Assembly: GCA_030524225.1 (NCBI GenBank)
Contig: JAUNGV010000020.1
Coordinates: forward strand, 1 to 44,277
Reading direction: 5' to 3'
DNA from: Eubacteriales bacterium
GTDB taxonomy: Bacteria; Bacillota; Clostridia; Lachnospirales; Lachnospiraceae
Length of the DNA: 44,277 bases
Both the position numbers and the translations under genes were made by a program. Below, one piece after another: positions 1-44,277 of the stretch. The notes under the pieces are model-generated. The model did not search any database, was not told the origin of the DNA, and was given only the letters and a program-made list of their open reading frames with translations. The first letter of the stretch is position 1, and each line of letters starts with the position of its first letter.

Positions 1-1
1 T

Positions 2-751
2 GGCGTGGAGAAGGAACTGACGCTGAATCTCAAGGATCCGTGCCCGACGTGTCACGGCACCGGAGCCAAGCCGGGCACCAGCCCGCAGATGTGCCCGAAA
101 TGCCAGGGCAAGGGGCAGGTGGTGTTTACCCAGCAGTCGTTCTTCGGTACGGTGCGCAATGTACAGACGTGTCCGGACTGCGGAGGCACCGGCAAGGTGA
201 TCAAGGACAAGTGCGCGGACTGCGGAGGCACCGGATACCAGACGAGCCGCAAGACGATCAAGGTGTCGATTCCGGCCGGCATTGACAACGGGCAGAGCGT
301 GCGGATCAGGGAAAAGGGCGAGCCCGGCGTCAACGGCGGCCCGAGAGGCGACCTCTTGGTGGAGGTGATCGTCTCTTCGCATCCCACCTTCCAGCGTCAG
401 GAATACAATATCTTCTCGACGGTCAGGATTTCCTACGCGATTGCGGCGCTCGGCGGCTCTGTGATGATCGATACGGTGGACGGCAAGGTGATTTACGACG
501 TCAAGCCGGGAACGCAGACCGATACGAAGGTGCGGCTGCGGGGTAAGGGTGTGCCGACACTGCGGAACAAAGAGGTGCGCGGCGACCACTATGTGACTCT
601 CGTTGTGGATGTACCGCAGCGTCTGAACAAAGAGGCCAAGGAACTGCTGCGTAAGTTCGACGAGGCGACCGGCAACAGTCTCGGCGCGGCGGAGAGCGGC
701 GAATCGGCTCCGGAACCGGATGCGCCGAAGAAGCGCAAGTTCTGGAAATAA
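2..751 (+). CDS. dnaJ: Chaperone DnaJ, C-terminal part (5' end outside window)
   Basis: Hsp40 co-chaperone that delivers unfolded clients to DnaK and stimulates its ATPase in the cytosol. The frame is open at the window edge, so the J-domain and the Gly/Phe region are missing here; what remains is about 249 residues. Four zinc-binding CxxCxGxG repeats are visible ([32 protein letters not shown]), followed by the two beta-sandwich client-binding domains and a charged tail ending KKRKFWK. The GTG near base 5 is internal and is not the start. It stands at the head of the prmA-rsmE group, a common Firmicute arrangement downstream of hrcA-grpE-dnaK, and heat-shock control would lie outside the window. 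Identification is secure. Confidence 0.97.
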
Positions 752-806
752 GAAATCAATCAAGAACGTCACATGAAATTAAGAACGTCACTTAAGAAGG
801 CAGGAA

Positions 807-852
807 TCCCTGCGCAGTGCAGCTGCGGTAGAACACGCTGCGGGCGCAGGGA
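807..852 (+). other. Hairpin between dnaJ and prmA
   Basis: A perfect 9-bp stem (TCCCTGCGC at 807-815 with GCGCAGGGA at 844-852) encloses a smaller inverted repeat (CAGC/GCTG). Only a weak T-rich stretch follows, so it may be a partial terminator or an mRNA processing/stability structure that lets prmA-rsmE be expressed at a different level from dnaJ. Just upstream, the 11-mer AAGAACGTCAC occurs twice (762-772 and 781-791) with no clear role. Confidence 0.45.
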
Positions 853-900
853 GTTTCTGTACCATCATGCCGGAGCAGACCCGTGAAAGGATGAATCTCT

Positions 901-1893
901 ATGAAATGGATGCGGTTTAAGATAAGGACGACCCCGGAGGCGGAGGATATTCTCGTCAGCTCGATGCAGGACATCGGACTGTACGGAGCGCAGATTGAGG
1001 ACCATGTGCCGCTGACGGCGGCGGAGAAGGAGCAGATGTTCGTCGATATCATGCCGGAGGGGCAGGAGGACGACGGTTCGGCTCTCGTGAGCTTTTTCGT
1101 GGAGGAGACGCCGGAGGGGAGACTCGTGATCGAGGAGCAGGAGCGCACGCCGGAGGAGGTCAGAGCGGCGATAGAGGCGCAGATTGCCGCTCTCCGAGTC
1201 TATTCTGATGTGATCGGCGAGGGAACCGTGACGATCGAGGAGACGGAGGATGTGGACTGGATCAATAACTGGAAACAGTATTTTCACCAGTTCTGGATTG
1301 ACGATATCCTTGTGATCCCTTCATGGGAGGTTCCGGCGGCGGAGGAGAGAGAGCCGTTTCTGACCTTCCACATTGATCCCGGCACGGCGTTCGGCACCGG
1401 CATGCACGAGACGACGAAGCTCTGCATCCGGCAGATCAGAAAATATCTGACGCCGGAGACTGTGCTGCTCGACGTCGGTACGGGGAGCGGAATCCTCTCG
1501 ATTCTCTCCCTGATGCTGGGGGCGAAGCGGGCGGTCGGAACCGATCTCGATCCCTGCGCGCTGCCGGCGGTGGAGGAGAATCTGGCGGTGAACGGCGTGG
1601 AAAAGGAAAAATTCTCCGTCATGCTCGGCAATCTGATTGACGATCCGCAGATTCAGGAGCAGGTCGGAGAGGAGCGCTATGACATTGTCGCGGCAAACAT
1701 TCTCCCGGACGTCCTGATTCCGCTGACGCCGGTGGCGGCGCGCTGCGTGAAGAAGGGCGGCGTCTATATCACTTCCGGTATCATCGAGGGCAAAGAGGAG
1801 AGCGTGGCGGCGGCGATGGAGGCCGCAGGCTTCGAGGTCGTGGATATCTCGGCGATGGGCGAGTGGCGCAGCGTGACGGGCGTGAAGAAGTAG
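901..1893 (+). CDS. prmA: Ribosomal protein L11 methyltransferase PrmA
   Basis: Cytosolic SAM-dependent methyltransferase that methylates ribosomal protein L11. It has 330 residues, slightly longer than typical (about 295-315). The N-terminal substrate-recognition domain covers roughly residues 1-125. The Rossmann methyltransferase domain follows, with PGTAFGTGMHETT just ahead of the SAM-binding motif I LDVGTGSGILSI, and the motif IV equivalent NILPDVLIPL. The ATG at 901 is preceded by AAAGGA. It lies between dnaJ and rsmE on the same strand, which matches the conserved Firmicute dnaJ-prmA-rsmE order, and probably shares transcription with both. Confidence 0.95.
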   Translation: MKWMRFKIRTTPEAEDILVSSMQDIGLYGAQIEDHVPLTAAEKEQMFVDIMPEGQEDDGSALVSFFVEETPEGRLVIEEQERTPEEVRAAIEAQIAALRVYSDVIGEGTVTIEETEDVDWINNWKQYFHQFWIDDILVIPSWEVPAAEEREPFLTFHIDPGTAFGTGMHETTKLCIRQIRKYLTPETVLLDVGTGSGILSILSLMLGAKRAVGTDLDPCALPAVEENLAVNGVEKEKFSVMLGNLIDDPQIQEQVGEERYDIVAANILPDVLIPLTPVAARCVKKGGVYITSGIIEGKEESVAAAMEAAGFEVVDISAMGEWRSVTGVKK

Positions 1894-1992
1894 AGAAGAC
1901 GCCGGGATACAGAGCGGAGCTGACTGTGCGCAGACGCAGACGCCGCAGCGGGCGGCGTGGTCATCGGCAGAAAAGCGCCGGAACGGAGGAAT

Positions 1993-2739
1993 ATGCTTCA
2001 TCTATTCGTGGACCCCTCTGCGATACAGGGGGATACGCTTCTGATCGAAGGGGCGGACTGCAATCACATTAAGAACGTTCTGCGCATGAGGCCGGGTGAG
2101 GAGCTCAGTGTCAGCAACGGCGCGGACGGGAAGGAATACCGCTACGGAATTGAGGCGTTTACGCCGGACGGCGTGCTCTGCCGCCTCCGTTTTGTCAAGG
2201 AGGCGGATGTGGAGCTTCCTGTAAAAGTTTACCTTTTTCAGGGGCTTCCCAAGGCGGATAAAATGGAATGGATCGTCCAGAAATGTGTGGAACTCGGCGT
2301 ATACGAGGTGATTCCCGTCGCGATGGAGCGCTGCGTCGTGAAGCTGGACGCGGCAAAGGGCAGAAAGAAGACCCAGCGCTGGCAGACGATCGCGGAGTCG
2401 GCGGCGGGGCAGAGCCGGCGCGGCATTGTCCCGCAGGTCAGGGAACCGATGACGATGAGAGAGGCGCTGGACTATGCGGAGCGCGTCGCCGGATGCCGGA
2501 TCATTCCCTACGAGCTACAGGAGGGGGAGAGGGGGACGAGAGATCTCTTTCGCTCCCTGACGCCGGGCGGAGCGCTGGCGGTCTTTATCGGGCCGGAGGG
2601 CGGCTTCACACCGCAGGAGGTGGAGGCGGCCGCGGCGCGGGGCGTGCGCCCGATCTCCCTCGGACGCCGGATCCTGCGCACGGAAACCGCCGGTATGACC
2701 GTGCTTTCCTGGGTGATTTACGAGACGGAGATAGAGTGA
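1993..2739 (+). CDS. rsmE: 16S rRNA m3U1498 methyltransferase RsmE
   Basis: SPOUT-class methyltransferase that makes N3-methyluridine at 16S rRNA position 1498 in the 30S subunit. The reading frame can be opened from a GTG at 1957, but the ATG at 1993 is preferred: it follows CGGAGG directly and gives the family's usual MLHLFVDPS beginning. That makes 248 residues, the normal size. The SAM-binding trefoil-knot region is seen in IGPEGGF and in SLGRRILRTETA near the C terminus. It is the last gene before a terminator and so probably ends the dnaJ-prmA-rsmE transcript. Confidence 0.94.
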   Translation: MLHLFVDPSAIQGDTLLIEGADCNHIKNVLRMRPGEELSVSNGADGKEYRYGIEAFTPDGVLCRLRFVKEADVELPVKVYLFQGLPKADKMEWIVQKCVELGVYEVIPVAMERCVVKLDAAKGRKKTQRWQTIAESAAGQSRRGIVPQVREPMTMREALDYAERVAGCRIIPYELQEGERGTRDLFRSLTPGGALAVFIGPEGGFTPQEVEAAAARGVRPISLGRRILRTETAGMTVLSWVIYETEIE

Positions 2740-2778
2740 GGCGGATAGGGTAAGACGGAGAATAGAATTGCGGACGGG

Positions 2779-2832
2779 AAAATCCGTCCTGTCATTTGCG
2801 GTTGCTGACTGCAGAGACAGGGCGGATTTTTT
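2779..2832 (+). terminator. Intrinsic terminator after rsmE
   Basis: A 15-bp stem with one G-U pair is formed by 2779-2793 (ending CCGTCCTGTC) and 2816-2830 (beginning GACAGGGCGG), with a 22-nt loop and a run of T at 2827-2832. It closes the dnaJ-prmA-rsmE operon. The remaining 350 bases up to the next gene are A+T-rich and hold the promoter described next. Confidence 0.8.
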
Positions 2833-3070
2833 ACGTGGAGCGGAGCGAGGGGGCTGTGGTTCTGTCCAGGGGAGCATTTGCGGCTGATGGGAGGCGTGGA
2901 TAATGACAGCGTTTTGCTGGGAAAATAAGATAAAATTCTGCTGAATATGAAGAAACTTAATTATAGAAGATGAACAAAGCATAAATTTAAATATTATCAA
3001 AATGTTAATGAAATGCATAATTATACACAATATAAAATGTCATAAAAGGTCAAAATACACAGAAAATGTG

Positions 3071-3099
3071 TTGCGTTTGTCAGAATATGGTAGTAAAAT
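3071..3099 (+). promoter_or_regulatory. Sigma-A-type promoter of the fucoside locus
   Basis: TTGCGT at 3071-3076 and TAAAAT at 3094-3099 are separated by exactly 17 bp within an A+T-rich stretch. Transcription would begin near 3106, leaving an untranslated leader of about 85 nt before the binding-protein gene. No regulator gene and no clear catabolite-repression site was recognised beside it. Confidence 0.65.
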
Positions 3100-3189
3100 T
3101 GGAACATGGGCGGAAGGATTGCGGAAACAGAGAAGCCTGCAGCCGAAGCCGTCCGGTTACTGTTGGGGTTTTGAGCAAGGAGGGTTTTT

Positions 3190-4608
3190 ATGAAGAACGG
3201 ATGGAGGAAATGGGCAGCTGTTGGATTGGCGGGAATTTTTGCCGCGTCGATGCTTGCAGGGTGCGGTTCGGGGAGCAGTACTTCCACAGACACGCAGACT
3301 TCGACGGACACGCAGTCTGCTTCGGACAGCGGAGAAGCCTCGGCAGAGGCCACCGAAACAAATTATGATGTGGATAATATGGAATTTAATAATGTTGAAC
3401 TTCGGGTGAGTTTTCGTTTCTCAACGAACGAAACGGACGGACAGTCCGTCTGGTATCATCAGATGGTGGAAAAGTTCAACGAGGAGAACGAGGGACAGAT
3501 TCATGTGACGGACGAATCGATCTCGACGGAGAGTGATTATGAAGAGAAGCTGACGACAGATTTTGCATCCGGCGATGCGCCGAACGCATTTCTTCAATAT
3601 GGCGGATCGCGCGCCAAGGAGTATGTGGACGCCGGTTATGTGCTGGATCTGACGCCTTATTTTGAACAGTATCCTGACTGGTATGATGGAATTCAGGAAT
3701 TTGCGTGGGAGACAACGCAGTTCGAGGGACATGACGGCACGTATGGAATTCCGTGGTCTTCTTATCAGCTGATTATGTTCTATAACAGAGATCTGCTGGA
3801 GCAGGCGGGAGTTGAGGTCCCGGAAACATGGGATGAGCTGATTGACGTCTGCGCAAAGCTGCAGGAAGCGGGAATCCAGCCGTTTAATTACTCTGACAAG
3901 GATAATTTCCACTACGAGCATCTCATGTCGGTTATGGCGCTGAAGGCATATGGAACCGGTATTGCGGATGATCTGGCAACGGATGCGGAAGCGTACAACG
4001 GCGAGAAGATGGTTCAGATTTACCAGCTGATGAAGGATATGATCGACAATGGATACTGGGGAGATTCCGTTCTGGCTACCGATGTCGCGACGGAGAGAAG
4101 TATGTTTGAAGCGGGGCAGGCGGCATTCTTTATCGATGGTTCCTGGAACTGCGGCAACTTCCAGAACAGCTCTGACACGGCGCTCTTTGACGCACAGACG
4201 ATTGGCGCGGCGAGAGTTCCCGCAGTCGATGAGGCGTATAAGACGACCGAGATGGGCGGCGGTTCCGACACATATTACATCGTGACGCTGAACAAGTCTG
4301 ACGAGGAAATTGCGGCAACCGTTAAGTTTATCAAGTATCTGACCACGATCGATGCGTTTAACAGCATGTGCGAGGCAAGCCCGACCACCTATGCAGGTAA
4401 GGTTACGATCGAAAGTGGCAACTATCTGCTGGATGAAGTGAATGCGATCATGGCGGAGAATACGGATTCCAAGCTGGAACTTCCGAACTATGATACGAAC
4501 ACTGCGGCGATGGATACTGTCCGCAATGCGCTGCAGGCGTTGGGAACCGGTTCTTCCGCACAGGAAATCGGAGATGATATTGTGAATAAGATGTCTGCTT
4601 ATGAATAA
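3190..4608 (+). CDS. Carbohydrate ABC importer, substrate-binding lipoprotein
   Basis: Extracellular solute-binding protein (family 1, sugar type) of 472 residues that captures an oligosaccharide at the outer face of the membrane and hands it to the two permeases downstream. A lipoprotein signal peptide is clear: Lys/Arg at the N terminus, a hydrophobic stretch, then lipobox LAGC with the acylated Cys at residue 25, and a Ser/Thr/Asp-rich tether. Start: ATG at 3190 after AAGGAGGG. The adjoining GH29 fucosidases suggest that the ligand is a fucosylated oligosaccharide, an inference from context rather than from binding-site residues. No ATPase is encoded nearby, so a shared MsmK/UgpC-type ATPase elsewhere is expected. 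Confidence 0.9.
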   Translation: MKNGWRKWAAVGLAGIFAASMLAGCGSGSSTSTDTQTSTDTQSASDSGEASAEATETNYDVDNMEFNNVELRVSFRFSTNETDGQSVWYHQMVEKFNEENEGQIHVTDESISTESDYEEKLTTDFASGDAPNAFLQYGGSRAKEYVDAGYVLDLTPYFEQYPDWYDGIQEFAWETTQFEGHDGTYGIPWSSYQLIMFYNRDLLEQAGVEVPETWDELIDVCAKLQEAGIQPFNYSDKDNFHYEHLMSVMALKAYGTGIADDLATDAEAYNGEKMVQIYQLMKDMIDNGYWGDSVLATDVATERSMFEAGQAAFFIDGSWNCGNFQNSSDTALFDAQTIGAARVPAVDEAYKTTEMGGGSDTYYIVTLNKSDEEIAATVKFIKYLTTIDAFNSMCEASPTTYAGKVTIESGNYLLDEVNAIMAENTDSKLELPNYDTNTAAMDTVRNALQALGTGSSAQEIGDDIVNKMSAYE

Positions 4609-4731
4609 TGCGGAGCAGGACGGCGAATTTCGGAAAGGTCAGATCATCTGATTTGATACGCCCGGAGATGCGCTGCCGGAGCACCCGGTGAGTATGGGGG
4701 ACGAAGCAGGGCGGCAGGCAGGATGAGAGGA

Positions 4732-4761
4732 AAAGGGGAAGAAGGAAAATGCTTCCCCTTT
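4732..4761 (+). terminator. Hairpin between binding protein and permeases
   Basis: A perfect 10-bp inverted repeat (AAAGGGGAAG / CTTCCCCTTT, 10-nt loop) lies 48 nt before the permease start, with only CTTT after it. Such intercistronic hairpins often attenuate transcription or protect the upstream message, allowing more binding protein than permease. This role is inferred from its position. Confidence 0.5.
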
Positions 4762-4808
4762 CTTTATCAGAATTCTGCGTCAGGAAGAGAAAGAACGGAG
4801 GTACGTAC

Positions 4809-5732
4809 ATGGCAGGTATAGCTGTAAAGGGGCGGGGAAAGCAGAAAATAAAGCCGAGAGATCTGGCGGTTACGATTGCGTTTTTGGCGCCGGCAATTCT
4901 GATCTGTATTGTGTTTATTATTTATCCTGTTCTGGACACGGTAGAATTGTCCTTTAACAAGTGGAACGGGATGTACGGTGTGCCGGAGGAGTTCGTCGGG
5001 CTGGAGAATTATCAGAAGATCCTGAGTGATAAGCTGTTCTGGAATGCGATGCTCAACAGCGTCTATTTTATGATTGGCGGTTTTCTGGTGCTGATGCCGC
5101 TGGCTTTTGGTCTGGCGCTGCTGGTCACTTCCAAGATCAGGGGAACCAGTTTTTTCAGAACGTGTTATTTTCTCCCGGTTATGCTGGGGACAACGGCAGT
5201 GGCTCTGATGTGGACGTTTATCCTCAATCCTAATTACGGTCTTCTTCACACGATTTATAATATGACGGGCAATACCAGTTCGATTCCGGATGTGCTCTCG
5301 ACAAAGACACTGAATGTCTGGGTTGTCGTTCTGGTAAACGAGTGGATGTATGCAGGTTATAATATGCTGATTTTTGCAGCGGGGCTTGTTGCAATCCCGG
5401 AGGACATCAATGAAGCGGCAATGCTGGACGGGGCGACAGGATGGCAGAGAATCCGTTATGTGACGATTCCGCTGATGAAGAATTCGTTCAAGGTGTTCTC
5501 TATTTTGTGTATTACGGGATGCCTGAAGGTATTCGATATTATCTGGGCGATGACGAGAGGAGGTCCGAACGATGCCAGCTCCACGCCGACCATTATGCTC
5601 TATTCTCAGGGCTTTTCCTACAAGCTGTTCGGGCGAAGCAGCGCTTACGGCGTTGTCCTGCTTGTACTGGGAGTGGGACTGAGCGTGCTCTGCAACAAAG
5701 TGTTTGCGGAGGACAAGGAGCTGAAGGCGTAG
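4809..5732 (+). CDS. Carbohydrate ABC importer permease 1 (MalF/UgpA type)
   Basis: Inner-membrane permease of the CUT1 sugar importer family, 307 residues with about six hydrophobic helices. The cytoplasmic EAA loop that docks the ATPase reads EAAMLDGATGWQRIRYVTIP, near residues 203-222. An upstream in-frame ATG at 4749 exists, but the ATG at 4809 has GGAGGT six bases before it and gives the family's usual basic N terminus followed at once by the first membrane helix. It pairs with the permease at 5953, though the two are separated by 220 bases that hold a dispersed structured element. Confidence 0.93.
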   Translation: MAGIAVKGRGKQKIKPRDLAVTIAFLAPAILICIVFIIYPVLDTVELSFNKWNGMYGVPEEFVGLENYQKILSDKLFWNAMLNSVYFMIGGFLVLMPLAFGLALLVTSKIRGTSFFRTCYFLPVMLGTTAVALMWTFILNPNYGLLHTIYNMTGNTSSIPDVLSTKTLNVWVVVLVNEWMYAGYNMLIFAAGLVAIPEDINEAAMLDGATGWQRIRYVTIPLMKNSFKVFSILCITGCLKVFDIIWAMTRGGPNDASSTPTIMLYSQGFSYKLFGRSSAYGVVLLVLGVGLSVLCNKVFAEDKELKA

Positions 5733-5816
5733 GTGGAAAATTCGGGACAGCGTTTCCGGGACATAAGTTCCGGACTCGAATTTTGATCGCGCATCGAAGA
5801 AAGGCGGATTTGTAAA

Positions 5817-5952
5817 GATTGAAAAATAAGTTCGATAGCTTATTTTCAATCCCGGGCTTTAGGCTGGAGCGTCACAAAGCTCGAGAATGACAGACGCGAA
5901 TTGGAGATTCGCGTCGCCGCGTCGCGAAAATCGCTCCGGAATTGAGGTAACT
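5817..5952 (+). repeat. Dispersed structured leader element, copy A
   Basis: An element of about 135 bp between two permease genes, nearly identical to copy B at 38845-38982 (minus strand). It contains four pairings. Hairpin 1: GATTGAAAAATAAG (5817-5830) with CTTATTTTCAATC (5839-5851). Hairpin 2: CGGGCTTT (5853-5860) with AAAGCTCG (5876-5883). Hairpin 3: GACGCGAAT (5893-5901) with ATTCGCGTC (5907-5915). Fourth: CTGGAGCG in the loop of hairpin 2 (5864-5871) can pair with CGCTCCGG (5932-5939) as a pseudoknot. The element ends in the ribosome binding site GAGGT (5944-5948) of the next permease, so it probably acts in the mRNA on translation of that gene. It is not a family I can name. Confidence 0.75.
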
Positions 5953-6810
5953 ATGGAAGAAAACACAGTGGTAAAAAAGAATAAGAAAAAGGTCAGGGTT
6001 GGCACGATACTGCTGTATGTGTTTGCGATTTTCTGGGTATTGTGCACTCTGTTTCCGGTGTTTATTACCGTACTCTCTTCGTTTAAATCAAAGTCGGAGA
6101 TTTATTTGAATCTTCTGGCTCTTCCGCAGGAATGGCTGATTTCCAACTATGTCTCTGCCAACAGCACGGCGCATGCAATGCGTACCATCGGAAACTCCCT
6201 TCTGGTGGCGTGCCTGACGACGATTGCGAATACGGTAGTCGGTATGTTGGCGGCATACTCGCTGTCCCGGAAAACATACGGATTTTTGAAATATGTCTAT
6301 GTGTTTTTTATGATCGGGGTTATGGTTCCAGTACACTGCACACTGATTCCGATCAACAATCTCGCAACCGCACTGAACGCTAAAAACAATCTGTTTTTTC
6401 TGATTACGGTGTATGTGGCGTTTAATATGTCACAGGCCATCTTCCTGTATGTCGGGTTTATGAACGGGATCAGCAGAGAACTGGATGAAGCTGCGATTAT
6501 AGACGGCTGCAGTAACTGGTCGCTGCTTTGGAGAATACTGTTCCCGGTCTGCAAGCCGATTGTGGCGACGGAAGCTATTTTCATTTTCATTTCAGGGTAT
6601 TCCGAACTGGTATTTTCCATGATCCTGATGACGGATGACAAGCACTTTACGGTCTCCCGGGCGATGTTGAATTTCTCGTCGGTGCATTCTCAGGATATCG
6701 GGCCGCAATTTGCGTTTGTCGTTATGTCGGTTATCCCCATGTTCCTGATTTATGTGTTGTTCCATAATCAGATTGAAAAGGGAATGCTCTCAGGCGCGAT
6801 TAAAGGATGA
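5953..6810 (+). CDS. Carbohydrate ABC importer permease 2 (MalG/UgpE type)
   Basis: Second membrane subunit of the same CUT1 importer, 285 residues with six hydrophobic segments and EAA loop EAAIIDGCSNWSLLWRILFP. The ATG at 5953 follows GAGGT and a short spacer. An in-frame ATG at 5887 would place 22 residues inside the structured repeat element upstream and is therefore rejected. Its translation signals lie inside that element, so this subunit may be controlled separately from permease 1. The first fucosidase begins 49 bases downstream. Confidence 0.93.
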   Translation: MEENTVVKKNKKKVRVGTILLYVFAIFWVLCTLFPVFITVLSSFKSKSEIYLNLLALPQEWLISNYVSANSTAHAMRTIGNSLLVACLTTIANTVVGMLAAYSLSRKTYGFLKYVYVFFMIGVMVPVHCTLIPINNLATALNAKNNLFFLITVYVAFNMSQAIFLYVGFMNGISRELDEAAIIDGCSNWSLLWRILFPVCKPIVATEAIFIFISGYSELVFSMILMTDDKHFTVSRAMLNFSSVHSQDIGPQFAFVVMSVIPMFLIYVLFHNQIEKGMLSGAIKG

Positions 6811-6859
6811 GCAGAGAAGAAACGTGAAAACAGACTGGAAAGGAAGGACAGGAAGGCGT

Positions 6860-8104
6860 ATGAACGACACAAAGCAGCAATGGTTTAAAGAAGCGAAATT
6901 TGGATTATTTATTCATTTTGGCCTCTATTCCCAGCTGGGAGGAGAATGGAAAGGAAAGGTTACGCCGTTTATTGCAGAGTGGATTATGAATACCTTTGAC
7001 ATTCCGATGGAAGAGTACCGGAAACTGGCGGACACCTTTGATCCGGTCAATTTTGATGCGGAACAAATCGCTGAAAAAGCGGCAAGCTGGGGGATGAAAT
7101 ATTTAGTTGTGACTTCCAAGCATCATGAAGGTTTTGCGCTGTACGACTCAGACTGTTCCGATTACACGTCTGTCAAGGCGGCTCCCTGCCACCGCGATTT
7201 TGTTGCGGAGCTCCAGGAGGCCTGCCGAAAAAATGGTTTGAAATTCGGAGTTTACTATTCGCAGGCACAGGATTGGGATGATCCGGACGGCTATATGGCA
7301 CGCCATGATAATTCCGGTAAAAATTATCGTGCGTATCTGGAGAGAAAATGCTTTCCGCAGTTGAGGGAACTGCTGACGAAATATCCGGATATTTCGCTGA
7401 TCTGGTTTGACACTCCGATGGGGACGACGCCGGAGGAGAGTAAAGAGATGATTGATCTCGTGAAGTCTATCAATCCGAACGTGATTATCAGCGGCCGGAT
7501 TGGAAACGGGCTGGGAGAATATATGACGACAGGCGATAACTTCATTCCTTCGGAGCCGTTTATGGGAGACTGGGAGGTGCCTGCGACGCTGAACGATACA
7601 TGGGGTTACAAAGAGACGGATCATAACTGGAAGGATCCGGAGAGAATTCTGCGCCTGCTGCTCAAAATAAATTCGCGCGGTGGAAATTATCTTCTGAATA
7701 TCGGGCCGGATGGAACCGGAAAAGTGCCGGAGGAATCCATTGAGATTCTGGATAAGGTGGGCGGATATGTGCATGCCAATGAAGATGCGATCCGCGCAAC
7801 GCAGTATGTTCCTGTATTCCCCTATGATCTGGAGTGGTGCCTGTTTACGCGCAAGGCGCATAAGTTTTTCATTCATGTGACAGAGCCGCAGGTAAGGCCG
7901 GAAATCATTAATTTTAATGCGACGATTCAGAAAGCATATATTCTTGAGAACGGGAAAGAGGTTGGCTGGGAGATTGAAGCGACCTGCGAAGGACCGCATA
8001 TATTAAGCCTTACGCTGCCGGAGGAATACAAAGAGAGGGATCATTACTGCATCTGTCTGGAAATTGAGGAGGAGCAGCCGGTATTCGAGGAGATTCGACT
8101 GTAA
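6860..8104 (+). CDS. Alpha-L-fucosidase, GH29, cytosolic
   Basis: Retaining glycosidase that removes L-fucose from oligosaccharides. It has 414 residues with no signal peptide, so it acts inside the cell on imported substrate. GH29 hallmarks include the N-terminal KFGLFIHFGLYS strand, SKHHEGFALYDS, and IWFDT, in which Asp184 aligns with the family's catalytic nucleophile. The (beta/alpha)8 barrel takes most of the length and a small beta domain forms the C terminus. A longer frame opens upstream, but ATG 6860 has AGGAAGG before it. It follows the permease closely and is probably in one transcript with the importer. The exact linkage hydrolysed (alpha-1,2/3/4/6) cannot be read from the sequence. 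Confidence 0.92.
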   Translation: MNDTKQQWFKEAKFGLFIHFGLYSQLGGEWKGKVTPFIAEWIMNTFDIPMEEYRKLADTFDPVNFDAEQIAEKAASWGMKYLVVTSKHHEGFALYDSDCSDYTSVKAAPCHRDFVAELQEACRKNGLKFGVYYSQAQDWDDPDGYMARHDNSGKNYRAYLERKCFPQLRELLTKYPDISLIWFDTPMGTTPEESKEMIDLVKSINPNVIISGRIGNGLGEYMTTGDNFIPSEPFMGDWEVPATLNDTWGYKETDHNWKDPERILRLLLKINSRGGNYLLNIGPDGTGKVPEESIEILDKVGGYVHANEDAIRATQYVPVFPYDLEWCLFTRKAHKFFIHVTEPQVRPEIINFNATIQKAYILENGKEVGWEIEATCEGPHILSLTLPEEYKERDHYCICLEIEEEQPVFEEIRL

Positions 8105-8142
8105 TGAAACGAACAATATGATAACGCAGGAGGGCTACGGCA

Positions 8143-9453
8143 ATGTATGAATTCAACAGACAGGAATATGATGAGAGAATGAAGTGGTATCTGGACGCCC
8201 GGTTCGGTATGTTCATCCACTGGGGGCTTTACTCGATTCCCGCAAGGGGAGAGTGGGTGCGCAGCACAGAGGAAATGCCGGAGGAGGATTACGTCAAGTT
8301 TTTCCATGAGTTTGACGCGCGGTACTACGATCCGAGAAAATGGGCGAAGGAGGCCAAGGCGGCCGGCATGAAGTACGTGGTTCTGACCGCGAAACATCAC
8401 GACGGCTTCTGCCTTTTTGACAGCCAGTATACGGACTGGAAGGTAACGAATACCCCTGCGGGGCGTGACCTGATCCGGGAGTATACGGATGCGCTGCGGG
8501 AGGAAGGACTCAAGGTGGGGATTTACTTCACCCTGCTTGACTGGCATCACAAGGATTATCCGCATTACGGAGACAGAAATCATCCGATGCGCAATCATCC
8601 GGAGTGCGGCAATGAGGAGCGTGATTTCTCGCGCTATGTGGATCATTTACATAAGCAGGTCGAGGAGATTTGCACGAATTACGGCAAGATTGATGTGATC
8701 TGGTTTGATTTCTCCTATGACGAGATGCGCGGAGAAAAGTGGGGGGCTACGGAGCTCGTACAGATGGTGCGGAGGCTCCAGCCCGGGATTATCATTGACA
8801 ACCGTCTGGAGGCGTCCGGTGAGGGGCGCGGTTCCCTGTACAGATGCCAGCCGGAAGTTTATCACGGCGACTTCGTCAGCCCGGAACAGTTCATTCCGCC
8901 GGAGGGAATCCGGGATATAGAAGGGAATCCGATGGCGTGGGAAGCCTGCTTTACGATGAATAATCACTGGGGATACTGCGGTACGGATCGTTTCTATAAG
9001 CCCGCTTCGCTTCTGATCAAAAAGCTGGTCGAATGCGTCTCCAAGGGCGGAAATATGCTTTTGAATGTGGGACCGACGGCATACGGCGATTTCCCGAAGG
9101 AATCCTCGGATATACTGCGCCAGATCGGCGCGTGGATGGAGAGAAACCACGACAGCATCTATGGCTGCACGGCAGCGTGGGATAAACCGAAGCCGGAGTA
9201 CGGCAGAATTACCCGGAACGGGAACAAGTACTATATCCATATTTATGAAAATTCGCTTGGGCCGCTTCCGCTGGTAGGATTTGAGAAGGACAAGATTGTC
9301 AAGGTGAGAGACCTGGCGGACGGTCATGAAATTCCGCTCTCGAATGCGTGGATGCACAGCGACTATCCGGATATCGCGTTTGTGGATCTCGGAGAGAATC
9401 CGGTACTGCCGGATCCGGTCGACTATGTGCTGGAAGTGGAGATGATGGAATAG
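8143..9453 (+). CDS. Alpha-L-fucosidase, GH29, second cytosolic paralogue
   Basis: A second GH29 enzyme of 436 residues, 38 bases after the first, with ATG after AGGAGGG. Recognisable segments are RFGMFIHWGLYSIPARGEW, TAKHHDGFCLFDS and VIWFDF, with Asp189 as the predicted nucleophile. It lacks a signal peptide. It differs considerably from the first copy, with longer loops around residues 130-165, which fits different linkage or aglycone specificity, so the pair may handle different fucosyl linkages brought in by one transporter (inference). It is the last gene of the fucoside locus and a hairpin follows. Confidence 0.93.
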   Translation: MYEFNRQEYDERMKWYLDARFGMFIHWGLYSIPARGEWVRSTEEMPEEDYVKFFHEFDARYYDPRKWAKEAKAAGMKYVVLTAKHHDGFCLFDSQYTDWKVTNTPAGRDLIREYTDALREEGLKVGIYFTLLDWHHKDYPHYGDRNHPMRNHPECGNEERDFSRYVDHLHKQVEEICTNYGKIDVIWFDFSYDEMRGEKWGATELVQMVRRLQPGIIIDNRLEASGEGRGSLYRCQPEVYHGDFVSPEQFIPPEGIRDIEGNPMAWEACFTMNNHWGYCGTDRFYKPASLLIKKLVECVSKGGNMLLNVGPTAYGDFPKESSDILRQIGAWMERNHDSIYGCTAAWDKPKPEYGRITRNGNKYYIHIYENSLGPLPLVGFEKDKIVKVRDLADGHEIPLSNAWMHSDYPDIAFVDLGENPVLPDPVDYVLEVEMME

Positions 9454-9806
9454 CGAACTTTGCCGGGGCAGAGTTCGTTTGAGGCAGCAGAAAATGATTT
9501 TGAAACAGCAGGCGTTCATTTGACAGCGCCTGCTGTTTGTTGTAAGACGCAAAGGAAAATGTGGCCCGGATGGAAAATTCACGGGAACGAAAGGGGAAGA
9601 CTTTTGCAAATTTGAGGAGTGCCCCTGTACTTTTGAGAGTGAATGGACGATAATCGAAATAGAAATGTGTGCGGCAGAAGACGAGGGTGGAGAACAGATA
9701 ATCGATAAAGAGAACCGGTGAAGCAGCAGCGGCGAAATGGCGGGAGATTCTGCCGTTTTGTGCAGAAAAATCTGGCGGGACACAGCGGGAAGGAACGGGG
9801 TAATTT
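9454..9806 (+). other. Intergenic region between fucosidase and transglutaminase-like gene
   Basis: About 350 bases with no credible gene. Its first third holds the hairpin listed at 9503-9538. The rest is moderately A+T-rich and should contain the promoter of the next gene, but I found no -35/-10 pair with good spacing. Confidence 0.5.
9503..9538 (+). terminator. Terminator-like hairpin after the fucosidases
   Basis: A perfect 12-bp stem (AAACAGCAGGCG / CGCCTGCTGTTT) with a 12-nt loop and a short T-containing tail (TTTGTTGT). It lies 50 bases after the second fucosidase stop and probably ends that transcript, though the T tract is interrupted. Confidence 0.65.
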
Positions 9807-12368
9807 ATGGCGGGAATTTTATCGGGACAATTGGAGCGGTTTGCGGTGCAGGCTTACGCGGAGCGCAAGCCGTATCTGGAGCGGCTGGCGGAGAGTCTGG
9901 ACCAGGAACTGCAGGCCTGTGCACCGCAGGAGAGGACGCTGCTGCAGTTTTTATATGGAACGATGCCTCTGTCTGATGCGGGAGAGGTGCCCTTCGAGGT
10001 GCTGTTGGGCTATGTGCGTCACGGCCTGTATCTGCGGAGTGAGGTGAGCAGGTGCCGGGAACTGCCGGAGGCGGTTTTTCTGAAATATGTGCTGTATCAC
10101 AGGGTGAATTCAGAGCGGATTACGGATTGCCGTCGTTTCTTTTACGAGCAGGTGAAGGAGCGGATCGAAGGATTGCCCCTTCGGGAGGCCGCGTTGGAAC
10201 TCAATTACTGGTGCGCGGAACACGCGACCTATCAGGCGGCGGACCAGCGGACGCTGGCGCCGTATTACGTTTACACTTCAGGAAGCGGACGGTGCGGAGA
10301 GGAGTCCGCCTTTGTGGTCAGCGTACTGCGCGCGGCGGGGATTCCGGCGCGTCAGGTCTATGCACCGCGCTGGGCGCACTGCGACGACAATCATGCATGG
10401 GTGGAATTTCTGCTCGAAGACGGGTGGCATTACATGGGCGCATGTGAGCCGGAAGAGGTGACAGATAAGGGATGGTTTGACGGGGCGGCGTCCCGGGCGG
10501 TGGTGATTCACACGATGAATTTTACTGCGTACGGAGAGGAGGAAGAGCGGGCGGCAGGAATCGGCGAGGAATTGATCGGCAGGGAGAACGGCGTCTATTA
10601 TTACAACAGAACGCCGGCCTATGCCGTGACGAAGCCGTTTACAGTGTCTGTGGGCAAAGAGTCGGGAGAGTCTGCCGCGGGCGCCGATGTGTATATAGAG
10701 CTGCTGAATATGGCGGAATATACGCCGGTCGCGCATCTGACAGCGGATGAGAACGGGGAGGTTTCTGCCCGGCTGGGGCTCGGAACCGTGCGCGTCAGGG
10801 TCTCTTCGGAAGGAGGAAGTGCAGTCTGCTGGATCAATACGGCGCAGACAGACAGGATAGCGCTGTGCCTGCAGACGTCGTGTGCAGGCGATATTTCGGA
10901 GTGGCAGGAATTGGAGATTCTTGCGTCTGTGGAGAAGATTCTGCATCCGGCGCGTCAGACGCAGGAGCAGATCGGGAGAAACCGTGTGCGGCTGGAACAA
11001 TGCGCGAAGCGAAGAGAGGAGCGCGCAGTCTGCAGACGGGAAGAAGCGAAGCGGGTGCAGGAGAGGCAGACACAGGAAGAGCGCGCTGAGGGAGAGAAGA
11101 GCACTGCGACGGCGGAGCATGCGCTGCGGAAACTTCTGCTGTCAGTGCTTGCGGACAAGGATCTGCGGGATCTGCCGGAGGAGGCCGCGGCGGACGCGCT
11201 GACGGCGACACGGTATCGGGGAAGTGTGCCGGAGGAGATCTTTGCTCTGTATCTGCTGAACCAGAGAATTTATTTTGAAGAGCTGACGCCGTACCGCAGG
11301 CGGATTCTGGAATTCCTATCGGAGAAGGAGGCGGATCGCCTGCGCCTGTTTCCGGAGGAGATTGCACTGTGGGCGGATACGGCGGTGAGAGATGTGCCGG
11401 AGCTGGATTATCGGACGATTTACGCCTCTCCGGTGGGCGTGCTGGCGACGGGATACGCGAATCCGGTGAGCAGGCGAATTCTGGAAACGGCGGTCTGCCG
11501 TGCGCTGGGGATTCCGGCGAGAATCGATCCGGTGACAATGGCGGTGGAGTATTATGACAGGGAGGCGGGACGCTTCCTTTCTCTGGAGAAGCGGGACAGA
11601 CCGCAGGAGGAAATGGCACGGCTGACCCTGACCGGAGAGGCGCGGCAGCTGCAATACGGCGTACACTGGACGATGGCGCGGCAGTCGGAGGAGAACGGAG
11701 AATTTGAGACGCTGCGTCTGGAAGGAAGCGCGCAGGAGCAGGACGTCCGGGAGGGACAGAGTCTGTTGCTGGAACCCGGAACCTACCGTGTGATCGTCAC
11801 GGCGCGGCGTCCCGACGGCGGGCAGCGGGCGGCGCAGCGTTTTGTATTTCTCCGAAGCGGGGAGCAGCGCAGTCTGGAGCTGCATCTGCCGGAGATTTCG
11901 CTGCGGGATATGTTTGTGGAGAGCCAGATTGAGGACTTTGCGCTGGAGACGGAGGCGGGAGAGCAGACGACGCTGTTTTCGTTCCTGCGGGGGCACGTCG
12001 GTGCGGCGGTGTTTCTGGAACCGGGCAGGGAGCCCTCTGAGCATGTCATGAATGAGCTGAGGGAGTGCGTCGGCAAGTGGAATCCGCAGGAGCTGCCGAT
12101 TGTGCTGATTCTGAGCGGGCGGCAGCAGCTGGGGCAGGAGACGCTGGCGGGACTTCTGCGGGAGATGCCAGGAGTGACGGTGTGTATTTGCCGTGATTTT
12201 GCGATCGCCTCGTCTCTTGCCAGACGGTTCTATGTCGATCCGGAGAAGCTGCCGTTGCTGATGCTGTTCCGGGAGGATGGCACCGGTATTTACGGCTGCA
12301 GCGGTTATAATGTGGGAAGCGTGGCGCTGACGCTGCGGCTGGCGCAGATAGCGGGAGAGAAGGAGTGA
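9807..12368 (+). CDS. Transglutaminase-fold protein with C-terminal thioredoxin-like domain
   Basis: Large cytosolic-looking protein of 853 residues without signal peptide or membrane segment. An N-terminal helical part leads to a transglutaminase core with the likely triad Cys163 (GRCGEES), His196 (NHAWVEF) and an acidic residue after WHYMGACEPE. Next come a beta-rich regulatory-like domain (about 280-350) and a charged Arg/Glu coiled coil (about 375-435). A helical segment follows, and near 545-590 a stretch (CRALGIPARIDPVTMAVEYY) resembles a second transglutaminase core without its catalytic Cys or His. The last 160 residues resemble a thioredoxin/peroxiredoxin fold with no CxxC motif. Members of this fold can be cysteine proteases or cross-linkers; the substrate is unknown. 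The aminopeptidase gene starts 20 bases later, suggesting a joint role in peptide handling. Confidence 0.8.
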   Translation: MAGILSGQLERFAVQAYAERKPYLERLAESLDQELQACAPQERTLLQFLYGTMPLSDAGEVPFEVLLGYVRHGLYLRSEVSRCRELPEAVFLKYVLYHRVNSERITDCRRFFYEQVKERIEGLPLREAALELNYWCAEHATYQAADQRTLAPYYVYTSGSGRCGEESAFVVSVLRAAGIPARQVYAPRWAHCDDNHAWVEFLLEDGWHYMGACEPEEVTDKGWFDGAASRAVVIHTMNFTAYGEEEERAAGIGEELIGRENGVYYYNRTPAYAVTKPFTVSVGKESGESAAGADVYIELLNMAEYTPVAHLTADENGEVSARLGLGTVRVRVSSEGGSAVCWINTAQTDRIALCLQTSCAGDISEWQELEILASVEKILHPARQTQEQIGRNRVRLEQCAKRREERAVCRREEAKRVQERQTQEERAEGEKSTATAEHALRKLLLSVLADKDLRDLPEEAAADALTATRYRGSVPEEIFALYLLNQRIYFEELTPYRRRILEFLSEKEADRLRLFPEEIALWADTAVRDVPELDYRTIYASPVGVLATGYANPVSRRILETAVCRALGIPARIDPVTMAVEYYDREAGRFLSLEKRDRPQEEMARLTLTGEARQLQYGVHWTMARQSEENGEFETLRLEGSAQEQDVREGQSLLLEPGTYRVIVTARRPDGGQRAAQRFVFLRSGEQRSLELHLPEISLRDMFVESQIEDFALETEAGEQTTLFSFLRGHVGAAVFLEPGREPSEHVMNELRECVGKWNPQELPIVLILSGRQQLGQETLAGLLREMPGVTVCICRDFAIASSLARRFYVDPEKLPLLMLFREDGTGIYGCSGYNVGSVALTLRLAQIAGEKE

Positions 12369-12388
12369 ACTGAGAGAGGAAGCTGAGC

Positions 12389-13963
12389 ATGGAGGAGAGA
12401 AATGGCAGAAGCGGGGGCGGCTGCGCGGCGCAGGCGATTTTGCTCTGGAGAGACGAGACGAACGCGCAGGAGCTGGCAAAGCTGTGGGAAGAACTGACCG
12501 GAGAGGACTGCGGCTGGGAGGCGGAGAGGGTGGCTGCCTGCTTTCGTGGAACAGAGAAGGAGACGTACGCGTTTCCGTTGCACGGTATACAGTGGATTCT
12601 CTTAGGGCTGGGAGAGCGGCGGACGGACATCTCCGCACCGCTGCGCGCCCGGGAGGCGGGAGCGGCGCTCGCCAAAGCGTGCCGCGCGCTGGAGCTGTCG
12701 GAATGCACTGTCAGGAGCGCGGATAGAATCCGGGGAAGGCGGGAGCCGTCGCGAGGAAAAGCGGGCAGCGACAGTGCCGGCGTCGCTCCGGCAGCGCCGG
12801 AAAGACAGAAGAGCGGTGCGAAAGAAGAGAAAGCCGTCTGGCAGTGCAATTTTATGCTCGGACTATTGACTGGAAATTATGAGTTTTCACTGGGGCGGGC
12901 GCAAAGGGGAGAGCTGTTCCGGGAGAAATGCCGCTACTATTTGCCGGAAGAAGCGGAAGCATTGATTCCGGAAATGGAGAATCTGGCACAGGGGCTTTGT
13001 TTCGTGCGGGATCTCGTCAATCTGCCGGGGAACCTCCTGCGGCCGGAGGAGCTGGCCCGGAGGATTCTGGTGTTTGCCGGGGCACAGGAGCGGATTGAGG
13101 CGGAGCTTCTGTCCTTGCCGCAGCTGAAGGAGAAGGGGCTGCGGGCGCTCTGCGCCGTTGGAGAGAGCAGCAAATATCCGCCGTGCATGGCGATACTCCG
13201 CTATCGCGGTGCGTCGCAGGGGAAAACGTACGGTCTGATCGGGAAAGGAGTGACCTGCGATACAGGCGGCTACTGTCTGAAAAAAGCGGACGGAATGGCG
13301 GGGATCAAGGGCGATATGGCCGGAGCGGCAGCTGTGGCGGGAGCGATTCGGGCACTGGCACAGGCGCAGGCGCCCGTCAATGTCGTGGCGTGCCTGCCGC
13401 TGTGTGAGAACCGGATTTCCCGCTCGGCGCTGCTGCCGGGAGATGTGATTACGGGATATTCGGGAAAAACAATAGAGATTTTGAATACCGATGCGGAAGG
13501 GCGGCTGATTCTCTCCGACGCGATCAGCTATGCGCTCCAGGCGGAACAGGCGGACTGTATTCTGGACATAGCGACGCTGACGGGAGCGGCGTGGAGCGCG
13601 CTCGGCTACACGATCGGGGCGAGCATGAGCGATGATGAGACGGAGTATGCCGCGTTTACACAGGCGCTGGAGAGATTTGGGGAGCGGTATGTGCGCTTCC
13701 CGTTCGGACCGGAGCACCGCAAAATGATTCAGAGCCATGTGGCGGATGTAAAAAATACCGGCAGTAATTGCTGTGGAACGATTACAGCGGGACTGTTTCT
13801 GCGGGAATTTGCGCAGGGGCGGCCGTGGATTCATCTCGATATTGCGGGAACGGCGTGGTGTGAGGAACCTGCCTACTCCTTTGAGAGCAGAGGAGCCACC
13901 GGGGCGGGGATGCTCTCGCTTTATGAGTGGCTGAGGGAGCGGGCGACATATGCGGGAGCGTAG
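12389..13963 (+). CDS. M17 family (leucyl) aminopeptidase
   Basis: Di-zinc or di-manganese exopeptidase that removes N-terminal residues from peptides in the cytosol, usually as a hexamer. It has 524 residues. The catalytic domain shows the full M17 set: GKGVTCDTGGY, the lysine in YCLKK, GIKGDM and the signature NTDAEGRL, which supply the metal ligands and active-site Lys and Arg. The N-terminal half is divergent and carries a low-complexity Gly/Arg/Ser/Ala region near residues 110-150. ATG at 12389 follows AGAGGAAG. It is spaced for co-translation with the transglutaminase-like gene, and its last 14 bases overlap the radical SAM gene downstream. Confidence 0.92.
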   Translation: MEERNGRSGGGCAAQAILLWRDETNAQELAKLWEELTGEDCGWEAERVAACFRGTEKETYAFPLHGIQWILLGLGERRTDISAPLRAREAGAALAKACRALELSECTVRSADRIRGRREPSRGKAGSDSAGVAPAAPERQKSGAKEEKAVWQCNFMLGLLTGNYEFSLGRAQRGELFREKCRYYLPEEAEALIPEMENLAQGLCFVRDLVNLPGNLLRPEELARRILVFAGAQERIEAELLSLPQLKEKGLRALCAVGESSKYPPCMAILRYRGASQGKTYGLIGKGVTCDTGGYCLKKADGMAGIKGDMAGAAAVAGAIRALAQAQAPVNVVACLPLCENRISRSALLPGDVITGYSGKTIEILNTDAEGRLILSDAISYALQAEQADCILDIATLTGAAWSALGYTIGASMSDDETEYAAFTQALERFGERYVRFPFGPEHRKMIQSHVADVKNTGSNCCGTITAGLFLREFAQGRPWIHLDIAGTAWCEEPAYSFESRGATGAGMLSLYEWLRERATYAGA

Positions 13964-15077
13964 AACAGAATTGGCGGTCCTGCTCAAACCGGCGTCCGGA
14001 GATTGTGATCTTCGATGTGCGTACTGCTTTTATCGTGATGAGATGCAGGGCAGAGAGCGGGCCTCCTATGGGCGTATGGACGTGCAGACGCTGCGGAGCA
14101 TTATAGAAAAATGTATAGAGTCGTCGGAACGGGCCTGTCATTTTGCATTTCAGGGAGGAGAACCAACCCTGTGCGGATTATCCTTTTTTGAAGAGGTGAT
14201 CCGTGCTGAGAAAGAATTTAACAGACGGGACATACAGATTACCAATACGATTCAGACCAATGGAATGGCGCTGGATGAGAATTGGGCTGAATTTTTGCGG
14301 GAAAACGGATTTCTTGTGGGAATTTCTGTCGATGGTCTGTCTTTTGTGCATGACAAATACCGGGTAAGAGCAGACGGCAGTGGAACTTATGCGGAGATAG
14401 AGAAGAAGATTGCGATGCTGCAGCGTATGGAAGTGCCATTTAATGTTCTGACTGTGGTGACGCCGCTTCTTGCGAAAAAGGCAGAGAGGATCTATCAGGA
14501 TTACAAGGAGAAAGGGTGGCGCTATCCGCAGTTTATTCCGTGCCTTGATCCGTTGGAAGGCAAAACAGGAAAGGATCCCGTGAGATCGCTTCGTCCTGCG
14601 GACTATGCGATTTTTCTTAAAGATCTGTTTGATTGCTGGTATTCGGATCTGCTGCAGGGAGAGCCCCTTTCTATTTCGCAGTTCGATCAGTATGTGGGAA
14701 TGCTCCGGGGGAAGGCGCCGCTGACCTGTGGAATGGGTGGGAACTGCAGTGTGCAGTATGTAACAGAAGCGGACGGAAGTGTATATCCCTGTGACTTTTA
14801 TGTGCTGGATTCGTACAGGCTGGGGAATTTTCGTACAGACAGCATAGATCAGATAGACACATATCGAAAGAAGACAGGATTTACTGAAGAATTGAGACAG
14901 TTGCCAAAGAAGTGCGGAATGTGTCCGTATTATGTGCTTTGCAGGAACGGATGCCGGAGATACCGCGATCCGGAAACGGGACAAAATCGTCTCTGCGAAG
15001 CGTATCGGGAATTTTTTTCTTATACCGCAAAGCGTATTGCCCTGCTGGCGAAGGTGGGGTATGGTAATACTATCTGA
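13950..15077 (+). CDS. Radical SAM anaerobic sulfatase-maturating enzyme (anSME-like)
   Basis: Iron-sulfur enzyme of 375 residues in the anSME family, which oxidises an active-site Cys or Ser of sulfatases to formylglycine in the cytosol before export. The radical SAM cluster motif is CDLRCAYC (Cys19, Cys23, Cys26). A SPASM domain with two further clusters is indicated by TCGMGGNC, YPCDFYVLD and KKCGMCPYYVLCRNGC. Asp281 in CDFYVLD matches the proposed catalytic base of the Clostridium perfringens enzyme, and the whole sequence aligns closely with that protein as I remember it. No sulfatase lies in the window. The gene is visibly A+T-richer than both neighbours and overlaps the aminopeptidase, as if inserted into an existing operon. 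Other peptide substrates remain possible. Confidence 0.88.
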   Translation: MRERRTELAVLLKPASGDCDLRCAYCFYRDEMQGRERASYGRMDVQTLRSIIEKCIESSERACHFAFQGGEPTLCGLSFFEEVIRAEKEFNRRDIQITNTIQTNGMALDENWAEFLRENGFLVGISVDGLSFVHDKYRVRADGSGTYAEIEKKIAMLQRMEVPFNVLTVVTPLLAKKAERIYQDYKEKGWRYPQFIPCLDPLEGKTGKDPVRSLRPADYAIFLKDLFDCWYSDLLQGEPLSISQFDQYVGMLRGKAPLTCGMGGNCSVQYVTEADGSVYPCDFYVLDSYRLGNFRTDSIDQIDTYRKKTGFTEELRQLPKKCGMCPYYVLCRNGCRRYRDPETGQNRLCEAYREFFSYTAKRIALLAKVGYGNTI

Positions 15078-15200
15078 AAGTTACGATTCACATCTGATTC
15101 AGAATGGCAGGCGGGGGAGCTGTGAATGGTAACCGCTAAAAGGCAGTGATAACAGCATCATTGGCGAAAAAATGTAATAAAACACGGGAGGAACGAAGCA

Positions 15201-16370
15201 GTGAACGGACAGGCATTACAGGACATTATGAAGAAGGCGGTGAGCGAAGGGGAGATTGCGGGGATGAATCTTCTGCTGCTGCGGGACGGAGAGGAACTGT
15301 TTTACGCTCAGGAGGGATGGGCGGACAGGGAGGCGGCCGTGCCGATTGGCAGGGATTCCATCTTCCGTCTCTACTCGATGACGAAGCCGGTGACGGCGGC
15401 GGCAGCCATGCTGCTGATGGAGAGAGGACAGCTGGATCTGGGATCTCCGGTATCAGAGTATCTTCCCGCGTTTGCCAATCAGATGGTCAGCGGCGTCAAG
15501 ACGCCGGTTCCGGTTTCTCCGCTGCGGCCCATGGTGGTCAAGGATCTGCTCGATATGACGAGTGGGCTGGTGTACGGCGGAACGGCGAGCGCGGCGGAGA
15601 TGGCGGCGGAAGCTGTTTTTGAGGAACTGAAGAGCCGTCTGTATACGGAGCAGCCGATGACGACGCGAGAGGTGGCCGACGCGCTGGCGGGATGCCCTCT
15701 GGCCTATCAGCCGGGGAGCAGCTGGCAGTACGGGAGCTCGGCCGATGTGCTGGGCGCGGTGATCGAGGAAGCGGCTGGAATGAAATTTGGGGATTTCCTG
15801 AGACAGGAATTCTTCGGACCGTTGGAGATGCAGGACACGGACTTCTATGTGCCGCAGGAGAAACGCGGGCGTCTGGTTAAGACGTATCAGCAGGAGCCGG
15901 ACGGAACGCTCTCCGTGTTTATGGGCAATCATCTTGGTATCATGAATCGGATGGATATTCCGAACGCGTTCGAGTCGGGCGGAGCGGGGCTGGTCTCTAC
16001 GGTGGACGATTACTCTCATTTTGCCCAGATGCTTTTGAATGGCGGAGAGTACCGGGGGAGGAGGATTCTGCGCGGACGCACGGTGGAGTTTATGACCTTC
16101 GGGAGACTGCTGCCCTGCCAGCAGGATGGATTTGACTGGCTGAGTCTGACAGGGATGACTTATGGCAACCTGATGCGCCGCGTGATGGAGAAGGGGCAAG
16201 TACAGGGGCTCTCCAGCCTCGGCGAGTACGGCTGGGACGGCTGGCTGGGCTGTTATTTTGCCAACTGCCCGCAGGACCGGCTCACGATTCTGATGATGAT
16301 GCAGAAGAAGGATTCCGGCACGTTTTCGCTGACGAGAAAGCTGCGCAACAGAATCTTTGCGGAACTGTAG
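15201..16370 (+). CDS. Beta-lactamase-fold serine hydrolase
   Basis: Serine hydrolase of the class C beta-lactamase / DD-peptidase / EstB superfamily, 389 residues with no signal peptide. The nucleophile motif is SMTK (Ser59, Lys62) and the tyrosine motif is YGS (Tyr177). The C-terminal part includes a GWDGWLGCYF segment typical of the intracellular esterase or peptidase branch. The start is a GTG at 15201 with GGGAGG nine bases upstream; no ATG is as well placed. Its substrate (ester, amide or D-peptide) cannot be deduced. Co-orientation with an aminopeptidase and a transglutaminase-like protein favours a peptide-related job. Confidence 0.88.
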   Translation: MNGQALQDIMKKAVSEGEIAGMNLLLLRDGEELFYAQEGWADREAAVPIGRDSIFRLYSMTKPVTAAAAMLLMERGQLDLGSPVSEYLPAFANQMVSGVKTPVPVSPLRPMVVKDLLDMTSGLVYGGTASAAEMAAEAVFEELKSRLYTEQPMTTREVADALAGCPLAYQPGSSWQYGSSADVLGAVIEEAAGMKFGDFLRQEFFGPLEMQDTDFYVPQEKRGRLVKTYQQEPDGTLSVFMGNHLGIMNRMDIPNAFESGGAGLVSTVDDYSHFAQMLLNGGEYRGRRILRGRTVEFMTFGRLLPCQQDGFDWLSLTGMTYGNLMRRVMEKGQVQGLSSLGEYGWDGWLGCYFANCPQDRLTILMMMQKKDSGTFSLTRKLRNRIFAEL

Positions 16371-16501
16371 GGCGAGCTGCAGAACCAAAACCGCGAGGAG
16401 CCGCAGTTCTGCCGAAAGACAGAGGCAGTAGGAAGACACAGAAACAACAGACAGACGCAGCTGCAGAGGCAGGGTTCCGGAGTGGAACGGGAAGAGGAGA
16501 T

Positions 16502-17296
16502 ATGGAAGATAATCGGAAGGGAATCACACTGGAAATCTGCTGCGGGGGATACGCCGACGCGATGGCTGCGTGGCGCGGCGGCGCGAAGCGGATCGAGCTC
16601 AACAGCGCGCTGTATCTCGGAGGACTGACGCCTTCTCCGGCGAGTCTGATGCTTGTGAAGGAGAATACCGGGCTGGAGGTCATCGCCATGGTTCGCCCGC
16701 GGGGAGGCGGGTTCTGTTATGATCAGAAAGAGTATGCACAGATGCTGCGCGAGGCGGATAATCTCCTGGAATACGGAGCGGACGGACTGGCCTTCGGATT
16801 CCTTCATCCTGACCGGACGATTGACGGGGAGCGGACGCGGGAGATGACGCGGCTGATCCATGCGGCGGGGCCGGGACGGACAGCGGTGTTTCACCGGGCG
16901 TTTGACTGTACGGACTCTCTGGAGGACAACGCGCTCCTGCTCGGCACACTGGGAATTGACCGGATTCTGACGAGCGGCGGAGAGCCGACGGCATGGGAGG
17001 GCAGGGAGATGATCCGAATGCTCTGCCGGAATCGTGGAGCCGGATATCCCGGGATTCTGCCGGGCTGCGGCGTGCAGGCGGGGAATGCCGCGGCGCTTCT
17101 GGAGGCGACGGGGGCGAGCCAGCTGCACAGCTCCTGCCGCGGCTGGAGAACAGATCCCACCGGCACAGGGCCCCGGGTCTCCTATGGCTATGCGGGAGCC
17201 GGAAAGGAGCTGGCGTACGACGCGGTGTCAGAGGAGAACGTGCGGCGGATTGTGCAGGTAATTGCAGCGTGGGAAGAGAGAGAAGGGGAGCAATAA
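16502..17296 (+). CDS. cutC: CutC family protein
   Basis: TIM-barrel protein of 264 residues, historically called copper homeostasis protein CutC; its true activity is unsettled. Family segments are LEICCGGYADAMAAWRGGA at the N terminus, IAMVRPRGGGFCY, TAVFHRAFD and DRILTSGGE. ATG at 16502 follows GAGGAG at a tight two- to three-base spacing. It is the last gene of the cluster beginning at 9807; 131 bases with no clear gene separate it from the serine hydrolase. No copper-responsive operator or copper ATPase is nearby, so a metabolic role within the peptide cluster is as plausible as metal handling. Confidence 0.92.
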   Translation: MEDNRKGITLEICCGGYADAMAAWRGGAKRIELNSALYLGGLTPSPASLMLVKENTGLEVIAMVRPRGGGFCYDQKEYAQMLREADNLLEYGADGLAFGFLHPDRTIDGERTREMTRLIHAAGPGRTAVFHRAFDCTDSLEDNALLLGTLGIDRILTSGGEPTAWEGREMIRMLCRNRGAGYPGILPGCGVQAGNAAALLEATGASQLHSSCRGWRTDPTGTGPRVSYGYAGAGKELAYDAVSEENVRRIVQVIAAWEEREGEQ

Positions 17297-17309
17297 TATT
17301 TTTCCCGCA

Positions 17310-17339
17310 TTGACAAAAGAAATGCGGAGAGAATACAAT
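17310..17339 (+). promoter_or_regulatory. Promoter with overlapping inverted repeat, upstream of secreted protein
   Basis: A consensus TTGACA (17310-17315) and TACAAT (17334-17339) are 18 bp apart. An inverted repeat, CCGCATT at 17305-17311 and AATGCGG at 17321-17327, straddles the -35 box and could be an operator or the hairpin remnant of the cutC terminator. In the predicted leader a second 10-bp hairpin with two G-U pairs lies at 17384-17413. Confidence 0.7.
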
Positions 17340-17457
17340 GAAGTGAAGATAAATTGCCAGTTCAAAAAACGGCAAACGCAAAAGTGCCTGATAATTCATG
17401 ACCTGTCAGGCGCATCCTGAAGGGGCGCCGGAAAACCGGCGAGAAAGGGGTATGGGT

Positions 17458-17979
17458 ATGAGCAGATTTCTTACGTCCAATAAACTGATCGCAATGGGGC
17501 TTGCGGCAGTCATCGCGGTGGCGGCATTTGTCGCGGTTCCGTCGGCGGGAGTCTCGCTGGCGGATGCCAGCGGAAATGATGCGAGCGGCAATTCGAGCGC
17601 GCAGGCGCAGGCTCCGGCTGTCGATCCCAGAATGCAGCAGACGCTCACGGTACAGTACGGGGGAACCAAGGAAGCGTCCTATATGATTGATCCGACGTAT
17701 CACTACGCGTCCGTATATGTGGCGGGCAACCGGGTCAGCACCTTCTATTTCCGGGATGCGCACGGCAACGCGATGCCGATGTTCCTCGGCAATCTGAATA
17801 CGGTCGGCACGCAGAGATACCTCGGCGTTGTTGTGGGCAATCCGGCTGGAACCGCGTTCAATATTGTGATCAGCGATGTGGACTTTAACACGCTGATGGG
17901 AATGGGATTCTCAGGCATCAGCATCAACGGACTGCCGTTTACCTGGGTGCAGCTCCTGCAGTTCCGCGTGGCGCAGTAA
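17458..17979 (+). CDS. Small secreted protein of unknown function
   Basis: I do not recognise the family. ATG 17458 is chosen over ATG 17452 because AAAGGGG (17444-17450) is seven bases before it and only one base before the other. The 173-residue product starts with a Sec signal peptide: Arg/Lys near the start, a long Ala/Val/Ile core, and a likely cut after VSLA near residue 35. A Ser/Asn/Ala/Gln-rich tether precedes a compact mature domain of about 120 residues rich in Tyr, Val, Gly and Phe, suggesting beta structure (VSTFYFRDAHGN, ISINGLPFTWVQLL). It has no LPxTG, lipobox or Cys. It stands alone behind its own strong promoter. Confidence 0.8.
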   Translation: MSRFLTSNKLIAMGLAAVIAVAAFVAVPSAGVSLADASGNDASGNSSAQAQAPAVDPRMQQTLTVQYGGTKEASYMIDPTYHYASVYVAGNRVSTFYFRDAHGNAMPMFLGNLNTVGTQRYLGVVVGNPAGTAFNIVISDVDFNTLMGMGFSGISINGLPFTWVQLLQFRVAQ

Positions 17980-18021
17980 AGCGCAGGGCTGACGCGGAGC
18001 CTGTCCGCTGCGGACAGTAAG

Positions 18022-18050
18022 TTGCAGGCGATTTTGAATTATGATATGAT
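18022..18050 (+). promoter_or_regulatory. Possible promoter for the cysteine desulfurase-thiI unit
   Basis: TTGCAG (18022-18027) and TATGAT (18045-18050) with a 17-bp spacer. The -10 box is good and the -35 box moderate. It would give a leader of about 330 nt that contains the tandem repeats at 18130. Confidence 0.45.
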
Positions 18051-18129
18051 GCAAAGCGTGCGACAGGCCATGGCGGCAGGTGGCACGTTTTGTGTTGTGT
18101 AAAATGCTTCCGGGATGCACAGGATCACA

Positions 18130-18231
18130 CGGCGTGGCAGAGATCGCAGCGTCACCGGGAGAGCGGCGTAACAGAGATCGCAACGTATTCGGGAGCACGG
18201 TGTGGCAGAGATCGCGGCGTGACCGGGATCA
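18130..18231 (+). repeat. 34-bp imperfect tandem repeats upstream of cysteine desulfurase gene
   Basis: Three head-to-tail units of exactly 34 bp (18130-18163, 18164-18197, 18198-18231), each with a core like GTGGCAGAGATCGCRGCGT and a CCGGGA-type end. They decay into a fourth unit of 39 bp and a fragment reaching about 18290. Together they fill most of the 404-base gap between the secreted protein and the desulfurase gene. No coding role was seen. There are no spacers, so this is not a CRISPR array. Confidence 0.8.
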
Positions 18232-18383
18232 CGGCGCAACAGAGAGCAAGGGTATCCGAGATCGGGATCACGGTGTGACCGGGCCTGCGGCGTATCAGGA
18301 ATTACATCCGGTCAGACGGGCGGTGTGCCGCAGAGCGGTTGCGGCAGACAGGCGGCAGATTAAAAACGAGAGAGTGCAGTATC

Positions 18384-19553
18384 ATGGAGACAAAGAGCAG
18401 GGAAATTTATCTGGACAACTCGGCGACGACCCGTGTCTATCCGGAGGTTGCGGCGCTGATGAACCGCATTTTTCTGGAGGAGTACGGAAATCCTTCGAGT
18501 ATGCACCATAAGGGTGTGGAGGCGGAGCGGCAGCTGCGGCAGGCGCGGCAGATACTGGCCGGAATTCTGAAGGGGAAAGAAAAGAACCTGATTTTTACCT
18601 CCTGCGGAACGGAGGCGGACAATCTGGCGCTGATCGGCGCGGCGCGGGCGAATGCGCGCAGCGGAAAACATCTGATCACGACGAGGATTGAGCACCCTGC
18701 GGTGCTTGAGACTATGAAATATCTGGAATCAGAAGGCTTTGAGGTGACGTATCTGCCGGTGGACGCCGAAGGGGTCGTCTCTCCGGATGACGTTGCAGAT
18801 GCTGTCAGGGAGGACACGATTCTCGTCTCCGTGATGCACACGAACAACGAGATCGGTACGGTGGAACCGGTGGCGGAGATCGGGGCGGCGATCAAAGCCA
18901 GGAATCCGCGCACCCTGTTCCATGTGGACGCGGTGCAGGGATTTGGCAAGGCGGCGATTTATCCGAAGCGGATGCACATTGATCTGCTCACGGCGAGTGG
19001 GCATAAGATTCATGGTCCCAAAGGCGTAGGGGTTCTCTATGTGGCGGATCAGGTCAGACTCCGCACGATTCTGTACGGAGGCGGACAGCAGGGCGGAATG
19101 CGGTCGGGGACGGAGAATGTGCCGGGAATTGCCGGAATGGCGCTGGCGGCGCAGCTGTCCTATCAGACTCTGGAAGAGGACCAGCGCAGGCTGCGGGCGA
19201 TGAAAACGGCTTTTGTGGAGCGGGTGAGCCGGATTGACGGGATTCGATTCAACGGCAGAACGGATGAGAAGAGCGCGGCGCATATCATCAGCCTGTCGGC
19301 CGAGGGGGTGCGGGCCGAGGTCCTGCTCCACGCGCTGGAGGATCGGGGAATTTACGTCTCCTCCGGCAGCGCCTGCGCTTCCAACCGCCCCCATATTTCG
19401 GAGACGCTGCTGGCGATCGGCACACCGAAGGAGTATCTGGAGAGCACGATCCGGATCAGTACTTCGGTGATGAACACGCCGGAAGATCTGGAGAGTGCAG
19501 CAGCGGCGCTGGAGGAGCTTCTGCCGATGCTGCGCAGATATACGAGACACTGA
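18384..19553 (+). CDS. Cysteine desulfurase (NifS/IscS family)
   Basis: PLP enzyme that takes sulfur from L-cysteine and passes it as a persulfide to acceptors, 389 residues. SGHKIHGPKGVG carries the PLP-binding lysine, and SSGSACASNRP holds the catalytic cysteine on its mobile loop; IEHPAVLET and HVDAVQGFGK are further family segments. ATG at 18384 fits the usual EIYLDNSATT beginning, although its ribosome binding site (GAGAG) is weak. The next gene is thiI, and such dedicated desulfurase-ThiI pairs are known in Firmicutes (NifZ-ThiI) to make 4-thiouridine in tRNA, so that is its likely main partner. Confidence 0.93.
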   Translation: METKSREIYLDNSATTRVYPEVAALMNRIFLEEYGNPSSMHHKGVEAERQLRQARQILAGILKGKEKNLIFTSCGTEADNLALIGAARANARSGKHLITTRIEHPAVLETMKYLESEGFEVTYLPVDAEGVVSPDDVADAVREDTILVSVMHTNNEIGTVEPVAEIGAAIKARNPRTLFHVDAVQGFGKAAIYPKRMHIDLLTASGHKIHGPKGVGVLYVADQVRLRTILYGGGQQGGMRSGTENVPGIAGMALAAQLSYQTLEEDQRRLRAMKTAFVERVSRIDGIRFNGRTDEKSAAHIISLSAEGVRAEVLLHALEDRGIYVSSGSACASNRPHISETLLAIGTPKEYLESTIRISTSVMNTPEDLESAAAALEELLPMLRRYTRH

Positions 19554-19782
19554 GGAGAATTGTCGCACTGTGAAGAGACAGGAGGCGCTGACTGATCGGC
19601 ACGCTGCGCAGGGATACGAGACACGGAGAGAACTGGCGCGATGCGCAGGAGCCCGCCGTCAGGAGCGCGAATGCCGCATCCCATGCCGCGGGCCCGGGCA
19701 GGGAGCCGTGCAGCGCAGCCGGCATAACGGACGGCCCGTCAGAGGGCAAGAATGAAAACAAGAATGGAGATCAGGAGATCAT

Positions 19783-21021
19783 ATGAAATATCAGTCGTTT
19801 CTGATTAAGTATGCGGAGATCGGAGTCAAGGGAAAGAACAGAGGTCTTTTTGAGGAGGCGCTTGTGCGTCAGATCCGCCTTGCGCTCAAACGGTGCGAGG
19901 GCAAGTTCAGGGTATCGCGCACCTCGGGGCGCATTTTTGTGGATGCGCTGGAGGAGTACGATTTTGACGAGGTGACCGGGGAACTGGGGACGGTGTTCGG
20001 CATCGTCGGAATCTGTCCGGTCAGAATCCTCGAGGTGATGGAGCCGGAGGAGCTGAAGAAGGCCGTCGTGGCGTTTTTCGGGGAGGAATATCCCGAGCGC
20101 GCGGGACGGACGTTTAAGGTGCGCACGAGGCGGCTTGCCAAGAATTATCCGCTCGACTCCCAGGAACTCAACGCCGAGCTGGGAGAGGCACTGCTGGAGG
20201 CGTATCCCGAGCTGCAGGTGGACGTTCATGAACCGCAGATCGTGATGCATATGGAACTGCGGGAGAGAGTCTATCTTTACTCTCATGTCCTTCCGGGACT
20301 GGGCGGAATGCCGGTCGGCAGCGGCGGTAAGGCGATGCTCCTGCTCTCCGGCGGTATCGATTCCCCGGTGGCGGGCTATATGATCGCGAAGCGGGGCGTG
20401 AAGCTCGATGCGACATATTTCAACGCGCCGCCCTATACGAGTGAACGTGCGTTCCAGAAGGTGGTGGATCTGGCGAAGGAGGTCGCCCGCTTCACCGGTC
20501 CGATCTATCTCCACAATATCAATTTCACGGAGATCCAGCTCTATATTTATGAGAAATGCCCGCACGATGAGCTGACCATCATCATGCGCCGCTACATGAT
20601 GCGGATCGCGGAGGCGATTGCGAAGAGAACGGAGTGCCAGGGACTGATCACGGGCGAGAGCATCGGACAGGTGGCTTCCCAGACGATGCGTTCCCTCGCG
20701 GTGACGAACGCGGTCTGCACGCTGCCGGTGTTCCGGCCCCTGATCGGTTTTGATAAGGAAGAGATCATCACAGTCTCCAAGAAGATCGGCACCTTCGAGA
20801 CGTCGATTCAGCCGTACGAAGACTGCTGTACGATTTTTGTCGCAAAACATCCCGTGACGAAGCCGATTCTCGATGTGATCGCGCGCCATGAGCACAATCT
20901 GGATGAAAAGATTGACGAGATGGTGGAGCGGGCGCTGGCGACGGATGAGATCCTGATCGTTGACCGCGACCATGTCCGCGTCCTGAAGAAAGCGGAGGAG
21001 CCTCTGCAGGAGGGAATGTAG
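19783..21021 (+). CDS. thiI: tRNA 4-thiouridine synthase ThiI
   Basis: Uses ATP to adenylate U8 of tRNA and inserts sulfur from the partner desulfurase; in some bacteria it also supplies sulfur for thiamine. It has 412 residues. An N-terminal ferredoxin-like/THUMP region (FLIKYAEIGVKGKNRGLFE; GRIFVD) is followed by the PP-loop ATPase with LLSGGIDSPVAGYM near residue 187. There is no C-terminal rhodanese domain, as is usual in Firmicutes, so sulfur must come straight from the desulfurase. ATG is preceded by a GGAG-type site. A 229-base gap without a visible gene separates it from the desulfurase. Confidence 0.96.
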   Translation: MKYQSFLIKYAEIGVKGKNRGLFEEALVRQIRLALKRCEGKFRVSRTSGRIFVDALEEYDFDEVTGELGTVFGIVGICPVRILEVMEPEELKKAVVAFFGEEYPERAGRTFKVRTRRLAKNYPLDSQELNAELGEALLEAYPELQVDVHEPQIVMHMELRERVYLYSHVLPGLGGMPVGSGGKAMLLLSGGIDSPVAGYMIAKRGVKLDATYFNAPPYTSERAFQKVVDLAKEVARFTGPIYLHNINFTEIQLYIYEKCPHDELTIIMRRYMMRIAEAIAKRTECQGLITGESIGQVASQTMRSLAVTNAVCTLPVFRPLIGFDKEEIITVSKKIGTFETSIQPYEDCCTIFVAKHPVTKPILDVIARHEHNLDEKIDEMVERALATDEILIVDRDHVRVLKKAEEPLQEGM

Positions 21022-21030
21022 ACGGCGCAC

Positions 21031-21065
21031 AAAAAAACGTCCCTCCGGCAATGCCGGGAGGGACG
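21031..21065 (-). terminator. Terminator of the HPr-like gene (minus strand)
   Basis: A GC-rich stem of 12-13 bp (21038-21049 with 21053-21065, one bulged base, loop AAT). Read on the minus strand it is followed by seven Ts (complement of 21031-21037). It therefore terminates the leftward HPr-like transcript. It lies 10 bases after the thiI stop but lacks a T tract on the plus strand. Confidence 0.85.
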
Positions 21066-21161
21066 CGCTCCACGATGTTTGTTTGATTGACGATCCGCCC
21101 TTTCTGCCGGTGAGAAAATTCTTCCCGGAGAGAGGGGGATGCGGAATCAGAGAGGTCTGAC

Positions 21162-21392
21162 TTAGACGATGTACGGCTTTAAGACAGACAGAACCTCGTC
21201 AAGGTTATCCTCTGCATGGATATTTAAGTCGATCGGCTTGGACAGATCCAGAGAGAAGATGCCCATGATCGATTTAGCGTCGATGACATATCTGCCGGAT
21301 ACTAAATCGAAATCATAATCGAACTTCGTGATATCGTTGACAAAAGATTTTACCTTATCGATGGAATTTAATGAGATTTTAACGGTTTTCAT
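21162..21392 (-). CDS. HPr-like protein lacking the phosphorylatable histidine
   Basis: A 76-residue protein with the HPr fold. The segment AKSIMGIFSL corresponds to the regulatory Ser46 region of HPr (here Ser41). By my alignment Asp12 sits where HPr has active-site His15, in SIDKVKSF instead of the usual GIHARPA. It therefore cannot carry phosphate from PTS enzyme I, but could be phosphorylated on serine and act as a regulator, as Crh does in Bacillus with CcpA (inference). The start is fixed by AAGGAGGG eight bases before the ATG; a longer frame upstream is not used. It is divergent from mtaB and has its own promoter and terminator. Confidence 0.85.
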   Translation of the reverse strand: MKTVKISLNSIDKVKSFVNDITKFDYDFDLVSGRYVIDAKSIMGIFSLDLSKPIDLNIHAEDNLDEVLSVLKPYIV

Positions 21393-21434
21393 TGGAATAT
21401 CCCTCCTTAGTCGTTTGCATACCTTCTGGCTATA

Positions 21435-21463
21435 ATAGTAAGTTGATCGCAAATAAAAGTCAA
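21435..21463 (-). promoter_or_regulatory. Promoter of the HPr-like gene, overlapping the mtaB -10 region
   Basis: On the minus strand TTGACT (21463-21458) and TACTAT (21440-21435) are 17 bp apart. On the plus strand a perfect TATAAT lies at 21431-21436, overlapping this -10 box, and is the probable mtaB -10; its -35 is poor. The two promoters would compete for the same DNA. Confidence 0.7.
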
Positions 21464-21496
21464 TGCCCAAACACCACAAAAAAAGCGGAGATAAGT

Positions 21497-23047
21497 ATGA
21501 AAAGTGTCGCATTTCATAACCTCGGATGCAAAGTAAACAGCTATGAAACGGATGTAATGCAGCAAAAGTTACTAGAAAGCGGCTTTTGCGTTGTGCCATT
21601 TGATAAAAAGGCGGACGTTTATGTGATCAACACCTGCACCGTCACGAATATTGCGGACCGCAAGAGCCGCCAGATGCTGCACCGGGCGAAGAAGCTGAAT
21701 CCGGAGGCCCTCGTTGTGGCGGTCGGCTGCTATGTGGAGACGGATCCGGAGAAGGTCGCCCTTGATCCGGCAATTGATCTGGCGATCGGCAATAACAAAA
21801 AGGGGGAGATCGCGGAGCTGATTCTGACATGGATGGAGCAGCGGGAGGAAAGAGCGGGGAAAGAGGCAGGAGAGCAGGCACACAGAACGGGGGATTCGCA
21901 GGCCGGAGATGGGAAGGCGGACGCTTCGGCTGCCATGGACAAGACGATGTGCGGGGCGACGATGGAGGATCTGACCCATGCGCCCGCCTATGAGGAAATG
22001 CGTCTGACCTCCCCCGGTCACACCCGCGCCTATATCAAGATACAGGACGGCTGCAATCAGTTCTGTTCTTACTGTATCATTCCCTACGCGCGGGGGAGGA
22101 TCCGCAGCCGGAAGCGGGAGGATATTCTGGAGGAGGTGAGACGGCTGGCGGAGGTCGGCGTCCGTGAGATCGTTCTGACCGGCATCCATATCAGTTCCTT
22201 CGGGCTCGAGCGGGGAGGCCCGGAGCTGGCACAGCTGCTAGAGGAACTGCAGGAAATCCGGGGAATCGGGAGAATCCGGCTGGGTTCCCTGGAGCCGCGC
22301 ATCGTGACGGAGGAATTCGCCGCCCGCATTGCGGCGCTCTCCAAAGTGTGTCCTCATTTCCATCTCTCACTGCAGAGCGGATGCGATGAGACGCTGTGCA
22401 GAATGAACCGGCGGTATACAACGCGGGAGTATGCGCAGAGCGTGGAGAGGCTGCGCAGGTATTTCCGAAATCCTGCGATCTGTACCGATATTATTGTCGG
22501 CTTCCCGCAGGAGACGGAGGAAGAGTTCGCTGAGACGATGGCGTTTGTGGAAGAGATCCGGTTCTATGAGATCCATGTGTTTAAATATTCCGTGCGGCGC
22601 GGAACGGCGGCGGCACGGATGGCGGGGCAGATTCCGGAAGCGGTGAAGGCGCAGCGCAGCGACAGGCTTCTGGCGGTTACGGCGCGGCAGGCGGCGGAGT
22701 ACCGCGCGCAGTTCGTCGGGAAGCGGGAGGAGCTGCTTTTAGAGGAAGAGATTGAGATTAACGGGACGCGTTATCTGACCGGTCACACGACCCGCTATGT
22801 ACAGGGAGTGATCGGACTGGGGAGCGGTCCGGACGGACAACCGGCGGCGCAGGCTGACCGGCATGGGGCTGCCGGAGCGGCAGATGCAGCGCAGAATCAG
22901 GCGGATGCGGCGCAGGTGGCCGGAACGGCAGCCGCAGAGCCATCCTGCCCCGGACAGCTTGTGCAGGGTGTGTTCGGCGCGCCGGTCGAAGGGACGGAGT
23001 ATTTGCGGTTTGAGGAGGAAGCGGGAGATTGCAATATGTCGGTATAA
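21497..23047 (+). CDS. mtaB: tRNA t6A37 methylthiotransferase MtaB
   Basis: Radical SAM enzyme that converts N6-threonylcarbamoyladenosine at tRNA position 37 to the 2-methylthio form. Three domains are visible. UPF0004 comes first, with Cys at NLGCKVN, NTCTVTN and VGCYV for the auxiliary cluster. The radical SAM domain has CNQFCSYC (Cys186, 190, 193). A C-terminal TRAM domain ends at LRFEEE. It is long at 516 residues because of two hydrophilic inserts, residues 115-160 and an Ala/Gln-rich stretch at 443-484 inside TRAM. The start is ATG 21497 after GGAG, giving the usual VAFHNLGCKVN opening; an upstream extension would overlap the HPr-like gene. Confidence 0.94.
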   Translation: MKSVAFHNLGCKVNSYETDVMQQKLLESGFCVVPFDKKADVYVINTCTVTNIADRKSRQMLHRAKKLNPEALVVAVGCYVETDPEKVALDPAIDLAIGNNKKGEIAELILTWMEQREERAGKEAGEQAHRTGDSQAGDGKADASAAMDKTMCGATMEDLTHAPAYEEMRLTSPGHTRAYIKIQDGCNQFCSYCIIPYARGRIRSRKREDILEEVRRLAEVGVREIVLTGIHISSFGLERGGPELAQLLEELQEIRGIGRIRLGSLEPRIVTEEFAARIAALSKVCPHFHLSLQSGCDETLCRMNRRYTTREYAQSVERLRRYFRNPAICTDIIVGFPQETEEEFAETMAFVEEIRFYEIHVFKYSVRRGTAAARMAGQIPEAVKAQRSDRLLAVTARQAAEYRAQFVGKREELLLEEEIEINGTRYLTGHTTRYVQGVIGLGSGPDGQPAAQADRHGAAGAADAAQNQADAAQVAGTAAAEPSCPGQLVQGVFGAPVEGTEYLRFEEEAGDCNMSV

Positions 23048-23137
23048 AAATGAAAAAGAGGGTGAGAAAAAGATTGTGGTGAGTTTACCCCACAGAGCGG
23101 AAAGGATATATCTTAAAAGTAATTGGCACAGAAAGAG

Positions 23138-23173
23138 GCAGAAACGGCAGAAGGAAAGCTGTTTCTGCTTTTT
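23138..23173 (+). terminator. Terminator after mtaB
   Basis: GCAGAAAC (23138-23145) pairs with GTTTCTGC (23161-23168) across a 15-nt loop and is followed directly by five Ts. It lies about 90 bases after the mtaB stop and 40 bases from the 3' end of the convergent regulator gene. Confidence 0.75.
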
Positions 23174-23212
23174 AATATGAATGGAAATTAACAAAATTAT
23201 GGAGAGATTGTG

Positions 23213-23461
23213 TTATTCTTCATTTTCGGTGAGGAGCCAATCAACGCTTACATGTAAAATTTTAGCAAAGACTTTGAGTTCATAATCTGTCACAAAACGA
23301 GTGCCGATTTCGATACGGCTGATACTGTCTCTTTCTAAGGTTACTCCCTCAATTTGGGTTTTGGCTGCTAAATCGGATTGAGAGAGTCTGCTTTTGACGC
23401 GTGCTTGTCGAATCCTGTCGCCGCAGAGATTCTTTTTTCCCTTGTAAGAATAGATTTTCAT
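23213..23461 (-). CDS. XRE/Cro-CI family helix-turn-helix regulator
   Basis: DNA-binding protein of 82 residues, essentially a single HTH_3 domain: IRQARVKSRLSQSDLAAKT forms the first helices and GVTLERDSISRIEIGTR the recognition region, and VSVDWLLTENEE closes the domain. It has no ligand or oligomerisation domain. The ATG is preceded by AAGGAG on the minus strand. It is transcribed away from an ABC importer operon across a 220-base region with a strong promoter and a palindrome, so it is a likely local repressor of that operon and of itself (inference). Its base composition is A+T-rich like the importer's, suggesting they arrived together. Confidence 0.88.
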   Translation of the reverse strand: MKIYSYKGKKNLCGDRIRQARVKSRLSQSDLAAKTQIEGVTLERDSISRIEIGTRFVTDYELKVFAKILHVSVDWLLTENEE

Positions 23462-23485
23462 GAATAAGAGACTCCTTTTTTGAAT

Positions 23486-23532
23486 GAATATTCAGAAATA
23501 TTCTTGACATTAGCATAAAAAACCTATAAAAT
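23486..23532 (+). promoter_or_regulatory. Importer promoter with adjacent palindromic operator candidate
   Basis: TTGACA (23504-23509) and TAAAAT (23527-23532) with a 17-bp spacer form a near-consensus promoter for the importer operon. Touching the -35 box is the inverted repeat GAATATT-N4-AATATTC (23486-23503), which also lies in the upstream region of the divergent XRE gene. It is the best candidate binding site for that regulator. The leader to the first gene is about 145 nt. Confidence 0.75.
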
Positions 23533-23681
23533 TGTGTTAAAGATCAGCAAAAAGGGATTTGAAAAGAAAAGGAGGATGTTTCGAGGAAGAATAGTTGACG
23601 GCATGAAAAATCGGTTTGTTGGACGCTCTTTTGGGGAAGAGAGACAGGCCGGATAAAAAGGGGAAGGGGCAAAAGGCAGAA

Positions 23682-24599
23682 ATGAGACAAAAATCAGGGG
23701 TGACTAAAAAAGGAATTATAAAAGGCTGGCAGCTTTATATGATGTGTCTGCCAGCGATTCTATATTTTTTACTATTCGCTTATAAGCCTATGTATGGAAT
23801 CATGATTGCATTCAAGGATTACAGTATGCGTCAGGGGATTTGGGGAAGTGAATGGGCTGGTCTGGATAATTTTCAGAGATTATTCAATTCTTACTGGTTT
23901 CCTATTATTTTAAAAAATACGTTGACATTGAGCGTACTGACATTAATTTTGGGATTCCCAATTCCAATTATTCTTGCCTTGCTGTTCAATGAAATATCCA
24001 ATGGAAAAATGAGAAAAACGTTCCAGACAATTTCTTATGCGCCTCATTTTATTTCTGTTGTGGTGTTATGTGGAATGGTGACGCTGTTTTTGAATCCGTC
24101 AACAGGGGTGATCAATAAAATGATTACTTTGCTGGGAGGAGAATCCATTAACTTTCTTCAGGAAGCACAGTTGTTTAAGTGGGTCTATGTGCTCAGCGGT
24201 GTATGGCAGGAGATGGGATGGGGGAGCATTATTTACTTTGCGACGCTTTCAGGGGTAGATAAGGCGTTAATTGAAGCGGCGGATATAGATGGAGCCAGCA
24301 GGCTGCAAAAAATTCGTTATATCCATTTTCCGGTTTTAATTCCTACCATATTGGTACTTCTTATTTTAAATTGCGGCTCACTGCTGAGCGTCGGGTACGA
24401 GAAAGTGTATTTGCTTCAAAACGCGACAAATCTAAGCGCTTCGGAGGTGATTTCCACCTATGTTTATAAGACAGGGTTGGAAAAAGCAGACTTCTCTTTT
24501 GGCGCTGCGGCAGATCTGTTCAATTCCGTCATTAATACGATTATTCTGCTCGGTGCGAATACCATTTCTAAACGGGCGACTCAAACAAGTCTCTTTTAA
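23682..24599 (+). CDS. ABC importer permease, LplB type
   Basis: Membrane subunit of a CUT1-like carbohydrate importer of the LplB/YtcP branch, 305 residues. ATG 23682 is preferred over a TTG at 23616, which has no ribosome binding site; it follows an AAAGG stretch and yields KKGIIKGWQLYMM, the usual short basic N terminus before the first helix. Six hydrophobic helices and EAA loop EAADIDGASRLQKIRYIHFP are present. This branch usually imports uronates, di- or oligosaccharides, and relies on an ATPase encoded elsewhere. No glycosidase is adjacent, so the substrate is undetermined. Confidence 0.91.
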   Translation: MRQKSGVTKKGIIKGWQLYMMCLPAILYFLLFAYKPMYGIMIAFKDYSMRQGIWGSEWAGLDNFQRLFNSYWFPIILKNTLTLSVLTLILGFPIPIILALLFNEISNGKMRKTFQTISYAPHFISVVVLCGMVTLFLNPSTGVINKMITLLGGESINFLQEAQLFKWVYVLSGVWQEMGWGSIIYFATLSGVDKALIEAADIDGASRLQKIRYIHFPVLIPTILVLLILNCGSLLSVGYEKVYLLQNATNLSASEVISTYVYKTGLEKADFSFGAAADLFNSVINTIILLGANTISKRATQTSLF

Positions 24600-24758
24600 A
24601 CAGTATGAAAAGAGAGCGCGGAAGGATTCTGCGATCTGGCATCGCAGGAGTGGTAAATTATGCGCTGAAAAGAAGAGCGGCAGGAAATCTTTATGGAGTA
24701 AATTGTCCCAAATAGCAGAGAGAATTACAGAAGCGGTGGGAAATAGGAGATGATATTT

Positions 24759-25697
24759 ATGAGAACAATAGAACACCGGAAGCATGAGAAAGTGAATACC
24801 GGGATAGGAGACAAAATTTTTTATGTTGTGATGTATCTTATTTTATTTACGTTGATGATAGTGGTTTTGTATCCGCTGCTCTTTGTGCTGAGCGCATCTT
24901 TCAGTGATCCTAAAGCGGTTGCAGGTGGAGAAATGCTGCTGCTTCCCATAGATCCGTCCATGGAGGGATATCAGTATTTGCTGCAGTATACAGAAATATG
25001 GACAGGATACGGAAATACAATTTTTTATACAGTGATAGGAACGCTTTTCAATTTGGCGGCAACCTTGCCTTGTGCTTATGCGATGTCCAGACAGGATTTG
25101 CGGGGACAAAAAGGATTAATGATATTTTTTATGATCACAATGTATTTCAGCGGAGGGATGATTCCGGGATATTTGAACGTCAAAAGTTTGGGGCTTCTGG
25201 ATACAAGGGCGATTGTCTTGATCAATGGTCTGGTGTCTACGTTTAATATGATTGTTGCGCGAACCTATTTTGTAACGTCGATACCGAAAGAAATTCAGGA
25301 AGCGGCCATTATCGATGGATGTAATGATTTTCAAATTTTTGCGCGCATCGTGTTTCCGCTCTCTAAAGCCATAACGGTGGTGATGGCTCTGTACTATGGA
25401 ATTGGCCGATGGAACTCTTATTTCATCGAGATGATTTATTTAAAAGACAGATCAAAATTTCCTCTGCAGCTTTTCTTGAGAGAAATTCTGACAAAAAGCT
25501 CCTTTGCACAGACGGCGATGTCGGATGGAGCCAGTTATTCCGCAGAGCAAATGATGGCGCTGATTAAACAGGCGGATACTGCAAATATGTTGAAGTACTG
25601 TGTGATTGTCATTTCCACATTGCCAATGCTGGTGATTTATCCGTTTTTACAGAAATATTTTGAAAAAGGAGTCATGATCGGATCGGTAAAAGGATAG
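24759..25697 (+). CDS. ABC importer permease, YtcP type
   Basis: Partner membrane subunit, 312 residues with six predicted helices and EAA loop EAAIIDGCNDFQIFARIVFP. Two in-frame ATGs lie close together; 24759 is chosen because AGGAG (24745-24749) is nine bases before it, whereas ATG 24750 directly abuts the binding site. A 159-base gap without a visible gene separates it from the LplB-type subunit. Together with the lipoprotein downstream it makes the standard LplB-YtcP-lipoprotein importer. Confidence 0.92.
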   Translation: MRTIEHRKHEKVNTGIGDKIFYVVMYLILFTLMIVVLYPLLFVLSASFSDPKAVAGGEMLLLPIDPSMEGYQYLLQYTEIWTGYGNTIFYTVIGTLFNLAATLPCAYAMSRQDLRGQKGLMIFFMITMYFSGGMIPGYLNVKSLGLLDTRAIVLINGLVSTFNMIVARTYFVTSIPKEIQEAAIIDGCNDFQIFARIVFPLSKAITVVMALYYGIGRWNSYFIEMIYLKDRSKFPLQLFLREILTKSSFAQTAMSDGASYSAEQMMALIKQADTANMLKYCVIVISTLPMLVIYPFLQKYFEKGVMIGSVKG

Positions 25698-25766
25698 AGG
25701 TATCATAGCCTGTGTTAGAAAAGAGGCTTTGATCATACATTCAAAACACAACAGAGGAGGAGAACA

Positions 25767-27476
25767 ATGAACAAATGGGGTAACAGGGGGATGGCAATGG
25801 TGCTTGCAGCAGTCATGGGATTGGGGGCAGCTGGCTGTGGCAGCGCACAAGAGTCCGGCGGGACGACACAGGAGAGCCAGACAGAGGCGGAAGGAAGTTT
25901 TGCAGTTACTGTGAATGAAACGGGATATCCAATTACCAATGAAGAAATCACGATCGAGGTGAGTGGAAAAATGCCGTCAGGACTGGAAGACTGGACAAAT
26001 TTGGCGGTCATTGACGAATATGCCGAGCGTTTGGGCATACGGTTAAACTGCAATTTTTATGCAACAGACTGGAACACGCAGCTAACATTGATGGTGGCGG
26101 GCGATGAAGTTCCGGATCTGATCGCCAATGGGGAAATGAACATCAGTGATTTAAACACTTGGGGGGAGGAAGGATATTTTCTGGATTTAAGCCAATATCT
26201 TGACGTGATGCCGAATCTAAAAGCGTATTTTGAAAAGTATCCGGAGTTGGAAGCGTATTGCACCACGTCGGACGGTCATATTTACGGTCTGCCTAAATTA
26301 AAAACGGATATGACAGATCGATTGACGCGTACTTTTGTGAACAGGGTGTGGCTGGATAATCTGGGGTTAGAGGCGCCAACTTCTATTGAGGAACTCTATG
26401 AGACATTGGTTGTTTTTAAAGAGCAGGATGCCAATGGAAACGGAGACCCTACGGATGAAATCCCGCTTCTTTTCACAGGATCCACAAATGCAGGATATAG
26501 TGCGATAGAACGTACTTTACTGGATGCTTTCGGAATTTATACCTCAGATATCAACTATATTTTGCAGGCGGATGAGAGCGGAACGGTTTATTTGGCCAAC
26601 ACTGGGGAAAGCTATCAGGAATATCTTGCATTTTTGGCCAAGTTATATGAAGAGGGGCTGATGGAACAAGAGGCTTTTACACTCACGGATAACGAGATTA
26701 TGCAGAAAGAGCAGGGCGATGTGTATGGGGTGTTTGGCACCGGATCGGCTCCGTTTGTACTGGCCAATCAGGATATCAGCTATGACGCTAACTGGATGGC
26801 ACTTAGCGGGCTTTCTTCTTCAGTCAATCAGGACAGATATGCAGGCATTGCAAGTCCGGTTTCCAGCCTGATCCTGACAGCGGTAGGGGCGGATACTGAA
26901 TATCCGGAAGCGATGGCGCGTTTTTTGGATTACTTTTACACAGAAGAAGGAATGCTGTCTGCGATGAAGGGATATGAGGGAGTGACCTTTGATTATGTGA
27001 CAGACGAACTCATAGAGATAGATGTCGCTGAAATGCGAGCTCCGGAAGGATACGCGTCTGGAGAAGAGTATCGATTTAAAGGAGCTGTGATCAATGAAGG
27101 TCTGAATGTTCTGGAGAGCAATGCGGATAGAGAAGCGCTGTTTGAAATTGATTTGGATGTGTTGGAAAGTAAAGAGGTGGTAGAAAAGTACGGGTGGGCG
27201 GCACTTGTAGCGGATGCCTACAGACAGGATGGCGTAACCGGAGTCAGCGTATATCCGGTTGTAGCATATACTTCAGAGGAATCAGATCAGAGAGGAACTT
27301 TATACACAGATATTAATACCTATCTCATGCAGGCAAAAGCGCAGTTTATCACAGGCGAAAAGGATGTGGAAGCAGATTGGGATGCGTATGTGACGACATT
27401 AGAGCAAATGGGCTTATCCTCGCTTTTGGAGATAGAGCAGGAGGCTTATAATAGATATGCCGAAATTATGAAGTAA
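25767..27476 (+). CDS. ABC importer substrate-binding lipoprotein (LipO/YtcQ type)
   Basis: Extracellular solute-binding protein of 569 residues, the long form typical for LplB/YtcP systems. Signal peptide with lipobox GAAGC, acylated Cys at residue 24, then a Ser/Gln/Glu-rich linker. Strong ribosome binding site AGGAGGAG. Mature-domain segments such as YDANWMALSGLSS and the bilobed pattern fit the family. Third and last gene of the operon; a terminator follows. Likely ligand: a complex carbohydrate, not identifiable from sequence. Confidence 0.91.
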   Translation: MNKWGNRGMAMVLAAVMGLGAAGCGSAQESGGTTQESQTEAEGSFAVTVNETGYPITNEEITIEVSGKMPSGLEDWTNLAVIDEYAERLGIRLNCNFYATDWNTQLTLMVAGDEVPDLIANGEMNISDLNTWGEEGYFLDLSQYLDVMPNLKAYFEKYPELEAYCTTSDGHIYGLPKLKTDMTDRLTRTFVNRVWLDNLGLEAPTSIEELYETLVVFKEQDANGNGDPTDEIPLLFTGSTNAGYSAIERTLLDAFGIYTSDINYILQADESGTVYLANTGESYQEYLAFLAKLYEEGLMEQEAFTLTDNEIMQKEQGDVYGVFGTGSAPFVLANQDISYDANWMALSGLSSSVNQDRYAGIASPVSSLILTAVGADTEYPEAMARFLDYFYTEEGMLSAMKGYEGVTFDYVTDELIEIDVAEMRAPEGYASGEEYRFKGAVINEGLNVLESNADREALFEIDLDVLESKEVVEKYGWAALVADAYRQDGVTGVSVYPVVAYTSEESDQRGTLYTDINTYLMQAKAQFITGEKDVEADWDAYVTTLEQMGLSSLLEIEQEAYNRYAEIMK

Positions 27477-27555
27477 ACAGTAACGGTGGGATGAAAAAGA
27501 TTGTAAATCAAAATAGATGCAAAAAGTAATGTAAGAGTGCTGTAATATTGTTTTC

Positions 27556-27594
27556 GTAAAAGCTGCGTTTGGCGAATTGCCGGGCAGCTTTTAC
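27556..27594 (+). terminator. Terminator after the LplB/YtcP operon
   Basis: An 11-bp perfect stem (GTAAAAGCTGC at 27556-27566 with GCAGCTTTTAC at 27584-27594) plus an inner GGC/GCC pairing. The T tract is within the stem's right arm. It marks the right end of the A+T-rich island. Confidence 0.75.
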
Positions 27595-27694
27595 TTATGG
27601 GAGGAAAGAAAAGCTATAAATATTTTATTTTCGCGATTATAATAGAAAAAGATGACTAAATAATTGGGTTCATTCATAGTGGAAGTGAGGCCGC

Positions 27695-29404
27695 ATGAGC
27701 AAAATCAGTCTGTTGTATCCACAAGCAGAGTCGCCGGAGGCAGAGGGCGGTGTGCCTGCGTACCGCCGGATGTCCGAGGTGACGGCGCATGATCTGGGGC
27801 TTGAGAGTATCTGCCGGAAGCTGACGCCCAAGGAGGCGGAGCAGAACATGATCCTGCGTGTGATGTCGGAACTGACGGACGATCCGCGCGTCGCGAAGTA
27901 CCGCGGGGACGTCTTTGCGGATATTTACGCACACACCGCGATGCGGAATGAGCTGCTGGGGATTCTGGATAAGATCAACTTCCTGCGGGATTACGGAACG
28001 TTCAAGCGGGAGTATGAGGAGACGGCCAGCATCTGGGATCTGCTGCACCGTCTGGACGATATGATGGACTACATCCGCTGCGTGGAAGCGATTCAGAAGT
28101 GCCTCTCCAGAGAGGAGCTCCGCTCCCAGGGGCTGCGGGATCTGCTCGGATACGTGGACGGAATTTACAGCGACAACGGGTTTGCGCAGCTGCGGGAGGA
28201 TATCCTGGCGCTGCGGGCGGATACCTCCAATTTAAAGAGCGTCACGGTTGGCATCAACCTGAACGAGCGCTTTGAAGCCTGCGGAATCGGCCTGATCTCC
28301 GTGAATAACCGGCCGTTTACCAAGTCTGGTGTGATCAGCAATTTCTGTGAAAGGATCGCCGCCAGAGACGCGGTGCAGGACGGGAACGAGTGGAAAGAAA
28401 ATTATAAGTTTCATCCCTTCGGGGCTGCACCAGAACGGGCCGGGGCGACGCTGCAGAAAGTGGCGCTGATGGGAAACCCGCTCGCGCTGGGCATCGCCGG
28501 TGTGCCGAAGGGCGACGCCGCGGAGGATATGACGTCCTATATGGACCGCGTCACCAATCACATGCTGGCGATTGTGGTCAGGCGGCTGAAAGAGGTGCTG
28601 AACCGATACGTCTCCGTCACGATTACGGACATCACGGATCTGATTCCAGAATTTATTTATTATATCCGCTGGGCGGAATATATCGAGGGACTGCGGGCGC
28701 GGGGATTCGTGTTCTGTCAGGCGTCCATTGCGCCGGAGGCGGAAGAGGAGAGAATCATGCGGGCGCAGGGGCTCTATAACCTGAAGCTGGCCTCGGCGCT
28801 GGAGAACGGCGGACAGATCGTGCCGAATGATCTGTTCTTTGACGAGGAGCACAGAGTCTATCTTCTGACCGGAGCCAACCGGGGCGGGAAGACCACGATC
28901 ACGCAGGCGGTCGGTCTGCTGTTCGTCCTGGCGCAGGGCGGAATCTTCGTCCCGGCGCAGGCCTTCTCTTTCCATCCGGTGGACGGGATCTACACGCATT
29001 TTCCGGCGGATGAGGACAAGACGATGGATCTGGGACGGCTCGGGGAGGAGTGCAGCCGGTTCCGGGAGCTGTACCAGAGCTGTACGGGCCGCAGTCTCCT
29101 GCTGCTGAACGAGACATTTTCCACCACCTCCTTTGAGGAGGGGTATTATATCGCCAGGGACTCGGTCAGGGCCATCCTGAAAAAGGGAGTCCGAACGATC
29201 TACAACACGCATATGCACAAGCTGGCGCTGGATCTGGAGGAGATGAACCGGGACGCGGAGAACGGCAGAGCGGCCTCTCTGACTGTGAAAACCGAGGAAG
29301 GACGCCGTTCCTTCAAGGTGGAACTGGCGCCGCCGCAGGGCATGTCTTTTGCCCACGATATCGCCGTCAAGTATGGGGTTACTTATGAAATGCTGATAAA
29401 TTAA
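27695..29404 (+). CDS. MutS-related ATPase (short, no mismatch-recognition domain)
   Basis: ABC-type DNA-binding ATPase of the MutS superfamily, 569 residues. The C-terminal domain holds Walker A TGANRGGKTT from about residue 393, Walker B LLLLNETFS with Glu after an Asn where Asp is usual, and the MutS-type switch histidine in NTHMHKL. The preceding helical lever/core domain is present, but the N-terminal mismatch-recognition domain is absent, and there is no Smr nuclease, so it is neither MutS1 nor MutS2. Its DNA substrate is unknown. ATG 27695 follows GTGAGG. A TATAAT at 27638-27643 may be its -10 box, but the -35 is poor. Confidence 0.85.
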   Translation: MSKISLLYPQAESPEAEGGVPAYRRMSEVTAHDLGLESICRKLTPKEAEQNMILRVMSELTDDPRVAKYRGDVFADIYAHTAMRNELLGILDKINFLRDYGTFKREYEETASIWDLLHRLDDMMDYIRCVEAIQKCLSREELRSQGLRDLLGYVDGIYSDNGFAQLREDILALRADTSNLKSVTVGINLNERFEACGIGLISVNNRPFTKSGVISNFCERIAARDAVQDGNEWKENYKFHPFGAAPERAGATLQKVALMGNPLALGIAGVPKGDAAEDMTSYMDRVTNHMLAIVVRRLKEVLNRYVSVTITDITDLIPEFIYYIRWAEYIEGLRARGFVFCQASIAPEAEEERIMRAQGLYNLKLASALENGGQIVPNDLFFDEEHRVYLLTGANRGGKTTITQAVGLLFVLAQGGIFVPAQAFSFHPVDGIYTHFPADEDKTMDLGRLGEECSRFRELYQSCTGRSLLLLNETFSTTSFEEGYYIARDSVRAILKKGVRTIYNTHMHKLALDLEEMNRDAENGRAASLTVKTEEGRRSFKVELAPPQGMSFAHDIAVKYGVTYEMLIN

Positions 29405-29406
29405 CC

Positions 29407-29435
29407 TTGAATCAGCCGGACAAATGAAGTACACT
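29407..29435 (+). promoter_or_regulatory. Possible promoter of ireB-ruvX
   Basis: TTGAAT (29407-29412) and TACACT (29430-29435) are separated by 17 bp just after the MutS-like stop codon, with an alternative TACAAT at 29435-29440. It would drive the ireB-ruvX pair. Confidence 0.4.
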
Positions 29436-29564
29436 ACAATATATATTGCCCTGCGGGAAACCGGCGGATACGCGCAGAGCCGCGGCGGACTGAAGAGGCC
29501 GTGACCGCGCAGGGGCAGGAATCGGAAGGAATCGTCGGCAGCGGACAAGAGCAGAGGAACGGAA

Positions 29565-29846
29565 ATGGAAAATCACAGAGATCTGGACAGCACACAATTT
29601 TTCAAAGTGGAGACCGAGCAGGAATCCGGCGTCAAGAAGGTGCTTTCGGTCGTATACGAGGCGCTTTCGACGAAGGGATATGATCCGGTCAATCAGATTG
29701 TCGGGTATATCATGTCCGGCGATCCGACATATATCACGAACTACATGGGGGCGCGCAGCCTGATTATGAAGGTGGAGCGCGACGAGTTGGTGGAGGAGAT
29801 TCTGCGGGAGTATATCCGCAACAATCACTGGGCAAAAAAAGAGTAG
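29565..29846 (+). CDS. ireB: IreB family regulatory phosphoprotein (UPF0297)
   Basis: Small cytosolic protein of 93 residues. In Enterococcus faecalis IreB is phosphorylated on N-terminal threonines by the PASTA kinase IreK and acts as a negative regulator of cephalosporin resistance. Conserved segments here are [33 protein letters not shown] and AHN-equivalent AR before [12 protein letters not shown] 29565 is preceded by AGAGGA. ruvX follows after nine bases, the order seen in Bacillus (yrzL-yrrK). Confidence 0.94.
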
Positions 29847-29855
29847 GGCAGTATT

Positions 29856-30299
29856 TTGAGAATCATGGGATTGGATTACGGTTCGAGAACGGTCGGAGTG
29901 GCGCTCTCGGACGAACTGCTTCTGACCGCGCAGCCGTATGAGATCATCCGGCGGGACAGAGAGAGCAAGATCCGGCAGACGCTGACGCGCATTGAGACCC
30001 TGATTGAGGAGAATGATGTGCGCCTGATTGTGCTGGGGCTGCCGCTGAATATGGACGACAGCGCAGGGGAGCGCGCCGCTCTTTCTGCGGAGTTCGGAGA
30101 GAGGATTGAGAGGCGCACCGGCGTTCCGGTGGTGCTCTCGGACGAGCGGCTCTCGACGGTAGAGGCAGATGAAATTATGGATCGCATGGGAATTCGCGGC
30201 CGTGACAGAAAGACGTATGTGGATCAGATTGCGGCGAGTGTGATTTTACAGGAATATATGGAGAATCACAGGGAAGAGCTGGAGAGGCTGCGCGGCTGA
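29856..30299 (+). CDS. ruvX: Pre-16S rRNA nuclease / Holliday junction resolvase-like RuvX (YqgF)
   Basis: RNase H-fold nuclease, 147 residues. In Escherichia coli YqgF trims the 5' end of 16S rRNA; a Holliday-junction role has also been proposed. Active-site acidic residues are visible in GLDYGSRTVGVALSD, in VLSDERLST, and in the aspartate of YVDQIAASVIL. The start is a TTG at 29856 with AGGG seven bases before it, giving MRIMGLDYG; an internal ATG at 29865 would remove the first strand and lacks spacing. It is nine bases from ireB and surely co-transcribed. Confidence 0.94.
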   Translation: MRIMGLDYGSRTVGVALSDELLLTAQPYEIIRRDRESKIRQTLTRIETLIEENDVRLIVLGLPLNMDDSAGERAALSAEFGERIERRTGVPVVLSDERLSTVEADEIMDRMGIRGRDRKTYVDQIAASVILQEYMENHREELERLRG

Positions 30300-30478
30300 T
30301 TCCGTGCGCGGTCAATGCGTCTGACCGGCTTGTTCCGGGTACGGCGGTACGGTGGCTGTATCCGCAGACGCCGGGTACGGACGCTTGGGCATTCATGCGG
30401 TCTGCGCCGGACCAGGCAGGATTCGCCGGCGGGTTTCCGGCATCGCGGATCGAACTGCGTCAGGTAGGTTGAGGGAAA

Positions 30479-30745
30479 ATGGAAAAGATCACACTGCTCC
30501 CCGGAGAGGGAGAAGAGCCGGTTTCGTTCTATGTGCTGGATCAGGCGACGCTGCGCGGCGTCGGATATCTGCTGGTGGCAGACAGTGAGGACGGAGACGG
30601 GGAAGCACTGGTGCTGCGGGATATGGCGGCTCCAGAGGAAAGCGAGAGCGTCTACGAGATCGTGGAAGACGATGAGGAACTCTCGGCGGTTTTGAGCTTA
30701 TTTCGGGATACGCTGGAAGAACTGGGCATCGCTATTGAGGAGTAG
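30479..30745 (+). CDS. DUF1292 family protein (YrzB-like)
   Basis: Acidic 88-residue protein matching DUF1292: ITLLPGEGEEPVSFYVLDQ at the start, then YLLVADSEDGDGEALVLRD and YEIVEDDEELSAVLSLF. Function unknown throughout the family. ATG 30479 follows TTGAGGG. Its place after ruvX corresponds to B. subtilis yrzB; the 179 bases between them hold no visible gene. A terminator follows. Confidence 0.92.
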   Translation: MEKITLLPGEGEEPVSFYVLDQATLRGVGYLLVADSEDGDGEALVLRDMAAPEESESVYEIVEDDEELSAVLSLFRDTLEELGIAIEE

Positions 30746-30809
30746 AGAGGCGAAGCGCAGTTTTTCGGGTATCCGGAAACGATGAGACAGACTGAGTGAC
30801 GGCAATACG

Positions 30810-30840
30810 GTTCGGCGGCAGGCCGAACGGTTGTTTTTTT
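30810..30840 (+). terminator. Intrinsic terminator after DUF1292 gene
   Basis: GTTCGGC (30810-30816) pairs with GCCGAAC (30822-30828) over a five-base loop and is followed within four bases by a run of seven Ts. It separates the ireB-ruvX-DUF1292 group from the RNase J gene. Confidence 0.8.
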
Positions 30841-30970
30841 ATGCGGGCAAAACTGACGCGACAGCGGGCGCAGCGTGTGCTGCGTCTCGTTGTGGCGGCG
30901 GCAGATCCGGGCCGCACGGATATTTTGCAGCTGTGACAATGCGGCAGGAGAGAATGAAGGAGAGTATATT

Positions 30971-32644
30971 TTGAAAAAGAAAGAAGTAAATCCGGAATCC
31001 AAGCTGAAAATCATTCCGCTTGGCGGATTAGAGCAAATCGGCATGAACATCACCGCGTTTGAGTACGAGGACAGCATCATCGTGGTGGACTGTGGTCTGG
31101 CGTTTCCCGAAGACGATATGTTCGGGATCGATATGGTGATTCCGGACACCACCTATCTGCAGAATAATCTGGACAAGGTCAAGGGCTTCGTCATCACCCA
31201 CGGACACGAGGATCATATCGGCGCGCTGCCGTACGTCCTGCGCAAGGTCAACGTGCCGGTTTACGGGACGAGACTGACGATGGGAATTATCGAGAACAAG
31301 CTGCGGGAGCACAGCCTGCTCTCCACGACGCGCCGCAAGGTGGTGAAGTTCGGTCAGTCGATCACCCTCGGAAAGTTCCGCGTGGAGTTTATCAAGACGA
31401 ATCACAGTATTGTGGACGCGGCGGCGCTGGCTATCCACTCGCCGGCTGGCATTGTGGTGCACACGGGTGATTTCAAGGTCGACTACACGCCGGTGTTCGG
31501 AGACGCTATTGATCTGCAGCGTTTTGCGGAGCTGGGCAGAAAGGGCGTGCTGGCGTTGATGTGCGATTCGACGAACGCGGAGCGCCCCGGCTACACCGCG
31601 TCGGAGAGAACGGTGGGCAAGACCATTGATATCCTGTTTCAGGAGCATAAGAACACGAGAATTCTGATCGCGACCTTTGCCTCGAATGTGGACCGGGTGC
31701 AGCAGATCATCAATTCCGCGTATAAATACGGCAGAAAAGTCGTGGTCGAGGGCCGCAGCATGGTCAACATCATCGACACGGCCTCCAAGCTGGGCTGCCT
31801 GAATATTCCCGACAACACACTGATCGAGATTGACCAGCTGAAAAATTATCCGCCGGAGAAAACCGTCATTATCACAACGGGAAGCCAGGGAGAGAGTATG
31901 GCGGCCCTGAGCCGGATGGCGGACAGCACGCACCGCAAGATTTCGATTACCCCGGGCGATACGGTTATTTTTTCCTCAAATCCGATTCCGGGCAACGAGA
32001 AGGCGGTCACGAATGTGATCAACGAATTGCTGATGAAGGGCGCGGACGTGATTTTCCAGGATGTGCACGTGTCGGGGCACCCGTGTCAGGAAGAGATCAA
32101 GCTGATCTATACGCTGGTGCAGCCCAAGTATGCGATTCCGGTGCACGGCGAGTACAAGCACCTGAAAGCGCAGTCTCGGATCGCGGCGGATCTGGGTTAT
32201 TCCAAGGACAGGATCTTTATCCTGCGCTCCGGCGATGTGCTGGAGTTAAATGAGCAGAGAGCCAAAGTAAACGGTCATGTGCCGGTGGGCGATATTCTGG
32301 TGGACGGACTCGGCGTCGGAGACGTCGGCAATGTGGTACTGCGAGACAGACAGCATCTGGCGGAGGACGGCATCGTTATTGTCAGCATCGCGCTGGACAG
32401 CTATACGAATCAGCTCGTGGCGGGGCCGGAGATTACCTCGAGGGGCTTCGTCTATATCAAAGAGGCGGAGGAACTGATGCACAACGCGAGAAAGGTGGCG
32501 TTCCACGCGATCGACGAGTGTCTGGATCACAACATTTCCGACTGGAACAAGATCAAGAACGCGGTGCGGGATGAACTGGGCGATTACTTCTGGAAAAAGA
32601 CGAAGCGCCGTCCGATGGTGCTTCCCATGATTCTGGAGACGTAA
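30971..32644 (+). CDS. rnjA: Ribonuclease J
   Basis: Metallo-beta-lactamase/beta-CASP ribonuclease with 5'-3' exo- and endonuclease activity, central to mRNA decay and rRNA maturation in Firmicutes; 557 residues, the standard length. The zinc motif is THGHEDHIGALPY (first His of HGHEDH at residue 77); further ligands are in HTGDFKVDY and the C-terminal VHGEYKHL. The start is a TTG at 30971 with AAGGAG eight bases ahead; the frame extends further upstream through the terminator region, which cannot be coding. I cannot tell J1 from J2 with certainty; no second copy is in the window. Confidence 0.95.
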   Translation: MKKKEVNPESKLKIIPLGGLEQIGMNITAFEYEDSIIVVDCGLAFPEDDMFGIDMVIPDTTYLQNNLDKVKGFVITHGHEDHIGALPYVLRKVNVPVYGTRLTMGIIENKLREHSLLSTTRRKVVKFGQSITLGKFRVEFIKTNHSIVDAAALAIHSPAGIVVHTGDFKVDYTPVFGDAIDLQRFAELGRKGVLALMCDSTNAERPGYTASERTVGKTIDILFQEHKNTRILIATFASNVDRVQQIINSAYKYGRKVVVEGRSMVNIIDTASKLGCLNIPDNTLIEIDQLKNYPPEKTVIITTGSQGESMAALSRMADSTHRKISITPGDTVIFSSNPIPGNEKAVTNVINELLMKGADVIFQDVHVSGHPCQEEIKLIYTLVQPKYAIPVHGEYKHLKAQSRIAADLGYSKDRIFILRSGDVLELNEQRAKVNGHVPVGDILVDGLGVGDVGNVVLRDRQHLAEDGIVIVSIALDSYTNQLVAGPEITSRGFVYIKEAEELMHNARKVAFHAIDECLDHNISDWNKIKNAVRDELGDYFWKKTKRRPMVLPMILET

Positions 32645-32778
32645 GAATCCTGTGAGAACCGCGCTGCTATCCGGCGGAGGAATCGTTTTGCCGGACCGCA
32701 GCCGGCGGGTAACGCAACAATGCGCAGGACGTCCGGATATCGGGAGAGCGGCGAAGGTGCGTCGGCACGGAGGAAGCT

Positions 32779-33276
32779 ATGAACAACAAACAGTCTGTTT
32801 TGGACATGATAGGGACGATTGCCAAATATGTGGTGATCGCCGTGCTGATTCTTTTCTTCATCAGTCTGTCGCGCACGGCGTATGATACGGGATACAGCGT
32901 GTTTGCACAGAGTGCGGTCGACGAGGCCGGGCAGGGGCATACCGTCACAGTGGAGATTACGGCGGATATGTCCGTCCGGCAGATCGGCGAGTTGCTGGAG
33001 AGGGAAGGACTGATCGAAAACAGCATGATTTTTGTCGTGCAGGAGCGATTTTCCTCGTATCACGGGGAGCTGACGCCGGGAACCTACACGCTCTCTACGG
33101 AAATGACGCCGGATGAGATGATTGAAGTGATGGCGGAGAATTACTCGGAGGAGACCGATGCCGGAGGATCGTCGGAGACCGGAGAGTCGGCAGAATCGGA
33201 GAGCGCGGCGTCGGAGACTTCTTCAGAGGATACCCCGGCGGAGGAGAGCGGCGAAGCGTCCTCCGGAGAAGAGTAG
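32779..33276 (+). CDS. Short MltG/YceG-like membrane protein without catalytic domain
   Basis: 165 residues. One membrane helix at about 13-35, then an extracellular LysM-like domain (VTVEITADMSVRQIGELLEREGLI ... LTPGTYTLSTEMTPDEMIEVM, broken here) as found at the N terminus of MltG endolytic transglycosylases. The sequence then runs into a Glu/Ser/Ala-rich tail (117-165) instead of the transglycosylase domain with its catalytic Glu. It may therefore bind or regulate rather than cut peptidoglycan. Position before trmR matches B. subtilis yrrL (full-length MltG), so this is a trimmed orthologue, not a random fragment. ATG follows GAGGAAG. Confidence 0.85.
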   Translation: MNNKQSVLDMIGTIAKYVVIAVLILFFISLSRTAYDTGYSVFAQSAVDEAGQGHTVTVEITADMSVRQIGELLEREGLIENSMIFVVQERFSSYHGELTPGTYTLSTEMTPDEMIEVMAENYSEETDAGGSSETGESAESESAASETSSEDTPAEESGEASSGEE

Positions 33277-33365
33277 GCAGGCTGCAGAAGCCGTCTGCGC
33301 GGATTCTGCCCGCAGGGCCGCGGACAGGCTGTGGAATGGCGTATCATGGTAAGAGTGAGGCGGCG

Positions 33366-34136
33366 ATGGATGAGGAGAGACTGACAACCTTCATAGAATC
33401 CCTGACGGTGACGAACCCGCCGTATCTGCAGGCGCTGGAACAGGAGGCTCTGGCGGCGGGGGTGCCGATTATACGGCCGCAGACGCAGAGTCTTCTGCAT
33501 TTCCTGTTGGAATTGAAAAAACCGACGCGCATTCTCGAGGTGGGAACGGCGGTCGGCTTTTCTGCGCTTCTGATGCGGGAATATGCCGGTGCGGGGATAC
33601 AGATCACGACCATCGAGAAAGAGGAGGAGCGCGTCCGGCAGGCAAGGCGGAATTTTGAACAGCGGGCTCTGGCAGAGGAACGGGAGGAAGCGGACGCTGC
33701 GGAGAACCGGCGCACTGAGCGGGAGGCGGCCGCTGCGGAGAACCGGCGCGCTCCGGAGGAGCCGGAGGCGTTCTCCTATGCGTTTGCGGATGGCAGCCGG
33801 ATCCGGCTGATTCCCGGCGATGCGGCGCAGGTTCTCCCGGCGCTGGAGGGGCCCTTCGATCTGATTTTCATGGATGCGGCCAAGGGGCAGTACATCCGTT
33901 TTCTGCCGGAGGTGCAAAGACTGCTGGAGCCGGGCGGCGTTCTGCTCTCGGATAATATTCTGCAGGAGGGGGAGATTCTCTCCTCCAAATTTGCGGTGAC
34001 GCGGCGTAACCGCACGATTCACAAGCGAATGCGGGAGTATCTCTTTGCCCTGACGCATGACGAGGCGTGGCAGACGATTGTGCTCTCCACCGGCGACGGC
34101 GCGGCACTGAGCGTGCGCAGGGAAAGCGGAACGTAG
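33366..34136 (+). CDS. trmR: tRNA 5-hydroxyuridine methyltransferase TrmR
   Basis: SAM-dependent O-methyltransferase that turns ho5U at tRNA wobble position 34 into mo5U (B. subtilis YrrM/TrmR). 256 residues; motif I ILEVGTAVGFSALLM, acidic SAM-ribose residue in TTIEKEEE, metal-binding FMDAAKGQY and LLSDNIL. An insert of about 40 charged residues (around 98-137) contains two copies of AAENRR from a 36-bp DNA duplication. ATG 33366 is preferred to ATG 33336 because GTGAGG precedes it and the product starts like family members. The U32 gene immediately downstream supplies the hydroxylation step. Confidence 0.9.
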   Translation: MDEERLTTFIESLTVTNPPYLQALEQEALAAGVPIIRPQTQSLLHFLLELKKPTRILEVGTAVGFSALLMREYAGAGIQITTIEKEEERVRQARRNFEQRALAEEREEADAAENRRTEREAAAAENRRAPEEPEAFSYAFADGSRIRLIPGDAAQVLPALEGPFDLIFMDAAKGQYIRFLPEVQRLLEPGGVLLSDNILQEGEILSSKFAVTRRNRTIHKRMREYLFALTHDEAWQTIVLSTGDGAALSVRRESGT

Positions 34137-34221
34137 CGCTGTGTGGCATGAGAGGCGCGGAGCAGCGGTTCGGAACCGTGGTCTGAGGTACCGTGCGTAT
34201 GGCGTCAGCAGGGAGGAGACG

Positions 34222-35472
34222 ATGGAGAGAGAGTATGGAAGAAAGAAACCGGAGCTGCTGATTCCGGCGAGCAGTCTGGAGGTTCTGAAAACAGCGGTGC
34301 ATTTCGGCGCGGACGCCGTCTATATCGGCGGGGAGGCGTACGGGCTGCGCGCAAAGGCCAAGAACTTCTCACAGGAGGAGATGGCGGAGGGAATCCGCTA
34401 TGCGCATGAGAGGGGCGTCAAGGTACATGTGACGGCGAATATCCTCGCCCACAATGCGGATATGGACGGGGCGGCGGCGTATTTCACGCAGCTGCGTGAG
34501 ATGCGTCCGGACGCGCTGATCGTCGCGGATCCGGGGATGTTCATGCTGGCGCGGGAGATCTGTCCGGAGATCGAGTTGCACGTCTCGACGCAGGCCAATA
34601 ACACGAATTACGGGACCTTCCGCTTCTGGGAGGCACAGGGGGCGAGGCGCGTCGTCTGCGCGCGGGAGCTGAGTCTGGCGGAGATCCGGGAGATCCGTTC
34701 CAGGGTCTCCACGGATCTGGAGATCGAGGCGTTTATTCACGGCGCGATGTGCATTTCCTATTCCGGACGCTGTCTGCTTTCCAGCTATTTTACCGGGCGG
34801 GACGCCAATCACGGGGCCTGCACCCATCCCTGCCGCTGGAAATATGCGGTGATGGAGGAAACCCGTCCCGGAGAGTATCTGCCGGTGGAGGAGAATGAGA
34901 GGGGAACCTTTATTTTCAACTCGCGGGATCTGTGCATGATCGACCATATTCCGGAGCTTATAGAGGCCGGAATCGACAGTTTCAAGATCGAGGGACGGAT
35001 GAAGACGGCGCTGTATGTGGCGACGGTGGCGAGGACCTACCGGCGGGCGATCGATGATTATATGGAATCGGAGGAGACGTACCGGGCGAATATGCCCTGG
35101 TATCTGGAAGAGATCAGAAAGTGCACCTACCGGAAATTCACGACAGGCTTCTACTTCGGCAGACCGGACGAGGATTCCATGGTCTACGACAATAACACGT
35201 ATGAGAGCGAGGCGGTCTATCTGGGAATTGCCGCAGCGACGGATGCGCAGGGCACTGTGAAGATCGGGCAGCGCAATAAGTTCAGCGTGGGAGAGCGGAT
35301 CGAGATCATGAAGCCGGACGGGAGGGATATTCCGGCGCTCGTGCGCGGAATCAGGAATGCGGACGGGGAGAGCGTTTCCTCTGCCCCTCACCCGAAGGAG
35401 ACGCTGTTCGTGGAGCTGGAGACGGAAGTCCCCGCCGAGACCGGTGATCTGCTGCGCCGGCCGAAAGCGTGA
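34222..35472 (+). CDS. U32 family protein, tRNA wobble uridine hydroxylation (TrhP-like)
   Basis: Once called collagenase-like peptidase U32; members TrhP/RlhA hydroxylate RNA (ho5U34 in tRNA, ho5C2501 in 23S rRNA) using prephenate and an iron-sulfur cluster. 416 residues. Family segments: ELLIPASSLEVLKTAVHFGA, STQANNTNY, VCARELSL, FIHGAMCISYSGRCLLSSY and NHGACTHPCRW, whose cysteines probably bind the cluster. ATG 34222 follows GGGAGGAG. It sits just after trmR, as trhP genes do in B. subtilis (yrrM-yrrN-yrrO), but only one copy is present here instead of two. The tRNA role is inferred from that pairing. Confidence 0.91.
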   Translation: MEREYGRKKPELLIPASSLEVLKTAVHFGADAVYIGGEAYGLRAKAKNFSQEEMAEGIRYAHERGVKVHVTANILAHNADMDGAAAYFTQLREMRPDALIVADPGMFMLAREICPEIELHVSTQANNTNYGTFRFWEAQGARRVVCARELSLAEIREIRSRVSTDLEIEAFIHGAMCISYSGRCLLSSYFTGRDANHGACTHPCRWKYAVMEETRPGEYLPVEENERGTFIFNSRDLCMIDHIPELIEAGIDSFKIEGRMKTALYVATVARTYRRAIDDYMESEETYRANMPWYLEEIRKCTYRKFTTGFYFGRPDEDSMVYDNNTYESEAVYLGIAAATDAQGTVKIGQRNKFSVGERIEIMKPDGRDIPALVRGIRNADGESVSSAPHPKETLFVELETEVPAETGDLLRRPKA

Positions 35473-35485
35473 TGACAGGCCGCAG

Positions 35486-35517
35486 AGAAACAATCTGCCC
35501 ATAGGCAGATCGTTTCT
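35486..35517 (+). terminator. Hairpin after U32 gene
   Basis: A 14-bp stem with one mismatch (AGAAACAATCTGCC / GGCAGATCGTTTCT, four-base loop) 14 bases after the stop codon. The T tract is poor, yet its position makes it the likely end of the rnjA-to-U32 transcript. Confidence 0.65.
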
Positions 35518-35619
35518 TGGGATCGGTCAACTTGTACAATAAGCCTGCCTTATGACAAAACTTTTTTAGATAAAATAAAGCTTGCAATTTTGCCGCGCCT
35601 GCGGTATCTTAAAACACAA

Positions 35620-35689
35620 GTAAAGCATAGGGCGTTACACAACGGTTGAACAATGGTGTTCCAAAAGGGATTTTGGAGCGCCATTTTTT
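35620..35689 (+). promoter_or_regulatory. ANTAR-type tandem stem-loops plus attenuator in glnN leader
   Basis: Three structures lie in order. Hairpin P1 is GTAAAGC (35620-35626) with GCGTTAC (35632-35638), loop ATAGG. Hairpin P2 is GAAC (35648-35651) with GTTC (35658-35661) closing the six-base loop AATGGT. Then comes a strong intrinsic terminator, 14-bp stem 35653-35666 / 35671-35684, loop GGGA, followed by Ts. P2 and the terminator share bases and cannot form together. A paired stem-loop with A at loop position 1 and G at position 4, the second overlapping a terminator, is the known target of ANTAR antiterminators. P2 fits exactly; P1 has a loop one base short and one mismatch. A TAAAAT at 35571-35576 may be the -10 box. 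Between the terminator and the gene, 35690-35843 shows nothing else. Confidence 0.65.
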
Positions 35690-35843
35690 AATAAGCAAGC
35701 AGCAGAGCATTGCTCCCGTGATCACAAAAGCGGGAGATGATGGGCGGTTTTGCGAAAGAGCGCAGCAGAACTGCCGGGTTGCACCGCCGAAGCATCGCCT
35801 CGGCCCGCAGGCATAACAGAACGCGCTCCAGTGGGAGGAAAGC

Positions 35844-37958
<2,115 letters not shown>

Positions 37959-38033
37959 AAGGACGAATGATCAGAACAGGCGGAAACAGGTTGCCTGATA
38001 AAAAGTGAATTGAGAATAAGGAATTGCGAGTAA

Positions 38034-38083
38034 AAAAAGCTCCCCGTTTCCCGGTGGTCAGTGCCGGAAACGGGGAGCTTTTT
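38034..38083 (+). terminator. Bidirectional terminator between glnN and the DUF4956 operon
   Basis: A stem of about 20 bp (left arm 38034-38054, right arm 38064-38083, one bulge) with an A run on one side and a T run on the other. It can stop both glnN and the convergent minus-strand operon. A second perfect 7-bp hairpin (GTGCGCC-TGGC-GGCGCAC) follows at 38090-38107 without a T tract. Confidence 0.92.
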
Positions 38084-38169
38084 GCCTCGGTGCGCCTGGC
38101 GGCGCACGTTTCTAACGGGTGCAAGTCCTGAATTCGCCCGGGCTGTGCGGGAGCGTCACAGCGCGCGGA

Positions 38170-38844
38170 TCAGAACGTCACCTCGCCGTCGTGTGCCAGA
38201 AGAGAGGCGGAGCGGACGCCATCCAGCGCGCACACAGCCTGCAGCAGTTCCGCCTCCTGGCGGGCCCGCACTTCGATCACGATGTCGAGGGCATCGCGGC
38301 GCACACTGCGGGATTTGACATGGAAATAACGGGAATAAGGAGTGATCGCGGCCAGCAGAGCGCTCTCGCGGGCGGCACTGTCCGCCTGTACAAGGAGAAG
38401 CAGCGGAGCTTTGGCTACTGGCAGGGCGTTCAGGAACCAGAGAACAAGCGTCACAGTGACAGAGAGGGCGGCAGCGACGAGATAGAGTCCCGCGCCGCAG
38501 ATAATGCCGATCGAGATCGCCCAGAACAGGAAGACGAGATCCAGAGGATCCTTGACAGCGGTGCGGAACCGGACGATTGAGAGAGCGCCGACCATGCCGA
38601 GAGAGACCACGATGCTCGACTGAATCGTCACGATAATGGCGGCGGTGATCAGGGCCATTGCGGAGAGAGATATATTGAAGTTCTTATTATAAAAGGTTTT
38701 GCGCGTCAGAAAACGGTAGATGAAGAACAGGTAGAGCGACAGCAGCAGAGTGATAAACAGAACGACGGCGATATCCAGCACGCCGATGTCCGCCGCTGCA
38801 AAATTACTGATAAAGGATTGTTTGAACGCGTCTCGTATGCTCAT
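38170..38844 (-). CDS. DUF4956 membrane protein
   Basis: 224 residues. A short N-terminal stretch, then about three to four membrane helices (roughly 20-45, 60-85, 90-110 and 112-135), with the highly conserved loop GALSIVRFRTAVKDPLDLVFLFWA between helices (split here: GALSIVRFRT, then AVKDPLDLVF). The C-terminal cytosolic half is an alpha/beta domain resembling ACT-like folds (VEVRARQEAELLQAV). DUF4956 proteins recur beside VTC-type polyphosphate polymerases, and that partner lies just upstream here. The function is not established; a channel or scaffold for polyphosphate is my inference from the three-helix VTC1 subunit of yeast. Its ribosome binding site GGAGGT lies in structured element copy B. 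Confidence 0.88.
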   Translation of the reverse strand: MSIRDAFKQSFISNFAAADIGVLDIAVVLFITLLLSLYLFFIYRFLTRKTFYNKNFNISLSAMALITAAIIVTIQSSIVVSLGMVGALSIVRFRTAVKDPLDLVFLFWAISIGIICGAGLYLVAAALSVTVTLVLWFLNALPVAKAPLLLLVQADSAARESALLAAITPYSRYFHVKSRSVRRDALDIVIEVRARQEAELLQAVCALDGVRSASLLAHDGEVTF

Positions 38845-38982
38845 TGATTACCTCCATTCCGGAGCGATCTTTGCGACGGGGCGACGCAAATCTCCAATTT
38901 GCGTCTGCCATAATCGAGATTTGTGACGCTCCGGCACAAATCCCGGGATTGAAAAATAAGCGATCGGGCTTATTTTTCAATC
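38845..38982 (-). repeat. Dispersed structured leader element, copy B
   Basis: Minus-strand copy of the element at 5817-5952, located between the VTC and DUF4956 genes and ending in the latter's ribosome binding site. Hairpin 1 is a perfect 14-bp stem (38982-38969 with 38960-38947, loop CCCGATCG). Hairpin 2 is CGGGATTTGTG with CACAAATCTCG, hairpin 3 is GACGCAAAT with ATTTGCGTC, and CCGGAGCG pairs with CGCTCCGG. Compared with copy A, a C-G pair has become A-T in hairpin 2 and a G-C pair has become A-T in hairpin 3, so pairing is kept. Confidence 0.78.
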
Positions 38983-39010
38983 TTTTCCTCCTTGTTGGTA
39001 TCGCGCACTC

Positions 39011-39739
39011 TCACAGGCAGTCAAAAAAGTGTGGGGCGCGCAGGGCCGGCGCATAGCGACGGCACAAAACGTATTTGGAATAGGTGACGCGGTGCGGGCG
39101 CAGGGCCTGCACGGCGCGGTAAATAAAATCCGGCAGAAAGGCGTCGTACTTGACTTCGAGCAGATGGATGCCGGGTGGCATCACCGGTCTGCAGGCGAGC
39201 GGGCCCGCGCTTTGGGGCGAGAGAAACTCCCCCAGGTCGTAACTGCTGCGGATGTCGGTATCAAGCGTCACGCGGACGTTGCCGTTTTGATACAAAAGCG
39301 GAGTGCGGTCGTACTCCACGATGATCCGGGGGCGCAGGAGAGCGCTCTGCCAGAGAGTGAAAAAGCGCAGATAGACGCTGCCCGGCACGGCGGCGGGAGG
39401 GGGCGCTTCCCCCGCAAGGAGGCGGGAACAGGCTTTGCGCGAAAGGGAGCAGGAGAGCTTCTGCGTCATGCCGTGCTCTTTGCGCTTGAGTTCCAGGCGG
39501 AGGCGGGAGGCGTCGCCGTTGTAGAGACGGATGCGAAATTTTTCGCGCGGCTCGACCCCGTCTATATTTTCGCGCAGCAGACGGTCGCCGAGAGTATCAA
39601 AGTAAAGGCTGCGCACGGTGTAGATTCCGTCCGGTCCGGCGTGCGGGTCCGCTTCCATCAGCGGTGAGAGATTGGCCCGGAGAAGAGCGAGCTGTTTTTC
39701 CTCGCAGAGATATTTGAATTCATGTCGGTATTCGCTCAT
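39011..39739 (-). CDS. VTC-domain polyphosphate polymerase
   Basis: Triphosphate-tunnel metalloenzyme related to the catalytic domain of yeast Vtc4, which builds polyphosphate from ATP. 242 residues, a bare VTC domain with no SPX domain or membrane helix. Tunnel residues are recognisable: Lys in HEFKY, RSLYFDT, the Arg pair in KFRIRLY, Lys in LELKRKE and TQKLS, Arg in RPRIIVEYDR, and the nucleophile-type Lys in LLEVKYDAFLP. The start overlaps the end of the CotH gene by four bases (ATGA type), so the two are translationally coupled. With DUF4956 it probably forms a membrane-associated polyphosphate system. Confidence 0.9.
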   Translation of the reverse strand: MSEYRHEFKYLCEEKQLALLRANLSPLMEADPHAGPDGIYTVRSLYFDTLGDRLLRENIDGVEPREKFRIRLYNGDASRLRLELKRKEHGMTQKLSCSLSRKACSRLLAGEAPPPAAVPGSVYLRFFTLWQSALLRPRIIVEYDRTPLLYQNGNVRVTLDTDIRSSYDLGEFLSPQSAGPLACRPVMPPGIHLLEVKYDAFLPDFIYRAVQALRPHRVTYSKYVLCRRYAPALRAPHFFDCL

Positions 39740-41571
39740 GGTCTCCTCCGTGTGGCTGCTGTGTTGTCTGAAACTCCGCTCTCTTCGGCGGGCAGGGAAT
39801 CGGCAAACGTATCGCTCAGATAGTCGGCGCGTTCCTGCAGAAACAGGATGATTTCGTCGACGGAGGACTGATAGGCCTTCAGAATCGCGTCGCGCTCGCT
39901 CTCCTGTGTAAAAACATTCCAGCGGCAGCTGTTCATCACGACGGAATCGGCGAGGGCTTCTGCCTGGGCTGGAATAGTCTGTTCGGTCTCCCGCCGGATG
40001 ATTTCCTCCATCTGTTCAAAATAAATGACGGCGACGGCCTCGCGGAAATCCGGATGCTGCCAGAGGGCGTACCACAGATCGGAGGGCTTGGTCTGCACGG
40101 CGGCGTACAGTCCCTCGGGATCGTGAAGATCAATGCCCTCCTGCGTGATGCCGGAGGCGGCGATCGCTTTATCGTAGTCCCAGACAGGGCCGGCGTAAAA
40201 GAGCGTGCTCACGCTGTCGGGGGCCTTGTACAAATACTGGCTGGTAAAAGCGGCGTCCAGATTCTTGCAGACCTCTTCGATCAGATACTTGCGCGCAAAA
40301 GAGTCCATGTCGAGATACTCCGTGTAGTGCGCGCCAGTGTACGGACTGCAGCCGTCGGGGGAAAACAGAGCGTCCTCCAGATCCTGATAGCGTTCCGCAA
40401 TATAGGAAACTTGTCCCGGAGAGGCATATTGGGGACTGGTAAGGACGACGGGCTGGCCGCGCGAGGTAATAAAACCGCTGGTTTCCAGTCCGTAGCGGTC
40501 GCTCATCTCCAGTTCCAGCAGATAGCCGCCTGTGTTGTCCTCTGGTTCTGTCGGGACTTCCACGCCCTTGATGCTGTAAAGGCGTCCTGTCTCCGTCATA
40601 AAAGGCGTAAGAGAGGAGAGATCCGTTCCGGGATTTACCGCTTCCGTTTCCTCCTCCAGATCGCGGATTGCAACGCGTGAGTTGCCCACTTTGATTTTTT
40701 CCGTCAGAAGATAGTTTCCGATATAGAGACCGTTGCAGTAGACCTCGGCATAGGCGGCGTCCGGCGTGTAGGCAAGGTGCAGGGAATCGGCCATGGAAAA
40801 AGCGGTCTTGTTGCGCAGCAGCGTGCTGTCAAAGGAATTGGCGAGCAGAAGCCAGTATTTTTCCTGCTCCATTCCGAGGAGAGAGGTTTTCTGCTCTAGT
40901 TTAATCTGGTAGGATTTCTTGTCGGTTTCGTCAAAGCTGGCGTTACCGCGGCAGTGAAAACTCTCGATGAGACCGGCATAGTTCAGGTGCCCGCCCGCAT
41001 CCAGCACGGTGATCGTGCCGTTTTCTTCGTGCTCCTTGGAGGCGTGCAGGGCGTCGAGGGAACCGGACTGCGTCTCAATAAAAACAGTGGAGACGGCGGA
41101 GGAAACTATGATTTCCAGCGCGTAGCTTTCCTGAGAGCCGTCGGAAAAAGTGACCTCGAGTGTATGGGAGCCGGGGGCGGCGCGAAAGAGAGAGCCGTTG
41201 ACAAGAGAGGATCCGTCGAGGGTGACAAGGGTGTCCGCGGTGTACGCCCATCGAAGTTTTCCTTTGGAGAGGGAGGAGGGGACGAAGAGATAATATTTGT
41301 CGTCCGCCTCCCGATACCACCAGTACAGAGTGATAGAGGCGCGCTCCTCTGCTGAATTGATGTCGGCGGCGGGAGTCCACAGCGCCGCACGGAAAGGGGT
41401 ATCTTCCGTGAAATCGGTGTTTGGTGTGTCCACGGATTGTTCTGAGGAAGACGACAGAGGGGAGATCGAGAGCATAGACGTTTTCGTCCAGTAAAACAGG
41501 AGCAAGACGAGGCAGAGTGTGAAGAGACAAAAACTGGCAATGCGCATAAAGGCGCGCAGAGAGTGGGACAT
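39736..41571 (-). CDS. CotH family protein kinase, membrane-anchored
   Basis: 611 residues. The start is ATG 41571 with AAAGGA six bases ahead; the frame stays open to 41838 but that stretch carries the promoter. An N-terminal anchor (residues about 9-28, FCLFTLCLVLLLFYW) precedes an extracellular part. A chitobiase/Ig-like beta domain comes first, then the CotH kinase domain: FHCRGNASF, WLLLANSFDSTLLRNKTAF, GNYLLTEKI, YLLELE and the metal-binding AGPVWDYDKA. CotH in B. subtilis phosphorylates spore coat proteins. Here it heads an operon with the VTC polymerase and DUF4956, suggesting a cell-surface substrate linked to polyphosphate (inference). Confidence 0.9.
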   Translation of the reverse strand: MSHSLRAFMRIASFCLFTLCLVLLLFYWTKTSMLSISPLSSSSEQSVDTPNTDFTEDTPFRAALWTPAADINSAEERASITLYWWYREADDKYYLFVPSSLSKGKLRWAYTADTLVTLDGSSLVNGSLFRAAPGSHTLEVTFSDGSQESYALEIIVSSAVSTVFIETQSGSLDALHASKEHEENGTITVLDAGGHLNYAGLIESFHCRGNASFDETDKKSYQIKLEQKTSLLGMEQEKYWLLLANSFDSTLLRNKTAFSMADSLHLAYTPDAAYAEVYCNGLYIGNYLLTEKIKVGNSRVAIRDLEEETEAVNPGTDLSSLTPFMTETGRLYSIKGVEVPTEPEDNTGGYLLELEMSDRYGLETSGFITSRGQPVVLTSPQYASPGQVSYIAERYQDLEDALFSPDGCSPYTGAHYTEYLDMDSFARKYLIEEVCKNLDAAFTSQYLYKAPDSVSTLFYAGPVWDYDKAIAASGITQEGIDLHDPEGLYAAVQTKPSDLWYALWQHPDFREAVAVIYFEQMEEIIRRETEQTIPAQAEALADSVVMNSCRWNVFTQESERDAILKAYQSSVDEIILFLQERADYLSDTFADSLPAEESGVSDNTAATRRRP

Positions 41572-41759
41572 TTGCATTCCTTTCTTCCCACCGCAGCTTT
41601 TTTGCGGCACTGTGCTCAGAACTCCGAGAAGCGGCTTCTGATTTGCATGCGCGCATACATTTTCCGGCAAGTCGGGGATGTTTCCGTCGGCGATCCGTGC
41701 CGGAATCCCCATCACTGTGAATGAATCCGCGGCGGCACTGAAATAAACTGGGAGTTCAT

Positions 41760-41788
41760 ATTGTATCGCTGAGAAAGGAAGCGGGCAA
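41760..41788 (-). promoter_or_regulatory. Promoter of the CotH-VTC-DUF4956 operon
   Basis: On the minus strand TTGCCC (41788-41783) and TACAAT (41765-41760) are 17 bp apart. It implies a leader of about 185 nt before the CotH start, in which I see no strong hairpin. This 271-base gap holds no other gene. Confidence 0.55.
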
Positions 41789-41842
41789 TAAGAGGGGAAG
41801 AAAGATAAGGTAAAAATAAGGTGTGGCGCGCTGTGCAAGAAG

Positions 41843-42187
41843 TTATAGCGCGCGGATCAGAAACATGTACAGAACAGTGCCGAGCGCGATGGAGAGCAGA
41901 GTGCTGTGCTTCCATTTATAGCTGATGATGACGGCCGCAGCCGCCGCAAGGCTTGGAATGCCGACACCGATCGGATCGGAGACGCCGCCTTTCATGCAGT
42001 AAATAATCAGAACGGCCATGATAGCGGAGGGAAGAAGATCTCCGAGACGGACGAGCCAGCCGGGCATCGGACGGTCGTTGCGAAAGATCAGAAACGGCAG
42101 CGCGCGCAGGGCATAGGTGCAAGCGGCGGAGACCAGAAGAATGGCGAGAATCTGCGAGGCTGGAATCGGTGCGGTTGGTGTGGTCAT
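41843..42187 (-). CDS. azlD: AzlD family branched-chain amino acid exporter subunit
   Basis: Small membrane protein of 114 residues with four hydrophobic helices; partner of AzlC in two-component exporters of branched-chain amino acids and analogues (AzlCD, BrnFE). Family pattern: YALRALPFLIF after the first helix, LLPSAIMAVLIIYC, and the short KWKHSTLLSIALGT. ATG preceded by AAAGGAG on the minus strand. It lies 76 bases after azlC and is co-transcribed. Confidence 0.92.
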   Translation of the reverse strand: MTTPTAPIPASQILAILLVSAACTYALRALPFLIFRNDRPMPGWLVRLGDLLPSAIMAVLIIYCMKGGVSDPIGVGIPSLAAAAAVIISYKWKHSTLLSIALGTVLYMFLIRAL

Positions 42188-42263
42188 AGCGTACTCCTTT
42201 TACAGGGAAAGCTGGGTTGGCAGGAGAAATACTGTGCCGGCAGCGAAGGTGCGGTGTGTGAAT

Positions 42264-43145
42264 TCAGGCAGCTCTGCGCGGCTGCATAGGGCTGCGATGC
42301 TGCCACAGGAGCAGGAGCGCAGAGGTGATGAGCAGCGCCGGGAGCATGAAACTGCTCTCTCCGAATACCAGCAGGCAGAGCAGTCCGACGGACAGACCGA
42401 GCAGGGCGGGGAGATGGGAGAGCAGAAAGTTGCTACCCTCACCCACACTGGCTGCGGTCTGCGCGGTGGCCGGTTCTGCGTCTGTGGTCTGCGCTGCAGT
42501 CGGTTTTGCATTCGACACTGTGGTCTGCGTCGCAGTCGGTTCTGCGGATGACGATGCAGTCTGCGCTGCGGTTGGTTTTGCACTTTGCGTTTTGGCCGCA
42601 CGGGAGGCTTTTTCCCACTGATCCACGAAGATGATGAGAAAGAGCGCCGTCATGCAGAAATCAATGCCCTCGAAATCAAAGGGGATGAGCTGTCCCAGTA
42701 CGCCGCCGATCACGGAGCCGATGACCCAGTAGCTCTGTGAGAGGATGGCAAGGTAGAACATGGCATCCCGTTTCTCCCGGCCTGTCAGGGTCAGCGTGCA
42801 GTTGACGGCGAATGTCTCGTCCGTCAGAGAGTGGATCATATACGGCAGCTGCTTTCCGGTTTTGGAGAAATCGGGCAGAAAGGTCAGCGCGTAGAATACC
42901 TGTCGGCTGTTCATCAGGAGTGCGGTCAGGGCTACTGTCACGAGCGAGGCGCCGCTGGAGAGAAAGGTGATCAGGACGAACTGGAACGCGCCGGTATAGA
43001 CGGCAGCGCTGGCAAACAGCGAATAGTACCATGCAAATCCCGCGTTCTGCATCATCAGTCCGTAGGCGAGGCTGAGAAAGAGATAGCTGCACAGGATAGG
43101 CAGCGATTTGGTAAATGCGAGGGAGAAAAGCTGTTTTCTTGTCAT
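42264..43145 (-). CDS. azlC: AzlC family branched-chain amino acid exporter subunit
   Basis: Larger exporter subunit, 293 residues (usual about 230-250). Conserved helices include ASAAVYTGAFQFVLITFL and NSRQVFYALTFLPDF. The extra length is a hydrophilic insert at residues 185-233, made of four degenerate 10-12-residue repeats of the type AKPTAAQT/AEPTATQT, placed between the helix ending FVDQWEKA and the last two helices; it would form a flexible loop. Start ATG at 43145 with AAAGGCGGA upstream. No Lrp or other regulator gene is adjacent. Confidence 0.91.
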   Translation of the reverse strand: MTRKQLFSLAFTKSLPILCSYLFLSLAYGLMMQNAGFAWYYSLFASAAVYTGAFQFVLITFLSSGASLVTVALTALLMNSRQVFYALTFLPDFSKTGKQLPYMIHSLTDETFAVNCTLTLTGREKRDAMFYLAILSQSYWVIGSVIGGVLGQLIPFDFEGIDFCMTALFLIIFVDQWEKASRAAKTQSAKPTAAQTASSSAEPTATQTTVSNAKPTAAQTTDAEPATAQTAASVGEGSNFLLSHLPALLGLSVGLLCLLVFGESSFMLPALLITSALLLLWQHRSPMQPRRAA

Positions 43146-43536
43146 GAGAGATCCGCCTTTCTGTGAAAACAGGGATTGCTACTGTCGGAAATGGTATCGG
43201 CGCACGCCGGGAAAATCTGTGCGTATTAGTTCTACGGTGTGTTTTACCTTATATTCCTAGTAATTAAATATAATACATATGAATACGATGCTGCAATACT
43301 TTATAGATTGTACGCGGAAACGGGGGAGGCGTCAAATGGAAATGATGAGGAGAACAACCGAAAACAAATTCGGAAACAAACCATGAAACAAGGAATACCA
43401 ACTGCCTGTGAGAGTTCTGCTGTACGATTGAAAGATTTTGCCATAAAATGAAAGGTGATAAGAATGTCGGAACAGGTTTCCGGGAGACATGCGGGGGCTC
43501 GACCGGTTTGCCGGAGTGAAAGCGAGGGTATTGCCG
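43146..43536 (+). other. Intergenic region upstream of the VOC gene
   Basis: About 390 bases, A+T-rich in its first half (promoter candidates but no convincing pair). Three very short frames follow one another with ATGA stop/start overlaps: 43336-43386 (16 codons, GGGGGAGG ahead), 43383-43451 (22 codons) and 43448-43519 (23 codons). None resembles a protein I know. They may be remnants of a decayed gene or chance. Confidence 0.35.
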
Positions 43537-43923
43537 ATGAGATTAAAGAATGTTTTGATCGCTGTGAAGGATATAGAAAAATCGAAGCAGTTCTATCACG
43601 ACCTGTTCGGCCTTGCTGTAATTCTTGACAATGACGGCAATGTGATTATGACAGAAGGTCTCGTGCTGCAGGATGAGAAAATCTGGAGAAATTGTCTGGG
43701 AACAGAGATTATCCCGGGGAGCAATGCCTGCGAGCTGTATTTTGAGGAGCGGGAGATAGACGCCTTTGTTGAAAAGCTGGAACGGCTCTATCCGTCTGTT
43801 CAATACGTCAATCGCCTTATGTCGAATGGGAGGGGACAGAGAGTAATCCGTTTCTACGATTTGGACGGGAATCTGATTGAGGTGGGTACGCCTGTGCGGG
43901 GAGAGGAATGCCTCGCTGATTGA
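43537..43923 (+). CDS. VOC superfamily protein (glyoxalase/bleomycin-resistance fold)
   Basis: 128-residue protein with one VOC unit pair: LKNVLIAVKDIEKSKQFYHDLFG and the C-terminal FYDLDGNLIEVG, whose Glu is the usual metal ligand. Members range from glyoxalase and dioxygenases to drug-binding proteins; the specific substrate cannot be told. ATG 43537 with GAGGG seven to nine bases before it is chosen over an ATG at 43489 that lacks a binding site. No operon partner. Confidence 0.85.
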   Translation: MRLKNVLIAVKDIEKSKQFYHDLFGLAVILDNDGNVIMTEGLVLQDEKIWRNCLGTEIIPGSNACELYFEEREIDAFVEKLERLYPSVQYVNRLMSNGRGQRVIRFYDLDGNLIEVGTPVRGEECLAD

Positions 43924-44050
43924 TTTTGCTTTGGTGCTGCTGCCACACGTCCAAAAAACAAATTTCCCGAAACGGCAAAAAACATGGGAATAATACTGAA
44001 TAGATAGACAATATTTTTGCCGATAATATGATATACTATACAGTAGATCA

Positions 44051-44085
44051 GATTGAAAATAAGCTCGATCGCTTATTTTTCAATC
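44051..44085 (+). repeat. Dispersed structured leader element, hairpin 1 only (copy C)
   Basis: GATTGAAAATAAG (44051-44063) pairs with CTTATTTTTCAATC (44072-44085) around loop CTCGATCG. It matches hairpin 1 of copies A and B, including the CCC that follows. Here the rest of the element is absent: the hairpin is followed after 15 bases by GGAGG and the ATG at 44112. Same orientation relative to the gene as the other copies. Confidence 0.75.
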
Positions 44086-44111
44086 CCAGCATTTATGACG
44101 GAGGATAGCAG

Positions 44112-44277
44112 ATGCGATACCTTTCAGTCACTGAAGTAGCAAAAAAATGGGATGTATCGGAACGCAGTGTTAGAAATTACTGTGCTAAGGGACGTGTGAA
44201 TGGTGCGTTTCTTACCGGCAAAACCTGGAACATTCCTGAAAATGCAGAAAAACCGGAGCGTACCAACAAGAGAAAAG
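44112..44277 (+). CDS. Helix-turn-helix protein, N-terminal part (3' end outside window)
   Basis: 55 codons are visible and the frame is open at the window edge. YLSVTEVAKKWDVSERSVRNY is a MerR/excisionase-type winged helix (split: YLSVTEVAKKW, then DVSERSVRNY), followed by GRVNGAFLTGKTWNIP, the wing pattern of HTH_17 domains. Such domains head Fic proteins, excisionases and other regulators; the rest of the protein is needed to say which. ATG 44112 follows CGGAGG. The leader carries hairpin copy C. Confidence 0.75.
   Translation, partial: MRYLSVTEVAKKWDVSERSVRNYCAKGRVNGAFLTGKTWNIPENAEKPERTNKRK

Follow-up and report, generated by a model that had tools for sequence, protein, structure and literature searches.

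A small structured element of Lachnospirales that probably inserts between Shine-Dalgarno sequence and start codon

Why do the 136 bases between two permease genes recur before an unrelated gene? The question arises from a stretch of 44,277 nucleotides (the window, by which we mean the whole of it), one contig of a 2.9-Mb, 127-contig draft genome from the Lachnospiraceae that is 81% complete. An earlier note on this DNA saw in the sequence a candidate new family of mRNA leaders; failing that, it suggested a small mobile element that selection had equipped with a start signal. Our analysis finds the alternative a better fit than a family of regulatory leaders. To judge from its sequence, the element is an RNA structure with three covarying hairpins (H1–H3) and a pseudoknot; it measures about 120–150 bp and appears to be an element of the Lachnospirales. 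We think it probable that this is a small non-autonomous mobile element, inserted in the sense direction between the Shine-Dalgarno sequence (SD) and the start codon, where the pseudoknot would shield a new SD. It is apparently a new family among the small interspersed repeats of bacteria.

Each of the two full copies in the window faces the next gene, and both lie at the positions first reported. The unit runs in the order H1 (long and A+T-rich), H2, H3 (loop TGGAG), the strand CGCTCCGG, SD, and start codon, so that all the parts first described, including GGAGCG in the H2 loop, are present. Copy A (5817..5952, forward strand) lies between two ABC permease genes, both BPD_transp_1. Its H1 (5817..5851, from the fold and direct reading) has a candidate start codon, TTG, at its foot (5819-5821), with no clean SD upstream. 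H2 (5853..5883) carries the loop CTGGAGCGT at 5864-5872, within which covariation places the 5′ pseudoknot strand CTGGAGCG (5864..5871). H3 (5893..5915, loop at 5902-5906) is followed by the 3′ pseudoknot strand CGCTCCGG (5932..5939, from covariation), the SD GAGG (5944..5947), and the ATG at 5953. Copy B (38845..38982, reverse strand, as are all its parts) has a VTC-domain gene on one side and a DUF4956 gene on the other. It comprises H1 (38947..38982, from the fold), H2 (38915..38945) with the loop CCGGAGCGT at 38926-38934 that contains the 5′ pseudoknot strand (38927-38934, from the fold), H3 (38883..38905, from the fold), the 3′ strand CGCTCCGG (38859..38866, from covariation), and, at the element's 3′ end, the SD GGAGG (38851..38855), ahead of the DUF4956 start codon at 38844-38842. 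Immediately 5′ of copy B stands a second SD-like stretch, AGGAGGAA (38985..38992), which we read as the gene's original SD.

The two units, of 136–138 bp, are 87% identical; the recurrence is real, but to call it almost unchanged was generous. Both fold better than shuffled sequences (copy A, z −3.3, with 1 of 200 shuffles as good; copy B, z −5.4, with 0 of 200). To these we add a reduced third copy near the contig end (44051..44114, forward strand), in which sequence reading places H1 at 44051-44085, GGAGG at 44100-44104, and ATG at 44112. It suggests that H2 and H3 can be lost while H1 and the SD are kept. A TATACT-like stretch lies upstream of this reduced copy, which has its own SD and ATG, and the candidate ORF that follows looks helix-turn-helix-like by eye.

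The structure is upheld by covariation. Within the source genome, 95.7% of the cells of the four helices, pseudoknot included, are standard pairs; double changes occupy 25 cells, where shuffles give 5.5. For the pseudoknot taken separately, 97.0% of cells are paired, and nearly all of its changes are one-sided. Between genomes both the hairpins and the pseudoknot covary. Across 85 copies in named genomes, in an alignment fitted to the structure, H1–H3 contain 445 double-change cells compared with 123 after shuffling, spread over 29 of 35 pairs; six H2 pairs are invariable because the loci were collected by a pattern containing them. The pseudoknot strands of different genomes read CGGAGCG/CGCTCCG, CGAAGCG/CGCTTCG, CGGGGCG/CGCCCCG, GCCTGAGC/GCTCAGGC, and GTCGAAGCGC/GCGCTTCGAC. 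For a wider comparison, 285 of 311 matches were kept (overlaps and stretches <95 nt being dropped), H2 was located in 259, and 256 of these were left after identical rows were removed. In the 154 copies outside the source genome, a copy's loop matches its own strand by 6.27 Watson-Crick pairs, as against 5.15 when permuted (0/5000). At least six pairs are formed in 68/102 copies of the source genome and in 130/157 copies elsewhere. The pairing of the H2 loop with the strand before the SD, which the earlier note had proposed, is thereby supported.

The same note suggested that the pseudoknot may free the SD, because CTCC in its 3′ strand could otherwise pair with the SD. RNA folding cannot model a pseudoknot directly, and we instead set its two strands aside. 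When they were barred from other pairing, predicted mean SD accessibility over 51 copies rose from 0.33 to 0.58, whereas masking eight neighboring bases as a control gave 0.25; copy by copy, the predicted value went up in 30 and down in 5. Folding predictions thus favor the proposal in general, but not in the copy for which it had been called clear: the minimum-energy fold of copy B does pair CTCC with the SD, yet its accessibility is 0.49 both before and after the strands are set aside. We treat a switch between SD and anti-SD as only a possibility, because copies of the type found in genome G021 keep the pseudoknot (GCCTGAGC/GCTCAGGC) in a different SD context.

A covarying pseudoknot that adjoins the SD, and on which predicted SD exposure depends in those 30 of 51 copies, could belong to a true cis-regulatory family, in which one signal (a ligand, a protein, temperature, or an sRNA) acts through the pseudoknot on many genes and the spread is useful. 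That most copies are sense-oriented and in fixed register also favors this explanation, and covarying RNA structure upstream of genes is what a riboswitch or leader would present. However, the letters of the pseudoknot vary between genomes while still pairing, which leaves no obvious conserved ligand pocket, and several further observations below bring us to regard this explanation as improbable.

The placement of copies relative to genes and strands is far from random. One source-genome set comprised 128 matches, or 120 once 8 short ones (<60 nt) were removed; 102 of these 120 pass a first start test. In a separate loose test, which accepts a start between −30 and +45 of the match end, the fractions are 102/112 copies against 344/1120 random positions in the source genome, and 133/163 against 372/1630 in other genomes. 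For a stricter test, 6 reverse-strand palindrome hits were removed by hand from the 120, which left 114, and the pseudoknot strand was located in 109. In 97 of these 109, an SD follows together with an ATG or GTG, 9–18 nt after the pseudoknot strand, that opens an ORF of at least 50 aa. Random same-strand positions pass in 166/3270 cases and opposite-strand positions in 14/1090. On the upstream side, 77/95 copies have the end of a same-strand stop-to-stop frame, 100 codons or longer, no more than 250 nt away, and 50/95 have one within 60 nt (counts taken without a control), which fits copies lying inside operons.

The downstream genes that could be identified share no common function. Those named by model encode a permease, DUF4956, homoserine succinyltransferase, glucuronate isomerase, polyprenyl synthetase, UvrC, HIT, IlvD, GreA, CoaD, 16S cytidine-1402 methyltransferase, MTA/SAH nucleosidase, CysK, PyrD, TrpD, and S-ribosylhomocysteine lyase. 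A riboswitch would be expected to serve one pathway, and a cis-regulatory family is hard to reconcile with targets so unrelated.

Nor is the element conserved at orthologous genes, as a riboswitch should be, at any of the four genes that we examined. At metA, 29 of 29 other members of the genus examined have no element, and several of these sites keep the same upstream gene, which we take to be DNA ligase from its reading frame, followed by one SD (for example GGGAGGTAACTATTC-ATG at L127). Over the loci for metA, DUF4956, and ispA together, the covariance model finds the element in 1 of 70; at ilvD, there are weak matches in 2 of 29 loci (G010 and G062). These loci represent 29 of 37 other genomes for metA, 29 of 36 for ispA, and 29 of 33 for ilvD; for DUF4956, they are the best 12, by score, of 29 fetched loci outside the source genome. 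That most of the orthologous loci examined in congeners are empty argues further against a cis-regulatory family.

Close relatives differ in occupancy. The single match among the 70 loci comes from G021, which is 99.9% identical to G035 at the locus and differs from it by a degenerate copy of ∼135 nt within the 3′ end of the upstream neighbor of ispA, presumably xseB from its position. Genomes G003 and G013 are 99.2–99.6% identical at two loci elsewhere. Two copies were found in G003, and G013 differs at each of these sites, whose flanks are 91–95% identical. At the first site, where the G003 copy comes after the end of an ORF of ∼500 codons, G013 has no element, and no clear duplication is seen; this copy does not precede a long ORF, since the frame of the ATG after it runs for just 4 codons in G003 and 20 in G013. 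At the second, G013 keeps the H1 hairpin only, followed by an SD and ATG, and looks like an internal-deletion derivative. These differences show gain or loss, not mechanism, and they are not clean textbook insertions. A near-identical copy precedes the same gene, which we take to be pyrG, in G024 (L050) and G007 (L205), and an open frame extends out of the element region into that gene; some insertions are therefore old enough to be shared, or the site is a hot spot.

How far has the element spread? BLASTN with copy A gives 42 matches in the source genome, both full window copies included (40/151 candidates scored), and a covariance model built from 37 copies of that genome gives 144 at E ≤ 0.01 (150/1821 first-look candidates scored). 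A draw of relatives has the element in 21 of 61 genomes. Apart from the source itself, these comprise 19 of 36 congeners, while the other families of the order contribute 1 of 24 genomes. Counts per genome among congeners are patchy, from 0 to 36. Under filters stricter than in that draw, 26 of 392 genomes match at the level of the order, in 18 of 174 genera and two families; at the level of the class, likewise with stricter filters and with a model built from the source genome, 4 of 391 match, all in the source's family. A 21-base pattern occurs in at least 118 stretches of named genomes. The 80 of these that are listed, and that we used, carry titles such as Lachnospiraceae, Acetatifactor, Eisenbergiella, Roseburia, Lachnospira, and Fimimorpha and are mostly metagenome-derived drafts; the labels of some others are broad or odd (Clostridium, Bacillus, Eubacteriales).

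Some copies are tandem or stand right after the 3′ end of another (L028, L035, L037, L056, L061, L204, and L215), and such copies include some in G008, G010, G014, and G018. One copy, at L022:1650-1866 on the reverse strand, has ∼70 nt inserted in H3; the gene after it is presumably gatC. One exact element pattern had 0 matches among viral contigs, and BLASTN of copy B had 0 among plasmids. The same query gave three weak matches to unannotated fecal contigs labeled "Bacteriophage sp." (L459, MT836788.1; MT837007.1; and MT838414.1), of which one, when examined, carried no features. They could stem from bacterial DNA among virome sequences or from a copy that a phage truly carries.

What remains of the proposed leader family is a structured element placed as an mRNA leader; the unrelated genes, the mostly empty orthologous sites, and the patchy copy number speak against a regulatory family of the usual kind. 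Many dispersed copies (144 matches of about 145 nt each), with no room for a transposase, are instead a property of MITEs. The element could be a DNA-level repeat of the REP or MITE type; on that view the RNA fold is incidental, the hairpins matter to transposition, and selection keeps just those insertions after which a usable SD remains. The patchy high-copy spread agrees with this, as do the strongly palindromic H1, the H1-only and degenerate forms, and the third of source-genome copies whose pseudoknot falls short of six pairs. However, the covarying pseudoknot joins a loop to a strand that lies tens of bases off, a pairing for which a DNA cruciform has no use, and selection alone should leave more copies in dispensable places or other orientations than is compatible with 97 of 109 preceding start codons in sense. 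We rate this explanation slightly below the cis-regulatory one. H1 is a hairpin at the element's 5′ end only, and direct reading finds no terminal inverted repeats, the 5′ end AGATTGAAAAATAAGC not being the inverse of the 3′ end CGCTCCGGAATGGAG.

Directly 5′ of most copies stands a second SD-like stretch, present at copy B and missing from copy A; most copies thus keep an SD beyond the other end as well, and the mobile-element alternative of the earlier note had not included this. H1 mostly begins A-G-N-N-T-G-A, and an SD-like motif occurs upstream of its NTG, at start-codon spacing, in 48 of 55 source-genome copies and 87 of 123 others, as compared with 222 of 1100 (20%) and 427 of 2460 (17%) random windows. 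Most copies thus resemble an initiation region cut in two: on the left, a putative native SD is joined to an NTG of the element, and on the right, the element's SD precedes the native start codon. At several genes a stretch ending in TGCGG precedes the upstream SD (L010, L016, L019, L020, L066, and L069) and is like a small hairpin in some, of the type GCAGCAAGCTGCGG; the source genome may have here another SD-linked motif, of a simpler kind.

A MITE should have a target-site duplication, and in the source genome the two ends of the element do share sequence. Among the 54 source-genome copies with a recognizable H1 start that we used here, the longest stretch shared between the ends averages 5.69, versus 4.87 when permuted (0/20000); without the 4 preceded by another copy, the values are 5.56 and 4.77 (0/20000, n = 50). 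In the latter set, 14 of 50 copies repeat beyond the element the 4 nt that directly precede it, where 5.6 are expected (1/20000); for the 3 nt directly before it, the count is 19 of 50, where 11.4 are expected (119/20000). In the other genomes, permutation within each genome gives 4.85 versus 4.63, which is not significant (447/5000, n = 71); free permutation outside the source genome gives 0/5000 (n = 120) but pools genomes whose SD habits differ. Long exact end repeats do occur in some copies outside the source genome (L350, L355, and L282). In the source genome, the end repeats look like the product of a short duplication with the SD inside it, and such duplicated SD and spacer letters speak against a cis-regulatory account. 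Compared with the upstream SD, the 3′ sequence AATGGAG varies far less, which indicates that it is partly the element's own and not pure duplication, and that the element itself also brings an SD.

An NTG-A at SD spacing also raises the prospect of translational coupling, in which ribosomes start at the upstream SD and the H1 NTG, read through the element, and control the downstream start. C is rare as the first letter of NTGA (3/134 copies that have NTGA; 27 have none), and 26 of 47 source-genome copies and 33 of 87 others leave the NTG frame open as far as the SD region, whereas the other two frames are open in 0 and 0 source-genome copies and in 0 and 4 others; because copies share descent, these counts are not independent. 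Against such a leader ORF, the NTG frame closes early, within H1 or H2, in many copies (14/47 and 43/87), and its phase to the gene is not conserved, an in-phase open frame occurring in a minority of copies (phase was read in the 61 with a recognizable H1 start). A conserved reading frame from the element into the gene was rejected as a general rule, since the phase varies. We hold a leader peptide to be a secondary possibility, and coupling to be, by a small margin, the least probable of the explanations weighed here.

We return to a mobile element that splits initiation regions. Insertion would fall between the native SD and the start codon and duplicate the SD; the element would supply the native SD with a start codon and the native start codon with an SD. 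In the mRNA, the H2 loop would pair with CGCTCCGG and so keep the anti-SD-like CTCC strand off the new SD. If insulating the new SD is the main role of the pseudoknot, the insertion would be tolerated and the downstream gene still translated.

Small bacterial repeats are usually viewed as intergenic passengers; here, the most sensitive bases of a gene appear to be occupied. The element appears to bring its own repair, in the form of an RNA pseudoknot and its end sequences. If this is right, a mobile element can colonize housekeeping operons at little cost, and the element shows one origin of independent SDs inside operons. The ∼100 genes that carry it in one genome, together with matched empty sites in relatives, would then form a natural series for the effect of an SD-adjacent pseudoknot on translation. 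A bolder version seems to us unlikely: a new class of mobile element that recognizes SD, spacer, and start codon, perhaps at the RNA level, that splits them with both halves left functional, and that has left ∼100 genes of the source genome sharing one pseudoknot switch. Were it true, a translational regulon that includes housekeeping genes would have been built by transposition, and the element would be a bacterial counterpart of a SINE.

Has the element been described before? The earlier note knew of no Rfam family of this shape, and the searches agree. The window had no match at the Rfam gathering score, a permissive E-value search of 5700-6010 returned two chance-level hits (best 1.3), and eight copy-bearing loci from several genomes gave nothing on the element at the gathering score. 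We therefore rejected every Rfam 15 family, none of which matched the element above its curated threshold. In genome G021, a Clostridiales-1 RNA (RF01699, 113 bits) adjoins a copy at L053:1719-1886 (reverse strand) without lying on it. In the literature, judged by title or the start of the abstract among the matches listed, we saw no description of a repeat in Lachnospiraceae that carries or splits an SD.

It is useful to compare the element with systems that are known. In preQ1-type and SAM-II riboswitches, which act on translation, a pseudoknot strand adjoins the SD, as it does here; the element differs from them in standing before unrelated genes with no common pathway, in being missing from most orthologous loci examined, and in having no Rfam match. 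It departs from riboswitches by its lack of gene coherence and from MITEs by its lack of terminal inverted repeats. The chromosomal repeat bcr1 of the Bacillus cereus group resembles our element in length and copy number, and its RNA fold is conserved and its traits are those of a mobile element. To our knowledge bcr1 has no link to SDs or start codons.

The BOX, RUP, and SPRITE repeats of Streptococcus pneumoniae are small, interspersed, and numerous, with co-transcribed folds that may affect neighboring genes (PMC3049150). Our element shares with them a Firmicute host, many copies, and RNA folds. In the parts of that source available to us, however, they are not described as lying between SD and start codon or as supplying SDs (PMC3049150), and our element has a covarying pseudoknot and no terminal inverted repeats. 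The Rickettsia palindromic elements (PMC10969869) and the enterobacterial RU units (PMC2759123) are likewise small, palindromic, and mobile, and according to the portions consulted they can carry an open frame across themselves; in our element, a frame open in the phase of the gene occurs in only a minority of copies. As described there, those sequences insert within ORFs or intergenic regions (PMC10969869, PMC2759123), whereas the place of ours is the translation-initiation region itself.
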